DNA from: Candidatus Gastranaerophilales bacterium
GTDB lineage: Bacteria; Cyanobacteriota; Vampirovibrionia; Gastranaerophilales; Gastranaerophilaceae
DNA: 64,000 nt
Assembly: GCA_944323365.1 (NCBI GenBank)
Contig: CALUSG010000027.1
Location: 1 to 64,000 of the forward strand
Direction of reading: 5' to 3'
Position numbers and translations under genes: made by a program. Below are positions 1 through 64,000 of this stretch, piece by piece. Positions within the stretch are counted from its first letter, which is position 1. Every line of letters starts with the position of its first letter. The notes below the pieces were generated by a model. That model was not told the origin of the DNA and made no database searches. It saw only the letters and a program-made list of their open reading frames with translations.

Positions 1-2
1 TA

Positions 3-1712
3 AGTTCGAGCGATTCAGACACCCTGCCTTCAGGCTCCCTTCATAGTAATACAACCGGCTCTTTGAATATAGCAATAGGCTCACCTGCATTAACATCAAA
101 CACAACCGGCAAATCTAATATAGCAATTGGTTCACATTCACTTAAATTCAATACCACAGGTTCAAGGAATGTTGCGATTGGTTCTGATTATAGCACTATG
201 GTGACTACAGATGATCCTCTTCCACCACTGGGGGCTCTACAATTCAATACTACCGGCTCATATAACATAGCAATCGGCTCCAGCAGTATGCGTAATAATA
301 GAATTGGAGGAGCAAATATAGGGATTGGTTATGAAGCCTTGATGTCTAATACCTCAACGGGAAATTTAATTGGAATAGGATATCAATCATTAAAAAATAA
401 TACTACGGGCGGAGGAAATACGGCAGTAGGTTATCAAACATTAATAAAAAACACAACAGGAGAGGGAAATAATGCATTTGGTTATGGTGCGTTAGCACTA
501 AATTCTATTGGGAACTATAATACGGCAATCGGAAATGATGCTTTAGCAGGTGGTGTTAAAACTGGTGAAACTTATAATGAGTCAGCAGCAAAAGATGTAG
601 GAAGTAATAATACAGCCATAGGATTTCATTCATTAATGAATAATCAAGGTGGTTCTAGTAACGTTGCTGTCGGAAGTGAGACAATGCTTAATAATACAAC
701 TGGAGGAAATAATACAGCCATAGGCTACCATGCGTTATTGAATAGTAATGGTGCTCATAATAACGTTGCCGTTGGAAGTGGAGCGTTAGCTGGTAGTGTT
801 GACTCTTTAGTTACGGGCTCAAATAATATTGCAATAGGTGTTGGAACTGCAAAAAAAATAACAAGCGGAGGAGGCAATATAAGTTTGGGCTATGAATCAT
901 TATCAAGTAATACAAGTGGTTCAAACAATATTGCTTTTGGAAGCTCTGCGTTGTTAAATAATGAAAGTGGTAGTAATAATATAGCAATAGGTGCAAATTC
1001 CTGTCTAAACGTATATAATAATAAGTCCAATATAACTTGTATAGGCAGCAGTTCAGGACCAAATTATGATAAACCTGTGCTTAATGATAATGAAAAGGTA
1101 ATTTATTTAGGTGACGCAAATACATATGTCTATATTCCCGGTAGGCTAGTTGTTGATAAAACTTTTCAAGTTAATAATACTCTTTATGTAGGTGAAAGAG
1201 GTAGTAAAAGTATAATAGTTTCATTGGGTAATAGAGCTTCATCAACCTTCGAATTAGAATACGGAACTGCAAATAATTTTACTGTTAGAGGTGGTTCAAT
1301 GAAAAGAATGCCCTCTACAGATTTTTTGAGTGACAGCAGATTGAAGAACGTTAATGGCGAGAATACAGCAGGGCTTGAAAAAGTCAGAGAATTAAAAGTA
1401 TTTGATTATACGTTCAAAAAAGACGAAGAAAAAACACCAAGAGTTGGTGTAATAGCACAGGATTTGCAAAAAGTATTTCCGGATGCTGTTAAAAAAGACG
1501 AGGACGGATATTTAAGAATACGTATGGAAGATATGTTCTATGCGGTTGTAAATTCTGTTAAAGAGCTTGATAAACTCGTTCAAGGACTTGTTAATGATGT
1601 TAAGCAAATTTTAGAAAAATTAACAGCTTATGACAAGAAAATTCAGTCACTTAAACAAGAAAACGCAGAGCTTAAGGCTCGTATTGATAAACTTGAAAAG
1701 CTTATTAAATAA
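3..1712 (+). CDS. Repeat fibre/adhesin with C-terminal S74 chaperone domain (5' partial)
   Basis: The frame is open from the window edge, so the N-terminus is missing; about 570 residues are visible. Roughly the first 60 percent is a series of 22-24-residue repeats of the form NTTG-xxN-x-AIG-xxAL, like the beta-roll heads of YadA-type trimeric adhesins and phage or bacterial fibres. A linker follows. At bases 1329-1346 SDSRLK opens a Peptidase_S74 domain (later GVIAQDLQKVFPDAV), the intramolecular chaperone that trimerises fibres and then cuts itself off at the Ser of the Ser/Lys motif. The last 50 residues are a Lys/Leu/Glu heptad coiled coil. A surface-exposed trimeric fibre is inferred; a phage-derived tail fibre is the alternative. 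No YadA membrane anchor is present. Confidence 0.75.
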   Translation, partial: SSSDSDTLPSGSLHSNTTGSLNIAIGSPALTSNTTGKSNIAIGSHSLKFNTTGSRNVAIGSDYSTMVTTDDPLPPLGALQFNTTGSYNIAIGSSSMRNNRIGGANIGIGYEALMSNTSTGNLIGIGYQSLKNNTTGGGNTAVGYQTLIKNTTGEGNNAFGYGALALNSIGNYNTAIGNDALAGGVKTGETYNESAAKDVGSNNTAIGFHSLMNNQGGSSNVAVGSETMLNNTTGGNNTAIGYHALLNSNGAHNNVAVGSGALAGSVDSLVTGSNNIAIGVGTAKKITSGGGNISLGYESLSSNTSGSNNIAFGSSALLNNESGSNNIAIGANSCLNVYNNKSNITCIGSSSGPNYDKPVLNDNEKVIYLGDANTYVYIPGRLVVDKTFQVNNTLYVGERGSKSIIVSLGNRASSTFELEYGTANNFTVRGGSMKRMPSTDFLSDSRLKNVNGENTAGLEKVRELKVFDYTFKKDEEKTPRVGVIAQDLQKVFPDAVKKDEDGYLRIRMEDMFYAVVNSVKELDKLVQGLVNDVKQILEKLTAYDKKIQSLKQENAELKARIDKLEKLIK

Positions 1713-1731
1713 ACATCCCCCCGGATGTTTG

Positions 1732-1761
1732 ACACCGCAGTTATTTTTCTGCGGTGTTTTC
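1732..1761 (+). terminator. Intrinsic terminator after the fibre gene
   Basis: A 9-bp stem ACACCGCAG/CTGCGGTGT (1732-1740 and 1749-1757) with an 8-nt T-rich loop is followed by TTTT. A smaller ACATCC/GGATGT hairpin lies just upstream at 1713-1728. Confidence 0.85.
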
Positions 1762-1762
1762 C

Positions 1763-1791
1763 TTTACAATAGTTTTTTTTTTAGCTATAAT
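1763..1791 (+). promoter_or_regulatory. Sigma-70-type promoter for glyS
   Basis: TTTACA (1763-1768), a 17-nt spacer and a perfect TATAAT (1786-1791). The GGAG ribosome binding site lies at 1798-1801, 7 nt before the glyS ATG, so this is a conventional short-leader gene. Confidence 0.7.
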
Positions 1792-1808
1792 TTTTTTGGA
1801 GATATTGT

Positions 1809-3797
1809 ATGAGCAAATATTTATTGGAAATAGGAACGGAAGAATTACCTTATAAGTTTATACCTTCAGCAATTGAACAGCTGAAAATCGGATTTGAAAA
1901 TTTTTTGAACATAAATAAAATTAAGTTCGATAAAGTTCGTGTGTTCGCTACTCCAAGACGTTTAGCCGTTATTGTTGATGAAATCTCCGCCAAAAGCCCT
2001 GATGAAGAAAAAATTATTAAAGGCCCGATAAAAAAAGTTGCTTATGATGAAACCGGTGCACTTTCAAAAGCCGGCCTCGGGTTCTTGAATAAAAACGGAC
2101 TTAAGCCCGAAGATATCTATATCGAAAATGATTACATCTATGCTAAAATTTTAGTTAAAGGCAAATCCGTTGTTGAACTCCTGCAAGAAAATGTGCCGCT
2201 TATTGTTACTAAACTTCAAGGCTCTCATTTTATGCGTTGGGGGTATAATGATGATAAATTCTCACGTCCTATCAGATGGATTGTTTCTATTCTAGATAGA
2301 GATGAAGTTAAAATTAAAATTATTGATAAAGAATCTTCAATATTTTCACGTGGACATAGATTTGCTCAACAAAAAATTGTGATTGGCGACCCTGCTGATT
2401 ACGTTGAAACTATGCGTAATGCCTGCGTTATTGTCGATCAAAACGAAAGAAAACAAATTATTATTGACAAAGCCAATAAAGAAGCTCAAAAACTCGGTGC
2501 TGTCGTTAAATATTCCGATGATTTGCTCGATGAAGTTACTTTTATAACCGAATATCCGGTGGCTGTTGTTTGCGAATTCGATGAAAAATATCTTCAAATC
2601 CCCGAAGAAGTGACGGTTACGGTTATGGCTGTTCATCAACGATATTTCGCTCTTTATAAAGATAATAAACTGATTAATAAATTTATTACAATGACAAATT
2701 ATATCGGTGATGAGTTCGATAATATTAAAGCCGGTAACGTTCGTGTTATTAAAGCACGACTTGATGATGCGGTATTCTTCTTTAATGAGGATACCAAAAA
2801 ACCGCTCTGCGATTATGTCGAAGACTTAAAGGGCATGACTTTCCAAAAAGGTATGGGCTCTGTTTACGATAAAACCCAAAGAATTATCAAATTATCTAAA
2901 GCTATTTCTGAGGATTTGGGGGTTAACTCTTCAACTGTTGAAAGAACTGCATTACTTTGTAAGGCTGATTTGGCGACCTCTTTGGTGTTCGAGTTTACGG
3001 AACTTCAGGGCTTTATCGGCTCAGACTACGCTAAAGTCGCTAAAGAAGACGATAGAGTCGTTTTGGGAATTAAAGAACACTATTTCCCGATTAACGCTGA
3101 AAGTGAAACAGCTAAAGCTATTGAAGGCCAAATCGTCGGTATTGCAGATAAATTAGATAATATTTGTGCGGTTTTCGCTGATGGTAAAAAACCTACCGGA
3201 TCTTCCGACCCTTTGGGTGTCAGACGTGCCGCTTTAGGGGTCATGAGAACAGTTCTTGATGCAGGGCTTAATGTTAATCTCAAAAAATATATTGCTCAGA
3301 CTCTCGAGCTGCTTCCGGTGAAAAAAGATTGTGCTAACGAAGTAGAAGAATTTTTTGTCCAAAGGCTAATTATCATGCTCTCTGATAAATATCCTAAAAA
3401 TATTCTTGAAGCATGTGCTAATAATCCTTTGGTTAATTTGAATGATTATATTGAAAAAGTTAAGGCGGTTGCTGCTTTTAATTGCCCGCAGCTGCTTGAA
3501 AGTGCCAACAGGGTTATCAGAATTCTTAAAGATTATCCGTCTGTTTGTCCGGTTAATCCGACATTGTTTAAAGAGCATGCCGAAAACGTGCTTTTTGAAG
3601 CTGTTAACTCTATTAACATGAATTTTAAGTATAATGCTTATCTTGAGGCACTGGAGGCTATTAATCCGGCTGTCGAAAAGTTCTTTGATGACGTTCTCGT
3701 TATGGATAAAGACGAAAATGTTAAGAAAAATAGATTGGCTCTTGTTTCTCTTTTAAAACAAAAGTACGACTATATCGCTGATTTCAGTAAATTATAA
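1809..3797 (+). CDS. glyS: Glycyl-tRNA synthetase beta subunit
   Basis: This 662-residue protein opens with MSKYLLEIGTEELPYKF, the signature N-terminus of GlyS. It is the beta subunit of the alpha2beta2 bacterial glycyl-tRNA synthetase and contributes tRNA binding; catalysis sits in GlyQ. Length is slightly under the usual 680-700. The C-terminal part (about residues 550-660) is the anticodon-binding helical domain. The partner glyQ is not adjacent but lies about 38 kb away at 42228-43103. The start is supported by GGAG at 1798-1801. Confidence 0.95.
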   Translation: MSKYLLEIGTEELPYKFIPSAIEQLKIGFENFLNINKIKFDKVRVFATPRRLAVIVDEISAKSPDEEKIIKGPIKKVAYDETGALSKAGLGFLNKNGLKPEDIYIENDYIYAKILVKGKSVVELLQENVPLIVTKLQGSHFMRWGYNDDKFSRPIRWIVSILDRDEVKIKIIDKESSIFSRGHRFAQQKIVIGDPADYVETMRNACVIVDQNERKQIIIDKANKEAQKLGAVVKYSDDLLDEVTFITEYPVAVVCEFDEKYLQIPEEVTVTVMAVHQRYFALYKDNKLINKFITMTNYIGDEFDNIKAGNVRVIKARLDDAVFFFNEDTKKPLCDYVEDLKGMTFQKGMGSVYDKTQRIIKLSKAISEDLGVNSSTVERTALLCKADLATSLVFEFTELQGFIGSDYAKVAKEDDRVVLGIKEHYFPINAESETAKAIEGQIVGIADKLDNICAVFADGKKPTGSSDPLGVRRAALGVMRTVLDAGLNVNLKKYIAQTLELLPVKKDCANEVEEFFVQRLIIMLSDKYPKNILEACANNPLVNLNDYIEKVKAVAAFNCPQLLESANRVIRILKDYPSVCPVNPTLFKEHAENVLFEAVNSINMNFKYNAYLEALEAINPAVEKFFDDVLVMDKDENVKKNRLALVSLLKQKYDYIADFSKL

Positions 3798-3879
3798 AGT
3801 TTTGTAAATAAAATTGTAAAAACAGTAAATATTTTCCTTGAGTATACTTTAAAATAGTGTAAGTAGTATTGAGGTAGTG

Positions 3880-4164
3880 ATGGCAGATAATTTCAGAAAT
3901 TTAAAAATAGTTAAAAAGTTAAAAGATACTTTGAGTCCTAAATTAAGGTGGCTGAAATTTTCTAATACTGATAAAAAATCCAAAGATTATATACAGATGG
4001 TCAGCGGAGTTGATTTGAAGTCAATGGACGCTGAACGTGAGCTGGAAGCTATGGTAAGAGAACAACTTAAGGCAGAATTTCCTAATATTGAGAATATGAA
4101 GTCTTATGAGCTCCTTGTGGATGCCGTGGTTCATAATCTCAAGAAAAAGGATCTTCTGGAATAG
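3880..4164 (+). CDS. Hypothetical small cytosolic protein
   Basis: About 94 residues, Lys/Leu rich, predicted mostly helical and without a signal peptide or membrane segment. The ATG at 3880 is preceded by GAGG at 3871-3874; a GTG one codon upstream is possible. It follows glyS by 82 bases with its own AT-rich upstream region and ends before the terminator at 4187-4220. I recognise no family. Confidence 0.55.
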   Translation: MADNFRNLKIVKKLKDTLSPKLRWLKFSNTDKKSKDYIQMVSGVDLKSMDAERELEAMVREQLKAEFPNIENMKSYELLVDAVVHNLKKKDLLE

Positions 4165-4186
4165 CAAAAAAAATTGAAAAAGATTC

Positions 4187-4220
4187 GGATAGTGCCTGAT
4201 AGGGTACTGTCCTTTTTTTT
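4187..4220 (+). terminator. Intrinsic terminator
   Basis: GGATAGTGCC pairs with GGTACTGTCC (4187-4212, with G-U pairs) across a short loop, followed by eight T residues (4213-4220). It lies 22 bases after the stop of the small protein and upstream of the next ribosome binding site. Confidence 0.75.
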
Positions 4221-4251
4221 GCCCTGTTTTATAATTAAATCGGAGGCAAAT

Positions 4252-4479
4252 ATGGAAACAATAATCGGTGTTGAACTTCAAAACAGACGTGAAAATGCTA
4301 TAGAATTCCAAAATATTTTGACGGAATTCGGCTGCGGAATTAGAACTCGTATAGGACTTCACGAAACTTTTGGCTGCCTAAATTCAGGCATTGTGCTCTT
4401 AGAAGTCGTTGATGACAGTGCTGATATTTTATTTGAAAAACTTTCCCAAAAATGGCACTGCCAAAAAATGATTTTTTAG
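4252..4479 (+). CDS. TM1266-like ACT-fold protein (putative iron-only hydrogenase system regulator family)
   Basis: A 75-residue protein with the layout of the TM1266 family: an early NRRENAIEFQNILTEFG helix, then a CGIRTRIGLHE strand-turn segment, then GIVLLEV and a second alpha-beta unit. The fold is ACT-like, typical of small ligand-sensing regulators, and the family is often annotated as iron-only hydrogenase system regulator. The genome does encode an [FeFe]-hydrogenase, but about 50 kb away (53897-55633). The ATG at 4252 has GGAGG eight bases upstream; longer readings run back into the terminator. Its stop interlocks with the convergent gene. Family assignment is from memory of the pattern. 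Confidence 0.6.
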   Translation: METIIGVELQNRRENAIEFQNILTEFGCGIRTRIGLHETFGCLNSGIVLLEVVDDSADILFEKLSQKWHCQKMIF

Positions 4480-5228
4480 TCGTTTGGCTCTATTTTTTCT
4501 CTATATATATCAGCATAGCAATAATATAATGCAAATAGAGTTATTGTTGAAATATAACTTGATAAAGCAGAGAAAAGGTATGTCATAATACTGCTCAGGC
4601 AAGTGTTACTTAAAAATTCGATGAACGTGAAAAGTAAAATTAACGGCAACGCTCTGATTAGTAGCCAAAGTGTTTCCATAAATGCCAGAGTTAAATATTT
4701 AAAAGGTAATAATATATCATAAACTCCGGATTGTTTTTTTACAAATTTTATTGCTAAATACGGAAACATTACGGATATGATAAGCACAGGAATTAATGCT
4801 ATTATAGCCAGTATGTTTATATCGTAATTATAAATCGGAAAATTTTGTGTCAATTTGATTTTGATAATAAATGCAATAGCAAATAATAAAATAATATAAA
4901 ATCCCCAAACTAGCAATAACGGTAAAGCTTTAAAAAATGATTTAAATTGATTTAAGCTAAAATCCGGCATTAACTGTTCATTGGATTTATCAAGAGTGTT
5001 ACGGATAAAATCAAATAGATAACCCCATAAATATATCCAGGCCACAAAAATTAAAAGGAAACCCAGCATACTCATCCAAAAAGTAGCAGAAGATATATGA
5101 GGCATTTTGCTTATATCTCCCAATGATAGTGATAACATTGTCGGTATACCTGTTAAGCAGAATAAAATCATATGTTTGATATAACTGTTTTCAATTTTAA
5201 AAATTTTTGTCAATGCCTCTAATATCAT
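4476..5228 (-). CDS. Polytopic membrane protein, possibly DUF4013-like
   Basis: 250 residues with about six hydrophobic segments and a cytosolic loop around residues 75-105 containing GYLFDFIRNTLDKS then a Pro-Asp-Phe, which resembles DUF4013 proteins. Function is unknown. A GGAG lies just upstream of the ATG on the minus strand. The stop codon shares bases 4476-4478 with the stop of the TM1266-like gene. A second polytopic membrane protein of similar size and unknown function lies at 7063-7908. Confidence 0.6.
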   Translation of the reverse strand: MILEALTKIFKIENSYIKHMILFCLTGIPTMLSLSLGDISKMPHISSATFWMSMLGFLLIFVAWIYLWGYLFDFIRNTLDKSNEQLMPDFSLNQFKSFFKALPLLLVWGFYIILLFAIAFIIKIKLTQNFPIYNYDINILAIIALIPVLIISVMFPYLAIKFVKKQSGVYDILLPFKYLTLAFMETLWLLIRALPLILLFTFIEFLSNTCLSSIMTYLFSALSSYISTITLFALYYCYADIYREKIEPND

Positions 5229-5306
5229 ATACTCTCCTTTTTTTGTCTATATTAGCATTTTTTGTGAATAATTGCAATATTGTTACGTTTATAATAAACT
5301 GTGTTT

Positions 5307-6393
5307 ATGGAAACAGAGTTAAAACAAATCTTAAATAATATAATTCCCCGTGTTAATAAGATAAAGGAGTGTCTTTGACCCGGAAGGTTTAGGGAAAAAA
5401 TTAACCGGTTTGGAAGAACAAATGCAATCTCCTGATATTTGGTCGGATAAAACCAAAGTATCCAAACTCGGTACAGAGATAAAAGATATTAAAGAAAAAT
5501 TGCAGAATTTGGCAAATTGGCAGTCAATACTGGATGATGCAGAAATAGCTTTGGAAATTCAGGACGCTGAATTGATTAATGAGAGCTATGAAAACATATT
5601 AAAGCTTGAAAAAGAGCTTGACAGCTATGAACTTCAAATGATGCTGAGCGGTGAATATGATGAGGCGGATGCGATTTTAACAATAAACGCCGGAGCCGGC
5701 GGTACAGATGCACAGGATTGGGCAAGTATGCTCTTAAGAATGTATATCCGCTGGGCAGAAAATCGCGGCTGGAAAGTAGATTTGATGGATAAACTCGATG
5801 GTGAAGAAGCCGGAATTAAGTCTGCTACTATTAAAATAACCGGCAAATATGCATACGGTTATGCAAAAGCAGAAAAAGGAGTTCACAGATTGGTTAGAAT
5901 TTCACCTTTTAACGCAAACGGTAAAAGACAAACGAGCTTTGCATCGGTTGAAGTTTCTCCAATTATTGAAGATTATGAAAAAACAATTACAATTCCGCCC
6001 GAGGATTTGGAAATCGATACCATGCGTTCAGGAGGAGCCGGCGGCCAAAATGTTAATAAAGTCGAAACTGCGGTAAGAATTTTGCACAAACCTACAGGTA
6101 TTGTTATTAAATGCCAGCAAGAACGCTCGCAGCTGCAAAATAAAGAAAATGCTATGCAAATGCTCGCTGCAAAACTTTTGGCTATGCGTCAGGCTGAACA
6201 CGAAAAAAAACTCGCCGAACTTAAAGGTGAAAACGTTGATATAAATTTCGGCTCTCAAAGTCGTTCTTATGTTTTTCATCCGTATAAAATGGTTAAAGAC
6301 CATCGTACAGGCTTTGAATGCAGTAATGTCGAAGCTGTTATGGACGGCGATTTGGACGGATTTATCGAAGAATTTTTACGGCAAAATGTCTAA
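5307..6393 (+). CDS. prfB: Peptide chain release factor 2, with programmed +1 frameshift
   Basis: RF2 recognises UGA and UAA. Translation starts at the ATG at 5307, runs 23 codons to an in-frame TGA at 5376-5378, and continues in the +1 frame from 5377 (GAC CCG GAA), giving about 361 residues, the normal RF2 length. The downstream frame alone would start at an internal ATG (5410) and lack the N-terminal helix. The RF2-specific SPF tripeptide occurs in [10 protein letters not shown] and the catalytic GGQ in [21 protein letters not shown] at 5290-5295 lies 11 nt before the ATG and no Shine-Dalgarno precedes it, so the leader is very short. Confidence 0.95.
5364..5379 (+). promoter_or_regulatory. 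prfB: RF2 autoregulatory frameshift site
   Basis: AAGGAG (5364-5369), a 3-nt spacer, then CTT-TGA-C (5373-5379). This matches the E. coli prfB site: an internal Shine-Dalgarno exactly 3 nt before the slippery CUU, then a UGA stop followed by C. When RF2 is scarce, ribosomes shift +1 at the CUU and make full RF2. Confidence 0.95.
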
Positions 6394-7025
6394 GAGTGCT
6401 TAGAAATTGTTAAATCGTGTAAATCACTGCCGCCGGTCATTATTAGATTATGCTTTATGGCAGCTTGTTTGACAGAGTTGATAGTATGAAATTTTATTAT
6501 CCCTCTGTGTCTGCTGTACGGGTAAAAAACTTCTACTCCATCAAGCCCTAAGGATTTAAGCTTTTTGAAAAATCTGTTAAGACTAAAAGCCCAGCAGCAG
6601 GCAGGATGTGCAATAACTGCTATCCCTCCGGCATCGTGTATTGCGGATATAAGCTTTTTAATGTCACGTCTTGAAAAAATTCTGACTATATCAAGTTCTG
6701 TTTCACGTTTAGATTTTGCAAGAAAAGGCTTGAGTGCCTCTGATTTAACATCAATACCATATGCTAAAAGATGCATAAAAACATATCCGCACCATACGTC
6801 AAATTCTACGCCCGGAATTACGTTTTCAGCTATAGGGTTTTCTAAATATCCCTGAACCGTGTTGTGATCTGTAATGGATATGGCTTTAAAATCTTTTGAC
6901 TGCCCTATAAGCGAATTAAAATCACCTTTACCGTCTGAATAAGTCGTGTGAATATGTAAATTTACAAGATTGTTTTTATAATCTTCCTGTGTAAAATTTT
7001 TTATTAATTCTTTGTAATTAATCAT
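6390..7025 (-). CDS. PHP-domain metal-dependent phosphoesterase
   Basis: 211 residues when started at the ATG at 7025 ([11 protein letters not shown]). Longer readings upstream invade the divergent gene at 7063. PHP motifs are visible: [11 protein letters not shown] (motif I), ITDHN (II), a GVEFD strand, VIAHPAC (III) and GGSDLHD (IV), which supply His/Asp/Glu metal ligands. Relatives hydrolyse phosphoesters such as 3',5'-nucleotide bisphosphates; the substrate here is unknown. No Shine-Dalgarno precedes the ATG, whereas TATACA lies 6 nt upstream, suggesting a leaderless mRNA. The stop interlocks with the prfB stop. Confidence 0.8.
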
Positions 7026-7062
7026 TGTTTTTGTATAATTAGTATACATCAAAGGAGAAAAT

Positions 7063-7908
7063 ATGTCTAAAATTAAAAATAATGTATGGAATGTGTTGGG
7101 TCTCGGGTTTAAATTATACTTCCAAAATATAGGAAAATTCTGTTTGTATATGCTTTTACCTACATTTGGCCCTTTATTAGGCACTATCTTAATTTTTGGA
7201 TTGTTGATGGTTGCTGTTAATTATCAAAGTGTTCTGTTAAATGTATTAACAATTAAGTATTATACAATTTTAGTATTCTTGCTAATGCTTCCGGGGCTAA
7301 TAATAATGCTTAAATCTGTTTGGGAGTTAATGGTAGCGTATGGTGCTTTGAACTCAATGACAGAGGCTTTATTAACTAATGGCAGGTTGTATGACATAAA
7401 ATCGCATAAAGACGTTATCACACAGCGAACTTTTAAATATGTAGTGTTTTTACTTTGCATTAGTATATTGCTTTCATTATCTTTGCTGCCGTTTTTTTGG
7501 ATAATCGGGGCAGTATTTTTTGTTTATTTTATTTTAGTTTATCAAGTATTTACTTTTGAAAAGGATGCGAGCATAATTCAATGCTTTAAACGCAGCTTTA
7601 ATCTTATAAAGGGTAATTTTGCAAGAACATTTTTAATAATGATAATTCTTGGTCTGATTTCTAATTACTTGCTTCCTATTTTGGCAAATTATTTGTTTGA
7701 AGTTATTAAAATAAACTATTTTTTCCGTGGATATTTGGAAATGTTTGCACAGAATTATATTCCGGATAGTATAAGATATACGCCGTTGGAAATAGCAAAT
7801 GGAACTATATATATGTCGACTTGTTATATAGTATCAATGTTGACATTACCGTTAAGAAGTGCAGTTTGGACAATATGGTATAAAAATTTGAGCAGCAGGA
7901 AAAAGTAA
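7063..7908 (+). CDS. Polytopic membrane protein, unknown function
   Basis: 281 residues with about six strongly hydrophobic segments (near residues 25-60, 70-95, 125-165, 185-215, 250-270) and short basic loops. No conserved catalytic motif is recognised; the layout resembles membrane domains of the DUF975/glycerophosphodiester-phosphodiesterase-associated type, with low certainty. AAAGGAG is 5 nt before the ATG. Its stop overlaps the next ATG (7908) by one base, so it is cotranscribed with the zinc-ribbon protein and rph. Confidence 0.6.
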   Translation: MSKIKNNVWNVLGLGFKLYFQNIGKFCLYMLLPTFGPLLGTILIFGLLMVAVNYQSVLLNVLTIKYYTILVFLLMLPGLIIMLKSVWELMVAYGALNSMTEALLTNGRLYDIKSHKDVITQRTFKYVVFLLCISILLSLSLLPFFWIIGAVFFVYFILVYQVFTFEKDASIIQCFKRSFNLIKGNFARTFLIMIILGLISNYLLPILANYLFEVIKINYFFRGYLEMFAQNYIPDSIRYTPLEIANGTIYMSTCYIVSMLTLPLRSAVWTIWYKNLSSRKK

Positions 7909-8132
7909 TGTTCGTCTGTAAAAATTGCAAATCTATTGATAAATTTGAATTAATGTTTTCGCCTGATTACAAGGGGAATAAACATTTTGAGATGCAATAC
8001 AATAAATCGGGAGATATAGAAATAACTGTTGACGGATATAAATTTGTACCGGATTTAAGGTTTATGAACGAGCATGCAGTATGCCGGTATTGCGGACAAA
8101 TATACATGTGGGATTATGAAGAGGTAAAATGA
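7908..8132 (+). CDS. Small zinc-ribbon protein
   Basis: 74 residues with two CxxC pairs, CKNC at residues 4-7 and CRYC at 59-62, the spacing of a zinc-ribbon-like fold with an extended beta insert between knuckles. It overlaps both neighbours by a few bases (starts on the stop of the membrane gene, ends inside the rph start region), indicating translational coupling. Function unknown. Confidence 0.65.
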   Translation: MFVCKNCKSIDKFELMFSPDYKGNKHFEMQYNKSGDIEITVDGYKFVPDLRFMNEHAVCRYCGQIYMWDYEEVK

Positions 8133-8818
8133 TGAGAAAAAACAGAAAAAATGATGAAACAAGAGAAATTAAATTTACAAAGAACTATACCAAACACGCA
8201 TACGGATCGGTATTAGCGGAATTTGGCGATACAAAGGTAATAGTAACAGCGTCAGTCGAAAAAACAAAGCCGAAATGGATGGAGGATAACCGAGGCTGGC
8301 TTACTGCTGAATATTCATTATTACCGGCCTCAACCAATACGAGATGCCAAAGAGAACGTACAAAAATTTCGGGAAGAACGCAGGAAATTCAAAGATTAAT
8401 AGGCAGAAGCCTTAGAGCCGGTCTTGATTTAAATAAAATGCCTGAAATAACAATAACAATAGATGCTGACGTCATTCAAGCGGATGGAGGTACAAGAACT
8501 GCAAGTATCTGCGGAGGTTTTGTGGCATTGTCACTGGCTGTGGAAAAACTTATTCAAGAAGGTATTTTAAAAGAAAATCCGATAGTAGAGCCTGTAGCAG
8601 CTATTTCAGCAGGAATTGTTGATGGTGAAGTACGCCTGGATTTGGAATACGAAGAAGATTGCCGTGCTCAAGTAGATTCAAATGTAGTTTTGACCAAAAG
8701 CGGTAAAATCGTAGAGTTCCAAACAACTGCCGAAGGCGGTGCTTTTGAATATGATGATATGCTTGAAATTTATAATGTTGCTAAAAAAGGTATTAATGAA
8801 ATAATTGCCAAGTATTAA
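8129..8818 (+). CDS. rph: Ribonuclease PH
   Basis: 229 residues, near the usual 235-240. RNase PH is a phosphate-dependent 3' exoribonuclease that trims tRNA 3' ends. Family signatures are GWLTAEYSLLPAST with the following Arg-rich RCQRERTKISGR loop, the phosphate-binding region GRSLRAGLDL, and IDADVIQADGGTRTA. The C-terminus lacks extra sequence. GAGG lies just upstream of tandem ATGs at 8129 and 8132. It is the last gene of a three-gene overlapping cluster. Confidence 0.93.
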   Translation: MMRKNRKNDETREIKFTKNYTKHAYGSVLAEFGDTKVIVTASVEKTKPKWMEDNRGWLTAEYSLLPASTNTRCQRERTKISGRTQEIQRLIGRSLRAGLDLNKMPEITITIDADVIQADGGTRTASICGGFVALSLAVEKLIQEGILKENPIVEPVAAISAGIVDGEVRLDLEYEEDCRAQVDSNVVLTKSGKIVEFQTTAEGGAFEYDDMLEIYNVAKKGINEIIAKY

Positions 8819-8852
8819 AAAATTTGGTATAATTTTTTTGAAAGGATTGCTG

Positions 8853-9155
8853 ATGAAGAAAATTTTAATTGTATTAACAGCTATAATTATGTTATCATAT
8901 CTGCCATGCTCAGCTGCAGAAAATCCGGTTTCTTCGTTTTTTGACAGATTGTAGAAATTTAATAACGATATTGATGCAAAGATAGATGCACAACAAAAGA
9001 AAATGGATGAACAACAGAGAAAATACGAAGAAAAACTTAGAGCTAGAGATGAAAAGATTCTAAAGCAGCAGCAAGAACGGCAAGAAATTTATGAAGCTCA
9101 TCAAAAACGTTTGGAAGAAAAACGTGAGCTTTTAAGACAATTACTAGAAGAATAA
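8853..9155 (+). pseudogene. Exported coiled-coil protein interrupted by an in-frame amber codon
   Basis: ATG at 8853 has a good ribosome binding site (AAAGGA) and encodes a signal peptide (MKKILIVLTAIIML... ending near SAA) and a short mature N-terminus, then a TAG at 8952-8954 (codon 34). The same frame stays open for 66 more codons of Gln/Glu/Lys/Arg-rich coiled coil to TAA at 9153. The downstream neighbour at 9167 has the same architecture, so this looks like a tandem paralogue disabled by one base change; amber readthrough or a sequencing error is the alternative. The truncated product would be only 33 residues. Confidence 0.7.
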
Positions 9156-9166
9156 GGAGAAAAATT

Positions 9167-9454
9167 ATGAAAAAAGCATTAATTTACTCAATGTTACTTA
9201 TGTTTGCAACATCAACAGCCGTAATGGCAGGTCCTTTAGGTGATTGGGCTCAGCAGGCTGCTGACAAAGTTAACAAAAAAGAAGCTGAAGTTACAAAACC
9301 TTTAACTGAAAAACAAGAAGCTTACAGAAAACAACAAGAACAAGCTAGACTTGAAAGAGAAAGACAACAAGCAGAACAACAGAAAAAACGTGAAGCTGCT
9401 CAGAAAAAAATCGAACATAAGAAAAAATTATGGAACGAATTGATTAGTGAATAA
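9167..9454 (+). CDS. Small exported coiled-coil protein
   Basis: 95 residues: a signal peptide (MKKALIYSMLLMFATS..., cleavage likely after AVMA), a short GPLGDWAQQ stretch, then about 60 residues of Lys/Glu/Gln/Arg heptads rich in RERQQAEQQ-type runs. Predicted periplasmic or surface helical rod. GGAGA lies 7 nt before the ATG. It follows the interrupted paralogue by 11 bases and is closed by the terminator at 9457-9481. Function unknown. Confidence 0.7.
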   Translation: MKKALIYSMLLMFATSTAVMAGPLGDWAQQAADKVNKKEAEVTKPLTEKQEAYRKQQEQARLERERQQAEQQKKREAAQKKIEHKKKLWNELISE

Positions 9455-9456
9455 TA

Positions 9457-9481
9457 AAAAAGCCCTCAGGGGCTTTTTTTT
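9457..9481. terminator. Bidirectional intrinsic terminator
   Basis: AGCCC (9461-9465), loop TCAG, GGGCT (9470-9474), flanked by an A run on the left and eight T residues on the right, so it can end transcription from both sides. On the minus strand it overlaps the last codons of the small gene 9466-9645. Confidence 0.85.
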
Positions 9482-9645
9482 ATTGGTCTATTATTTTTTT
9501 TAGTTGTTTTAATATCATCGGGATGTGCTGAATTTGATAAAATTATTTCATAATACTCGTTTTTGTCAATGTTAACACCCATTGTATTTATGTTGCAATA
9601 TGACAGTTTCTTTTTGGTTAAAAGCTTTTTATAATCCCCTGCCAT
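9466..9645 (-). CDS. Hypothetical 59-residue protein
   Basis: Begins at an ATG (9645) inside the last codons of the upstream kinase gene, with GAGG six bases before it, and ends with a TGA located inside the terminator hairpin. The protein is Lys/Asn rich with no signal or membrane segment. Translational coupling to the kinase is plausible; a chance open frame is also possible. Confidence 0.35.
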   Translation of the reverse strand: MAGDYKKLLTKKKLSYCNINTMGVNIDKNEYYEIILSNSAHPDDIKTTKKNNRPIKKSP

Positions 9646-10153
9646 GAATTTCCTCAATAATTTTGTTAACATTATTTTTTAAAGTTTCATAATCGGAATT
9701 GTTTTCAATGATATAATCCCAATCAGTGACGTTATCAAGTCCTGTTTCAGTAATATCGTTTTCTCCGATTAAATCACCCCTGCCTGCACGTACATCACGT
9801 GTGGCCTCAACTCTTATTGCAATAGCTCCAGCATTTTTAAATATTTCGTATTCGTGCGGAACTCTTACATCCGTAACAATAATATTTCCGGGTTGTTCAA
9901 GAATTTTTTTTAGCCAAAAGTCAGGGTCCTGTGCTCTGCCCCAGTTGCCTAAATTTATTAAATCCTGTCTGTATAAAGGTTTATTTTTTTCAATTTCGTC
10001 ATATGTTAAACCTTTTTCTTTACCGTAAGTTAATTTAATAATGTCACCCATTGCACAGCGTTTGAAATCTGACATTTTGTCCAGCATAATTTTTGCCGCT
10101 GTGTCCTTGCCTGAGTATTGTTTTCCTGAAAATATAATAATTTTTTCTGCCAT
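9629..10153 (-). CDS. P-loop kinase of the phosphomevalonate kinase/deoxynucleotide kinase type
   Basis: 174 residues with a Walker A variant SGKQYSGKDTAA at residues 9-20. The pattern of FSGK-xx-SGKD, a YRQDLINLGNWGR-xxDPDFW block, IIVTDVR, and GLDN-xx-DWDYIIENN near the C-terminus closely follows animal-type phosphomevalonate kinase (PF04275) and phage-type deoxynucleoside monophosphate kinases. A nucleotide-related role is more likely than mevalonate metabolism in this lineage, but the substrate cannot be read from sequence. TATAAT lies exactly 6 nt before the ATG and no Shine-Dalgarno is present, so the mRNA is probably leaderless. Confidence 0.65.
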   Translation of the reverse strand: MAEKIIIFSGKQYSGKDTAAKIMLDKMSDFKRCAMGDIIKLTYGKEKGLTYDEIEKNKPLYRQDLINLGNWGRAQDPDFWLKKILEQPGNIIVTDVRVPHEYEIFKNAGAIAIRVEATRDVRAGRGDLIGENDITETGLDNVTDWDYIIENNSDYETLKNNVNKIIEEIHGRGL

Positions 10154-10159
10154 ATTGTG

Positions 10160-10192
10160 ATTATATCATAAAAATTATATTCGTGATAAAAT
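10160..10192. promoter_or_regulatory. Divergent pair of leaderless-type promoters (kinase and ilvB)
   Basis: On the minus strand an extended -10 TGATATAAT (hexamer at 10160-10165) sits 6 nt before the kinase ATG (10153). On the plus strand TGATAAAAT (hexamer 10187-10192) sits 6 nt before the ilvB ATG (10199). The whole intergenic region is 45 bp and holds no ribosome binding site for either gene. Confidence 0.65.
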
Positions 10193-10198
10193 AGAGTT

Positions 10199-11779
10199 AT
10201 GGAAAAGATTACCGGTGCAAAGGTTATTATAGAAACATTAAAACGACTTGGAACAGATACAATATTTGGTTACCCCGGCGGAATTGTTTTAAAAATTTAT
10301 GATGAGCTTTATAAACAAAAAGATATAAAACATATTTTAGTTCGTCACGAACAAGCAGCTGTGCATGCAGCAGAAGGATATGCCAGGGTTACGGGAAAAC
10401 CGGGTGTTGTTTTGGTAACTTCAGGCCCCGGAGCCACAAACACTGTGACAGGTATTGCGAATGCTTATCTTGACGGATTTCCTCTCGTTATATTAACCGG
10501 ACAGGTTTCTAAAGAATTAATAGGTCAGAATGCTTTTCAGGAAGCCGATATATGCGATATTACAAAGCCTTGTTCCAAAGCTGTTTTCCAAATAAAACAG
10601 GCGGATACTCTTGAACAAACTCTTGTTAAAGCATTCAATACAGCTATGGACGGTAAAAAAGGTCCTGTAGTCGTTGATATTGCTAAAAATGTTTTATATG
10701 AAGAAACCGTTTTTGATGGGAATATTGTAAAATCTGAATCGGTATTTCCAAAAGTTGATGTTATGCCTGTTCTAAACGAAATAAAATCGGCTAAATTTCC
10801 GGTAATGGTTACGGGCGGCGGCTCTGTCGGAGCATATCAACAAGTTCGAACTTTAGCTAAATTGTTAAATTTGCCTGTTGTTTCAACAATTATGGGGCTT
10901 GGTGTTTATGATCAGCTTGATGAAAATTATTTGGGTATGATAGGAATTTTTGGAGATAATGCTGCAAATCAGGCTATTAGAGAAGCGGATTTGATTTTTT
11001 CAGTGGGAGCAAGATTTAATGATAGAATTACCTGCTGTTTTGATAATGTTGAAAAGAAAATTATCCGGCTTGATATAAACAAAGAAGAACTCGATAAAAA
11101 ATCAGCCTATATGTCAATTTGCGGTGATGCGAAAATTATACTTCAAGATATGATTGAAAATTCCAAACCTTTATCTAAATTCTGCGACTACCAAAGGTTA
11201 AAAGAGTTAAATAAAAAATCAGATTATAAATCTAATCGGCTTCAATCTTTTGAGGTAATGCAAGAACTTCAAAAATTTATAGCGGATAAAGATTTGACCG
11301 TAACAACAGAGGTTGGCCAGCATCAGCTTTGGGCGGCCAGGTATTTAAAATTCAGGAAACCTTTAAAGTTTTTAACATCGGGCGGATTAGGAACAATGGG
11401 ATTTGGTTTTCCTGCTGCAATAGGTGCTTGCGTTGCAGATAGCTCAAAACCTGTTGTTTGTGTTGCCGGAGATGGTTCTTTTCAAATGAATATGCAGGAA
11501 TTGGCGGTGTGCCGGGATTATAATTTACCTGTTAAAATTATTTTATTAAATAACGGATATTTGGGTATGGTACGGCAGCTTCAGGAAAAACAGTGCGGCG
11601 GTCGATATTTTGAAACAAAAATTTCTAATCCTGACTTCTTGAAAATTGCTGAAAGCTATGATTTAAAAGCATTTAGAGTCCACAAAAAAGACGAAATATT
11701 ACCGGCTTTAGAAAAAGCTTTTGAAACAAAGGGTACTGTTTTGATAGATTTTATTATTGAACCAATGGAAATGCTTTAA
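10199..11779 (+). CDS. ilvB: Acetolactate synthase large subunit (ThDP-dependent)
   Basis: 526 residues, a little shorter than typical IlvB. It condenses pyruvate to acetolactate (or with 2-ketobutyrate) for branched-chain amino acids. Visible: GTDTIFGYPGG and RHEQAAVHAAEGYAR with the catalytic Glu; a central FAD-type domain; and the ThDP motif GDGSFQMNMQEL ending in NN. KQCGGRYFETK in the C-terminal part fits the family. No ilvN regulatory subunit is adjacent, so either it lies elsewhere or this is a catabolic type. The start is fixed by the promoter 6 nt upstream. Confidence 0.85.
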   Translation: MEKITGAKVIIETLKRLGTDTIFGYPGGIVLKIYDELYKQKDIKHILVRHEQAAVHAAEGYARVTGKPGVVLVTSGPGATNTVTGIANAYLDGFPLVILTGQVSKELIGQNAFQEADICDITKPCSKAVFQIKQADTLEQTLVKAFNTAMDGKKGPVVVDIAKNVLYEETVFDGNIVKSESVFPKVDVMPVLNEIKSAKFPVMVTGGGSVGAYQQVRTLAKLLNLPVVSTIMGLGVYDQLDENYLGMIGIFGDNAANQAIREADLIFSVGARFNDRITCCFDNVEKKIIRLDINKEELDKKSAYMSICGDAKIILQDMIENSKPLSKFCDYQRLKELNKKSDYKSNRLQSFEVMQELQKFIADKDLTVTTEVGQHQLWAARYLKFRKPLKFLTSGGLGTMGFGFPAAIGACVADSSKPVVCVAGDGSFQMNMQELAVCRDYNLPVKIILLNNGYLGMVRQLQEKQCGGRYFETKISNPDFLKIAESYDLKAFRVHKKDEILPALEKAFETKGTVLIDFIIEPMEML

Positions 11780-12006
11780 GCTAAAGTGTTTAATTTTTTA
11801 TTTTCCAAGCAAGAATTTGCAATTTTATACATCAATTGGTTATTTAAATTTTGCAGTGCAAGATATTTGTCAGCCTGGTATAAACCTTGAAAATTAAGAT
11901 TATTCAAAAGACTCATTCGAGCCATATTGTTTTGCATCATAGAATATGCGGCATTATGACTCATTATAGTATAATAAGCATTTGATACGGCTTGAATTAC
12001 TGACAT
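11776..12006 (-). CDS. Small Asn/Met-rich protein with NFQG motif
   Basis: 76 residues, helical, rich in Asn, Met, Leu and Ala, with an NFQG motif at residues 38-41 that recurs near the N-terminus of other lineage-type proteins in this window. A clear GGAG precedes the ATG at 12006, with TATAAT further upstream (fwd 12027-12032 region). The stop interlocks with that of ilvB (TTAA at 11776-11779). No known family. Confidence 0.6.
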   Translation of the reverse strand: MSVIQAVSNAYYTIMSHNAAYSMMQNNMARMSLLNNLNFQGLYQADKYLALQNLNNQLMYKIANSCLENKKLNTLA

Positions 12007-12043
12007 TTTTTCTCCTTACACAGTTTATTATAACACATGTTTT

Positions 12044-13369
12044 TTACTTTGTACAGTCTTCGGGAATAAGAGTAGAAATGACAGCGTTTTCAAGCGGTAA
12101 ATATTTTTTGATTGCGTTTTCCAAATCTTGAACGTTAATTGTTTCAAGGTCGCTTAAATATTCTTCAATCAGCTTTAAATCGCCGCAAACAGTAGAATAG
12201 TAACCTATTGTTTCTCCTATTTCCGAAACGGTTTCTGCTGCATAAGCAAATCTTGTTTTAGTTTTTTTCTTTGCTTTTTGTAATTCTTCTTCGGTTATTT
12301 TTTCTGTTAAAAGGTTATTAAGTTCTTTTTTTATTAAATTAAGAGCTTCGTCTTTTTTATCGGATTTAAAGTTAGCTTGAATAAAGAAATTGTTTCCGTC
12401 TTTGAATTGATAATGTTCTGAATTTATCATATTAAATACCGGTTCAACGGGTTTTTCAATCAGGTTTTGGTACAGTCTTGAACTTGTGCCGTCACCAAAT
12501 ATTATACTTACCAAATCAAGACAAATTGTTTGTTTCAAGTCAGAGGCTTTAGGCCCGAGCCAGCCAAACATGGCATATGAAGTTTTGATATGTGAAGTTT
12601 CTTCGACCTGAGCAGACACAGGTTTGTCAGGTTCATTAATATTAACCGGATGATTTTGGCGGTTTTTGAAGTTGAATTCTTTTTCTACTTTTTCCAATAT
12701 TTCTTTGTGGTCAAAATCTCCAACTATAATTGTTGTCATATTAGCCGGGGTATAGAAAGTTTGGTAATAATTCATTATGTCATCCCGTGTTAATTTTGAA
12801 ATGATTTCGGGAGTACCTATAACATCCCGTTTATACGGATGTTTTGTGTACATGTTGAAATTACAAGCGTTATAAACTTTTGTCCAGGATTGATCTTTTC
12901 TCATTCTTATTTCTTCAATAACAACGTGGCGTTCACGCTTATCAGTAACAGTTTTATCATTAATATCAAAAGGTGCTCCGATTTCTTCTTCTGGTAAAAT
13001 AGGATCAAGCATCATATCAGCATGGAGTTCTATCGCTAATTTTAAATCTTCACAATTTTTGCCTTTTGGAAGAGTTACGTAGTAAAAAGTATAGTCTTTC
13101 CAGGTTGCAGCATTAACAATAGCTCCTTTTGCCTCAAGAATTTTGTCAAATTCTCCTGCTTTATGCTTATGTGTACCTTTAAACATTAAATGTTCTAAAA
13201 AATGTGAAATTCCGTTATTAGTGTCATTTTCATTTATTAAACCTGTATTAACCCAGGTGCTTATGTTGGCTAAAATGCCTTCTTTATGTGCTAAAACAAT
13301 TGTGTGACCGTTTTCACGTTTATAAACTTCTACTTCTTGTGTTAAATACGGATATTTAATTTTTTTCAT
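12044..13369 (-). CDS. M16-family zinc protease (processing-peptidase type)
   Basis: 441 residues. The inverted zinc motif HFLEH (HxxEH) lies near residue 61, with the downstream conserved E in the following helical region, and the two M16 halves are present. Relatives such as PqqL/YmxG-type proteins degrade peptides or process exported proteins. There is no signal peptide, so it is probably cytosolic. GAGG precedes the ATG by 9 nt, with a TATAAT further upstream. A single gene divergent from nanE. Confidence 0.85.
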   Translation of the reverse strand: MKKIKYPYLTQEVEVYKRENGHTIVLAHKEGILANISTWVNTGLINENDTNNGISHFLEHLMFKGTHKHKAGEFDKILEAKGAIVNAATWKDYTFYYVTLPKGKNCEDLKLAIELHADMMLDPILPEEEIGAPFDINDKTVTDKRERHVVIEEIRMRKDQSWTKVYNACNFNMYTKHPYKRDVIGTPEIISKLTRDDIMNYYQTFYTPANMTTIIVGDFDHKEILEKVEKEFNFKNRQNHPVNINEPDKPVSAQVEETSHIKTSYAMFGWLGPKASDLKQTICLDLVSIIFGDGTSSRLYQNLIEKPVEPVFNMINSEHYQFKDGNNFFIQANFKSDKKDEALNLIKKELNNLLTEKITEEELQKAKKKTKTRFAYAAETVSEIGETIGYYSTVCGDLKLIEEYLSDLETINVQDLENAIKKYLPLENAVISTLIPEDCTK

Positions 13370-13418
13370 ATTTTGTTACCTCTTTTTAGTATTATATCGC
13401 AAAAAAGTTTTTTTGGGT

Positions 13419-13424
13419 TATAAT
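13419..13424 (+). promoter_or_regulatory. nanE: -10 element of a leaderless-type promoter for nanE
   Basis: A perfect TATAAT lies 6 nt before the nanE ATG (13431), with no Shine-Dalgarno between. No good -35 is seen. Confidence 0.6.
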
Positions 13425-13430
13425 GCAAAT

Positions 13431-14114
13431 ATGGATGTACTGGAGCGTTTAAAAAACAAGGTAGTGGTGTCGGTTCAAGCAATGCCCAGTGAACCGTTGT
13501 ATTTGGAAAAATGCATGGCCGCAATGATGAAATCAGTAGTAAAAGGCGGAGCCGGAGGTTTGAGGGTTGCCGGGGTCAGGGATGTTAAAAACGCTAAAAC
13601 TCTTTTTGATGTGCCTGTTATCGGGATTACAAAACCCGATATTATTCCTCAAAATTACAAGGAGATTGTATATATAACCCCAACGTTAAATGATGTTATT
13701 TCACTTGTGGAGGCCGGAGCAGATGTTATTGCCTTTGATGGTACGCAAAGACCGAGAGCGGATAAGCTTTCCGAGATGATTAAATATATCCATATAAACA
13801 AACGTATTGCAATGGCAGACATTTCAACGCTTGAAGAAGGAATAAAAGCTTTTGAAAGCGGTGCGGATATTTTGTCAACAACACTTGCAGGATATACGCT
13901 TGAATCAGCGAATTCTCCAGCCGGGCCTGATTTCCCGTTACTTGAAAAGCTTGTTAAAGCAGTTGATATTCCGGTTGTTTTGGAAGGACGTATTTGGGAG
14001 CCGCAAGACGTTGACAGGGCTTTTGAACTCGGTGCTCATTGTGTTGTTATCGGGTCGGCTATTACTCGTCCGCAGCTTATTACTAAAAGATTTGTTCAAA
14101 GGGGGAGCAAGTGA
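13431..14114 (+). CDS. nanE: N-acetylmannosamine-6-phosphate 2-epimerase
   Basis: 227 residues. NanE interconverts ManNAc-6-P and GlcNAc-6-P in sialic acid or amino-sugar use. The TIM-barrel signature is clear: VVSVQAMPSEPL at the N-terminus, GLRVAGVRDVK, ADVIAFDGTQRPR, ADILSTTLAGYT and GRIWEPQDV. The ATG at 13431 is chosen because longer readings run into the promoter. It overlaps the ROK kinase by GTGA, and the pair could convert ManNAc to GlcNAc-6-P, feeding the glmS/peptidoglycan pool. Confidence 0.93.
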   Translation: MDVLERLKNKVVVSVQAMPSEPLYLEKCMAAMMKSVVKGGAGGLRVAGVRDVKNAKTLFDVPVIGITKPDIIPQNYKEIVYITPTLNDVISLVEAGADVIAFDGTQRPRADKLSEMIKYIHINKRIAMADISTLEEGIKAFESGADILSTTLAGYTLESANSPAGPDFPLLEKLVKAVDIPVVLEGRIWEPQDVDRAFELGAHCVVIGSAITRPQLITKRFVQRGSK

Positions 14115-14995
14115 AAAAAGTTCTTGCTATTGATGTCGGCGGTACGAAAATCTATAATGCCATTGTTAATGCCAACGGTGAGCTGGTTTCTGACGTTGAA
14201 AAGCATTCTACACCGTCTTCATATGATGATATTATTAAAACATTCAGAACTATAATTTCGAATTACGAAAATCAGGTCGATTATATTGCTTTTTCTACTT
14301 GTGGAGCGGTGAATAACACTAATACAGGGATTTTAGGTTCTACCGGCAATATAGCAAAGGATTATCCAAAGACAGATTTTCGGTCATTGAGTAATAAGCC
14401 TGTATTTGTCGAAAATGACGCAAATTGTGCGGCCTGGGCAGAATATGAAATAGGAGCCTCAAAAGGTTTTTCAAATTCGATAATGTTAACACTTGGAACA
14501 GGTGTTGGCGGCGGAATTATTGTGGACGGCAAACTTTTAAAAGGTAAAAATGGTGCGGCGGGGGAAATGCATTTTAAAATGCGTTTGGATAAACATCGCA
14601 AATGTACTTGCGGAGCTTGGGATTGTTTTGAAATTTATGCTTCCGGCAACGGGCTCAGGCTTACCGGTGTTGAGATGTCCAAAAATCCTGATATAACTAC
14701 TTACGATATAATTGAAGGAAAAAATAAATCTGATAAATTAATGCAGGAAATTTTTAACAGATGGCAAAATGATATTTTAGCCGGACTTGTCGGACTTGCT
14801 AATATATTTGACCCTGACGTTATAGTTTTGTCAGGTTCAATGGCACAGTTTGTTGATACGGATTATTTGACCGATAAGGTTAACGGTGAAATCGTAACTA
14901 CACCGTTGAAGGTTGTAAAAGCCTCTCTTGAAAATTACGCAGGAATGATAGGAGCTGCACTGTTAGCGATAAGGAGTTTTAATGGGAAAAGCTAA
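14111..14995 (+). CDS. ROK-family sugar kinase
   Basis: 294 residues starting at GTG (14111) with GGGGGAG upstream. N-terminal ATP-binding IDVGGTKIYNAIV, the substrate region ENDANCAAWAEYE, the phosphate-binding TLGTGVGGGIIVDGK, and the ROK zinc motif CTCGAWDCFE. Coupling to nanE suggests N-acetylmannosamine (or glucose/GlcNAc) kinase activity; the exact sugar is inferred only from context. Confidence 0.85.
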   Translation: MKKVLAIDVGGTKIYNAIVNANGELVSDVEKHSTPSSYDDIIKTFRTIISNYENQVDYIAFSTCGAVNNTNTGILGSTGNIAKDYPKTDFRSLSNKPVFVENDANCAAWAEYEIGASKGFSNSIMLTLGTGVGGGIIVDGKLLKGKNGAAGEMHFKMRLDKHRKCTCGAWDCFEIYASGNGLRLTGVEMSKNPDITTYDIIEGKNKSDKLMQEIFNRWQNDILAGLVGLANIFDPDVIVLSGSMAQFVDTDYLTDKVNGEIVTTPLKVVKASLENYAGMIGAALLAIRSFNGKS

Positions 14996-15200
14996 AAAAA
15001 GAAGTTTGCATTTGGGTATTAATGACAGGTTCTCTAAACTCTCACGTTCTGAGGCCGTTAAAGCCGTTGCTGATATGCTTAATAATGGCGATAATGATGC
15101 ATACGCTCTTATTACGCTTTTTGGAGTTACAGCCGAAGAAGTCCTCGAAGCCGGTGCCAGCTATGAAACCGTTGCAGGATTAGGAAATATATTATTATGA
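14982..15200 (+). CDS. Hypothetical 72-residue protein
   Basis: Starts inside the end of the ROK kinase gene (14-base overlap) with TAAGGAG seven bases upstream, and ends on the ATGA shared with the UbiA gene. Basic N-terminus (MGKAKKRSLHLG), then helices containing an EAVKAVADMLNNGDNDAYALITLFGV stretch spread over residues 24-50. Tight coupling to both neighbours supports translation. No family recognised. Confidence 0.6.
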   Translation: MGKAKKRSLHLGINDRFSKLSRSEAVKAVADMLNNGDNDAYALITLFGVTAEEVLEAGASYETVAGLGNILL

Positions 15201-16159
15201 TGGAAAAATTCAGATTTTGGTGGAATTGTTCAAGAGCTTTCGCATTGCCGGTTACTGTTATGTCCTGGCTTGTTGTGTTTGTTTATTCTTTGGATGGAAA
15301 TATTTTTTATGGAATTTTAGCTCTTTTGGGTGTTTGTTTTGCTCACCTTGCTACTAATATTTTCGATGATTATAATGACTTTAAGGTTTTGTCTAAAGAC
15401 GAAAAATACCTTAAATCAGCTCAAATTTGTAAATGTAAATTCATAACCGACGGCCTTATTTCCCATAATGGTATGCTTAAAGCCGGTTTGGTGTGCCTCT
15501 CTGTGGCTGTGCTTTTTGGAATTTTGCTTACTTTTTTGTGCGGAGAGGGCGTTATTTTGATTGCACTTCTTGCAAGTATATTTGTAATATTTTATTCTAA
15601 ATTTACTCTTATCGGCCTTGGAGAATTTGCTGTAGGAATTATGTACGGACCTTTGTTATTTGAAGGCGTTTATTATGTTATGGAGGGAGAGTTTTCACCG
15701 GATGTGTTTGTTTTATCTCTCGGTGTCTGTATGTTTGTTATTGCTTTTTTGTTTACGCATACTATTTTGGATTATGACGGAGATTTGTGTTCACATAAAA
15801 AAACTCTTGCTTGTTCATTCAAAAATAAAGACGACGCATTGAATGCTTTGATTACTTTTTATGCTGTTGGCTATATATTTATAACGATTTTCGGAATTAT
15901 GTCGGATAATTATTTTGTTTTGGCTTCGTATTTGGTTATTCCGTTTATATTTCTTTTGTATAAGTCTTTGAAGCTTTATAATCAAGATAAAAGTTTTGTG
16001 CCGGATTTATACTGGTGGAATTATCCTTTGGGTAACTGGGAGCATATTAAGCAGGAAGGAACAGAAAGTTTTTATTTAAGACTTTATCTTTCCCGAAATA
16101 TAACAAGCTGGTTTACTTTAATTTTATGTGCTGCATTTTTGCTTGAAAATTTTTTCTGA
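15197..16159 (+). CDS. UbiA-family prenyltransferase (MenA-like)
   Basis: 320 residues, about eight membrane helices. Two Asp-rich prenyl-diphosphate motifs are visible: NIFDDYNDF near residue 55 and DYDGDLCSHKKT near residue 195. The arrangement fits 1,4-dihydroxy-2-naphthoate prenyltransferase-like enzymes or related UbiA members. Whether a quinone pathway exists cannot be judged from this window. Tandem ATGs at 15197 and 15200 overlap the upstream stop. The last codons carry the -35 of the lysA promoter. Confidence 0.75.
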   Translation: MMEKFRFWWNCSRAFALPVTVMSWLVVFVYSLDGNIFYGILALLGVCFAHLATNIFDDYNDFKVLSKDEKYLKSAQICKCKFITDGLISHNGMLKAGLVCLSVAVLFGILLTFLCGEGVILIALLASIFVIFYSKFTLIGLGEFAVGIMYGPLLFEGVYYVMEGEFSPDVFVLSLGVCMFVIAFLFTHTILDYDGDLCSHKKTLACSFKNKDDALNALITFYAVGYIFITIFGIMSDNYFVLASYLVIPFIFLLYKSLKLYNQDKSFVPDLYWWNYPLGNWEHIKQEGTESFYLRLYLSRNITSWFTLILCAAFLLENFF

Positions 16160-16171
16160 TTTATTTATTAT
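16143..16171 (+). promoter_or_regulatory. lysA: Leaderless-type promoter for lysA, embedded in the upstream gene
   Basis: TTGAAA (16143-16148), exactly 17 nt, TATTAT (16166-16171), then 6 nt to the lysA ATG at 16178. The -35 lies inside the UbiA coding sequence. No Shine-Dalgarno is present. Confidence 0.7.
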
Positions 16172-16177
16172 AAATTT

Positions 16178-17458
16178 ATGACAGCAAATCAGTTAATCCG
16201 ACCAATTACAACAGAAGAAAAAGAACATCTTTTTATAGGCGGGTGTGATACTGTTGAATTGGCAGAAAAGTACGGAACACCTTTATATGTTATTGATGAG
16301 CAAACAATAAGAGCTGTATGTCGTGATTACAAACGTGCATTTTCAAAATATGAAAATGTCCGGTTTATGTTCGCCTCAAAAGCTCTTTGTACACTTGCAA
16401 CATCTCAGATTATTGCATCTGAAGGATTTGGATTTGATGTTGTGTCAGCAGGTGAAATTTATACTGTTTATAAAGCAAAAACAGATATGTCAAAGGTTTT
16501 GTTCAACGGCAATAACAAATCTCAAGAAGAACTTGATTTGGCTTTAAAACTTGGTGTAGGCAGAATCTCGGTCGATAATTTTACAGAACTTTCAATGCTG
16601 GATAATGCTGATATTTTGCTGAGAATTACACCCGGCATAGAATGCCATACGCATGAATATATTCAAACAGGTCACCTGGATTCAAAATTCGGATTTGATA
16701 TGTCCGGTATTGATGAGGCAGTTGAAATTATTTTAAAGAAAAATTTACGTTTGCACGGACTTCACGCACATATTGGCTCTCAAATCTTTGAAACAAAGGT
16801 TTATAGCGATGAGGTTGAAATTGTTGTCGATGAACTTGTAAGACTTAATAAAAAATTCGGGCTTAATCTTAATGAAATTAATCTTGGCGGAGGTTTGGGC
16901 GTTAAATATACCGAAGATGACTGCCCGCCGTCTATTGATGAAATCGCTGATGTGATTCTTTCTAAGCTGTATAAAGTTATTGAAAAACATAAAATTAATC
17001 CGCCTTTATTAATATTAGAACCGGGCAGAAGCATTGTTTCACCTGCCGGTGCTACCCTTTATAAAATCGGAGCCTCAAAACAAGTTCCAAATGGTACTAA
17101 ATATGTTGCTGTCGACGGCGGTATGGCTGATAACCCGAGACCGTCCATGTATAACTCAAAATATTCTGCGGTTATTGCTAATAAACCTTTTGATTTAGAC
17201 TCTTTACAAAAAGTTACAATTGCAGGAAGATTTTGTGAATCCGGAGATATTTTAATAAAAAATATTGAACTTCCAAATCCGCAAAAAAACGATATTTTAT
17301 GCGTTTTTAACACCGGTGCTTATAATTTTTCAATGGCTTCTAATTATAATAGAGTACAAAAACCCGCAATGGTACTTGTAAATAATTCACAATCTGATAT
17401 GATAGTAAAGAGAGAGACATTGGATGATTTAATTTCTCATGACAGGATTGTAATATGA
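16178..17458 (+). CDS. lysA: Diaminopimelate decarboxylase
   Basis: 426 residues, usual length. PLP enzyme that makes lysine from meso-diaminopimelate. Seen: the N-terminal YGTPLYVIDE, the PLP lysine in FASKALCT, HAHIGSQIF, the phosphate-binding GGGLGVKY, EPGRSIV, and the C-terminal GRFCESGDIL with its Cys and the NTGAYNFSMASNYN loop. Overlaps cdaA by ATGA, so both are cotranscribed. Confidence 0.95.
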   Translation: MTANQLIRPITTEEKEHLFIGGCDTVELAEKYGTPLYVIDEQTIRAVCRDYKRAFSKYENVRFMFASKALCTLATSQIIASEGFGFDVVSAGEIYTVYKAKTDMSKVLFNGNNKSQEELDLALKLGVGRISVDNFTELSMLDNADILLRITPGIECHTHEYIQTGHLDSKFGFDMSGIDEAVEIILKKNLRLHGLHAHIGSQIFETKVYSDEVEIVVDELVRLNKKFGLNLNEINLGGGLGVKYTEDDCPPSIDEIADVILSKLYKVIEKHKINPPLLILEPGRSIVSPAGATLYKIGASKQVPNGTKYVAVDGGMADNPRPSMYNSKYSAVIANKPFDLDSLQKVTIAGRFCESGDILIKNIELPNPQKNDILCVFNTGAYNFSMASNYNRVQKPAMVLVNNSQSDMIVKRETLDDLISHDRIVI

Positions 17459-18336
17459 TATCAGATATTTCAGCTTATATTTTTAGTTTATTTAATATGA
17501 TGGATTTGTCTTTTAACTGGATAAATATAGTTGAAATATTTATTATTGCTGTAATTTTGTACTTTTTGTATAATAAATTTATTAAAAATACCCAGTCCGA
17601 AAAATTTGTTAAAGGTGCTTTTTTCCTAATATTTTTATGGATTATAAGCGAGATTTTAATAAGATTTAATTTGAATATCCTCGGTGTTTTCTTAAAAACA
17701 ATTGTAACTTTTGTTTCTTTAAGTCTGATAGTCATATTCCAGCCGGAATTGCGGAGGTTTTTAGGATTTTTGGGACAGGTAGATTTTGTAAATAAACTTT
17801 TTAATAACAACAATAAAAACAACATTGATAAAAAAATTGATGTTGTGAAAGAAATTTTGGAAACAGTAAAATTTTGTTCAAAATCCCATACCGGTGCTCT
17901 GATAGTGTTTCAGGATGATTTAAGCAATACATATTACGATGTCGGTACTGAATTAAATGCGGATGTTTCGACAGAACTTTTACTGACAATTTTTCATCCA
18001 AATACCCCTTTGCACGACGGGGCTGTTGTAATAAACGGTGATAAAATTATATCAGCCGGAGTTTTGCTTCCTTTAACAGAAGATCCAAAATTAAGCTGGA
18101 AATATGGTACACGCCACAGAGCTGCCATAGGAATGTCTGAAGTGAGCAATGCTGCTTGTCTTGTCGTGTCTGAAGAAACAGGTGATGTTTCGGTTTGTGT
18201 TGACGGCACCTTGAAAAAATACGATGATCTGGTTACTTTAAAAGTTGATTTGGAAAATATTCTCGGGGTCAAACAAATTGAGGAAGATAAAACTGTTTTT
18301 AAGTTAAATAATTTTATTAGTTTGAAGAAAAAATAA
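17455..18336 (+). CDS. cdaA: Diadenylate cyclase (CdaA/DacA type)
   Basis: 293 residues: three N-terminal membrane helices (to about residue 90), then the DAC domain with the catalytic LHDGAVVI (DGA) and RHRAAIG (RHR) motifs. It makes cyclic di-AMP from ATP at the membrane, a second messenger for cell-wall and potassium homeostasis. Linkage with lysA, and with amino-sugar genes upstream, parallels the cdaA-glmM linkage of Firmicutes only loosely. Overlaps lysA by 4 nt. Confidence 0.92.
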   Translation: MISDISAYIFSLFNMMDLSFNWINIVEIFIIAVILYFLYNKFIKNTQSEKFVKGAFFLIFLWIISEILIRFNLNILGVFLKTIVTFVSLSLIVIFQPELRRFLGFLGQVDFVNKLFNNNNKNNIDKKIDVVKEILETVKFCSKSHTGALIVFQDDLSNTYYDVGTELNADVSTELLLTIFHPNTPLHDGAVVINGDKIISAGVLLPLTEDPKLSWKYGTRHRAAIGMSEVSNAACLVVSEETGDVSVCVDGTLKKYDDLVTLKVDLENILGVKQIEEDKTVFKLNNFISLKKK

Positions 18337-18337
18337 T

Positions 18338-19204
18338 ATGAAAAAAATACCGGTAAAAATTAAACTTGCAATGTTATTTCGGAAAATGATATTTTTGACG
18401 ATAGGAGCTTTTATTGCAGCGGCTGCTATTGAAGGGTTTTTAGCCCCAAATAATATTATTGATGGCGGTGTTGTAGGTATTTCCATGATTGCCAGTTATT
18501 TGTCAGGTAAAAATTTGGGACTTATCGTTATGGTTATAAATTTCCCGTTTCTTTGCCTTGCATTCACCAAAATGGGTAAAAAGTTTGTGTTACAAACTTT
18601 CTATGCTATTGTTATGTTCGCATTAGCTCTAAATTTATTCCACGGCCATTATGCAACAAATGATTTGCTGTTGGCAACTGTATTCGGCGGTATAATTTTA
18701 GGAGCGGGAGTCGGTATTATCCTGAAAAACGAAGGCTCGCTTGATGGTACAGAGATTCTGTCCCTCGTTTTGTCAAAAAAATGGGGATTATCGGTCGGTG
18801 AATTTATTATGGGACTTAATATATTCATCTATTGCGGTGCCGGGTTTGTTTTCGGCTGGGGTAAAGCAATGTACTCTATGCTTACTTATTTTATTGCTTA
18901 TAAAGTTATTGATATTGTCATGGAAGGGCTTAACAGTTCTAAAGCTGTTCGAATTATAAGCGATAAGTCCTATGAAATAGGACAGGCTTTAATCGATAAA
19001 TTAGATGTCGGTATTACATATTTATATGGTCAAGGCGGATATTCCAAAAAAGATAAAATGCTTATTTACTGCATAATCTCCCGTCTTGAAATGTCTAACA
19101 TGAAGGAAATAGTCAGAGAAATTGATCCGAATGCTTTTATGTCTATTGTAGATGTGCATGAAGCTTACGGGGCAAGATTACATAAACGTGTTGACAAGAT
19201 TTAA
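18338..19204 (+). CDS. YitT-family membrane protein
   Basis: 288 residues. The N-terminal YitT (DUF161) membrane part has GAFIAAAAIEGFLAPNNIIDGG and repeats of hydrophobic helices to about residue 195. The C-terminal DUF2179 region holds YGQGGYSKKDK and a regulatory-looking ferredoxin-like fold. Function unknown; widespread in Firmicutes and their neighbours. Starts 1 nt after the cdaA stop. Confidence 0.85.
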   Translation: MKKIPVKIKLAMLFRKMIFLTIGAFIAAAAIEGFLAPNNIIDGGVVGISMIASYLSGKNLGLIVMVINFPFLCLAFTKMGKKFVLQTFYAIVMFALALNLFHGHYATNDLLLATVFGGIILGAGVGIILKNEGSLDGTEILSLVLSKKWGLSVGEFIMGLNIFIYCGAGFVFGWGKAMYSMLTYFIAYKVIDIVMEGLNSSKAVRIISDKSYEIGQALIDKLDVGITYLYGQGGYSKKDKMLIYCIISRLEMSNMKEIVREIDPNAFMSIVDVHEAYGARLHKRVDKI

Positions 19205-19257
19205 TATTTTGACAATTTGTTGAAAATATAATATACTTTTTTTAATGAGGTAATAAT

Positions 19258-19605
19258 ATGGCTAAAAATATTGATACAGTTCCTATAGAAGTTTGCATAT
19301 TGACTGCTGACCATGATATTAAAGGTACTGTTCACGTTTCAAAATACACAAATACTAATCGTGAGTTGACAGATTTGCTGAATGATAGAGAAAGACGCTT
19401 TTTGGCAGTTACTAACGCTGAAATTTTCCCTAGAAATTCTAATCAATCTCCACGCAGATATAATTTTTTGGAAATTCACATGGACTATGTGTTAATGGTT
19501 CATCCGGTATCGCAAGCTGTGTTTAAAGATTCCGGTAAAACTCAAGAAGATATAGCAAGATTTAGAGATTTAAGACTTAAATTAAATCAAACAAAGCCTT
19601 TTTAA
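19258..19605 (+). CDS. Conserved hypothetical protein (possibly DUF6812-like)
   Basis: 115 residues, no signal or membrane segment; short beta strands then a C-terminal basic helix (FRDLRLKLN). The beginning reads as a small beta-barrel (VEVCILTADHDIKGTVHVS pattern spread over residues 11-30), reminiscent of DUF6812 proteins; this is a weak recollection. GAGG precedes the ATG by 8 nt. The next gene starts directly after its stop. Confidence 0.5.
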   Translation: MAKNIDTVPIEVCILTADHDIKGTVHVSKYTNTNRELTDLLNDRERRFLAVTNAEIFPRNSNQSPRRYNFLEIHMDYVLMVHPVSQAVFKDSGKTQEDIARFRDLRLKLNQTKPF

Positions 19606-20505
19606 ATGAAAGTTTTACTTGTTGATAATGTTAATAATGCCGCATTAGAAGTTTTTAGAGCCTCAAACTTCGAAACTGTTGTAATTCAAACATTAACTGA
19701 GGATGAATTGTGCAAAATTATAGCTGATTTTGATGCTATTTTGTTAAGAAATCATACTTATCTTAATGAAAAAGTGCTTTCTAATGCTAAAAAATTAAAA
19801 ATTATAGGCAGAGTAGGTGCCGGACTTGATAATATAGATTTGAATGCTGCAGCTAAATACAATATTCGGGTAATTAATTCACCTGACGGTAATACTATAG
19901 CAACGGCAGAACATACTTTTGCCATGATTTTAGCTTTGTCAAGGCATATACCTCAGGCTTGCGAATCTGTTTTTCAACGGAAATGGGAAAGAAGTAAATT
20001 TATCGGGAATAATCTTTTCGGAAAAACACTCGGTATTGTCGGGTTTGGACGAATAGGCTCACGTGTTGCAAAATATGCTAAGGCTTTTGACATGAATATT
20101 ATCGCTTTTACCAGGAAAAAGCTTGATAATGTGGTGTGTTTTGATTCCTTGGAAGAATTTTTGCCGTTATGTGATTATGTGTCTTTGCATTTGCCGCTTA
20201 ATAGTGATACTGCCGGAATTATTAATAAAAATACCATTAAATTGATGAAACCGGGGGCTAAATTAATAAATTGTGCCCGTGGCGGACTTGTTGTCGAAAA
20301 AGATTTGGCTGAAGCTCTTGAAAAAGGATTAATCTCCGGTGTCGCTACTGATGTTTTTGAAAAAGAACCGGATATTAAAGATTGTCCTTTATTAAATTTC
20401 CCTGACAAAGTTGTTGCTGTCCCTCATTTGGGGGCTAATACTATTGAAACACAAACCAAAGTCGCAATGGATATTGCGACTCAGGTTGTTAATTTTTTAA
20501 ATTAA
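19606..20505 (+). CDS. D-2-hydroxyacid dehydrogenase (SerA-like)
   Basis: 299 residues with NAD-binding GFGRIGSRVAKY, catalytic Arg in NCARGGLVVE, Glu in FEKEPD and His in VPHLGAN. The protein has no C-terminal ACT or ASB domain, so it is the short form. Likely 3-phosphoglycerate dehydrogenase for serine synthesis, but lactate or other 2-ketoacid reduction cannot be excluded. No Shine-Dalgarno beyond what lies in the upstream gene, and no gap to it (coupled). Its TAA interlocks with the convergent gene's TAA. Confidence 0.85.
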   Translation: MKVLLVDNVNNAALEVFRASNFETVVIQTLTEDELCKIIADFDAILLRNHTYLNEKVLSNAKKLKIIGRVGAGLDNIDLNAAAKYNIRVINSPDGNTIATAEHTFAMILALSRHIPQACESVFQRKWERSKFIGNNLFGKTLGIVGFGRIGSRVAKYAKAFDMNIIAFTRKKLDNVVCFDSLEEFLPLCDYVSLHLPLNSDTAGIINKNTIKLMKPGAKLINCARGGLVVEKDLAEALEKGLISGVATDVFEKEPDIKDCPLLNFPDKVVAVPHLGANTIETQTKVAMDIATQVVNFLN

Positions 20506-21236
20506 TGATTAATATGTTTGTAAGGGTTTAAAAGGTTGGTTGAAGATGTTACTATATCAAGATTTGCTCCTACGGGTGTTTCTATAGCCTTTTGTTCAGG
20601 TTTTTTCTCTTCCACAGAGCTTTCTTTTCCTTCTTGCATTTTTGCATTAAATTTAGGGTTTTGATTCATTTTCTTCTCAACCTTGCTTGCTAAAGGTGTT
20701 GCTATTAAAGGTACTACAACACGTTTTCCGATAATAGTTGCTGCCGCAAGGTCGATTACATATTTGAATGCTCCCATTGCTTTTGCTTTTACATCGTTAT
20801 CATATATTTTATCAAATACAGTTTTTCTTGTACGGTTTGCATTTTCTGCCATCTGTTTTGTATGTAGTTTTGCAGCAATGTCTTCTTTGATTTTCGGATT
20901 AAATGATTTCTTAAATAGTTTGTTAAATAGCGGACCGGACATCTTTCTCATTAATAAGAATAAAAGTATCTGTGCCGCAATCATCAAAACTCCGTTTGTT
21001 AAATCTAACGCTGCTACAAATCTTCTTTTTTCTTCAGGAATTTTTTTGTTATTTAAACTTTGGGTTACATATTTATAACAACCTATACCGTCTTTTAATA
21101 TAATTGATGCTACGGTTACTGTTCCGATTGTTTTATCAAAATCTTTATCAAATTTATTTGCTAAAGCTTTTACCGGGGCTAATTTTGAGCCGCCTCCTAT
21201 TACATATGCTCCGACTTTATTTATAGGATTAACCAT
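20502..21236 (-). CDS. Lineage-type hypothetical membrane-associated protein
   Basis: 244 residues from the ATG at 21236, which has GGGAGG eight bases upstream (a GTG three codons earlier is less likely). Gly-rich amphipathic segments near the N-terminus (KVGAYVIGGGSKL) and two to three hydrophobic helices (around residues 80-100 and 160-185) suggest membrane association; the tail is charged and disordered. Overlaps the upstream gene by 8 nt, so the two are a translationally coupled pair. No known family. Confidence 0.6.
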   Translation of the reverse strand: MVNPINKVGAYVIGGGSKLAPVKALANKFDKDFDKTIGTVTVASIILKDGIGCYKYVTQSLNNKKIPEEKRRFVAALDLTNGVLMIAAQILLFLLMRKMSGPLFNKLFKKSFNPKIKEDIAAKLHTKQMAENANRTRKTVFDKIYDNDVKAKAMGAFKYVIDLAAATIIGKRVVVPLIATPLASKVEKKMNQNPKFNAKMQEGKESSVEEKKPEQKAIETPVGANLDIVTSSTNLLNPYKHINH

Positions 21237-22707
21237 TGTTTTCACCTCCCTTAGAAGCTTTCTTTACTCCTGATAATTTCGGGAAGAACAATTCCATTGC
21301 TCTTGGATATACCCAGTTCAAGGCATTGCAGGTTATTGGTAAGGTTATGCCTACTCCTATTAAAATTTGGATAATTTGGCTTATTCCGCTAAAGTGGTTT
21401 TTTACAAATCCTTTATAGCCTTTGATTATATCTTTATGTATTTTTTTGCTTAATTTAGCTATATCTGAATTAAATGTATCTGTATCGTGAAGTATTCCTC
21501 TTAAGAATTTGTCATTTTCTTTGAATGAACATACTTTCTTTATTTTATCTATTGTTGTTCTGATTGTATTATCTTCTATAGCAGATTTTGGATCTAATTT
21601 ATCTAATGAGAATTTTGTTATTATTTTATCAAGTTCGGCATTCCTGTCTGTCATAACTTTAAAGTATTTTTGTTGTGTATATTTGCCATCGCAGACATCT
21701 TTGATTGAATCTATACGTTTTAATGTATTGTTTATTCTGCTTAGACGTACATCTTCAGGTCTGTCTAACAATTCTTGTAATATTTCTTTTATTTCAGGAT
21801 TTTGTTCTTTGTTTAACAGATCTTTTAAATATTTTTCCAAACCTTCAAAGTCTGTATTGTTTTTCATTTGGGAGTTCAAAACGTCTGAACTAAATATTTC
21901 TTTTAATTTATCTTCATTATTAATCAACAAGTCTGCACGTTTTGAATAGAATGTTAATTTATCATTGTCAAGTTTTAAATCCTTGGCATCTTTTATGTAA
22001 CTGTCAATTTGTTGGTTGATTAATTTTGCGAGAGCTTTGTTGTCTAAGTATCTGTCACCTATCTTAATTTTTCCGGTCGCTTCAAAGCTGTTAGTTAAAT
22101 CATCCAGCTGTTTGCTTCCTATTTCATCTGCCAATCCTTTTAATTTAGCTTTATATTCTGCCTTTTCTGCTTTAAATGCTTTTCTTCCTTTAGAGAATTG
22201 ACTCCAAAAACTTGGTTTTTTGGTATTTTGTTGACTTAATTCTGCTTTTGCTTTTCTTTTTAGTGTCGCATCACTGTTTAATACGCTTTGATCTACGTAT
22301 AAATCAACATGTTTTGCTAATTCAGGGTCGTTAAATATTTTATCTATCCATTTGTTTATTGGTACCAAAGCTCCAACTTGAAATAATACCGCTAATATAG
22401 CTGATATCGGCTGACGCATTGCTGTATACCATTTGGTATCTCTTACTTTTTTCTTTTCTTCTTCGGAAGCTCCTTTAGGGGCTTTTACAAATGGGTTAGT
22501 TCCTATTACAAACGGGGCTACCGCACCTGTTCCTATTGAATTTATTACTATACCGCCTATTTCCCCTTTTATTCCGTTAATTCTATCGAATACATTAAAG
22601 GCTTTTTTCCCCGGTAAATTATTTCTTATAAATCTAGAAATATCTCCTGTCCCTTGAAAATTCGGCTGCCTTAAATAAGCTTGACTTGTTGCATTTTCTA
22701 CTTTCAT
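21229..22707 (-). CDS. Lineage-type hypothetical protein with NFQGT motif and long helical body
   Basis: 492 residues. NFQGT sits at residues 16-20, the same position as NFKGT in the gene at 40749-41108. A Gly-rich hydrophobic stretch (GGIVINSIGTGAVAPFVIG, residues 50-70), a further hydrophobic segment near 95-120, about 280 residues of charged helices, and a C-terminal hydrophobic segment (IIQILIGVGITL). Membrane-anchored helical scaffold is inferred. The leader carries TATATATATA 11 nt before the ATG. No known family. Confidence 0.6.
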   Translation of the reverse strand: MKVENATSQAYLRQPNFQGTGDISRFIRNNLPGKKAFNVFDRINGIKGEIGGIVINSIGTGAVAPFVIGTNPFVKAPKGASEEEKKKVRDTKWYTAMRQPISAILAVLFQVGALVPINKWIDKIFNDPELAKHVDLYVDQSVLNSDATLKRKAKAELSQQNTKKPSFWSQFSKGRKAFKAEKAEYKAKLKGLADEIGSKQLDDLTNSFEATGKIKIGDRYLDNKALAKLINQQIDSYIKDAKDLKLDNDKLTFYSKRADLLINNEDKLKEIFSSDVLNSQMKNNTDFEGLEKYLKDLLNKEQNPEIKEILQELLDRPEDVRLSRINNTLKRIDSIKDVCDGKYTQQKYFKVMTDRNAELDKIITKFSLDKLDPKSAIEDNTIRTTIDKIKKVCSFKENDKFLRGILHDTDTFNSDIAKLSKKIHKDIIKGYKGFVKNHFSGISQIIQILIGVGITLPITCNALNWVYPRAMELFFPKLSGVKKASKGGENNG

Positions 22708-22917
22708 ACTACACCTTCTATATATATAGAACTAAAAACATTTTTAAATTTGCCTAAATTACCCCAAATATTAAGTTTTATTAAGCATATATTTTTATCA
22801 AACACCACTGATGCAGATAATCCCTAATATAATCATTATACTCCTTCATATTAATTGTCAATAACCCGCTTGAAAAATTTTGATAACGTAATAAAATATA
22901 TAAAAAAGGAATATTAT

Positions 22918-25092
22918 ATGAACACGATAATAAATAATATTAAGGCATTTTTTACATCATCAAGTACGGTAAAAATCAGTGCTTTGCTGGGGTTTACGAT
23001 TTTATTTACGGGAGTAATATCTTCGCAGATATACTTTTTTCAAAATATAATAGAAAACGGTATAAGCAAACGTGATATAATCGCCCAAAAAACTTTAACA
23101 GTCGTGGATGTAAAACGTACCGAGCAGCATAGAAAAGAAGTTGCATCACGTGTTGAACCAGTTTTAACAGCGGCCGAGGATGAATTTATAAAAACTAATT
23201 TGATTACAATGGAAAATTCTATTGTACAAATCAGGAAAAAAGATACCATGACATCTGTTAAACTTGAAGAATTAGGGATTCTGCTTGATTTGTCAGAAAA
23301 TCCAAAAAAAGAATTCATAACTTCATTTTTATTAAAATCAGATGATCAAAGTCTTCATGAAGTTTTTGATAAAGCAAATTTAACGCTGGATAAAATTTTG
23401 AGATCCGGAATTACAGAAAGCGATTACGAAAAAAACAATATAAATTTTTTGATAACCAATAATATGGTATCAAATGTTTCAAAACGTCAAATTTCAGTAA
23501 TCAGTGCATTATTAGAGCAGGTAATTGTACCGAATTTGGTAGTAGATGAGTTTGCTACTGAAATAGCCCGTAAAAATGCCATGAATTCAGTTAAACCTTA
23601 CGAAATAACCTTCCAAAAAGGTGATAAAATTTTATTTGAAGGAGAGCCGGTCACAAGGCTTAAAAGAGATGCTTTGCGTCAAGCCGGTTATAATGTTTAC
23701 GAGCTTAACTGGCATGGGCTAAGTGCCATATATATTCTTGTTCTTATGGCAACATTAATGTTTTTGGGTTATATGAAATTTTTTGAAAAGAAATTTTTAG
23801 AACCTAGATACATTGCTTTATCTGCTGTATTAACGCTTGTTTTGGCATTAATTGCGGCATTACTGCCCACGGGATTTTCACCTTATATATTGCCATTACC
23901 TGCTTATATGATTATTATGTCAATATTTTTAAACCCAAGGGTGGCATTTATTTCGACGGTAATTTTGTCAGCTGTATTATCAATAGGTATGCAGTACGAT
24001 GTGCAGTGGCTTATCGCATTTGTTCTGCTGACTGTTGTATCTATGATTACTATTTCTAGAATACATTTTTCAAGACGCTTTGATTTAATTAAAACAGGAT
24101 TTTATATCGGAATTGCAGCTGTTATCATTGTTTTAAGCATATATTTAATAGAAAAATGCCTTATAGAGGTAAGTAATATAATGGTAATTCAAAACTGCTG
24201 TTTAGTATTTTTGAACGGTATATTAAGCTCTATAATCGCACTGGGTTTGTTCCCGGTGTTTGAAAGCTGGTTTAAGATAATAACTCCATATGGTTTGGCA
24301 GAACTGGCAGACCATAACCAGCCGCTGTTAAAACGATTACAATTTGAGGCACCTGGCACATATCACCACAGTCTTATGGTGTCAAATCTGTGCGAGGCTG
24401 CTGCGGAAGCTATCGGGGCTAATCCTATTTTAGCAAGGGTCGGGGCTTTTTATCATGATATCGGAAAGCTTAAACGGCCGCTGTTTTTCGTGGAAAATCA
24501 ATCTTATTTCGGTATTGAAAATCCTCATAGCAAACTTAATCCAAGATTAAGTAAGATGGTTATTACAGCTCACCCGAAAGACGGTGTGGAAATTGCTAAA
24601 GAGTATGGCCTGCCGCCGATTATACATAATTTTATTTTACAACACCACGGAGAAGGACTTGCAAGTTATTTTTATAATCAGGCTGTTAAGGAGGAAGGAG
24701 CCGAAAACGTTAAAGAAGAACAATTCAGATACACCGGCCCTAAACCTAATACTAAAGAAACCGCTATTTTGATGATTGCAGATGCTGTTGAATCTGCCGT
24801 AAGATCGTTAAAAAATCCTACTCCTGAAGAAATTGATGCAATTATCGACAAAATTATTGTCGAAAGATTAAACGATACACAGCTTGCGGACAGTCCTTTG
24901 ACACTTCATGATATAAAAGTCATTGCGGCTACTTTTAGCAGAATTTTAAGAGGCATGCAGCATAATAGAATTAAATATCAGGAAAATTTAGCAGAAGAAT
25001 TCGATAAAAATAAAATAATCATGCCGACAAAACTTTTGGATGAGGATTTGGAAAATAAAATTAAGCAGTTGGAAAACCGTAATGAAGATTAA
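22918..25092 (+). CDS. 7TM-HD cyclic di-AMP phosphodiesterase-like protein (PgpH/YqfF family)
   Basis: 724 residues from the ATG at 22918 (AAAAGGA upstream). Architecture: one N-terminal membrane helix, a large extracytoplasmic 7TMR-HDED-type domain (about residues 50-265), seven membrane helices (about 270-470), and a C-terminal HD domain with HHSLMVSNL, YHDIGK and the late DAVESAVR block. Family members hydrolyse c-di-AMP, which would oppose the CdaA cyclase encoded at 17455-18336. Longer upstream readings lack a ribosome binding site. Followed by ybeY and dgkA in an overlapping operon, as in many bacteria. Confidence 0.9.
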   Translation: MNTIINNIKAFFTSSSTVKISALLGFTILFTGVISSQIYFFQNIIENGISKRDIIAQKTLTVVDVKRTEQHRKEVASRVEPVLTAAEDEFIKTNLITMENSIVQIRKKDTMTSVKLEELGILLDLSENPKKEFITSFLLKSDDQSLHEVFDKANLTLDKILRSGITESDYEKNNINFLITNNMVSNVSKRQISVISALLEQVIVPNLVVDEFATEIARKNAMNSVKPYEITFQKGDKILFEGEPVTRLKRDALRQAGYNVYELNWHGLSAIYILVLMATLMFLGYMKFFEKKFLEPRYIALSAVLTLVLALIAALLPTGFSPYILPLPAYMIIMSIFLNPRVAFISTVILSAVLSIGMQYDVQWLIAFVLLTVVSMITISRIHFSRRFDLIKTGFYIGIAAVIIVLSIYLIEKCLIEVSNIMVIQNCCLVFLNGILSSIIALGLFPVFESWFKIITPYGLAELADHNQPLLKRLQFEAPGTYHHSLMVSNLCEAAAEAIGANPILARVGAFYHDIGKLKRPLFFVENQSYFGIENPHSKLNPRLSKMVITAHPKDGVEIAKEYGLPPIIHNFILQHHGEGLASYFYNQAVKEEGAENVKEEQFRYTGPKPNTKETAILMIADAVESAVRSLKNPTPEEIDAIIDKIIVERLNDTQLADSPLTLHDIKVIAATFSRILRGMQHNRIKYQENLAEEFDKNKIIMPTKLLDEDLENKIKQLENRNED

Positions 25093-25570
25093 TGTATTTA
25101 GTGAAAATATCTGTGAAAATTTCGATATAAAAGAACGTAAATTTATTAATATTGCTAAAAGAATCCTTAGATTTTATCTCAGTGAAATTTACGAAAAGTC
25201 TTGTCTTAACGGTTTTGAGTTTGACACAATTACGTTCGATATTTTATACTGTGACAGTATAAAAACCCATGAAATAAATCGTGAATATAGAAAAAAAGAT
25301 TATCCGGCAGATATTATTACTTTTGCAATGTTTGCTGACAGTGAAGAAAAATTTGTTTTTGACGGCGAAATTAATTTAGGCGAAATCGTTATTGCTCTTG
25401 ATAAAGTTCAGGAAGAATCCGTTAAAAAAAATACTACTTTTGACCATGAACTTGCTTTTTTGATTAGTCACGGGATAATGCATTTATTGGGATTTGACCA
25501 TCAAACAGAAGAAGATTATAATTTTATTGTTGGAATTCAGAATAAGGCTTTGGAGTATGAGCAAATTTAA
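25082..25570 (+). CDS. ybeY: Endoribonuclease YbeY
   Basis: 162 residues from the ATG at 25082, which overlaps the HD gene by 11 nt. The zinc motif HGIMHLLGFDH matches the family HGxLHLxGxDH. It acts in 16S rRNA 3' maturation and ribosome quality control. Order HD protein-ybeY-dgkA is the standard conserved cluster. Confidence 0.95.
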   Translation: MKINVFSENICENFDIKERKFINIAKRILRFYLSEIYEKSCLNGFEFDTITFDILYCDSIKTHEINREYRKKDYPADIITFAMFADSEEKFVFDGEINLGEIVIALDKVQEESVKKNTTFDHELAFLISHGIMHLLGFDHQTEEDYNFIVGIQNKALEYEQI

Positions 25571-25937
25571 ATCACAGGGATTTTTCAATACATTTAAGAA
25601 TGCCAGAAAAGGTTTAAGGCTGGTATTAAGAAGTGAAATAAATATAAGAGTACATTTTTGCACTGCTTTTTTAATATTGCTTACTGCAATACTGTTAGGC
25701 TTCTCTACTACAAAAATTTGTGTGCTGCTTTTAACTATTTCAACTGTAATATGTGCTGAAATGGTTAATTCGGCAATAGAATTTGCTCTTGATGCCGTTT
25801 TCCATAACAAATACTCTAAATTGGTCGGGATGGCAAAAGATATTGCCGCAGGTGCAGTAATGTTTACTACCGTTATTGCGGTTGCAATAGGGCTTTTGCT
25901 GTTTCTACCGCCAATTTTTGAGCTGATATTACATTAA
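25557..25937 (+). CDS. dgkA: Diacylglycerol/undecaprenol kinase
   Basis: 126 residues, three membrane helices. Conserved ARKGLRLVLRSEINIR, the active-site EMVNSAIE, and VGMAKDIAAGAV match DgkA/UdpK. The start at 25557 has GGAG immediately upstream inside ybeY; longer readings overlap ybeY more. It recycles lipid carrier or phospholipid intermediates. Its TAA interlocks with the convergent small gene. Confidence 0.92.
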   Translation: MSKFKSQGFFNTFKNARKGLRLVLRSEINIRVHFCTAFLILLTAILLGFSTTKICVLLLTISTVICAEMVNSAIEFALDAVFHNKYSKLVGMAKDIAAGAVMFTTVIAVAIGLLLFLPPIFELILH

Positions 25938-26137
25938 TTGTTGCTCAATACAAGTCTGAATGTCGCTAAATTCTTTATAGAAAGCATTTTGTGCTTGTTT
26001 TGCTGCTCTTTTGATATATTAAAAATGCGGATAATACGTTGAATTTCTTCAAGATCTTTTCTTGAATTGATTTTGTAGACATTGTTTATCGGGTCTGCTA
26101 CTACTGACATCATTGTATTAAGTTCTTGTTCTTTCAT
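25934..26137 (-). CDS. Hypothetical 67-residue protein
   Basis: Starts at the ATG at 26137, with GAGGATC nine bases upstream. Helical, basic C-terminus, no signal peptide. Contains MMSVVADPINNVYKINSRKD, then a leucine/isoleucine-patterned helix. Convergent with dgkA, sharing the TTAA at 25934-25937. No known family. Confidence 0.5.
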   Translation of the reverse strand: MKEQELNTMMSVVADPINNVYKINSRKDLEEIQRIIRIFNISKEQQNKHKMLSIKNLATFRLVLSNN

Positions 26138-26329
26138 CGTTTGATCCTCTTTCCAACCTGTATATTTATATAAAGAGTTTTTTCTTGGCAAAATTGCTTT
26201 TTTCTTTAATTCATATGTTACATTTGTTTACAATAGGTCTGAGAATTTTGAATTTAGAATGTAAAACTTTTATAAAAATCTGTTTGTTTTTGTATTTTAA
26301 TGCTAGAATTGTATTAAAGGAGATTTTTT

Positions 26330-28174
26330 ATGTGCGGAATAGTAGGATATGTTGGTTATAGATCCGTTGTAGATATATTACTTGATGGCTTAGAACAACT
26401 TGAATACAGAGGATATGATTCATCAGGAATAGCCGTAAAGTGCGAAAATGATATAAAGGTATATAAAGCAATCGGAAAGTTGAATAATTTACGTGAGGAG
26501 TTAAAGTCACATGTAAGCGAGTTTTCAAAATCAACAATGGGGATAGGCCATATAAGATGGGCTACACACGGTGCTCCGACAGTGTTGAATGCACATCCGC
26601 ATACTTGTAATCATGGTGATTTGGTACTTGTGCATAACGGAATTATAGAAAATTACAAAGAATTAAGAGAAAGATTAGAAAAAAGAGGCTGTGTTTTTAA
26701 ATCTCAAACAGACACAGAAGTCGCAGCACATTTAATCGCAGATAAATATAATGAAACAGGCGATTTGACAGAGGCTGTAAGACTTGCCACAAAGGAAATA
26801 GAAGGAGCTTATGCACTTTGTGTAATGCATAATGATCATAGAACAACTATTGTTGCAACAAAACGGAATGCACCGCTTTTGGTAGGATTAGGCGATGGTG
26901 AATATTTAATAGCATCTGATGTACCGGCGATTATAAAATATACAAAAAAAGCAATGTATTTGACAGATAATCAAATTGTCACAGTTACTCCTAATTCAAT
27001 AAAATTAATTAATCAGGAAGGAGTTGAAGTTCCTCAAAAAATAGAAATGCTGCCCTGGGAACCGGTTGCTTTAAGCAAAATGGGTTATAAGCATTTTATG
27101 CTAAAAGAAATTCATGAACAGCCTGATGTTATTAGAAATATTTTAGTAGGAAAATTACATACAGCAGCAGAGCCTGTAATTTTGAATGAAGTAAAATTAA
27201 CCAAAGATACCTTAAAGAAGTTAAATCGTATACAAATAATAGCCTGCGGAACATCATTACACGCAGCTATGGTCGGCAAATATTTAATCGAAACATTTTG
27301 CGGAATATCAGTAGATGTTGAAGCGTCAAGTGAATATATTTACAGACAAACCGTAACTGATGAACATACTCTTGTAATCGGAGTTTCCCAATCAGGTGAA
27401 ACAGCGGATACTTTAACGGCGATTAAGCAGGCAAAGTCAAAAGGATCACATATTTTAATCATAACAAATCGTCCGGATTCATCAATGGCAAGAGAAGCAG
27501 ACAGCCTTTTGTCTGTTAATGCAGGTATAGAAGTGTCTGTTGCCGCTACAAAATCTTATATTGCTCAATTAATGGCTTTTTATCTTCTGTCATTATATAT
27601 GGCTGAAATTAAAGAAAGTACAGACCTGTCAATAATTCAATCTATAAAAAATGAGTTAATGCTGTTACCTCAAAAGATTGAACAGGTATTATCAAATACA
27701 GATGAAATTCAAAAATGTGCAAGAAAGTATTCCGGTACAAAAGATTTTATTTATATTGCCCGTGGAATAAATCTTCCGACAGCATTGGAAGGAGCCTTGA
27801 AATTAAAAGAAATCAGCTATATAAACGCAACTGGATATGCTGCAGGAGAGTTAAAACACGGACCTATAGCAATGCTTGATGAGTCAATGCCTGTTTTATC
27901 AATATTGATGAAGGGTATTGTGTATGAAAAACTTCTTTCAAACAGCGAAGAAGCAAAAGCAAGAAACGCAAGAATGATAGCTTTAACAAACTCAAATGAT
28001 CCAAAACTTGATGAATTGTTTGATTGTATAATAAGAGTACCGGAGGTACAAGAGTTTCTATCTCCGATACTGGCCGTTATACCTTTACAGTTAATAGCAT
28101 ATTATATTGCTGAATTCTTAGGAAAAGACGTTGATCAGCCACGGAATTTGGCTAAATCCGTGACGGTTGAATAG
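26330..28174 (+). CDS. glmS: Glutamine-fructose-6-phosphate aminotransferase
   Basis: 614 residues, full length. Cys2 nucleophile in MCGIVGYVGYR, class II glutamine amidotransferase domain with RWATHGAPT, then two SIS isomerase domains (SQSGETADT; ELKHGPIAM) and the C-terminal PRNLAKSVTVE. It makes glucosamine-6-phosphate, the entry to peptidoglycan and lipid A. AAAGGAG precedes the ATG. No glmS-ribozyme-like leader is evident in the 190 bases upstream. Confidence 0.97.
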   Translation: MCGIVGYVGYRSVVDILLDGLEQLEYRGYDSSGIAVKCENDIKVYKAIGKLNNLREELKSHVSEFSKSTMGIGHIRWATHGAPTVLNAHPHTCNHGDLVLVHNGIIENYKELRERLEKRGCVFKSQTDTEVAAHLIADKYNETGDLTEAVRLATKEIEGAYALCVMHNDHRTTIVATKRNAPLLVGLGDGEYLIASDVPAIIKYTKKAMYLTDNQIVTVTPNSIKLINQEGVEVPQKIEMLPWEPVALSKMGYKHFMLKEIHEQPDVIRNILVGKLHTAAEPVILNEVKLTKDTLKKLNRIQIIACGTSLHAAMVGKYLIETFCGISVDVEASSEYIYRQTVTDEHTLVIGVSQSGETADTLTAIKQAKSKGSHILIITNRPDSSMAREADSLLSVNAGIEVSVAATKSYIAQLMAFYLLSLYMAEIKESTDLSIIQSIKNELMLLPQKIEQVLSNTDEIQKCARKYSGTKDFIYIARGINLPTALEGALKLKEISYINATGYAAGELKHGPIAMLDESMPVLSILMKGIVYEKLLSNSEEAKARNARMIALTNSNDPKLDELFDCIIRVPEVQEFLSPILAVIPLQLIAYYIAEFLGKDVDQPRNLAKSVTVE

Positions 28175-28185
28175 TATAAACTAAT

Positions 28186-28258
<73 letters not shown>

Positions 28259-28310
28259 GGTTTATGACCGGTTCGTTCTCTTATGTTTGTTAATTAGAGT
28301 TTTAAATTAT

Positions 28311-28339
28311 TTGCCCATGCTTAATTTTATGAGTATTAT
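28311..28339 (+). promoter_or_regulatory. recN: Leaderless-type promoter for recN
   Basis: TTGCCC (28311-28316), 17 nt, TATTAT (28334-28339), then 7 nt to the ATG at 28347. No Shine-Dalgarno. This also argues that RecN starts at 28347 rather than at upstream in-frame codons. Confidence 0.6.
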
Positions 28340-28346
28340 TAATAGT

Positions 28347-29999
28347 ATGATTAAGCAGCTTAAGTTAAAGAATTATATATTAATAAGTGAATTAACAGCG
28401 AATTTTGACAGGGGCTTGAATATTATTACCGGAGAAACCGGGGCAGGTAAAAGTATTTTAATAAATGCAATAGATTTGGCATTTGCTCCTAGAATATCAA
28501 AGGAAGTAATTAAATCCGGGGCCGATAAAGCCGTTATTGAGCTTGTTATTGATAATACAAAACATGATCTGAAAATGTTTTTTGATGAATACGGTATTGA
28601 TGATTTGGGTACAGAAATAATAATTTCCAGGGAAATTTCCTCAAATTCAATACGCTCAAAAATTAACGGAACTTTGATAAATGCAGAGGCACTTCAAGTT
28701 TTACGCTCTATTTTCCTTGATATTCATTCTCAGCACCAAACTTATACTTTTATGCAGCCAAAATTTCATATTAAACTTTTGGATTCTTATGCAAAAAATT
28801 ATTATGGTACTAAACTTTTAGAATATAGTGATTTGTATTCAAAATATCTAGATTGCCTGTCTGCTCTTGATTTGGCAAAGCAGTCAGCAAATGCTACGGA
28901 GTCACAGATTGATTTCTTAAAATTCCAGATAAATGAAATAGAATCGGCAGCGATAAAATCTGCTGATGAAGATGAAGTTCTTTCTAACGAACTTGCTGTT
29001 CTTGAAAATGCTGAAAAACTTAAAGAATTAACAGGGGCAGCATCCTGGGCTTTAAATGGTGATGACGGATCTATTTTAGAAGCTTTGAGTAAGATTAAAC
29101 AGAATATTTTAAAGGCCTCATCTTATGATGAAAAACTTTCAGGTATTAATCAAAGTATTATTGAATCATATGAAATATTAAAAGAATTGGCAACTGATCT
29201 GAATTCATACAGCCAAAAACTTGAAAATGATACGGAAAGACTTAATCAAATTCAGGAAAGGCTGTTTCTGCTGGATAAATTAAAACGGAAATACGGCAAT
29301 ACACTTGAAAATGTGCTTAATGAATATTCAAAAATGTCGCAGGAACTCGCCTCTATTGAATTTTCAACAAAAAATATTGAGGAAATTGAAACTACTTTAT
29401 CTAAGATTAAAGCCGAATTGCAAACTAAAGCTGAAGAAATAAGCGAATATAGAAAACAATATGCAAAAGTTTTGTCTGTGCAAATTCAAGATAAATTGGC
29501 TTTTCTTGAACTGCCTAAATCAAAATTTGAAATTTCTGTAAAGCCTAAATCATTGTCATCAGATGGTATTGATAATGTGGAATTTATGATAACAACAAAT
29601 GTGTCAGAAGATTTAAAGCCGCTATCAAAAGTAGCTTCGGGCGGAGAAATTTCACGTGTAATGCTGGCAATCAAATCTATTTTTGCACAAAGTGATGATA
29701 TAGATACTGTAATTTTTGACGAAATTGATACCGGAATATCCGGCAAAGCCTCACAAAGCGTGGCAGATGAAATGGTAGAACTTGCTAAGTTTCATCAAAT
29801 TATTTTAATTACTCATCAGCCGATTATTGCATCTAAAGCGGATAAGCATTTTTATGTTAAAAAATCTCAAACAGATTTGACGCAAATTGATGTCTATGTT
29901 TTGACCGGTGAAAATAAAATAAAAGCATTAGCGGAATTAGCAGCCGGTGAAATCAATGATAAGTCAATGGAATTTGCTAAAGCATTGCTGGCAGGGTGA
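28347..29999 (+). CDS. recN: DNA repair protein RecN
   Basis: 550 residues. SMC-like ATPase of double-strand-break repair: N-terminal Walker A GETGAGKS, long central coiled coil (about residues 150-360), C-terminal ASGGEISRVMLA signature and Walker B VIFDEIDTGISG. MIKQLKLKNYILISELT aligns with typical RecN N-termini and supports this start. An upstream in-frame ATG extends the protein by 20 residues that fit nothing in the family. Confidence 0.93.
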   Translation: MIKQLKLKNYILISELTANFDRGLNIITGETGAGKSILINAIDLAFAPRISKEVIKSGADKAVIELVIDNTKHDLKMFFDEYGIDDLGTEIIISREISSNSIRSKINGTLINAEALQVLRSIFLDIHSQHQTYTFMQPKFHIKLLDSYAKNYYGTKLLEYSDLYSKYLDCLSALDLAKQSANATESQIDFLKFQINEIESAAIKSADEDEVLSNELAVLENAEKLKELTGAASWALNGDDGSILEALSKIKQNILKASSYDEKLSGINQSIIESYEILKELATDLNSYSQKLENDTERLNQIQERLFLLDKLKRKYGNTLENVLNEYSKMSQELASIEFSTKNIEEIETTLSKIKAELQTKAEEISEYRKQYAKVLSVQIQDKLAFLELPKSKFEISVKPKSLSSDGIDNVEFMITTNVSEDLKPLSKVASGGEISRVMLAIKSIFAQSDDIDTVIFDEIDTGISGKASQSVADEMVELAKFHQIILITHQPIIASKADKHFYVKKSQTDLTQIDVYVLTGENKIKALAELAAGEINDKSMEFAKALLAG

Positions 30000-30040
30000 G
30001 TACTTGCATTTTTGTTTTGACTATATAGAATAATTATATA

Positions 30041-31441
30041 ATGATTACGCTGAATTATAAATATGCCGACAGTGCTGTTATCGGTGCGGATAACGGGCTG
30101 GAGATTAAACAGGAATTTGAGGCATATAAAGACAAAATAGCAAATATAATTCTTGATTTAAATAAGAGAAAAGATAAACCCGGGCAATGGCTGCAATGGA
30201 TGAATTTGGGCTATAGCGAAGAAACTGTTTGGTATGTAAAAGAGTATGCCGCACTTGTAGAAGGCCGGTTTGATAATATTTTGGTGCTTGGTATAGGCGG
30301 TTCTGCGTTGGGCGGTTTGGCAATGACAGAAGCTCTTTTAAAACCTTATTGGAATTTTTTAACTCAAGAACAGCGTAATAATTTTCCACGTATATTCTTT
30401 TTAGATAATATTGATCCTGATTATATTTTAGGGATTTTAGATATATTGGATTTAAAAAAGACATTAGTAAATGTCATAACAAAATCAGGTTCTACTGCGG
30501 AAACAATGTCCCAATTTATGATAATAAAGGACAGATTGGAAAAAGAACTTGGCGAAGATTACAGAAAAAATATAGTTGCAACTACTGATAAAAATACAGG
30601 AGTTTTAAAGCAGATAGCAGATCAGGAAGGTTATAAAACATTTATAATTCCAAACGATGTAGGCGGCAGATTTTCGGTATTTTCAGCGGTAGGATTGTTG
30701 CCTTTTGCACTTGTAGGACTTGATATAGATGAAATTATTAACGGTGTAAAGGATATGGACTTAATTCTTAAAAACACCGATATAAATGAAAATATAGCTG
30801 CCCAAAATGCGTTGATACATTATCTTTTTGATACTAAAAAAGGTAAAAATATTACGGTTGTAATGCCATATTCGCAAAGGCTGAGATATGTATCGGATTG
30901 GTTTGCACAATTGTGGGCAGAATCTTTAGGGAAAGAAAAAAATATTTTTGGTGAAACCGTAAATGTCGGACCAACTCCGGTTAAAGCTCTCGGTGCTACA
31001 GATCAGCATTCTCAAATTCAATTGTATAATGAAGGTCCTAATGATAAAGTTATTAATTTTATCAGAGTAGAAAAATTCGACACTGTTCTTGAAATACCGA
31101 ATATTTTTGAATATACGGGGATTGGTTATTTAGGCGGAAAAACTATTAATGATTTATTAAACGCCGAAGCAGATGCTACAAGAGTTTCATTGAGTGATTA
31201 TAATAAACCCGCAATAACCATTACTTTGCCTGAAATTAACGGATATTATGTTGCACAGCTGTTATATATGTTTGAGATTCAAACTGCAATTGCCGGTGCG
31301 TTATATAATATCGATGCATTTACTCAACCGGGAGTTGAACAGGCTAAAAATTATACCTACGCACTTATGGGACGTGTTGGTTATGAAGAATCCGCAAATG
31401 AATTACACAATAAGATGACAGCAAATTTTGACAAAGTCTAA
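30041..31441 (+). CDS. pgi: Glucose-6-phosphate isomerase
   Basis: 466 residues, the short bacterial type. GIGGSALGG, KSGSTAETMSQF (sugar-phosphate loop), GGRFSVFSAVGL and the late conserved QPGVEQAKNY are visible. Glycolysis/gluconeogenesis. No Shine-Dalgarno; TTGCAT (30004-30009) and TAGAAT (30026-30031) end 9 nt before the ATG, so the mRNA leader would be at most a few bases. Confidence 0.95.
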   Translation: MITLNYKYADSAVIGADNGLEIKQEFEAYKDKIANIILDLNKRKDKPGQWLQWMNLGYSEETVWYVKEYAALVEGRFDNILVLGIGGSALGGLAMTEALLKPYWNFLTQEQRNNFPRIFFLDNIDPDYILGILDILDLKKTLVNVITKSGSTAETMSQFMIIKDRLEKELGEDYRKNIVATTDKNTGVLKQIADQEGYKTFIIPNDVGGRFSVFSAVGLLPFALVGLDIDEIINGVKDMDLILKNTDINENIAAQNALIHYLFDTKKGKNITVVMPYSQRLRYVSDWFAQLWAESLGKEKNIFGETVNVGPTPVKALGATDQHSQIQLYNEGPNDKVINFIRVEKFDTVLEIPNIFEYTGIGYLGGKTINDLLNAEADATRVSLSDYNKPAITITLPEINGYYVAQLLYMFEIQTAIAGALYNIDAFTQPGVEQAKNYTYALMGRVGYEESANELHNKMTANFDKV

Positions 31442-31457
31442 AAGTTTGTTATATATT
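31428..31457 (+). promoter_or_regulatory. Leaderless-type promoter inside the pgi 3' end
   Basis: A consensus TTGACA (31428-31433), 18-nt spacer, TATATT (31452-31457) and then exactly 6 nt to the ATG at 31464. The -35 lies in the last codons of pgi. Confidence 0.7.
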
Positions 31458-31463
31458 TATAAA

Positions 31464-31967
31464 ATGAGTTGTAAAATTTTAAAAGTTATTATATCAATAT
31501 TGTTTATACTCATTTTATCTGTTAATGTGAAAGCACAGGATAGTTATAATGGAAAAGTGTTAAAGACGGGAATAACAATAGAAGTTCCGCAAGGCTTTTT
31601 CGGAACGTGGCGTGTAAAATCTTTTTTGAAACAAACAAACAGTCCTGAGAATTTCAAAAAAGAAAATGTAGATATTTGGAACTTATCACAGTATAATGAC
31701 GTCATAAAATTAAGTAATCCATTTACGGGAGCGAATGCAACAATAACATTGGATTACGTAGAGCAAAAGACAGTTAAATTTACGAGAAAAGGGAATTATG
31801 ATGGAAGGATTTTAACTGATATAGTAGAGCTAACTATAGACGGTGATAGTTTTACAGGGACAAATACGTTAATTTTAGAGGTATTGTCAGATGTTGATAA
31901 TTCGGTTATAAAGACTTCAAAAGCATTGTATACATTAGAAGGTGAAAAAATAGCAGGAGGAAGGTAA
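31464..31967 (+). CDS. Exported protein of unknown function
   Basis: 167 residues with a classic signal peptide (MSCKILKVIISILFILILS..., cleavage after VKA). The mature part is beta-rich: FGTWRVKSFLKQTNSP, DIWNLSQYNDVIKLSNPFTGA, then alternating strands, ending in GEKIAGGR. Possibly a periplasmic lipocalin-like or sheath protein, but no family is recognised. A TTG start 12 codons upstream is less likely. Its TAA overlaps the trxB ATG. Confidence 0.65.
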   Translation: MSCKILKVIISILFILILSVNVKAQDSYNGKVLKTGITIEVPQGFFGTWRVKSFLKQTNSPENFKKENVDIWNLSQYNDVIKLSNPFTGANATITLDYVEQKTVKFTRKGNYDGRILTDIVELTIDGDSFTGTNTLILEVLSDVDNSVIKTSKALYTLEGEKIAGGR

Positions 31968-32902
31968 TGAAGGAATTTGATACAATAATATTAGGCGGCG
32001 GACCGGCAGGATTTTCAGCAGGGATATATGCGGCAAGAGGTGCGTTATCAACAGCAATTATAGATATTAATATGCTGGGTGGGCAGCCTTCAAATTATTT
32101 GGAGTTAGAAAATTATCCGGGATATCCTCATATAGGCGGTTTTGATTTGATGGAAAAATTTGAAGAGCATGCCGATAAATTTGGCGTTGAGAAATTTCCT
32201 ATGCAAGAGATAGAAAAAATAGACTTAATATCAAATCCAAAGCTAATAAAGACAAAAGAAGAAGAATTCAGAGCAAAAACAGTAATTATAGCGACCGGAG
32301 CACAGCCTATGAAGCTTGGGGTTCCCGGAGAAAAGGAATATGTAGGCCGTGGCGTAAGTTATTGTGCGGTATGTGACGGAGCATTTTATAGGGATAAAAC
32401 AGTAGCGGTTGTCGGCGGCGGTAATTCAGCTGTTGAAGAAGCAATGTATTTGACTAAATTTGCTAATAAAGTTTATATAATTCACAGACGTGATGCACTG
32501 AGAGCTGATAAAATAGTTCAGCAAAGAGCGTTTAATAATCCTAAAATAGAATTTGTTTGGGACAGTGTAGTTAAAGAAATAACAGGTCATGAGCTGGTAG
32601 AAAAAGTCGTAATAGAAAATGTTAAAACGCATGAAATAAGCGAACTCGATACAAACGGTGTATTCCCGTATATAGGAATTGTTCCGAATATAGATTTTAT
32701 AAACGGTCAAGTTGAACAGGATAAAGGCGGATTTATTATAACTGACGAAACAATGAAAACATCAGTTGACGGTGTTTATGCGGTTGGAGATGTAAGACAT
32801 ACACCGTTACGACAGGTAATAACTGCAGCTGCTGACGGAGCAATAGGAGCTGTATATGCCGTAAAATATGTTGAAGAAGTTGTTACAGCTCCAAGCCATT
32901 AA
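31967..32902 (+). CDS. trxB: Thioredoxin reductase
   Basis: 311 residues. FAD-binding GGGPAGFSAGIYAARG, redox-active CAVC in SYCAVCDGAFY, NADPH-binding GGGNSAVEEA, and the C-terminal GDVRHTPLRQV. Reduces thioredoxin with NADPH. AGGAGGAAGG precedes the ATG, which overlaps the upstream stop by one base. Confidence 0.95.
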   Translation: MKEFDTIILGGGPAGFSAGIYAARGALSTAIIDINMLGGQPSNYLELENYPGYPHIGGFDLMEKFEEHADKFGVEKFPMQEIEKIDLISNPKLIKTKEEEFRAKTVIIATGAQPMKLGVPGEKEYVGRGVSYCAVCDGAFYRDKTVAVVGGGNSAVEEAMYLTKFANKVYIIHRRDALRADKIVQQRAFNNPKIEFVWDSVVKEITGHELVEKVVIENVKTHEISELDTNGVFPYIGIVPNIDFINGQVEQDKGGFIITDETMKTSVDGVYAVGDVRHTPLRQVITAAADGAIGAVYAVKYVEEVVTAPSH

Positions 32903-32907
32903 TTTTA

Positions 32908-34557
32908 TTACAATTCAAATAATTTATGTAAACGTTCACGAATATCATCTTCGTCTAAATCGTGCGTAATTTTATTCAAATCTATAGCCATTTGATAATA
33001 GTGAGCTGCGTCATTTGTGAACTCCATTTTTTCTGATGCTCTTGCCGCATTAAAGTAAGCAAGAGTATAGCTCGGGTTCAATTCAATGGCCTGCTCAAAA
33101 TATTCAAGTGCTTGCTCTGCATCCATTAATCCGTCTAAATAAAGAATTCCAAGATTATTATGTGCAAATTCATTTTCAGGATTCAAATCAACTGCCTTAT
33201 GGTATGCCACGAGTGCTTCTTCAAGATAATCTTTTTCCCAAAGTGCAATTCCGGCTTTTGAATATCCCCTGTAATCAGCAGGATTTAATGTAATAGCATC
33301 ACAATATGTTCTTATTGCCTTATCAACATCATACTCTGCCATATATATATCGCCTAATGCTAAATATAAATCGTAATTGTTAGGGTCTAATATTAAACCT
33401 GCCTGATATGTTGCAACAGCAGCTTCTGTATTTCCGTTAACTTCCATATATAATGCTCCGAGGGCCTGGCATACAATAGATGTCCATTCTCTATCAGGAT
33501 TCAGCTCAACAGCTTTTTGATAGTGGTGAATTGCATCTTCAAATAACTCTGCTTTTGTATAGGCAAAAGCAAGCGAATTATTGTAAAACGGGTTATTTGG
33601 TTCTAATTCAACTGCTAATTTAAAAGCACTTACTGAATTAATTTTATCGTCTTTTGCCATGTATAAATGACCTAATTCGTAATATATAGGAGCTTTGTTT
33701 TCGTCAAACTCTAAAAGTTTTTCATAACAGTCGATAGCTTCATCCTTTTTATCAGGATAAAATGTCTGTAATATGGTTGCCAATTTAGCCCAAACATCAC
33801 GATTAAGCGGATTTGCTTCAAGTACTTTTTGGTAGCTGTCAACTGCTATATCATATTCTTTGTTTTTTAAGGCTATATCGCCCATTCTGTTATAAAATAC
33901 TTCGTCGTGTTCTGTTTTTTCCACAGCTGTTTTGTAGATATTTTCAGCAGCCGGTATCATTTTGAATTTTTCACAAAGCTTGCCGAGTAAATTATATTTG
34001 AAAACCGAAAAATCATCGGCTATGTTTTTATAAAACATGTTAATTGCAGGCTTATCCCAGGCTAACATCATGCTGCCTGTTAAAAAATAGTATAAGAAAC
34101 TTGCATAGTCGCCTAAATTACCGTCTTGATTGTTTATTTTTTGTAAAATAGCCTGCGATAAAACAAGTCTTGGCCTTGCTGATTTTAATTTGCTCATTTT
34201 AATTGCGGATTTAAATTCTTTTTCTGCAGAACTGTAATCCTGAGCGAGTTTCATGAAGAAACCTGTATACATATGTGCGTTCATATTTTCGGGAGCTAAT
34301 GAACAAGCTGTTTTGCATTGTTCTATAGCTGTAGAAATACTGATTTGCCCCTGCTCCCACATTAAACTTGCCAGTCTGTAGTAGCTTTCGGGAATTGTAG
34401 GGTCAAGTTTTACCGCATCTATATAATATTCTATTGCCTCTTGTAAATCACGATTTTGTTGGCGTATTAAATATCTTTCGTGTGCTGTTCTGGCTTTTTC
34501 TAGTGCATTTTGTGCTTTTTCATTGTTGTTAGCACGTATTATAATCTGTTCTGACAT
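32908..34557 (-). CDS. Tetratricopeptide-repeat protein
   Basis: 549 residues from the ATG at 34557 (GGAG six bases upstream). Nearly the whole protein is TPR helical pairs (patterns such as AIRTYCDAITLNPADYRGYS and EYFEQAIELNPSYTLAYFNAA at about 34-residue spacing, twelve or more units). No signal peptide, so a cytosolic scaffold. TPR partners cannot be deduced from sequence. Convergent with trxB with a 5-nt gap and no terminator. Confidence 0.85.
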   Translation of the reverse strand: MSEQIIIRANNNEKAQNALEKARTAHERYLIRQQNRDLQEAIEYYIDAVKLDPTIPESYYRLASLMWEQGQISISTAIEQCKTACSLAPENMNAHMYTGFFMKLAQDYSSAEKEFKSAIKMSKLKSARPRLVLSQAILQKINNQDGNLGDYASFLYYFLTGSMMLAWDKPAINMFYKNIADDFSVFKYNLLGKLCEKFKMIPAAENIYKTAVEKTEHDEVFYNRMGDIALKNKEYDIAVDSYQKVLEANPLNRDVWAKLATILQTFYPDKKDEAIDCYEKLLEFDENKAPIYYELGHLYMAKDDKINSVSAFKLAVELEPNNPFYNNSLAFAYTKAELFEDAIHHYQKAVELNPDREWTSIVCQALGALYMEVNGNTEAAVATYQAGLILDPNNYDLYLALGDIYMAEYDVDKAIRTYCDAITLNPADYRGYSKAGIALWEKDYLEEALVAYHKAVDLNPENEFAHNNLGILYLDGLMDAEQALEYFEQAIELNPSYTLAYFNAARASEKMEFTNDAAHYYQMAIDLNKITHDLDEDDIRERLHKLFEL

Positions 34558-34681
34558 TCTGAGCTCCAATTATGTGTATAATCTATGTCGGCTCTAAAAA
34601 TTTATGACTTTATTAATTATATAAAATATACTCTATTTGTATTAGATAAATGATTAGTGTTTGTTAAATTTATATTCGTAA

Positions 34682-34687
34682 TATAAT
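34682..34687 (+). promoter_or_regulatory. -10 element of a leaderless-type promoter for the uracil methyltransferase
   Basis: TATAAT, then exactly 6 nt, then ATG at 34694. TTGTTA lies about 15 nt further upstream. No Shine-Dalgarno is present. Confidence 0.6.
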
Positions 34688-34693
34688 AATTTT

Positions 34694-36008
34694 ATGCTGG
34701 TAAGAATAGAAAAGTTATCAAATTTGGGATATGGCATTGCAAAACACGACGGAATGGTAGTTTTTGTTGAGGGAGGCTGTCCCGGGGATTTGGCCGAAAT
34801 TAAAATTACTAAAAAAACTAAAAATTATGCCAATGCAGTTATTGAAAAAATTATAGAACCATCAATGCATCGTGTTGAAACGTTTTGTAAAATGCAGAAG
34901 GTTTGCGGTGCATGCCAGCTTCAGTTTATAGATTATAATTATCAGCTTGAATTAAAAAAACAGATTACAGTCGATGCTTTAAAAACAATAGGCGGCATTG
35001 ATTGTAAAGTTAACGATACAATTCCCGGTCCGGAAATAAAGAATTACAGACACAAAGTCCAGTATCCGGTAAGTGAAACAAAAGTTTCAAAAAGGATTTT
35101 AGCCGGATATTATAAAGCAAAAACACATGAAATAGTTAATATTAAGTATTGCCCTATACAACCTGAAATTTGTGATAAAATTATTGATTTTGTACGATGT
35201 AATGCTTTGAAATATGGTGTTTCAGGCTATGATGAAAAACGTCATTCGGGAGATTTAAAACATATAGTTATTAGAAATTCTGCGGCATTTGATGAAAATT
35301 TGGTTATTTTGGCGGTTAATTCGGAAAAAGTTTCAGATAATTTGAAAAATTTTTGCCGTGCTATTTTTGATGAGTTTGATAAAGTTTTTGGAGTATGTAT
35401 AAATCTTAACCCGAAGCGAACGAACGTTATTCTTTCAGATAAAACAATTTGTATTGCCGGCAAAGAATATATAAAAGAAAAACTATTGGATAAAACTTTT
35501 ATTATAGGTGCAAATACATTTTTTCAGGTTAATCCGAAAAGTGCAGAAAATATTTTTAGCTATGTAAGAGATTATATTTCGAATAATTTTCAATCTCCTG
35601 CAGTACTGGATGCTTACGCAGGTATTACTGCATTTGGAATATGTATATCCGATGTTTGTGAAAGTGTAGTAAGTGTAGAGGAAAATGAACAGTCCTGTAA
35701 GCTTGCTGCTGAGTGTCTTGAGATTAATAAAATAAAAAATGTTGAGATAAATAACATGGATGCAGGAGAGTTTTTTGCTAAAGAAAAAAGAAAATTTGAT
35801 GCGGTTATACTGGATCCTCCAAGAAAAGGCTGTACAAAGGATTCTCTAGATAATGCAATGCGGCTGTGTAAAGGTAAAATTATTTATGTAAGCTGTAATC
35901 CTGCAACTTTAGCAAGAGATTTGAAATACTTAGTCGAAAAAGGCGGTAAAATCCTTTCTGTACAGCCATTTGATATGTTCTGCCATACTTATCATATCGA
36001 AAATGTTG

Positions 36009-36028
<20 letters not shown>
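34694..36028 (+). CDS. RNA uracil-C5 methyltransferase (TrmA/RlmD/RlmCD family)
   Basis: 444 residues. N-terminal TRAM domain, a four-Cys iron-sulfur pattern (CKMQKVCGACQLQ plus a later Cys), SAM-binding DAYAGITAFGI, the catalytic base region VILDPPRKGC and the nucleophile in YVSCNPATLARD. Family members make m5U in 23S rRNA or tRNA; which position cannot be read from sequence. Convergent with the next gene, overlapping by 20 nt. Confidence 0.88.
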
Positions 36029-38810
<2,782 letters not shown>

Positions 38811-38834
38811 AGAGGAAAAGGTGCAAACACAGTT

Positions 38835-40688
38835 ATGATGGTTGTATACTTCAAAGTTTCAGGAATCATTCCGTTTGAACAAGCTCTTGAAGGTATGAGA
38901 GAAATGACTAAGAAAACCTTCAAGAAAAAAGGCGATGACGTTGTAAATATGAACTTAGCTCTTATTGATGCAGCAGTTGATGCATGTCAAGAAGTTCCAG
39001 TACCGGCAACTCTTGACGGCGTAGGATGTGTTGATGATGTTAAATTAATTCCTGACAACGCATCTGATTTTGCTAAGAAAATCATAGAACCATCAATGAG
39101 ACAAAAAGGCGATGATATTCCGGTATCAGCAATGTCAAATGACGGTGTAATTCCTACAGGTACGGCTTGTCTTGAAAAACGTGGAATCGCACCGAGAGTT
39201 CCTCATTGGAATTCTGAAAACTGTATTCAATGCGGTATCTGTGCATCTGCTTGTCCGCACGCTGCAATCAGAACTAAATTGATTGAAAAAGAAAACTTAA
39301 AAGATGCTCCTAAATCTTTCAATACAATTCCTGCAAAACCTGCTTTGGCAGATGAAGAATTCAAAGTACAGGTATATTGCAAAGATTGTACAGGATGCGG
39401 AGTTTGCGTTGACCAGTGTCCGGCTAACAAAAATCCTGAAAAACCGGCTCTTACCTGGTCTTCTATTGAAAAAGAAGAAGAAGCTTGTGAATTGGTTAAC
39501 GAAAAATTCTTTGATGAATTACCTGATAACGTAATGGGCAGAAACACAACTAAAACAATTAAAGGTGCAATGCTCAGAAAACCGTTATTCGAATTCTCAG
39601 GAGCTTGTGCAGGATGCGGTGAAACACCTTATGTAAAACTTGTTTCACAATTATTCGGAGAAAATATGATTGTTGCAAACGCTACAGGCTGTTCTTCAAT
39701 CTATTCCGGTACATTCCCGACTATTCCTTATACAACTAATAAAGAAGGCCGTGGACCTGCCTGGGCAAACTCATTGTTTGAAGACAATGCTGAATTCGGT
39801 TTTGGTATGAGATTAGCTGTTGATCAAAACAGAAGTACTTTGAAAACTTATGTTGAAAAAGTTCTTTCTAATGAAAAAACTCCTGCTGATTTAAAAGCAG
39901 CTTTGGAAGAGGCTATTTCTCATTTTGAAAATTCAAAAACAGAAGAAGCTCATGCAGCTCAAGATAAAGCCAAAGAAGTTCTTGCTAAATATAAAGATGT
40001 TGATTGTCCTGATTTGGCAAAAGTTAGAGAACTTCAAGATTACTTTACGGATAAATCTGTATGGATAATCGGCGGTGACGGATGGGCAAACGATATCGGA
40101 TACGGCGGTATTGACCACGTATTGGCTCAAAACCAGGATGTAAACATTCTTGTACTTGATACGGAAGTTTACTCAAATACAGGAGGTCAAGCATCTAAAT
40201 CAACTCCTACCGGTGCAGTTGCTAAATTCGCTACAGGCGGTAAGAGAACATATAAGAAAAATATGGGCTTGATGAGTATGTCTTACGGTTATGTATATGT
40301 AGCATCAGTTGCCCTCGGTGCTGACAGAGCTCAAACTCTTAAAGCATTCCAGGAAGCTGAAGCTTATAAAGGACCGTCAATCATATTCGCTTATGCCCCT
40401 TGTATCGCACACGGTATTGATATGTCTAAAACTCAAACCGAACAAAAACGTGCAGTTGAAGCCGGTTACTTCCCGTTATACAGATACAACCCTGATAACG
40501 AAGTTCCGTTCACCTGGGATGCTAAAGATCCGAAAGGCAGCTATCAGGAATTCATCAGATCTGAAGGTCGTTATAAATCTCTGATGAAAACTAACCCTGA
40601 AGCAGCTGAGGCTCTTTATACCCAAGCTGAAGAAGATGCGGCAAAACGTATGGCGGTTTATAAAGCTGTCGGCGAATTGATGCGATAA
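38835..40688 (+). CDS. nifJ: Pyruvate:ferredoxin oxidoreductase, C-terminal part
   Basis: 617 residues from tandem ATGs at 38835; the true product may continue from the N-terminal part through the TGA. FKVSGIIPFEQALEGM closes domain III; two [4Fe-4S] ferredoxin motifs (CIQCGICASACP, CTGCGVCVDQCP) form domain V; CAGCGETPYVKL and GDGWANDIGYGGIDHV are the ThDP domain with the proximal cluster Cys. If translated separately, only a weak AGAGGAAAAGG lies 13 nt upstream of the ATG. Codons are visibly richer in C-ending forms than neighbours, as in highly expressed genes. Confidence 0.9.
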   Translation: MMVVYFKVSGIIPFEQALEGMREMTKKTFKKKGDDVVNMNLALIDAAVDACQEVPVPATLDGVGCVDDVKLIPDNASDFAKKIIEPSMRQKGDDIPVSAMSNDGVIPTGTACLEKRGIAPRVPHWNSENCIQCGICASACPHAAIRTKLIEKENLKDAPKSFNTIPAKPALADEEFKVQVYCKDCTGCGVCVDQCPANKNPEKPALTWSSIEKEEEACELVNEKFFDELPDNVMGRNTTKTIKGAMLRKPLFEFSGACAGCGETPYVKLVSQLFGENMIVANATGCSSIYSGTFPTIPYTTNKEGRGPAWANSLFEDNAEFGFGMRLAVDQNRSTLKTYVEKVLSNEKTPADLKAALEEAISHFENSKTEEAHAAQDKAKEVLAKYKDVDCPDLAKVRELQDYFTDKSVWIIGGDGWANDIGYGGIDHVLAQNQDVNILVLDTEVYSNTGGQASKSTPTGAVAKFATGGKRTYKKNMGLMSMSYGYVYVASVALGADRAQTLKAFQEAEAYKGPSIIFAYAPCIAHGIDMSKTQTEQKRAVEAGYFPLYRYNPDNEVPFTWDAKDPKGSYQEFIRSEGRYKSLMKTNPEAAEALYTQAEEDAAKRMAVYKAVGELMR

Positions 40689-40696
40689 TTCAGATT

Positions 40697-40725
40697 AAAA
40701 AGCTCCCGAAAGGGAGCTTTTTTTA
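40697..40725. terminator. Intrinsic terminator after PFOR
   Basis: AGCTCCC (40701-40707), GAAA tetraloop, GGGAGCT (40712-40718), flanked by A residues and seven T residues. Strong and usable from both directions. Confidence 0.9.
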
Positions 40726-40748
40726 TTGTTTTTTTATTTTATTATTTA

Positions 40749-41108
40749 TTATATCAATTCCTCACTAACTTCTATATCTTCAAGATTTGAATAATCTTTT
40801 ATTGTTTTGACAACGTTTGTTTGATTAGCTAGCGGGATATAGTCGTTATTTATTACTAAAAGTAGTGTGCCATCTTTATCAAATAAACTTTCAGTCGATT
40901 TTTTTAAATAATTATTATCATATTCTTTGGCTAATTTCCTTTCCAGGTTGTTATTGTTGTCGTAGAAATATTCAGTTGTCGATTTAGTTTTTCCATTTTC
41001 GATGACTTGCTCGCCGGTAAGATTATTATTTGCATCTTTAAATCTTATTGTGCCTTTAAAATTTTGTTTATTATATGTATTTCCTAAACTAACACTATTA
41101 ATTCGCAT
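40749..41108 (-). CDS. Lineage-type hypothetical protein with NFKGT motif
   Basis: 119 residues from the ATG at 41108, with GGAGG seven bases upstream. NFKGT at residues 16-20, then TGEQVIENGKTKS, TTEYFYDNNNNLERK, which read as short beta-hairpin repeats like YD/MORN-type wrap-around sheets. No signal peptide. The leader has TATATATATA 12 nt before the ATG, as in the gene at 21229-22707. No known family. Confidence 0.6.
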   Translation of the reverse strand: MRINSVSLGNTYNKQNFKGTIRFKDANNNLTGEQVIENGKTKSTTEYFYDNNNNLERKLAKEYDNNYLKKSTESLFDKDGTLLLVINNDYIPLANQTNVVKTIKDYSNLEDIEVSEELI

Positions 41109-41168
41109 TTTATACCTCCATATATATATAAGACTAAACAAATTTTTTTTTGCTATTAAATTTTCAAA

Positions 41169-42101
41169 TTAAATAATTTTTATTTTAAATATATTTTTAC
41201 CAACTATATTTTCTGACAAATTTTTTGAAAATTGTATAAATTCTTTGGCATATTTTCCATTAAGAAGCTCAAATTCTATTGTATTATCCGAATTGTCTCT
41301 TATAAAATCAATAGTATTTTCAACGATATATGTGAGAGGAAGTTTTTGCCCGTCGGGTAATTTGCTGGAAATTTTATTTCTTAATAGAAGTGTATATAAA
41401 TATTCTTTTGAATTTGTAAATCGTTTTCTTAAAATAAGTTTGTTAAATTCTTGTTCACTGGGCCTTGTGAGTTTTTTGTCAATAATTTTATTTTCTTCAA
41501 TATATTTTAAAAGTTCATATTTTTTTATTGTAGTTTTGGCACTTATACTTATTAGATTTGGTTGTTTTATTAATAGGTCAAAAACTTCATTTGTTGGTAT
41601 ATTCAGCTTATTAGATATCGTATAAATTTTATTTTTTAACGTTTTTGCTTTTGTTGTAAAGATAAAAGGATTATAAAGGGCACTTTTTATGCATTTTTCC
41701 GGAGTTAATCCGTAATTAGCAAATGCTTTAGTAAGCCCCATTATATTTTTTTCAATTGTTTCGGGAGAGTAAGAGGCCAAAACAGGATTTCTTTTTACGC
41801 ATTTAATGTATTGTTTTAAAGTTAAACCTGCCTCAGCAAACTTTTTTTGTGTTTCAGTAATATTGTGATACACTTGTTCCGGCCTTTGTATCAATAGGCT
41901 AACGTTCATTCTAGCCATTTTTAGACATTCATCAAAAGTAAGGCCTTCTTGAGAAAAGTCATTAGCAATAGTTTTTATGCGTGCAATGTTACCTTCGTTT
42001 AATTGGTCATTTTTTAGACGCTCACGGTAGCGTTCTCGTATTTTTTTAGAGTGGCCTGAGTATTTTTGTGTTTCGATTTGTTTTATTTTCATATTACTCA
42101 T
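41169..42101 (-). CDS. Protein of tandem 39-residue helical repeats (mTERF/TALE-like solenoid)
   Basis: 310 residues from the ATG at 42101 (another at 42092; a TTG at 42161 would add a hydrophobic stretch). After a basic N-terminus (KKIRERYRERLK) come three repeats exactly 39 residues apart, GLT at residues 53, 92 and 131, followed by N-P-type turns at 105 and 144, and a fourth, shorter unit with QPNL near 180. Consensus: F-x3-GLT-x3-CIK-x4-NP-x-L-x5-PET-x3-NI. Such units are typical of superhelical nucleic-acid-binding solenoids (mTERF, TALE), but nucleic-acid binding is inference. The C-terminal 100 residues are basic and helical. N-terminal KYSG may be a variant of the NF(Q/K)G motif. Confidence 0.6.
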   Translation of the reverse strand: MSNMKIKQIETQKYSGHSKKIRERYRERLKNDQLNEGNIARIKTIANDFSQEGLTFDECLKMARMNVSLLIQRPEQVYHNITETQKKFAEAGLTLKQYIKCVKRNPVLASYSPETIEKNIMGLTKAFANYGLTPEKCIKSALYNPFIFTTKAKTLKNKIYTISNKLNIPTNEVFDLLIKQPNLISISAKTTIKKYELLKYIEENKIIDKKLTRPSEQEFNKLILRKRFTNSKEYLYTLLLRNKISSKLPDGQKLPLTYIVENTIDFIRDNSDNTIEFELLNGKYAKEFIQFSKNLSENIVGKNIFKIKII

Positions 42102-42227
42102 AAAGCTCAAAAAAAAAATTTTTGCTGTTCCAAAAATAAATGACTTAACATTTTTTATCAAATTATTGCAATTATACTATGTTCGTAATAGTATAAACAA
42201 GCATATACATCATATTGAAGGATTGCA

Positions 42228-43103
42228 ATGGCATTAAATTTTCAGGAATTAGTTTTTAATTTACAAAAGTATTGGTCTGATTATGGCTGTATAATTCAGC
42301 AGCCGTATGATATAGAAAAAGGTGCGTCAACAATGAATCCGGCAACATTTTTACGAGCATTAGGGCCGGAACCTTGGAATACTGCAATGATTGAACCTTG
42401 CCGCAGACCAACTGATGCGAGATATGGAGAAAACCCCAACAGATTAGGACATTATTATCAATTTCAGGTTATTTTAAAACCATCGCCTGATGATGCTCAG
42501 GAGCTTTATTTGAAAAGTTTAGAGGCAATGGGAATTGATTTAAAAGAACATGATGTAAGATTTGTTGAAGATAATTGGGAATCGCCAACTTTGGGTGCAG
42601 CAGGTGTAGGCTGGGAAGTTTGGCTTGATGGTATGGAAATTACACAGTTTACTTATTTTCAACAAGTCGGCGGGCTCGAAGTTAAACCGGTTGCTCTTGA
42701 ATTGACTTATGGTTTGGAACGTATTGCTATGTATTTGCAAAACAAAGAGTCGGTTTACGATATTATGTGGAATGATAAGTTAAAATATGGTGATATTTAT
42801 CTTCAAAACGAAATAGAGCAATCAAAATATAATTTTGAAGTATCTGATGCACAAAGCCTGTTTAATATGTTTGATTTGTATCAAAAAGAAGTTGATAATT
42901 GTATTAAGTCAGAACTAGTATTGCCGGCTTACGATTATGTCTTGAAGTGTTCTCATACATTTAACCTGTTAGATGCTAGAGGCGTAATTAGTAAAGACGA
43001 AAGAATTAATTTTATCAATAGAGTTAGAACAATGGCCTCAGCTGTTGCAAAATTGTATGTAGAACAAAGAGAAAAATTAGGATTTCCTCTTTGCAAGAAA
43101 TAA
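42228..43103 (+). CDS. glyQ: Glycyl-tRNA synthetase alpha subunit
   Basis: 291 residues, full length. [24 protein letters not shown] and [19 protein letters not shown] are signatures of the class II catalytic subunit; PCRRPTDGRYG-type motif present as [16 protein letters not shown]. Works with GlyS (1809-3797). AAGGA precedes the ATG. Followed after 9 nt by the first amino-acid permease. Confidence 0.97.
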
Positions 43104-43112
43104 GGAATATAA

Positions 43113-44693
43113 ATGGCAGAAAAATATAGTCGTGCGACGTTAACTCGCAATTTTTTAAAGACAATTACCCGTATAAAAAACCCTGATGAAATGCTGGCCG
43201 ATGCGAAGAAAGAAGGATTAGAAAAAACTCTTGGTGTATGGGATTTAATAATCTTAGGCGTAGGTGCTATTATCGGTTCAGGTATATTTGCAGTAGTAGG
43301 TATAGCTGCAGCCGGTGGTAATTCAACAATCGGGGCGGGACCTGCTTTGATGGTATCAATGGTAATTGCCGCAATAGCTTGTATATTTTCAGCGTTGTGT
43401 TATTCTGAGTTTGCAACAATGATACCTGTTGCGGGTGGTGCATATACATATACATTTGCGACATTGGGTGAATTTATGGCCTGGATGGTAGGATGGGTAT
43501 TGATGCTTGAATACGCAATAGGATTTATTGCTGTTGCTTGTGCCTGGTCAAACCATTTAGTACAATTTTTAAGCGGGTTTGAAAGATTTTTGCCGGCCTG
43601 GCTTGCAAACCCTCCTGTTTGGCTTGTAAATGACCCTTTTACAGCGGCAAAGCTTATTGATGCTGATACTTTTGTCCCCAGGTTATTTGGTGTTCCTATT
43701 TGTGTTAATTTGCCGGCAATACTTATTGTGCTTTTAATTACAGCCATTTTAGTTAAGGGAACTAAAGATTCTGCAAAAATGGCCGGATTAATGGTTGCAA
43801 TAAAATTGGGTGTTATAGCTTTATTTGTTATAGCAGGTGCGTTTTATGTGAAACCTGAGAACTGGACACCTTTTGCTCCAAACGGGTTAGAGGGGATTTT
43901 TGCCGGTGCTTTTTTGATATTTTTTGCTTATATAGGATTTGATGCACTTGCAACAGCGGCAGAGGAATGTAAAAATCCGCAAAAAGATCTTCCTGTTGGA
44001 ATAATAGGCTCATTAATTGTTACAACAATTGTGTATGTTCTTGTTGCACTGGTTTTAACAGGAATGCAAGATACTTCAGGTTCAGTTCCTGCTGCATTTT
44101 TAAAAGCTCCTATGGCTTATTGTATGTCGATTGCCGGACAAAATTGGGCAGCGGGTCTTATTTCTATCGGATCGCTTGCAGGTTTAACATCTGTACTTTT
44201 AGTATTAGAGATGGCTGCTACCAGGATTTTGTATGCTATGAGCAGAGATCATTTTATCTCTAAAAGATTTCAAAAATTACATCCAAAATTTAAAACGCCG
44301 GCTTTATTAACCTGGACAGTAGGTGGTTTAGCTGTTATAGGCATTTTGACATTAAATTTGGATGTTGCGGCTGAATTATGTAATTATGGAACGTTTACAT
44401 CATTTATAATTGTATGTGTTGCCGTTTTAATTTTAAGAAAAACCGATCCGGATCGTCCAAGACCGTTTAAGGTACCGTTTTCTCCGGTTATACCTGTGTT
44501 GGGAATAATTACTTGCGGCGGTTTAATGGTATATAAATCAATGCAGCCTTCAAGTTCAGCTTTATTATTTCCTGTTTGGCTAGGAGTTGGAGCAATAATA
44601 TATTTACTTTACGGATTTGTTAAAAACCGTTTGAATGAGAATAGAATACATAACGAAAAAGTTGCACAAAGGAAACTGGAAATTAAAAGATGA
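43113..44693 (+). CDS. APC-superfamily amino acid permease
   Basis: 526 residues, twelve or more membrane helices. GAIIGSGIFAVVGIAAAG is the substrate-binding helix-1 break of the APC fold, and FFAYIGFDALATAAEECKNPQKDLP the helix-6/7 region of cationic amino acid transporters (CAT/YhdG type). AAGGA upstream. Overlaps its paralogue by 4 nt. Confidence 0.88.
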   Translation: MAEKYSRATLTRNFLKTITRIKNPDEMLADAKKEGLEKTLGVWDLIILGVGAIIGSGIFAVVGIAAAGGNSTIGAGPALMVSMVIAAIACIFSALCYSEFATMIPVAGGAYTYTFATLGEFMAWMVGWVLMLEYAIGFIAVACAWSNHLVQFLSGFERFLPAWLANPPVWLVNDPFTAAKLIDADTFVPRLFGVPICVNLPAILIVLLITAILVKGTKDSAKMAGLMVAIKLGVIALFVIAGAFYVKPENWTPFAPNGLEGIFAGAFLIFFAYIGFDALATAAEECKNPQKDLPVGIIGSLIVTTIVYVLVALVLTGMQDTSGSVPAAFLKAPMAYCMSIAGQNWAAGLISIGSLAGLTSVLLVLEMAATRILYAMSRDHFISKRFQKLHPKFKTPALLTWTVGGLAVIGILTLNLDVAAELCNYGTFTSFIIVCVAVLILRKTDPDRPRPFKVPFSPVIPVLGIITCGGLMVYKSMQPSSSALLFPVWLGVGAIIYLLYGFVKNRLNENRIHNEKVAQRKLEIKR

Positions 44694-46249
44694 AATTCGA
44701 TAATAATGTTATAAATAATTTACTTAAAAAAAGAAGTGCGGATGATTTAATTGCGACAAGCAAAAAATCAGAATTGAAAAAAACGTTGAATGTTTTTGAT
44801 TTAATAGTAATCGGCATGGGAGCAGTTGTAGGCACAGGAATTTTTACAATTATAGGAAGTGCGATACAAGGCGGTCCTGAAGGTTTAGGTGCCGGCCCTG
44901 CAATTATAGTATCAATGGTTTTGGCAGCAATTGCCTGTGTGTTTTCAGCATTATGTTATTCTGAAATTGCAGCGATGATACCTGTTGCCGGAAGTGCTTA
45001 TACATATACATACGCTACAATGGGTGAATTTATGGCCTGGATGGTAGGATGGGTGTTAATGCTTGAATATGCCATTGGAAATATTACTGTTGCAAGTGCC
45101 TGGACCGGGTATTTAGTACAATTTTTAAAAGGATTTAAACATTTAATGCCTGATTTTATTTTGAATTTTCCAATGTGGCTCAGAAATGATTACAGGTATA
45201 TGTTTGCTTTTTGTGATAAATATGGATTGGATCCGCATACACAGATGCCGTACTTGTTTGACAAAATTCCGATTGCAATAAATTTACCTGCAATATTCAT
45301 AGTACTTGTTTTGACAATGCTTTTAATCAGGGGCGTAAAGGAATCAACACGTGTTGCAAGTATTATGGTTGGCATAAACATGTTTATGATATTGTCATTT
45401 ATTTGTGTCGGTGCGTTTTATGTAAAGCCTGAGAACTGGACACCTTTTGCCCCGAACGGATTTGAGGGAATTTTCATGGGTGCATTTATAATATTTTTTG
45501 CATACATAGGATTTGACGCAATATCAACAACGGCAGAAGAAACTGAAAATCCTCAAAGAGATTTGCCTATAGCAATTATAGGAACACTTGTATTGTGTAC
45601 TATTTTATACGTTTTGGTTGCTCTTGTTTTAACCGGAACAGTGCCGTTAAATCATATTGATACACAGGCTCCAATTGCACATGCTATGAGAATGATTAAT
45701 AAGGACTGGTTTGCGGGACTTATATCTATCGGGGCATTATGTGCATTGACTTCTGTGTTATTAATTTATCAGCTTGGAACGACAAGAATTTTATATGCAA
45801 TGAGCAGAGATAGATTTTTACCTAAATCTTTAAGATTAATCCATAGAAAGTTTAGAACGCCTCATGTTTTGACCTGGATTTCAGGTATTGTTGTAATAGT
45901 TTGTTCTTTATTTATGGATTTAAGTATTTCAGCAGAACTTTGTAATTTTGGAACATTTACGTCATTTATTATAATTTGTATTGCCGTATTAATATTGCGT
46001 AAGACAGAACCTGATAGGCCAAGACCTTTCAAGGTTCCGTTTACACCGCTTTTCCCGATATTAGGGATATTAACTTGCGGCGGACTAATGCTTTATTCAA
46101 TGAAATTTTTAACAACATCTTCGTTGTATTTTCCGCTATGGCTTGTTATGGGCTTGTTAATTTATGTAACATACGGTTATAAGCAAAAAAGACTTGAAGA
46201 AAAAATTAGATTAACCCGTTCAAACAAAGTTAAATCTTTAGTAAAATAG
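44690..46249 (+). CDS. APC-superfamily amino acid permease (tandem paralogue)
   Basis: 519 residues, same topology and long identical stretches with the preceding gene (for example MGEFMAWMVGWVLMLEYAIG and ENWTPFAPNG). Helix 1 reads GAVVGTGIFTIIG and the helix-6 region FFAYIGFDAISTTAEETENP. The extracellular region after helix 4 is longer and different, suggesting altered substrate range. ATGA overlap with the first permease, so the pair is one operon. No terminator before the convergent rubredoxin gene. Confidence 0.88.
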   Translation: MKFDNNVINNLLKKRSADDLIATSKKSELKKTLNVFDLIVIGMGAVVGTGIFTIIGSAIQGGPEGLGAGPAIIVSMVLAAIACVFSALCYSEIAAMIPVAGSAYTYTYATMGEFMAWMVGWVLMLEYAIGNITVASAWTGYLVQFLKGFKHLMPDFILNFPMWLRNDYRYMFAFCDKYGLDPHTQMPYLFDKIPIAINLPAIFIVLVLTMLLIRGVKESTRVASIMVGINMFMILSFICVGAFYVKPENWTPFAPNGFEGIFMGAFIIFFAYIGFDAISTTAEETENPQRDLPIAIIGTLVLCTILYVLVALVLTGTVPLNHIDTQAPIAHAMRMINKDWFAGLISIGALCALTSVLLIYQLGTTRILYAMSRDRFLPKSLRLIHRKFRTPHVLTWISGIVVIVCSLFMDLSISAELCNFGTFTSFIIICIAVLILRKTEPDRPRPFKVPFTPLFPILGILTCGGLMLYSMKFLTTSSLYFPLWLVMGLLIYVTYGYKQKRLEEKIRLTRSNKVKSLVK

Positions 46250-46252
46250 TAA

Positions 46253-46408
46253 TTATTTTTCGCCATAACAGCCTTCGTCTATTAATTCAAAATTATCGTG
46301 GCTTGCGTGACATACCGGACATACCCAATCTTGCGGCAAGTCATCAAATTTTTTACCTTCTTTGTCTTCATCGTATATCCAGTTACATACTAAACATCTA
46401 AAACGCAT
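46253..46408 (-). CDS. Rubredoxin
   Basis: 51 residues, the classic rubredoxin size, with the two iron-binding pairs CLVC (residues 5-8) and CPVC (30-33) and aromatic core WIYDE and WVCP. One-electron carrier used in anaerobes for oxidative-stress defence. AAAGGAG lies 5 nt upstream of the ATG at 46408. Convergent with the permease with a 3-nt gap; divergent from the thioesterase. Confidence 0.92.
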
Positions 46409-46425
46409 ATTTTCTCCTTTCTTTG

Positions 46426-46434
46426 TGATACAAT
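46426..46434 (+). promoter_or_regulatory. Leaderless-type extended -10 for the thioesterase
   Basis: TGATACAAT, with the hexamer TACAAT at 46429-46434, then six T residues, then ATG at 46441. No Shine-Dalgarno is present. Confidence 0.6.
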
Positions 46435-46440
46435 TTTTTT

Positions 46441-46851
46441 ATGAAACATATATTTGAACAAAAAGTATTTTATTCGGATACAGATGCCTACGGTGTTGTT
46501 TGGCACGGGTCATATCTTCGGTGGCTGGAGATGGGGCGTGTTTTGTGGTGCGAGCAAATGGGCCATAATCTTATTGATTTAAAAAATAAAGATATTGTTT
46601 TGCCTGTAGTTAATCTGAATGTCCGGTATAAATCGTCTGCAAAGCTTAACGATGAAATTATTATTGAAACTTTTGTGGAAAAATTCAATAGTCTGTCGGT
46701 TACTTTTAAACAATTTATTAAATCAAAAGAATCTAACAAAATTTTTATTGAAGCAGAGGTAGAAGTTGTAGCAATAAATAATGAAGGCAAATTATACAGA
46801 AGAATGCCGGATATTTTGAAAGAAGTCTTTGAAAGGGCTGTATGCGTTTAA
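46441..46851 (+). CDS. Acyl-CoA thioesterase, YbgC/4HBT family
   Basis: 136 residues, single hotdog domain. The active-site segment FYSDTDAYGVVWHGSYLRW contains the catalytic Asp and the conserved YxxVVxHxxY pattern. Substrate probably short acyl-CoA or acyl-ACP. Overlaps the next gene by 10 nt. Confidence 0.88.
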   Translation: MKHIFEQKVFYSDTDAYGVVWHGSYLRWLEMGRVLWCEQMGHNLIDLKNKDIVLPVVNLNVRYKSSAKLNDEIIIETFVEKFNSLSVTFKQFIKSKESNKIFIEAEVEVVAINNEGKLYRRMPDILKEVFERAVCV

Positions 46852-47567
46852 ATAAATATATAGCATCATCAGGTTTATGCTCAAGAAGAAAAGCGGATGA
46901 ATTAATAGAACAGGGAGCCGTAATGGTTAACGGAAAAAAAGTAACTGAACTCGGCTATATTGTTGAAGAAAAAGATAAAGTTTTTGTCAATAAACAATTA
47001 ATCCATCCTGTAAAACACGAATACTACAGATTTTATAAACCGGCCGGTTATATAACAACTTGTGAAGATGAAAAAGGCAGAAAAACAATATATGATATAT
47101 TGCCGGAAAATTTGCAGACGTTAAAACCTGTAGGTCGTTTAGATAAGGATTCAACAGGATTGTTAATTTTGACAAATGACGGAGATTTGATTAATGAGTT
47201 AACACATCCGTCAATAAAAGTTCCCAAAATATATTTGGTTACGGTAGACGCAAAAATGCATCCGCATGAATTCGAAAAAATGGCTAAAGGTATAGAAATT
47301 GAACCAGGAAAAGTTGCATATGCTGATGTGACGCTTTTGGAACAAGATAACAAACATACAACCATGCAGATAGTTCTGTATCAAGGCATGAATAGGCAAA
47401 TAAGAAAAATGATAGAATATTTCGGCTATGAAGTAAAATCTCTTAAACGTATTCAACATGCTACAATAAATTTAGAGGGCTTAAGACGTGGTGAATTTAA
47501 ACCAATTAAGCCAAAACAAATAAAAGAATTGAAAAATTTTTTAAACAGGATTTCTAATAATGCTTAA
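46842..47567 (+). CDS. Pseudouridine synthase, RsuA/RluB family
   Basis: 241 residues: N-terminal S4 domain (RLNKYIASSGLCSRRKAD) then the catalytic domain with GRLDKDSTGLLILT carrying the nucleophilic Asp, and MNRQIRKMIEYFG near the C-terminus. Modifies 23S (RluB/E/F) or 16S rRNA; the exact target is not decided. Starts inside the thioesterase gene with GAAAGGG upstream and overlaps coaE by 8 nt. Confidence 0.92.
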   Translation: MRLNKYIASSGLCSRRKADELIEQGAVMVNGKKVTELGYIVEEKDKVFVNKQLIHPVKHEYYRFYKPAGYITTCEDEKGRKTIYDILPENLQTLKPVGRLDKDSTGLLILTNDGDLINELTHPSIKVPKIYLVTVDAKMHPHEFEKMAKGIEIEPGKVAYADVTLLEQDNKHTTMQIVLYQGMNRQIRKMIEYFGYEVKSLKRIQHATINLEGLRRGEFKPIKPKQIKELKNFLNRISNNA

Positions 47568-48129
47568 GTTTGCGATTACCGGTAACATTGCCTCCGGCAA
47601 AACCGAGGTAGAAAATATTTTGATATCTAAAGGCTTTAAGGTTTTAGATACTGATAACATTGCTCATGAAATTCTCGAAACTTCTTCTGAAATAAAAGAA
47701 AAGTTTAAAACCTATGATATATTTGACAGTGGCACTATTTCCCGTAAAAAACTAGGTAAATTGGTTTTTTCTGATAAAAATTTGTTATTAACTCTTGAAA
47801 ATATTGTGCATCCGATTGTCAAACAGAAAATAATTGAATTTTTCAATATAAATTCGTCAGAAAAGTGTGTTTTTGTGTCTATTCCCCAGCTATTTGAAAG
47901 CGGCATGCAAAATTTATTTGACAAAATTATATTTGTATACGCCCCTGATAATTTGCGGCTTAAGCGTTTAATCGAACGTAATAATTACTCGCTGGACTAT
48001 GCTCAAAAACGTTTATCCGCCCAGGATTCTCAAGCAAATAAAATTAAAAAATCGGATTTTGTAATTGATAACAGCTATTCAATGTCAGAATTAAAAAAAC
48101 AAGTGGAAGATGTGCTTAAACAGGTATAA
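47560..48129 (+). CDS. coaE: Dephospho-CoA kinase
   Basis: 189 residues. P-loop GNIASGKT, DTDNIAHEIL (substrate lid), and VSIPQLFESG. Last step of coenzyme A synthesis. Third gene of the thioesterase-pseudouridine synthase-coaE operon. Convergent with the CHAP gene with 14-nt overlap. Confidence 0.95.
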   Translation: MLKFAITGNIASGKTEVENILISKGFKVLDTDNIAHEILETSSEIKEKFKTYDIFDSGTISRKKLGKLVFSDKNLLLTLENIVHPIVKQKIIEFFNINSSEKCVFVSIPQLFESGMQNLFDKIIFVYAPDNLRLKRLIERNNYSLDYAQKRLSAQDSQANKIKKSDFVIDNSYSMSELKKQVEDVLKQV

Positions 48130-48799
48130 ACACTCTAGCTCCATCCCTTATGTTTTGCGTAATTCCTCCTGAAGCAGCTGTTCCATCACCAAGGGTTATT
48201 TCCGTATGCCCGTATTTGCTGCTGTATCCGGCTACGCCTTTGTCGTAGACTAAGATACATCCGGCTGGTAATGTTTCTAAATCTAAACCTGATGTTGATA
48301 TCTCTTTAAAATTTTTGTTTTTGCTTAATATACTTGCAAGTTCATGTGCATCACCGGGCTGATATGAACCAAGTCCTGCGTTTTCTATTGCATCCTTAAC
48401 ATGTGCGGCACATTGACCGTCAAATCCTGTTTTTATTCGGGCTATTTCCCGTGCAAGTTTTTGTGCTTTTCCTGCGTCGTAATCTTTTAATGTTGTTTTT
48501 GTATTAAAAGATTTTGATGTTGTATTGTTATTTAAAAATCCAAAAATATTTGTCTCAGCCAGGCTAAATGTCGGATTAAATATTGGCATTGTAAAGTTAA
48601 TACCAGTGTTAAAATTATTGGTGTAATCGTTAAATAAATTGTTACCAAATAAGTTTGCAAAAGGGTTATAAAAATTATTGTTAAAGAAATTCCCGCTAAA
48701 CGGGTTTCCCCATAAACAAACACCTGCAGTACTATTGAAGTTATTAAAATAACTCCCGAATAACGGCATTGTAAAATTGTTATACAAATATTCTGTCAA
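48116..48799 (-). CDS. CHAP/NlpC-like peptidase with Asn/Phe-rich N-terminus
   Basis: 227 residues from a TTG start at 48799, supported by AAAAGGGG 8 nt upstream. Residues 1-95 are low complexity, rich in Asn, Phe and Gly (PLFG, NPF, NNF units). The C-terminal domain has the Cys in FDGQCAAHVKDAIENAG, PAGCILVYDK, and the His in SKYGHTEITLGDG, the Cys-His order of CHAP/papain-like amidases that cut peptidoglycan or glutathionylspermidine-like amides. No classical signal peptide, so export is unclear. Ends with GARVFIPV. Confidence 0.6.
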   Translation of the reverse strand: MTEYLYNNFTMPLFGSYFNNFNSTAGVCLWGNPFSGNFFNNNFYNPFANLFGNNLFNDYTNNFNTGINFTMPIFNPTFSLAETNIFGFLNNNTTSKSFNTKTTLKDYDAGKAQKLAREIARIKTGFDGQCAAHVKDAIENAGLGSYQPGDAHELASILSKNKNFKEISTSGLDLETLPAGCILVYDKGVAGYSSKYGHTEITLGDGTAASGGITQNIRDGARVFIPV

Positions 48800-48864
48800 A
48801 ATAATCCCCTTTTATATATTTAAAAAAGTTTTATTGAGGAAAATTGACTTAATATTAAGAAATA

Positions 48865-49200
48865 TTAATACATAAAAAATGCAGCTTCAGCTTTGCCTGA
48901 ATCCACAAGAGAAAAAGCTTCATCTTCATTTTCTATTAAAGATGAGTCGTCATCTTTTAGATCAAATTCTTTAGTCAAAACGTCTTTTAAATTGCAAGTC
49001 GTATCGAAAAGATAAAATTTATTAACATTTTTCATGTAAAGTCCAAAACCTTTTTCGGTTTTTAATTGTTTTAAAAAGTGGTTTTTTAAAATAGTTTTGT
49101 TAGTTCCGTCAAAAGTAAATTCTTCCATAGAAGAATAATCTTTAATAGTTTCTAAAAGTTTGTACGGTTCAATCCATTTTTTAATAACTAAATTTAGCAT
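48865..49200 (-). CDS. Short protein resembling the C-terminal half of DUF1015
   Basis: 111 residues. KGFGLYMKNVNKFYLFD and EDEAFSLVDSGKAEAAFFM follow the C-terminal part of DUF1015 proteins (about 400 residues), but the N-terminal three-quarters and the usual final PKSTYFYPK segment are missing. It starts inside the end of the ABC exporter gene with GAGG upstream. Either a domesticated fragment or a decayed gene; the resemblance is from memory. Confidence 0.45.
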   Translation of the reverse strand: MLNLVIKKWIEPYKLLETIKDYSSMEEFTFDGTNKTILKNHFLKQLKTEKGFGLYMKNVNKFYLFDTTCNLKDVLTKEFDLKDDDSSLIENEDEAFSLVDSGKAEAAFFMY

Positions 49201-51035
49201 ATTTCCTCTTGTTTTTTAAACTGCATTTCATAAAGATGTTTATATTTTCCGTTATTAATTTGCATCAACTCGTCATGAGTACCGAGTTCAACGAGTTCCC
49301 CTTCATTAATAACAGCAATTCTTTGAGCATTTTTAATAGTAGAAAGTCTATGAGCAATAACAAATACTGTTTTATTTTGAATTAAGTTATCTAAAGCTTT
49401 TTGAACAATTGCTTCAGACTCATTATCCAAAGCCGAAGTAGCTTCATCTAAAATAACAATAGGAGCATCTTTTATCATTGCCCGTGCAATAGCAACTCGT
49501 TGTCTTTGTCCGCCTGACAGAGTAGTTCCTCTTTCCCCGACGTAAGTATCAATACCATTATCCAAAGTGGATATGAATTCATCAAGGTGAGCCAGTTGTA
49601 AAACTTTTTGAATATCTTCATCAGAGGCATTTTTATTACCCATAAGAATATTATCTTTAATAGTACCTGAGAATAAGTAATTGTCCTGGAAAACAAAAGC
49701 TATTTGTTGTCTTAAAGAATCAAGTGTGTAATTTCTAATATCAACTCCATCGAATTCAACAGCCCCTGATGTAACGTCGTAAAATCTAGGAATAAGGTTA
49801 ACTAAAGTACTTTTACCTCCGCCTGAATTACCGACAAGAGCGATAGTTTCATTTTTATTAACACGTAAATTAATATTTTTTAATACCGGTAACCCCGGTT
49901 CGTATTCAAAATAAACATTTTTAAAGTTGATGTAAGAGTTTAAACCTTGTAACGGAACAGCATTTTTTTCATTTTTAATATAAGGAACAAGGTCAAATAA
50001 CTCAAAAACACGACCCATAGCAACAAAAGTACTTTGGAGTCCTGTTAAAGTGTTTCCAAGGTTTTTAACCGGCTTATATAATAACAATAAAGATGTGACA
50101 AAAGACATCATGCTTCCTGCGGTTAATTGTTCTGTTAAAATGAGGTGCGTGCCATACCAAAATACAAGTGCAATACCAATAGAACAGATAAAATACATAA
50201 TAGGTGACATCCAACCTACACGTTTAGTTAAAGACATTGCAAGATCAAACTGCTGATGGATTTGTCCTTCGAATTTATGATTTTGTTCGTTTTGGAGATT
50301 GTATGCAGCCATAATTTTATTGCCGGCAAAAGTTTCGTTAAAGTTAGTCGCCATATTACCGCCGACAACCATAGACGCATTAGAAACATTTTTAATTCTT
50401 TTTCTAATTAAAGTAACGGGAGTAATTGCAAGTCCCATGACTGTAACGCCTACAATCGCAAGCTGCCAGGAGTTATATAAAAGTACAGCAACTAATCCTA
50501 CAATCCCGAAAATTGTAGAAATAAAAGTCTGTAATGTTCCGATAATACTTTTTGAAGCCGCATCAGGATCTGATAAAAATCTGGTTAAAACAAGTCCGGA
50601 AGAATTAACATCATAAAATTGCGGATCAAGTGAAGTTAATTTTTTAAATAAATCAATTTTAAGCGAATTTGAAATTTTTTGTCCGAGCCAATCAGTTAAG
50701 TAGTGGCTAATATATTTTAAAACACCTTGAAAAGCTGCAAAAAGAACAATAGCTAAAGGTATAATAGCTGCGAAACTGGATTGCACCTGAATATTGTGAC
50801 CTAAAATACTATAAGTAACAGAAGGATTCCCATTAATAACTAAATCCATATAAGGCCGTAAAGCAAGTGCAACGACACCATCTAAAAGCCCAAGTGGAAC
50901 AGCTATCGTTAAATTTATTAAAATTCTAGCCCAGTAAGGTTTTATGTATGGAAAAATCTTTTTTGAAAGATATCCATATCTAAAAGCATCCTTAGAAACA
51001 GTATTTTTTAATCTATAATCCATTAAATGACTCAT
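49194..51035 (-). CDS. ABC exporter, half-transporter (MsbA-like)
   Basis: 613 residues from the ATG at 51035 (MSHLMDYRL; 51023 also possible). N-terminal six-helix domain (residues 30-330) and ATPase with Walker A GNSGGGKST, signature LSGGQRQR, Walker B IVILDEATSALD and the H-loop VIAHRLSTI. Lipid flippase-type exporter is the likely role, consistent with lpxK and an outer membrane. A 39-residue upstream extension has no ribosome binding site. Confidence 0.88.
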   Translation of the reverse strand: MSHLMDYRLKNTVSKDAFRYGYLSKKIFPYIKPYWARILINLTIAVPLGLLDGVVALALRPYMDLVINGNPSVTYSILGHNIQVQSSFAAIIPLAIVLFAAFQGVLKYISHYLTDWLGQKISNSLKIDLFKKLTSLDPQFYDVNSSGLVLTRFLSDPDAASKSIIGTLQTFISTIFGIVGLVAVLLYNSWQLAIVGVTVMGLAITPVTLIRKRIKNVSNASMVVGGNMATNFNETFAGNKIMAAYNLQNEQNHKFEGQIHQQFDLAMSLTKRVGWMSPIMYFICSIGIALVFWYGTHLILTEQLTAGSMMSFVTSLLLLYKPVKNLGNTLTGLQSTFVAMGRVFELFDLVPYIKNEKNAVPLQGLNSYINFKNVYFEYEPGLPVLKNINLRVNKNETIALVGNSGGGKSTLVNLIPRFYDVTSGAVEFDGVDIRNYTLDSLRQQIAFVFQDNYLFSGTIKDNILMGNKNASDEDIQKVLQLAHLDEFISTLDNGIDTYVGERGTTLSGGQRQRVAIARAMIKDAPIVILDEATSALDNESEAIVQKALDNLIQNKTVFVIAHRLSTIKNAQRIAVINEGELVELGTHDELMQINNGKYKHLYEMQFKKQEEIC

Positions 51036-51173
51036 GATTATAATTATGACATAAAAAAAAGAATTAGCAATAAGGATTGACAAAAAAGTATTATTAATAT
51101 AAATTAAAGATAACATTGACAACTGATATATACTGCAGCAATTACTAGACAAAGCGACAAAGTTTTGGAAGTA

Positions 51174-51211
51174 TAGACGCTGCCGAAGGCTTAGGAAACA
51201 TGGGCATGCGG
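51174..51211 (+). repeat. tRNA-Leu-like degenerate repeat, copy 1
   Basis: Contains TAGAC-GCTGCCGAAGG, then CTTAGGAA, then GGGCATGCGG. CTTAGGA equals the anticodon loop of the intact tRNA-Leu(TAG) at 51289-51367, TAGAC matches its D arm, and GGGCATG its acceptor 5' strand. It does not fold as a full tRNA. Confidence 0.55.
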
Positions 51212-51222
51212 TACACTGCCGA

Positions 51223-51247
51223 GCAAAACGATTAAGTATCGTTTTGC
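51223..51247. repeat. Perfect 10-bp inverted repeat
   Basis: GCAAAACGAT (51223-51232), loop TAAGT, ATCGTTTTGC (51238-51247). It sits between the two tRNA-Leu-like copies and has no T tract, so it is not a standard terminator. Confidence 0.8.
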
Positions 51248-51255
51248 GAGAGGGG

Positions 51256-51298
51256 TAGACACGCAGCCGAAGGCTTTCAGAAAAATATGGGCATGTGG
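51256..51298 (+). repeat. tRNA-Leu-like degenerate repeat, copy 2
   Basis: TAGACACGCAGCCGAAGGCTT..., ending in GGGCATGTGG which is the 5' end of the real tRNA-Leu. Shares GCCGAAGGCTT with copy 1 and TAGACACGC with the tRNA D arm. Confidence 0.55.
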
Positions 51299-51367
51299 TG
51301 GAATGGTAGACACGCTAGTCTTAGGAACTAGTGCTAACGCGTGGGAGTTCGAGTCTCTTCATGCCCA
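51289..51367 (+). tRNA. tRNA-Leu (anticodon TAG)
   Basis: 79-nt type II tRNA: acceptor GGGCATG/CATGCCC, discriminator A, D arm GGTAGACACGC, anticodon stem CTAGT/ACTAG with loop CTTAGGA (TAG, codon CTA), short variable arm, T loop TTCGAGT. CCA is not encoded. Confidence 0.95.
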
Positions 51368-51382
51368 TTTTATTTTATATAG

Positions 51383-51455
51383 GGGGCGTTGGCGCAGTTG
51401 GTAGCGTACGACACTGGCAGTGTCGGGGTCAGGGGTTCGAATCCCCTACGCTCCA
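51383..51455 (+). tRNA. tRNA-Ala (anticodon GGC)
   Basis: 73-nt cloverleaf: acceptor GGGGCGT/ACGCTCC with the G3-T70 wobble that is the identity element of alanine tRNAs, anticodon stem CGACA/TGTCG with loop CTGGCAG (GGC, codon GCC), T arm AGGGG-TTCGAAT-CCCCT. Lies 15 nt after tRNA-Leu. Confidence 0.96.
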
Positions 51456-51530
51456 AATTTGTAATGAAAATTCTTGATAAAAAAAATAGTTGTGCGATAA
51501 TATATTTGGTGGTTACGAGAGGAGTTAATA

Positions 51531-52025
51531 ATGAGTATAGGCACATCTCATAAGATAAGCACAGAAAAGTTAGATGAGATAATGGCTAAGTATGAATACA
51601 AGAAATCTAACTTAATAGCTATCTTACAGAAGGTTCAGGAAGAATACCGATACTTGCCTGAAGAAGCAATAATTTATATCGGGACAAAAATAGAGGGGTT
51701 ATCTCCGGCGACGGTACTTGGAGTAGCAACATTTTATGCACAGTTTTCATTAGAGCCGAAGGGAAAATTTGAGATAAAGGTATGTGATGGAACAGCGTGT
51801 CATGTAAGGGGATCAATGCCTGTATTGAATGCAATAAGACAGAAATTAGAAATGAAAGAGGGGCAATTAACGAGTGAAAACGGATTATTTTCACTGGAAA
51901 CAGTAAGTTGTTTAGGGGCTTGCGGTTTAGCACCTGTAGTAGTAATAAATGATAAAGTATATCCACAAATGACATCAGATGCAATAAATATAGTATTGGA
52001 TACCCTTTTAAAAGAGGAAGAATAA
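51531..52025 (+). CDS. hndA: NADH-dependent [FeFe]-hydrogenase subunit, NuoE-like
   Basis: 164 residues, thioredoxin-fold [2Fe-2S] protein. Cluster Cys residues lie in KVCDGTACHVRG and VSCLGACGLAPVV. First gene of a three-gene operon encoding the trimeric bifurcating hydrogenase (Hnd/HydABC type). GAGAGGAG precedes the ATG. Confidence 0.9.
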   Translation: MSIGTSHKISTEKLDEIMAKYEYKKSNLIAILQKVQEEYRYLPEEAIIYIGTKIEGLSPATVLGVATFYAQFSLEPKGKFEIKVCDGTACHVRGSMPVLNAIRQKLEMKEGQLTSENGLFSLETVSCLGACGLAPVVVINDKVYPQMTSDAINIVLDTLLKEEE

Positions 52026-52026
52026 T

Positions 52027-53883
52027 ATGGAAAAAACGAGTATAAATATAAAAGAAGAACAGAAGAAAGCACAGGAACAAATAAAGAAGCAGGGACTTCG
52101 AGTATTGGTATGTGCAGGAACGGGATGTGTAGCGAATGGTTCATTAGGAGTAATAGAGAGATTTAAGGAGCTGGGAGCGGACGTATCAGTATTAACAGAT
52201 TATGATAAGATGACGATAGTACCGACAGGCTGCCATGGATTTTGCGAGCAGGGTGTGTTAGTAATAATTCCGGATAAACACGTTACATATGTAAAAGTAA
52301 GATATAAAGATGTCGAGGAAATATACGAAACGCATATAAGAGGCGGTAAACCTGTAGAAAGATTATTATATACGGATCCAAAGACAAATGAACATATCCA
52401 TAAAAATGAAGAAATTAATTTTTATGCAAAACAAACAAGAACAGCATTGGCAAATTGCGGGAATATAAATGCAGAATGCATAGACGAAGCAATAGCTGTA
52501 AGAGGATATGAGGCATTAGCGAATGTATTGGAAGCAAATAACCCTGAAGCCGTAATAGAAGAGATAGAAAAATCAGGTTTAAGAGGCCGGGGCGGCGGCG
52601 GATTTCCGACCGGTCGGAAATGGCGTTTTACAGCAGCGAACAGAGGCGGAAAATCATACGTAGTATGTAACGGAGATGAGGGCGATCCCGGAGCATTCAT
52701 GGACAGAAGTATTATGGAAGGAGATCCTCATAAACTTTTAGAAGGAATGGCAATAGCCGCCTTTGCAATAGGAGCTGATGAAGGCTATATATATGTAAGA
52801 GCTGAATATCCTTTAGCAATAAAACGATTGAGAAAAGCAATAAATGATGCGGAAGAACGTAATTTTTTAGGCAAAAATATTATGGGAACTGATTTTTCAT
52901 TTACAATTCACATAAAAGAAGGAGCCGGAGCATTTGTATGCGGAGAAGAAACAGCGTTGATTGCATCAATAGAGGGTGAACGTGGTATGCCAAGACCAAA
53001 ACCGCCATTTCCGGCGAATAAAGGGCTTTTTGGCCGACCTACACTAATAAATAACGTAGAAACCTTAGCAAATGTTCCTTTAATAATTTTAAACGGAGCC
53101 GAATGGTTTGCAAAAATGGGAACAGAAACTTCAAAAGGAACAAAGACATTTGCATTAACAGGCGAAGTAAATAATACCGGTCTGATAGAAGTGCCTATGG
53201 GAACGACATTAAGACAGATAATATTTGACATAGGCGGCGGAATAAGAGGCGGTAAAAAGTTTAAGGCTGTGCAGATAGGCGGTCCTTCAGGCGGCTGTTT
53301 GACCGAAGAACATTTGGATTTACCGATGGATTATGACAGCTTAATAAAAGCCGGAGCCATGGTAGGTTCAGGGGGCCTTGTTGTAATGGCGGAAGATACC
53401 TGTATGGTAGAAGTGGCAAGATTCTTTATGAACTTTACCAAAAACGAAAGCTGCGGAAAATGTGTACCTTGTCGTGAAGGTACAAAAAATATGCTTAAAA
53501 TTCTTGAAAAAATTGTTCAAGGTAAAGGTGAACTTTCAGATTTAGATTTGCTGGAAGAATTAGCACATTCAGTAAAAGAGGGTTCATTATGCGGACTTGG
53601 AAAAACTGCTCCAAATCCGGTATTGTCAACGTTGAAATATTTTAGAGATGAGTATATAGCTCATATTGTAGACAAAAAGTGTCCTGCCGGTGTTTGTACA
53701 GCACTTAAGACAGTTGTAATAGACGAAGAAAAATGCAAAGGCTGTACAAAATGTGCAAGAACTTGTCCTGTAGGAGCAATAGAAGGTACTGTAAAACAGC
53801 CTCATCACATCAATCAAGAAAAATGTATTAAGTGTGAAGCTTGTTTAAAAAGTTGTCCGTTTAAGGCAATTGAATTGAAATAG
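52027..53883 (+). CDS. hndC: NADH-dependent [FeFe]-hydrogenase subunit, NuoF-like (flavin/NADH)
   Basis: 618 residues. N-terminal thioredoxin-like [2Fe-2S] region (VCAGTGCVANG, PTGCHGFCEQG), then the NuoF core with NADH/FMN motifs RGRGGGGFPTGRKW and NGDEGDPGAFMDRS, GEETALIASIEG, the [4Fe-4S] motif SCGKCVPCREG, and a C-terminal pair of ferredoxin clusters (CKGCTKCARTCP, CIKCEACLKSCP). Takes electrons from NADH. Starts 1 nt after the first gene. Confidence 0.93.
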   Translation: MEKTSINIKEEQKKAQEQIKKQGLRVLVCAGTGCVANGSLGVIERFKELGADVSVLTDYDKMTIVPTGCHGFCEQGVLVIIPDKHVTYVKVRYKDVEEIYETHIRGGKPVERLLYTDPKTNEHIHKNEEINFYAKQTRTALANCGNINAECIDEAIAVRGYEALANVLEANNPEAVIEEIEKSGLRGRGGGGFPTGRKWRFTAANRGGKSYVVCNGDEGDPGAFMDRSIMEGDPHKLLEGMAIAAFAIGADEGYIYVRAEYPLAIKRLRKAINDAEERNFLGKNIMGTDFSFTIHIKEGAGAFVCGEETALIASIEGERGMPRPKPPFPANKGLFGRPTLINNVETLANVPLIILNGAEWFAKMGTETSKGTKTFALTGEVNNTGLIEVPMGTTLRQIIFDIGGGIRGGKKFKAVQIGGPSGGCLTEEHLDLPMDYDSLIKAGAMVGSGGLVVMAEDTCMVEVARFFMNFTKNESCGKCVPCREGTKNMLKILEKIVQGKGELSDLDLLEELAHSVKEGSLCGLGKTAPNPVLSTLKYFRDEYIAHIVDKKCPAGVCTALKTVVIDEEKCKGCTKCARTCPVGAIEGTVKQPHHINQEKCIKCEACLKSCPFKAIELK

Positions 53884-53896
53884 AAGGAATAAAAAT

Positions 53897-55633
53897 ATGG
53901 CAAATACATTATTTATAGATGGTAAAGAAGTAGAATATAGTGATGAGCCCAATTTACTGGAAGTCATCAGAAAAGCAGGCATGAATGTCCCAACATTTTG
54001 CTACAGACCTGATTTAACGTCATTTGGAGCTTGCAGAATGTGTGTAGTAGAAGTTGAAGGCCGTGGTATTCAATCGTCTTGTACTATGCCTCCTGAACCG
54101 GGATTAAAGATTCATTTGAACACAGAAAAAACAAGAAGAATAAGAAAAACAGTTTTGGAATTGCTTTTGGCAAATCATGATAGAAGCTGCTTGACCTGCG
54201 AAAAATCAGGTGATTGTGAACTTCAAAAATATGCGGAAGAATACGGTATAAAGAAAATCAGATACGCAGAGAAAGATGATTATCTTCCAATAGATGACAG
54301 TTCGCCGTCAATAGTAAGAGATCCAAATAAATGTATATTATGCGGAGCATGTGTAAGAGCGTGTACGGAATTTCAAGGACATTCAGTTTTAGGCTTTGTC
54401 AACAGAGGTTCAAAAACAGTTGTAGAGCCTGTAAGACCTCTCGGACAATCGGATTGCGTAAATTGCGGTCAGTGTGTTGCAGTTTGTCCTACAGGTGCGT
54501 TAACTATAAAATCAAATATAGATGATGTTTGGGCACGTATTACAGATCCTTCAAAACGTGTAATAGCACATATAGCTCCATCAGTGCGTGTAGCTTTGGG
54601 TGAAATGTTTGGTTTGGAACCGGGTCAAAATACTATTGGCAAAATAGATGCAGCATTAAGAAGAATAGGTTTTGATATGGTGTTTGACACTAATTTCGGA
54701 GCTGATTTGACAATAATGGAGGAAGCAACCGAATTTTTGGATAGATTAAAAACAGGTAAGAATTTACCATTGTTTACGTCTTGCTGTCCTGCTTGGATAA
54801 AATATATAGAAACTATGCACCCTGATATGTTAAAACATTTATCAAGCTGCAAATCTCCTATGTCAATGCAGTCACCTATATTGGTTGATTTAGTACCAAA
54901 AATGCTCGGCATTGATCGTAAAGATTTAACAGTTGTAGCTATAATGCCTTGTACGGCAAAGAAATTTGAAGCACTGCGTCCGGAAATGTCGCAAAACGGT
55001 GTTCAAGATACTGATTTTGTATTAACTACAAAAGAATTGGGTAAAATGATAAGAAATGCCGGAATTGATTTTAATGCATTGGAACCTGAAAAACCTGATT
55101 CACCGTTTGGCGAATATACAGGTGCCGGTACAATATTCGGAGCGTCCGGCGGAGTTGCAGAGGCTGCAGTTAGAACAGCTTATGAATTTGCTACAGGTGA
55201 AATATTACAGGATGTTGATATAAAACAGTTACGTGGAACAACAAATCGTTGTCGTGATGTTGAAATTGATATAAAAGGTACGAAAGTGGTTGTAAGAGTC
55301 GTTTCTACGTTAAAAGAAGCTGAAAAATCTTTAAAAGAAATTAAAGAAGGTAAAGCCCGTTTCCAAATGCTTGAAGTTATGGCTTGCCCGGGGGGTTGTA
55401 TTAACGGCGGCGGTCAGCCTACAAGTTGTAATGATTCTAAAGTTAAGGCTGAACGGGCTCAGGGACTTTATAAGGAGGATAAAGAACTTCCTGAACGTAA
55501 ATCCCACATGAATGCGTCAATTCAAAAGCTTTATCAAGAATTTTTGGAACATCCAAATTCTCATAAGGCACATGAATTGCTGCATACAGTTTATACAGAC
55601 AGATTCGCAAATTCTTATAGAAATATAAATTAA
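53897..55633 (+). CDS. hydA: [FeFe]-hydrogenase catalytic subunit
   Basis: 578 residues. N-terminal [2Fe-2S] domain (GACRMCVVEVEG), His-ligated [4Fe-4S] segment (HDRSCLTCEKSGDCELQ), two ferredoxin clusters (CILCGACVRACTEF, CVNCGQCVAVCPTG) and the H-cluster domain with all three signatures: TSCCPAW (L1), MPCTAKKFE (L2) and MACPGGCINGGGQP (L3). Makes or oxidises H2 with ferredoxin plus NADH. Maturases HydEFG are not in this window. Confidence 0.96.
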   Translation: MANTLFIDGKEVEYSDEPNLLEVIRKAGMNVPTFCYRPDLTSFGACRMCVVEVEGRGIQSSCTMPPEPGLKIHLNTEKTRRIRKTVLELLLANHDRSCLTCEKSGDCELQKYAEEYGIKKIRYAEKDDYLPIDDSSPSIVRDPNKCILCGACVRACTEFQGHSVLGFVNRGSKTVVEPVRPLGQSDCVNCGQCVAVCPTGALTIKSNIDDVWARITDPSKRVIAHIAPSVRVALGEMFGLEPGQNTIGKIDAALRRIGFDMVFDTNFGADLTIMEEATEFLDRLKTGKNLPLFTSCCPAWIKYIETMHPDMLKHLSSCKSPMSMQSPILVDLVPKMLGIDRKDLTVVAIMPCTAKKFEALRPEMSQNGVQDTDFVLTTKELGKMIRNAGIDFNALEPEKPDSPFGEYTGAGTIFGASGGVAEAAVRTAYEFATGEILQDVDIKQLRGTTNRCRDVEIDIKGTKVVVRVVSTLKEAEKSLKEIKEGKARFQMLEVMACPGGCINGGGQPTSCNDSKVKAERAQGLYKEDKELPERKSHMNASIQKLYQEFLEHPNSHKAHELLHTVYTDRFANSYRNIN

Positions 55634-55642
55634 AAATTTTAA

Positions 55643-55672
55643 AATACCGTTAACAACAACGGTATTTTTTTT
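55643..55672. terminator. Intrinsic terminator after the hydrogenase operon
   Basis: AATACCGTT (55643-55651), loop AACAAC, AACGGTATT (55658-55666) and a T run. It also ends at the convergent nth stop. Confidence 0.9.
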
Positions 55673-56294
55673 ATATTTTTTTCTCACACAAATGATTAAT
55701 CGGACAAATCTTGCAATTAGGTTTTTGAGGTTTGCAGACATTTTGTCCGTGAGTTACCAAAAGTGAGTTTATATCAATCCAGTATTTTTCGGGTAATTTT
55801 TCTCTTAGTGCAAATTCAGTTTCTTCGGGTGTTTTTGTGTCTACATAACCCAGCCTATTCATAATTCTATGAACATGAACGTCTACGCATATTGCAGGCT
55901 TGTGAAATCCTTCGCTTAATACTAAATTTGCAGTTTTTCTGCCAACTCCCTTAAATTTTATTAGCTCGTCAATCTCATCCGGAACTTTTGAATTATACTT
56001 TTCAACCAGTTCTTTAGATAATTCGATAATTTGTTTTGCTTTATTTGCGTAAAAACCAACCGGATATATAGCTTTTTCTAAAACTTTTGGCTCCAGTTTT
56101 GCAAATTCTTCGGGTGTTTTTCCGAGCTCCAGCATACGTAAAGTTGCAGGATATGTGGTTTTGTCATTTGTTCTTAAACTTAAAATACATGCTATTAAAA
56201 CTAAATAAGGATCTTTAAAACTGTCCATAAGTTTTACAAAATCACTTTGCGGTTGATTTGCAGATTTTAATGCCAAAACAACTTCATCTATCAT
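55671..56294 (-). CDS. nth: Endonuclease III
   Basis: 207 residues. Helix-hairpin-helix [14 protein letters not shown] with the catalytic Lys, [13 protein letters not shown] with the catalytic Asp, and the C-terminal [4Fe-4S] motif C-x6-C-x2-C-x5-C ([17 protein letters not shown]). Base-excision repair of oxidised pyrimidines. Starts inside the lpxK gene (11-nt overlap) with GAAAGG upstream. Confidence 0.95.
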
Positions 56295-57306
56295 TCAAAA
56301 GCCTTTCTATGTCCAGTGAAGTTTTAAGTTTTAGTGCATAAATATTGTCTTTATCAAATCTTAAAAGTTTTACGGCATCTTTTTCTGTTGTAACTATGTT
56401 ACCATCAATATCAACAAGATCTATTGGAGAATATTGATGATGGTCATCTAATGCAATTTCTTTTTTTACATAAAACCCTTTTAGAAAATCAAAAAATTGC
56501 TGCGGCTGTCCTATTGCACACATAGCAGTAACAGCGTTACCTTCTTCTAAATGTTCTCCGGTTTTAATGTTATAAATGTAGTCAGGCTCAATGCGGCAAA
56601 TTAAGGTTTTAATGTTTAAACGCTTTTCCATAATCCGTGCAAACTTTTCAGCTTTATTATGCTCGGTATTTTTACTGACTATAACAAGCTTATTAATTCT
56701 TTCTAAAGCCTCAGCCCCTTCTCTTAACGGGCCTGCCGGAAGTAATTTTTCATTTCCGAGCCCCATTTTGCTATCCATTAAAACAATATCTAAGTCACGG
56801 TATAATTGTCTGTGTTGAAATCCATCATCAAGAATAATGTATGAGACACCAAAATTATCTATTGCATATTTTGCAGCTTTATATCTGTTTTTGCAGGTTA
56901 ACACGCAAACGCCTTCGGCTTTTTGAGCAAGCCAAAAAGGTTCATCTCCGGCCATTGCAGCGGTATGCCGTACGTATTGACCATCGGAAATTACATTGAC
57001 ATTTTTATTCGACATTTTTCCACCATATCCACGGGATATTATGGCTACTTTTTCACCTTTTTTTTGTAAATATCTTGCTATTTCTAATACAACAGGTGTT
57101 TTACCTACTCCGCCTGTTGTCATATTACCTACCGAAATAACAAAAGCACTAACACGCTTTGGTTTAATTATTCTTTTATCATATAACCAATTTCTTAGTC
57201 CGCTTGCTGCCCCGTAAAAATATGAAAAGAATTCCAATACTTTTACCAGTGCACCTCCGGCGTTCCTGTCATAATGTAATTTTGTTATTTTAGTTTTTAT
57301 ATTCAT
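56284..57306 (-). CDS. lpxK: Tetraacyldisaccharide 4'-kinase (lipid A)
   Basis: 340 residues, membrane-anchored N-terminus, Walker A variant [15 protein letters not shown], and [14 protein letters not shown], which is the LpxK signature around the catalytic Asp and His. Phosphorylates the lipid A precursor at the inner membrane, so the cell makes lipopolysaccharide. Starts 3 nt after the MCE gene stop with no clear ribosome binding site, so translation is coupled. Confidence 0.95.
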
Positions 57307-57309
57307 AGG

Positions 57310-58668
57310 CTAGAACATCAATCTGAACAGTAAAAATCGTTTGTTTAATTTTTCCGAAAATTTTCTCAAATTACAAGTTGTAACAGCTGTATCTTCAACA
57401 ATTTGCTCCAACTCGGTTTTGTTTTCAGGTGTAAGCTGGTTTACTGCAGCTAATGCGGTTGAGATATCGCTCATAGCTTTGTTTACACTGTTTACTGTTC
57501 TCGTTATATCTTTTTTAAGATTATCATCTTTTGTCATGGAATTTATATATGTACTTATTTCATTAACATTATGCATTGTAACTTTTAAGTCTGCAGCTAT
57601 TGATTCAGCATTGCCGTTGTCCATGATTTTGTTCAAGTTATCGGCAAGTATTTCTAATGAATCTGCTGTTGTATATAGTTTTGTTTTAAATTCCTTATCG
57701 CCGATTATGTTGTTTATATTATCGGATAATTTTGTAAAATCATCGCTTGTTTTATCTAAAAGTGCCATCAATTCTTTTAAATCACCTTGTGAGGCATCAA
57801 TAAGTTTATCAAATTTAGCAATAGTAGCTGCAGATTGTGATGTTAAAGAATTTATGTTAGTAACAGATTTTTGCAATTCAGCTATAACTTCGTCAGATAA
57901 AAGATCGTTTATCTTTTTGTTTGTTTCGGTCAAAGACTCGGCAGCTTTGTATTGCCATTCCATAAAATCAGCTATACGCATCGGTTCTATAATAGTATAA
58001 GGCGAATCTTGCTTTGGATAAGGCAGTACGGTGTCGTCTAAAGTTGATATTAAAAGCCTTTTTTCACCATTTTTAAATACAGGGTATCCCTTCATAAATT
58101 CAGGAAGTATTAAGCCCGGCAAATCAACTACATAATCAATTTTGTAAGCATAAGTTGTCGGAATATCATCCCGGAATATATATGGGACAGCTTCTTTTGC
58201 AATAACTTCAATGGCCTTTACAACTCCTACTCTATAAAATTTGTCGTCAAGTTTCATTTCAACAGGGTCATCTTTATATAATAAATCCTTTGATTTCATC
58301 GGTACATATAGAGTTCTTGTCTTTGGAGGTGTAATTTCCAAAAATAATTCACCTATAAGTCCTGACTGCTGAATACTGAATAATGAGGCCTTTGGAATTT
58401 CAATATCCGGATCTGTAACTACGAATTTAACTTTTACAAAGTTATTTTCGCCATCAGTCACAGGAACAATTTCTTCTACTTGCCCGACACGAATTCCCAT
58501 CATTTGGACACCTGCTCCTGGACGCATGCCGTTTACATCTCTAAATTGTACTTCTACTCTGTCAGCATTGGAAAATGTTCGGCCTTTTACTTTTAATACT
58601 ACCCCTAACAGTAATATTAAAGCTATAAGTGTTAATAATCCTACTTTGAATGATGATGAAACTTTCAT
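57310..58668 (-). CDS. MCE/MlaD-family lipid-transport protein
   Basis: 452 residues: an N-terminal membrane anchor (VGLLTLIALILLLG), then the MCE domain (VEVQFRDVNGMRPGAGVQMMGIRVGQV), then a long region of helices (about residues 245-420) that forms the periplasmic tunnel or coiled coil of such proteins. Moves phospholipids between the two membranes. GAGG precedes the ATG. No MlaE/MlaF genes are adjacent, so partners lie elsewhere. Confidence 0.87.
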   Translation of the reverse strand: MKVSSSFKVGLLTLIALILLLGVVLKVKGRTFSNADRVEVQFRDVNGMRPGAGVQMMGIRVGQVEEIVPVTDGENNFVKVKFVVTDPDIEIPKASLFSIQQSGLIGELFLEITPPKTRTLYVPMKSKDLLYKDDPVEMKLDDKFYRVGVVKAIEVIAKEAVPYIFRDDIPTTYAYKIDYVVDLPGLILPEFMKGYPVFKNGEKRLLISTLDDTVLPYPKQDSPYTIIEPMRIADFMEWQYKAAESLTETNKKINDLLSDEVIAELQKSVTNINSLTSQSAATIAKFDKLIDASQGDLKELMALLDKTSDDFTKLSDNINNIIGDKEFKTKLYTTADSLEILADNLNKIMDNGNAESIAADLKVTMHNVNEISTYINSMTKDDNLKKDITRTVNSVNKAMSDISTALAAVNQLTPENKTELEQIVEDTAVTTCNLRKFSEKLNKRFLLFRLMF

Positions 58669-58817
58669 TTATACCCTCATTTATTGTTATTGTAACAAAA
58701 AATTTTTTTAAATGCAAAAACTTAAAAAAATAATTGTTAAAATTTGGTTAAATATTGAAGAATAATGTCAAATTAGAGTTATAACGTAAATGTAAGAAAT
58801 AGAAAGGAGTTTTGATT

Positions 58818-59267
58818 ATGAAATTTTTAGTTAGAAAAGCACCATTTATAAGAACTGTAAATGACGAAATCAGCTCTTTATTAAACAGACATTTTGACAG
58901 TTATTTTCCTGAAGCTGCATATTGGGACGATAATGACAAATATTCAATGCCGGTAGAAATTAGTGATAAAGGCCGTGATTACGAAGTTAAAGCTGAATTA
59001 CCGGGAGTAAAAAAGGAAGATTTAGACATTGATTTGGATAAAAATTATCTTACTATTAATGCTAAAAAAGAAGAAGAAACTAATGTTGATGAAAAATTTT
59101 ATAAAAAATCCGAATTTAGATACGGTGAATTTTCAAGAACAGTTTACTTCCCTGAAGAGATTGATATTGAAAAAACAGAAGCTAAGCTTGAACATGGTAT
59201 CTTAAAAATTACTGCACCGAAAATTCATATGGAAAAAGAATCTAAAAAGAAATTAACTGTTAAATAA
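58818..59267 (+). CDS. Small heat-shock protein, Hsp20/alpha-crystallin family
   Basis: 149 residues. The alpha-crystallin core shows VEISDKGRDYEVKAELPGVKKEDLDI and the C-terminal GILKITAPK with the family's conserved GxLxI pattern. ATP-independent holdase. AAAGGAG lies 8 nt before the ATG at 58818. Single gene; no CIRCE element is seen upstream. Confidence 0.92.
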   Translation: MKFLVRKAPFIRTVNDEISSLLNRHFDSYFPEAAYWDDNDKYSMPVEISDKGRDYEVKAELPGVKKEDLDIDLDKNYLTINAKKEEETNVDEKFYKKSEFRYGEFSRTVYFPEEIDIEKTEAKLEHGILKITAPKIHMEKESKKKLTVK

Positions 59268-59274
59268 TAAATCC

Positions 59275-59304
59275 AAGGCGGTTTTTAAACCGCCTTATTT
59301 ATTA
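59275..59304. terminator. Intrinsic terminator after hsp20
   Basis: AAGGCGGTTT (59275-59284) and AAACCGCCTT (59287-59296) form a 10-bp stem, with an A/T-rich run after it. Confidence 0.8.
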
Positions 59305-59401
59305 CAAAACTTAATCACCCCTTGAATTTTAATTTTCTTTAATATAATATCTAAATTACGAATGTCGATGTGGAATAGTCGTAATATAAAGGAAAAGAAC
59401 A

Positions 59402-59755
59402 ATGAACCCTATTATTCAAGAATTGGAAAAACCATATTTGGAAAAAGAATTACCTGAACTTAATCCGGGAGATACCGTAAAAGTTTTTGTAAGAATTATT
59501 GAAGGAAACAAAGAAAGAACTCAGGCTTTTGAAGGTACAATAATTAAAGAACACGGATCAGGTATAAACAAAACTATTACTGTAAGAAAAGTATTCCAAG
59601 GTGTAGGTGTAGAAAGAGTATTTTTGGTACACTCACCTAGAATAGAAAAAATCAATGTCTTAAGACGTGGTGATGTAAGACGTTCAAAATTATACTATTT
59701 AAGAGAACGTTCAGGTAAAGCAACTCGTATCAGGGAAAAAATTGAAAAAAGATAA
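59402..59755 (+). CDS. rplS: Ribosomal protein bL19
   Basis: 117 residues. Motifs LNPGDTVKVFVRIIEGNKER, QAFEGTIIK and RRGDVRRSKLYYLR match L19 throughout. AAAGGA precedes the ATG; TATAAT-like AT-rich region upstream. First gene of an operon with rbgA and rnhB, the common arrangement in many bacteria. Confidence 0.97.
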   Translation: MNPIIQELEKPYLEKELPELNPGDTVKVFVRIIEGNKERTQAFEGTIIKEHGSGINKTITVRKVFQGVGVERVFLVHSPRIEKINVLRRGDVRRSKLYYLRERSGKATRIREKIEKR

Positions 59756-60593
59756 GCTTCACATACACTGGTATCCGGGTCATATAGCAAAAGCTGAAAA
59801 AAAATTAAAAGAACAGCTTTCCTTGGTGGATGCGGTGATAGAAGTAATTGATGCGAGACTGCCTTATTCAAGCAGTTATGATAACATAGCGGGGCTTTTA
59901 AATGAAAAGCCCCGCTTAATATTGTTGAATAAATCTGATTTAACAAATAAAACAGAACTTGTTCCTTGGATAAAAAAACTTGAAAATACAACCGGTTTTC
60001 CGGTAATACCGACTGATGCTAAAAATTCTAAGGATTTGTCAATAATAGTAAAAAAGGCAGTGGAGCTTTCAGAACCGAAAATACAGGCATTAATGGCTAA
60101 AGGTTTATTGCGGCGTCCTGCAAGAGTTATGGTTGTCGGCATGCCAAATGTCGGAAAATCCAGCATAATTAATAAGTTGACACGTACATCAAAAACAAAA
60201 ACAGGTGCAAAAGCCGGAGTTACAAGACAACAACAATGGGTCAGAATTAATCCGCAGCTAGATTTGCTTGATACACCGGGGATTATTCCAATGAAGCAAG
60301 ATAATCAAGATGTCGCTAAAAAGCTTGCATTTGTAAATTCTGTTTCTGAAAATGCTTATTCTAATGAAATTATTGCAAGAGAGTTACTGGATGTTTTGAA
60401 TAAAAAATATGCTGATGAGGTTAAAGAATTTTATAAGGTTGATGAATTGTCACTTGAGGAAATTTCTCAAGCAAGGAATTGGATTGTATCGGGTGGAAAA
60501 CCTGATATAGAACGAACAGCGGCTTATATACTTAAAGATTTTAGAGAAGGGAAGATTGGAAAGTTTGTTTTAGACGATGTTAGTGAAGAGTGA
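59742..60593 (+). CDS. rbgA: Ribosome biogenesis GTPase RbgA/YlqF
   Basis: 283 residues, circularly permuted GTPase: G4 LLNKSDL first, then G1 GMPNVGKSS and G3 DTPG. HWYPGHIAKAEKKL is the usual N-terminus, so translation must begin just before it; the only candidate is TTG at 59742, inside rplS. Assembles the 50S subunit. A perfect 12-bp hairpin lies in its coding sequence at 59888-59916. Overlaps rnhB by 17 nt. Confidence 0.9.
   Translation: MKKDKLHIHWYPGHIAKAEKKLKEQLSLVDAVIEVIDARLPYSSSYDNIAGLLNEKPRLILLNKSDLTNKTELVPWIKKLENTTGFPVIPTDAKNSKDLSIIVKKAVELSEPKIQALMAKGLLRRPARVMVVGMPNVGKSSIINKLTRTSKTKTGAKAGVTRQQQWVRINPQLDLLDTPGIIPMKQDNQDVAKKLAFVNSVSENAYSNEIIARELLDVLNKKYADEVKEFYKVDELSLEEISQARNWIVSGGKPDIERTAAYILKDFREGKIGKFVLDDVSEE
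59888..59916. other. Perfect 12-bp GC-rich hairpin inside rbgA
   Basis: AGCGGGGCTTTT (59888-59899), loop AAATG, AAAAGCCCCGCT (59905-59916), in an otherwise AT-rich gene. It encodes part of the segment between the N-terminus and the G4 motif. No T tract follows on either strand. Confidence 0.85.
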
Positions 60594-61371
60594 AAAAATA
60601 AAGAAATATACAGATAAAGAACGTATGGAAAACCGCACTGCCGACGAAAAAGAGCGGATAAATAAACAGGTTAGCAGACGGTTAAAAACAGAATTAACAG
60701 CAGATTCACCGATAATAAAACTTTTTGCATTCGACATGCAGGATGACAGAACAGTAATAGGAACAGATGAGGCCGGTCGAGGCCCTGCAGCCGGCGGTGT
60801 TTTTGCTAGTGCGGTGTGCTTTAGAGAAAAGAACAGAAAATTAATTGAAGATTTGATGGTTTTAAATGACAGCAAGCAGCTTACTAAAAAGAAACGTGAA
60901 AGTATTTATGATGTTATTTTAAACAATACTATAAATGCAACGGCATGTATTGAAGTTGATGAAATAGAAGAAATTAATATACTTAATGCATCGTTAAAAG
61001 CTATGAAAATAGCCTGTGATGAAGTTTACGAACGATTGCATAAGGATTTTGAAATTCCACGGCATAAGCTTATAGTTTTTGTTGACGGAAACCGGTATAT
61101 AAAATATTTGAACTATTCCCAAAAATTTATAATAAAAGGCGATGCACAATCAGCCTCAATTGCGGCTGCAAGTGTTTTGGCTAAGGTCGCAAGGGATCGC
61201 TATATGGAAAAGCTTGATGCAGAATTTCCTCAGTACGGCTGGGCTAAAAATTCAGGCTATCTTACTCCTGATCATATTAAAGCTATAGATAAATACGGAA
61301 TTTGTAAATATCATAGAAAATCTTTTTTAACAAAACATTTTGCAAAAACTGAACAACTTAGTTTGTTTTGA
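60577..61371 (+). CDS. rnhB: Ribonuclease HII
   Basis: 264 residues; the family is usually about 200, so residues 1-55 are an extra charged N-terminal segment (KKYTDKERMENR). Catalytic core: IGTDEAGRGPAAGG, DSKQLTKKKRE, VDEIEEINILNAS and KGDAQSASIAAASVLAKV. Removes ribonucleotides and RNA primers from DNA. Start ATG at 60577 lies inside rbgA. Confidence 0.93.
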   Translation: MLVKSEKIKKYTDKERMENRTADEKERINKQVSRRLKTELTADSPIIKLFAFDMQDDRTVIGTDEAGRGPAAGGVFASAVCFREKNRKLIEDLMVLNDSKQLTKKKRESIYDVILNNTINATACIEVDEIEEINILNASLKAMKIACDEVYERLHKDFEIPRHKLIVFVDGNRYIKYLNYSQKFIIKGDAQSASIAAASVLAKVARDRYMEKLDAEFPQYGWAKNSGYLTPDHIKAIDKYGICKYHRKSFLTKHFAKTEQLSLF

Positions 61372-62290
61372 ATTTCATAAATAAATTGGTTAAAATATTA
61401 AAGCGGTATAGTTTTAGCCCGCTGAATTTTAAAGCACGGCCATCTTTGCATCCAATAGTTATAGAACGGGTTTTTGCACATACACGAATAATTTCGTCCG
61501 GTTTTGCGACTTTATTAGTCAAACGAACTTTGTAAGGGTTTACTATCAAAAATCTATTTTTGTACGTTATGTACGTTGGAAGATACGGATGAAGTGCTCT
61601 TATGGTATTTAATATTTCAGTTGAAGTTTGCGTTTTAAAGTTAAGCATTTTTTCATCGCCTGTAATATTCGGGTAGTAACTTGCCCTTGTTTCATTTTGC
61701 GGTATTTGTTGAATTATACCGGCATTTAGTTTCTTTAACAGTTCGCAGGTTATAATTCTTGCGGCAAAAATCGTTTTTTCTTTCAATTCTTTTGCCGTAT
61801 CCATGGGCAATATTTCTATTTTCTGCTGTGCAAGAATTGGCCCTTCATCTATTTTTTGCGTCATTATATGAAATGTTACACCTGAAACTTTTTCTCCATG
61901 TAAAATGGTTTGGATATAAGGATTCGGCCCTCTATATTCAGGTAATAATGATGGATGCACGTTTATTGTCGCAATTTTGGGTAAATCAATTATTTCCTTT
62001 TTTAACTTTTCTTTCCAGGTCCCGACAAGTATTATATCCGGATTAAGCTTTAATATTTCTCGTTTAAATTCGTTAGAATTAGCACTTTTGCATTTTATTT
62101 CATACAAATTGTTTTCTTTTATAAGCGTATATTCAGGTGCACTTTTGAAAAAATCACGAAGCCAAAGCCGAATTTTTGTATAAACTGTTCTTTCGTATCT
62201 AAATACTCCTGCTATTTCAAAATTTGAATCCAATACACCTTGTATTAAATTCGCAAGCATTCCGTTCTGTCCTAATATTACAACTTTCAT
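61358..62290 (-). CDS. Methionyl-tRNA formyltransferase-like protein
   Basis: 310 residues from the ATG at 62290; an in-frame start upstream overlaps smpB. The formyltransferase fold shows INVHPSLLPEYRGPNPY with the Asn/His pair, GVTFHIM and IDEGPILAQQ with the catalytic Asp. Length and order fit Fmt, but the sequence departs from typical Fmt (for example HPSLLP then EYRG, and the C-terminal domain), so a sugar or amino-sugar formyltransferase is possible. Starts 4 nt after smpB's stop without a Shine-Dalgarno. Confidence 0.7.
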   Translation of the reverse strand: MKVVILGQNGMLANLIQGVLDSNFEIAGVFRYERTVYTKIRLWLRDFFKSAPEYTLIKENNLYEIKCKSANSNEFKREILKLNPDIILVGTWKEKLKKEIIDLPKIATINVHPSLLPEYRGPNPYIQTILHGEKVSGVTFHIMTQKIDEGPILAQQKIEILPMDTAKELKEKTIFAARIITCELLKKLNAGIIQQIPQNETRASYYPNITGDEKMLNFKTQTSTEILNTIRALHPYLPTYITYKNRFLIVNPYKVRLTNKVAKPDEIIRVCAKTRSITIGCKDGRALKFSGLKLYRFNILTNLFMKFKTN

Positions 62291-62294
62291 TGTA

Positions 62295-62744
62295 TTAATA
62301 TTTTTTTGCGGCACGTTCCATTTCCCGTTTTTGATCTTTTTTGGCAAGATCGGTTCTTTTGTCGTGAAGTTTTTTACCTTTTGCGAGCCCTATTTCTATT
62401 TTTGCAAGACTGCCCTGCAAAAATACTTCCAAAGGTACTATTGTGTAATTCTCTTTCTTTACTTTACTTTGCAGCTTTAGAATTTCTTTTTTTGTTAATA
62501 ACAGTTTTCTTATCCGCTCTGCTTCATGATTGTATCTGTTTCCCTGTTCATACGGGGATATATGACATTTATATAAAAATATTTCATTATCTTCGATTTT
62601 GCAAAAACTATCTTTTAAATTAATTGCATTTTTTCTGATAGATTTTATTTCTGTACCTGTAAGGACAATCCCGGCTACGTATTTTTCAAAAATATTGTAG
62701 TCGTGAAAAGCTTTTCTGTTTGTTGTTACAACTTTTCTTTCCAT
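62295..62744 (-). CDS. smpB: SsrA-binding protein
   Basis: 149 residues. AFHDYNIFEKYVAGIVLTGTE and the C-terminal KKLHDKRTDLAKKDQKREM tail are diagnostic. SmpB delivers tmRNA to stalled ribosomes; the basic tail enters the mRNA channel. No tmRNA gene is seen nearby. A TATAAT 6 nt before the ATG and no ribosome binding site suggest a leaderless mRNA. Confidence 0.95.
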   Translation of the reverse strand: MERKVVTTNRKAFHDYNIFEKYVAGIVLTGTEIKSIRKNAINLKDSFCKIEDNEIFLYKCHISPYEQGNRYNHEAERIRKLLLTKKEILKLQSKVKKENYTIVPLEVFLQGSLAKIEIGLAKGKKLHDKRTDLAKKDQKREMERAAKKY

Positions 62745-62750
62745 AAAATC

Positions 62751-62759
62751 ATTATATCA
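62751..62759 (-). promoter_or_regulatory. smpB: Leaderless-type extended -10 for smpB, overlapping the upstream stop codon
   Basis: On the minus strand TGATATAAT spans 62759-62751, 6 nt before the smpB ATG at 62744. Its TGA is the stop codon of the oligopeptide ATPase gene (62757-62759). Confidence 0.65.
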
Positions 62760-63704
62760 TAGAAAATTTAATAAACACTTAACATAGTGTGTATCGGATA
62801 ATTTTATGTTGTCAGGATGTTTTTCTCTGCATACCGGCATGCATTTGGGACATCTTGTATGGAAAGGACAGCCGGTTGGTAAATTTGATGCTGACGGCAG
62901 GTCACCTTTTAGTAGAATTTTTTTATTTTTATTTATTGAAGGTACAGAATTTAAAAGAGCAATGGTGTATGGGTGTTTTGGGTTATAAAAAATCTCTTCT
63001 TTCGTGCCTATCTCTAATATTTCTCCTAAGTACATTATTGCAACTCTGTCAGCTAAATATTTTATTACACTTAAATCGTGTGATATAAACAAAAAAGTTA
63101 ATTGATATTCGTCTTTAAGTTGTTTTAAAAGATTAATAATTTGAGCCTGAATACTTACATCCAGTGCACTTACAGGTTCATCTGCAAGAATAAATTCGGG
63201 CTTTAACACAAGTGCTCTGGCTATTGCAATTCTCTGCCGTTGACCTCCTGAAAATTCATGCGGATATAGCTTTAAGCACTCTTCGTCTAAACCTGTTTGA
63301 CAAGCTGCATTTTTTATAATTTTATGTATCTGTTCATCTGAAAATTTAGTGTTAATCCTTAACGGTTCAGACAAAGTATCTATTATTTTCATTTTTGGAT
63401 CAAGGCTTGAATAAGGATTTTGAAAAATCATTTGAACTTTTTTGCGAAAATTTTTTAAGTCATCTTTTTTTACTGATAAAATATTTTTCCCTTCAAAAAT
63501 TATTTCTCCGGATTTCGCCGGCTCAAGCAGCATAATCGCTTTTGCCAGTGTAGATTTGCCGCAGCCTGATTCTCCGGCTACTGCTAAAATTTCACCTTTC
63601 TTTATCTCAAGTGATACTCCGTTTACGGCATGGATAATTTCGTTTGATATACCATTCGTTGTTTTATATTCTACATATAAATCTTTTATTTCTAATATGT
63701 TCAT
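62757..63704 (-). CDS. Oligopeptide/dipeptide ABC transporter ATPase (OppF/DppF-like)
   Basis: 315 residues. Walker A GESGCGKST, signature HEFSGGQRQRIAIA, Walker B FILADEPVSALD, and the C-terminal oligopeptide-type extension with CPFHTRCPKCMPVCREKHP. Partner permeases and substrate-binding protein are not in this window. No Shine-Dalgarno precedes the ATG at 63704; a TATAAT lies about 16 nt upstream, so a leader of only about 10 nt is likely. Confidence 0.88.
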   Translation of the reverse strand: MNILEIKDLYVEYKTTNGISNEIIHAVNGVSLEIKKGEILAVAGESGCGKSTLAKAIMLLEPAKSGEIIFEGKNILSVKKDDLKNFRKKVQMIFQNPYSSLDPKMKIIDTLSEPLRINTKFSDEQIHKIIKNAACQTGLDEECLKLYPHEFSGGQRQRIAIARALVLKPEFILADEPVSALDVSIQAQIINLLKQLKDEYQLTFLFISHDLSVIKYLADRVAIMYLGEILEIGTKEEIFYNPKHPYTIALLNSVPSINKNKKILLKGDLPSASNLPTGCPFHTRCPKCMPVCREKHPDNIKLSDTHYVKCLLNFL

Positions 63705-63800
63705 ACATTGTAATTTTATATTATAAACCTCTTTATTGCAATCAGTTGAATGAATAATATGCAGTTTTTCAATAAAATTCTATTTTTTTCATGTTTAGGT

Positions 63801-63806
63801 TATAAT
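63801..63806 (+). promoter_or_regulatory. pnp: -10 element upstream of pnp
   Basis: TATAAT at 63801-63806, about 60 bases before the pnp ATG; no good -35 is seen. The leader includes a small stem GCGTT/AACGC (63840-63844 and 63852-63856) just before the ribosome binding site. Confidence 0.5.
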
Positions 63807-63870
63807 AATTTTGTAAAAAGAAGTGTATAACAATAAAAAGCGTTTAGAAAGAACGCAAGAAAGGACAATT

Positions 63871-64000
63871 ATGACAATGCCACAAACACACAAAACTCAA
63901 TTGGAAATAGGTGGTAAAACCGTAACAATTGAAACCGGGAAGTATGCACAATCTACAAATGGTTCTGTTACTGTCAGATGCGGTGATACAATGCTGTTTG
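63871..64000 (+). CDS. pnp: Polynucleotide phosphorylase, N-terminal fragment (runs off the window)
   Basis: 43 residues visible. [33 protein letters not shown] corresponds to the N-terminal strand and GSV..RYGDT segment of PNPase. Phosphorolytic 3' exoribonuclease of mRNA decay. AAAGGA precedes the ATG. The gene continues past 64000. Confidence 0.88.

Follow-up and report, generated by a model that had tools for sequence, protein, structure and literature searches.

The gene at positions 41169-42101 (minus strand, stop codon included) of the window, the 64,000-nucleotide stretch of Candidatus Gastranaerophilales DNA analysed here, encodes a 310-residue protein, termed P0001, which is a short bacterial mTERF-like solenoid of the pTERF type, comprising four three-helix repeats, a basic N-terminus bearing a tag-like segment and a family-specific C-terminal domain. 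The combined analysis suggests that P0001 is probably a sequence-specific binder of the DNA major groove acting in transcription; its sister proteins would dock on RNA polymerase, while P0001, which is headless, would act on DNA alone.

The plus strand of the locus is full of stop codons. P0001 most likely starts at one of two in-frame ATG codons, at 42101 or at 42092 (MKIKQ...), the latter agreeing with the orthologues, and an alternative upstream TTG at 42161 would extend the protein to 330 residues. All elements of P0001 lie on the minus strand. The N-terminal tag-like segment MKIKQIETQKYSGH (42051-42092) is predicted to be disordered, with pLDDT values below 50 for residues 1-17, and its style (MKIx...FxG) recurs at the N-termini of P0001 paralogues and of unrelated neighbours. 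A basic helix, assigned from the AF2 model and from charge, extends from residue 18 to 30 (42012-42050) and precedes repeat 1 (residues 36-74; 41880-41996), repeat 2 (residues 75-113; 41763-41879), repeat 3 (residues 114-152; 41646-41762) and a degenerate repeat 4 of 36 residues (about 153-188; 41538-41645). The S-loop prolines of repeats 2, 3 and 4 are P106, P145 and P181, respectively, and Val-68 occupies in repeat 1 the place of the S-loop proline of the orthologues. The AF2 model (mean pLDDT 89) displays three helices per repeat, of long, medium and short length, as exemplified by residues 74-87, 95-104 and 106-110. The C-terminal domain (residues 189-310; 41172-41537), which comprises helices followed by a β-α-β end, is common to the short and the sigma-headed members of the family and matches no Pfam family.

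The 39-residue repetition reported in the earlier note is confirmed. GLT motifs at residues 53, 92 and 131 are spaced exactly 39 residues apart, a further GLT at residue 122 lying off the pattern, and each of these three units displays F-x3-GLT (F49, F88 and F127). The N-P turn proposed for all units holds in units 2 and 3 and is replaced by N-V in unit 1, and the proposed PET is absent from unit 3, which reads KAKT; the fourth unit is degenerate, as had been noticed. The description of the repeats as exact is nevertheless too strong for P0001, since their spacing is exact but their sequence has diverged; near-identical arrays are found in its relatives. Ungapped self-alignment of P0001 gave its best score at an offset of 39 (97, against maxima of 33 in 500 shuffles at that offset and 54 in 100 shuffles over all offsets), and the same period is stronger in six orthologues from other genomes (scores of 123-167). 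The basic flanks are also real, residues 1-35 having a net charge of +6 and residues 189-310 one of +8; the whole protein has a net charge of +22 and a pI of 9.7, and a Lys or Arg at position -2 relative to the S-loop proline is found in 99 of 121 repeats of the family.

Of the two likenesses first suggested, mTERF and TALE, that to mTERF is borne out by sequence and fold alike. Searching Pfam with P0001 returned a single family, mTERF (PF02536; 32.1 bits against a gathering score of 23.1, E=7e-8), and each of the seven sequences in the orthologue alignment matches this family. Structural similarity search of the predicted model against the PDB with Foldseek revealed mTERF structures at every rank from 1 to 18 (probability 0.98-1.00), including MTERF3, MTERF1 with DNA, MTERF4 and the ciliate mS93. 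The modest TM-scores (0.37-0.47 by query length) are what would be expected of superhelices that differ in length and pitch. The family profile matched MTERF3 at 1e-7, and its top sequence matches include the ciliate mitoribosomal mTERF mS93. The proline that caps the central helix is present in three of the four P0001 repeats, in repeat 1 of six of the seven aligned sequences and in 105 of 121 repeats family-wide. Membership of the TALE group, in contrast, is rejected on repeat length, helix count and fold matches. TALE repeats have two helices, those of P0001 (39 or 36 residues) have three, and no TALE was found among the Foldseek matches; thus, the TALE reading is unsupported. Bacterial mTERF-like tandem-repeat proteins from gut metagenomes, with 3-11 three-helix units, have been described as pTERFs, mainly from Bacillota MAGs (Hu et al. 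2024, PMC11417379). Sequence-specific binding of double-stranded DNA was shown for pTERF1, which binds ACTNNNAGTC with a Kd of 1.87 nM, and for pTERF2, which binds a different motif (PMC11417379).

The genome encoding P0001, as covered by sequence searches and one 20-kb stretch, carries three paralogues of 719, 705 and 591 residues, encoded by overlapping minus-strand genes on contig C64, two of which match mTERF (E=2e-26 and 5e-24). These mTERF-array genes (L009:10514-16527, minus strand) overlap end to start by ~20 bases and lie downstream of mnmG, as if forming one transcript. In many long members of the family, the N-terminal ~240 residues are related to sigma-70. This head keeps, in order, regions 2.1-2.2, 3.2 and 4 but is without regions 2.3-3.1. 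The matches of its profile to SigB (PDB code 8x6g; E=7.7e-5) and SigA (PDB code 7l7b; E=9.8e-5) span the 3.2 linker and region 4; region 2.1-2.2 is matched separately and more weakly. TIGR02937 (NCBIfam sigma70-ECF) is recognised in 11 of 19 heads (best 4e-9) and Pfam sigma-70 region 4 scores above its cut-off in paralogue P0002, region 4 being eroded in paralogues P0003 and P0004. The 50 listed Foldseek ranks of the head model (pLDDT 81) are all sigma factors or sigma/RNA polymerase complexes (probabilities 0.94-1.0), a few of them integrative models whose titles name RNA polymerase alone; TM-scores are low, about 0.3, against any single sigma structure. In the SigB alignment, the 62 residues 76-137 of SigB stand opposite about 11 head residues; in sigma-70 factors, the regions that read the -10 and extended -10 elements lie in this stretch. 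The D-x-x-Q motif of region 2.2 is highly conserved (Gln in 19 and Asp in 17 of 19 heads), its Gln being the sole invariant residue besides the start Met. D-x-x-Q is presumably part of the core-polymerase interface (D403/Q406 in E. coli); a paper search for this role found no direct source. An identity of the head with LuxR/GerE was rejected, as GerE matches are weak and confined to seven members, and the fold together with the collinear SigA/SigB matches favours sigma. Profile searches and sequence inspection revealed no sigma region of any kind in P0001.

Two variants of this architecture were observed in relatives. At L054:1463-5923 (plus strand), a 1,487-residue HD phosphohydrolase-domain protein takes the place of the mTERF array behind the initial part of the sigma head; this fusion is read as a recombinant or an assembly join because a truncated mTERF paralogue adjoins it. 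At L068:781-1140 (plus strand), a family member carries a short HTH-like head (GASFTQIAERFGINRDSAW) replacing the sigma head.

The named relatives belong to Candidatus Gastranaerophilales MAGs. Family members were found in 34 of the 386 genomes of the phylum sample, every positive lying in the taxonomic family of P0001 itself. A full-length orthologue is present in only one of 16 genomes of the genus, namely that of P0001, and the closest orthologues, from genus g7, group with P0001 in a tree of C-terminal parts (support 96/94), which suggests either that the gene moved between genera or that it was lost heavily. The collected family sequences contain 3 to 12 repeats per protein, in two forms of 36 and 39-41 residues. 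The tree splits these two forms (support 98/96), and the sigma head is probably ancestral because both sides of the split include headed members. The short clade containing P0001 is nested in the 39-residue clade, which has head-bearing members, beside L024 (401 residues, repeats from residue 50); the nine short proteins are united by a moderately supported branch (82/71). Tree and domain layout thus make P0001 probably a short member whose branch lost the sigma head. No conserved operon context of the family was seen across genera. Carriage by phages or plasmids was rejected: paralogue P0004 had no tblastn match in phages or plasmids, and P0001 and A3 had none in scans of viral contigs. PHROGs matches of P0001 were weak (E 0.08 or worse) and made no sense, and a 23,026-residue open frame at G007:C1 consists of masked bases and represents no protein.

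Variability along the repeats was ranked in 19 arrays of constant register over 35 positions, numbered from the S-loop proline. The three most variable positions are -1, +4 and +1. Human MTERF1 has its S-loop prolines along the DNA major groove and reads bases directly through R162, R202, R251, R350 and R387 (PMC4705650). Numbered in the same manner, with every residue checked landing on the correct letter, R202, R350 and F243 of MTERF1 fall at +1, F322 at +4, R162 at -2 and R251 at +9. F243 and F322 act in base stacking, and PDB entries of their substitutions are among the Foldseek listings. When all position pairs are ranked by variability, the pair suggested by MTERF1, (+1, +4), is in the top 0.5%. 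Although taken from different proteins, the 36- and 39-residue arrays have variability profiles that correlate over positions -11 to +8 (Spearman 0.57, p=0.009). The L073 array includes five repeats nearly identical outside the S-loop stretch; six of its eight variable positions lie within the eight-residue S-loop stretch -1 to +6 (Fisher p=2e-4), where dN/dS is ~2.9 against 0.04 elsewhere, the L073 positions having been picked post hoc. Residues at -1 and +1 are mostly Gln, His, Arg, Lys, Ser, Thr or Ala. Exposed positions vary in any repeat protein, and in the 36-residue form positions -20, -24 and -19, exposed on the first helix, are as variable as those of the S-loop. A dN/dS above 1 at the chosen positions was found in only three of nine arrays, and position +9, that of R251 in MTERF1, is not hypervariable in the family. 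P0001 itself may read little sequence, because its +1 residues are Ser, Val, Phe and Asn and its repeat 1 is without the S-loop proline.

Together, these features are best explained if the solenoid, like MTERF1 and pTERF1/2, lies along the major groove of the double-stranded DNA that it binds, and if the bases are read mainly by the residues around the S-loop proline of each repeat (-1, +1 and +4). The head-bearing sisters would dock on the RNA polymerase core through D-x-x-Q and region 4, and the repeat array would substitute for the missing -10-reading part and bring the polymerase to chosen sites. The headed members would thus be sigma-like factors whose address is set by the array, and the outcome could be either the start or the block of transcription. 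P0001, with its array and C-terminal domain only, would therefore act without polymerase contact, as a roadblock terminator or a repressor, or else as a competitor at the sites of its headed sisters. A bolder form of this proposal, which is put forward tentatively as a possibility, is that the headed sisters constitute a new type of promoter-specificity factor in which a sigma-70 minus its -10 reader is steered by a modular mTERF array with a readable and possibly programmable -1/+1/+4 code, P0001 being a headless derivative acting at similar sites.

The sigma-like half of this explanation, though not its DNA-binding half, competes with the proposal that the headed members are decoys, or anti-sigma-like, holding the polymerase core or blocking at array-chosen sites with no initiation. 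The -10-melting region 2.3-2.4 is missing from the head, such that melting would need another route, and MTERF1 itself is a roadblock terminator (PMC4705650). Most heads, however, keep regions 3.2 and 4, which a mere decoy would not need, and MTERF1 itself unwinds DNA and flips bases (PMC4705650), leaving the decoy proposal rather doubtful. That P0001 would instead bind RNA in ribosome assembly or RNA processing, like MTERF3/MTERF4 and mTERF9, the head of its sisters being a relic or a generic HTH, is unlikely. The top fold matches include MTERF3 and MTERF4, mS93 is a top sequence match, the protein is basic, and MTERF4, plant mTERF9 and mS93 are RNA-acting mTERFs, several mTERFs acting on rRNA (PMC8998825); yet the head displays an ordered sigma-70 layout and no lone HTH, the published pTERF relatives bind double-stranded DNA specifically, and a gene with so patchy a distribution in its genus is unlike that of a housekeeping ribosome factor.

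A solenoid that binds proteins, for example as a co-regulator, without sequence-specific nucleic acid contact is less probable still. Many α-solenoids do bind proteins, solved NSUN4-MTERF4 complexes are among the fold matches and few polar residues occupy +1 in P0001, but the conserved basic residue at -2, the high pI of nearly all members, the variation at base-contact positions and the known DNA binding of MTERF1 and the pTERFs argue against it. Export of the proteins to act in a host or neighbour cell, as TALEs do, is the most improbable of these readings: the disordered, conserved MKIx..FxG tag, shared by the family and by unrelated nearby proteins, would then be a sorting signal, but it is tied to no secretion system or known signal, and the sigma head suggests that the target is the polymerase of the bacterium itself. 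Major-groove DNA binding in transcription is thus retained as the preferred reading.

Several further observations concern the window and related loci. A disordered-looking N-terminal tag, M-K/R-I/V-x(4-20)-F-x-G/A/S, is common to unrelated proteins of the lineage and was located in the window at 21229-22707, 40749-41141 and 41169-42101 (all minus strand), and also at L056:6883-7443, L056:7541-8416 and L052:6791-7096. This shared tag resembles a sorting or processing signal that has so far escaped recognition. The window also encodes a Peptidase_S74 (endosialidase chaperone) protein with NIAIG repeats (63-1712, plus strand), similar-looking to a protein (L009:116-1123, plus strand) encoded on C64, the contig of the mTERF paralogues, and a strong TPR-array protein (32908-34569, minus strand; TPR_11 E=1e-44).

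The earlier note had seen in P0001 a candidate for an undescribed DNA/RNA-binding family. Bacterial mTERF-like DNA readers are already a known kind of protein, because sequence-specific binders of this type were published as pTERFs in 2024 (PMC11417379); the new side appears to be the family of P0001, with its sigma-70-like heads and with hypervariable residues at the positions that would read bases. The main text of that paper uses none of the words sigma, HTH and Gastranaerophilales (PMC11417379). In the open-licence literature searched, no further paper using the name pTERF for bacteria was found, nor a sigma-70-mTERF fusion, nor a match of hypervariable positions to the base-contact positions of MTERF1. 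The sigma-fused members are the part that a specialist would find surprising. If the proposal is true, there is a bacterial family in which single proteins join polymerase docking to a DNA reader that is modular, duplicates and diversifies. Such a naturally occurring "programmable sigma factor" would represent a new bacterial way of choosing genes to switch on and a new architecture beside the few known DNA-reading repeat proteins (TALE, pTERF, STAR). It would also make a strong case for bacterial mTERF repeats with clear Pfam-level similarity and would bear on the origin of organelle mTERFs, because the bacteria that carry the family are cyanobacterial relatives without photosynthesis. With repeats so nearly identical, a code could be tested directly by SELEX.

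Among known systems, TALE and TALE-like proteins (BurrH, MOrTL, STAR) resemble the best-preserved relatives of P0001 in having near-identical tandem repeats that differ at few positions, but theirs are two-helix repeats of 33-35 residues (carrying an RVD in TALE), and P0001 shows no sequence or fold match to them. The eukaryotic mTERFs of PF02536 (human MTERF1-4 and plant mTERFs) share with P0001 the repeat fold, the proline-capped central helix and the Pfam-level match. They are, however, nucleus-encoded organelle proteins with diverged motifs of ~30-33 residues, whereas the P0001 family is bacterial and displays tandem arrays of 36 or 39 residues, its own C-terminal domain and, in the sisters, a sigma head. 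P0001, on a bacterial contig with bacterial neighbours and congeners, is neither nucleus-encoded nor organelle-targeted, a trait that marks the eukaryotic branch and not the fold. The sigma-70 factors SigA and SigB are resembled by the paralogue heads in the ordered regions 2.1-2.2, 3.2 and 4 and in the conserved D-x-x-Q; in contrast to these factors, the paralogues lack regions 2.3-3.1 and have an mTERF array appended, and P0001 is headless. With pTERF1 and pTERF2, finally, the P0001 family shares a bacterial origin and tandem three-helix mTERF-like repeats. pTERF1 is stated to be without the conserved mTERF proline/leucine pattern (PMC11417379), and by that description the P0001 family differs from it in keeping the capping proline and in scoring with Pfam mTERF.
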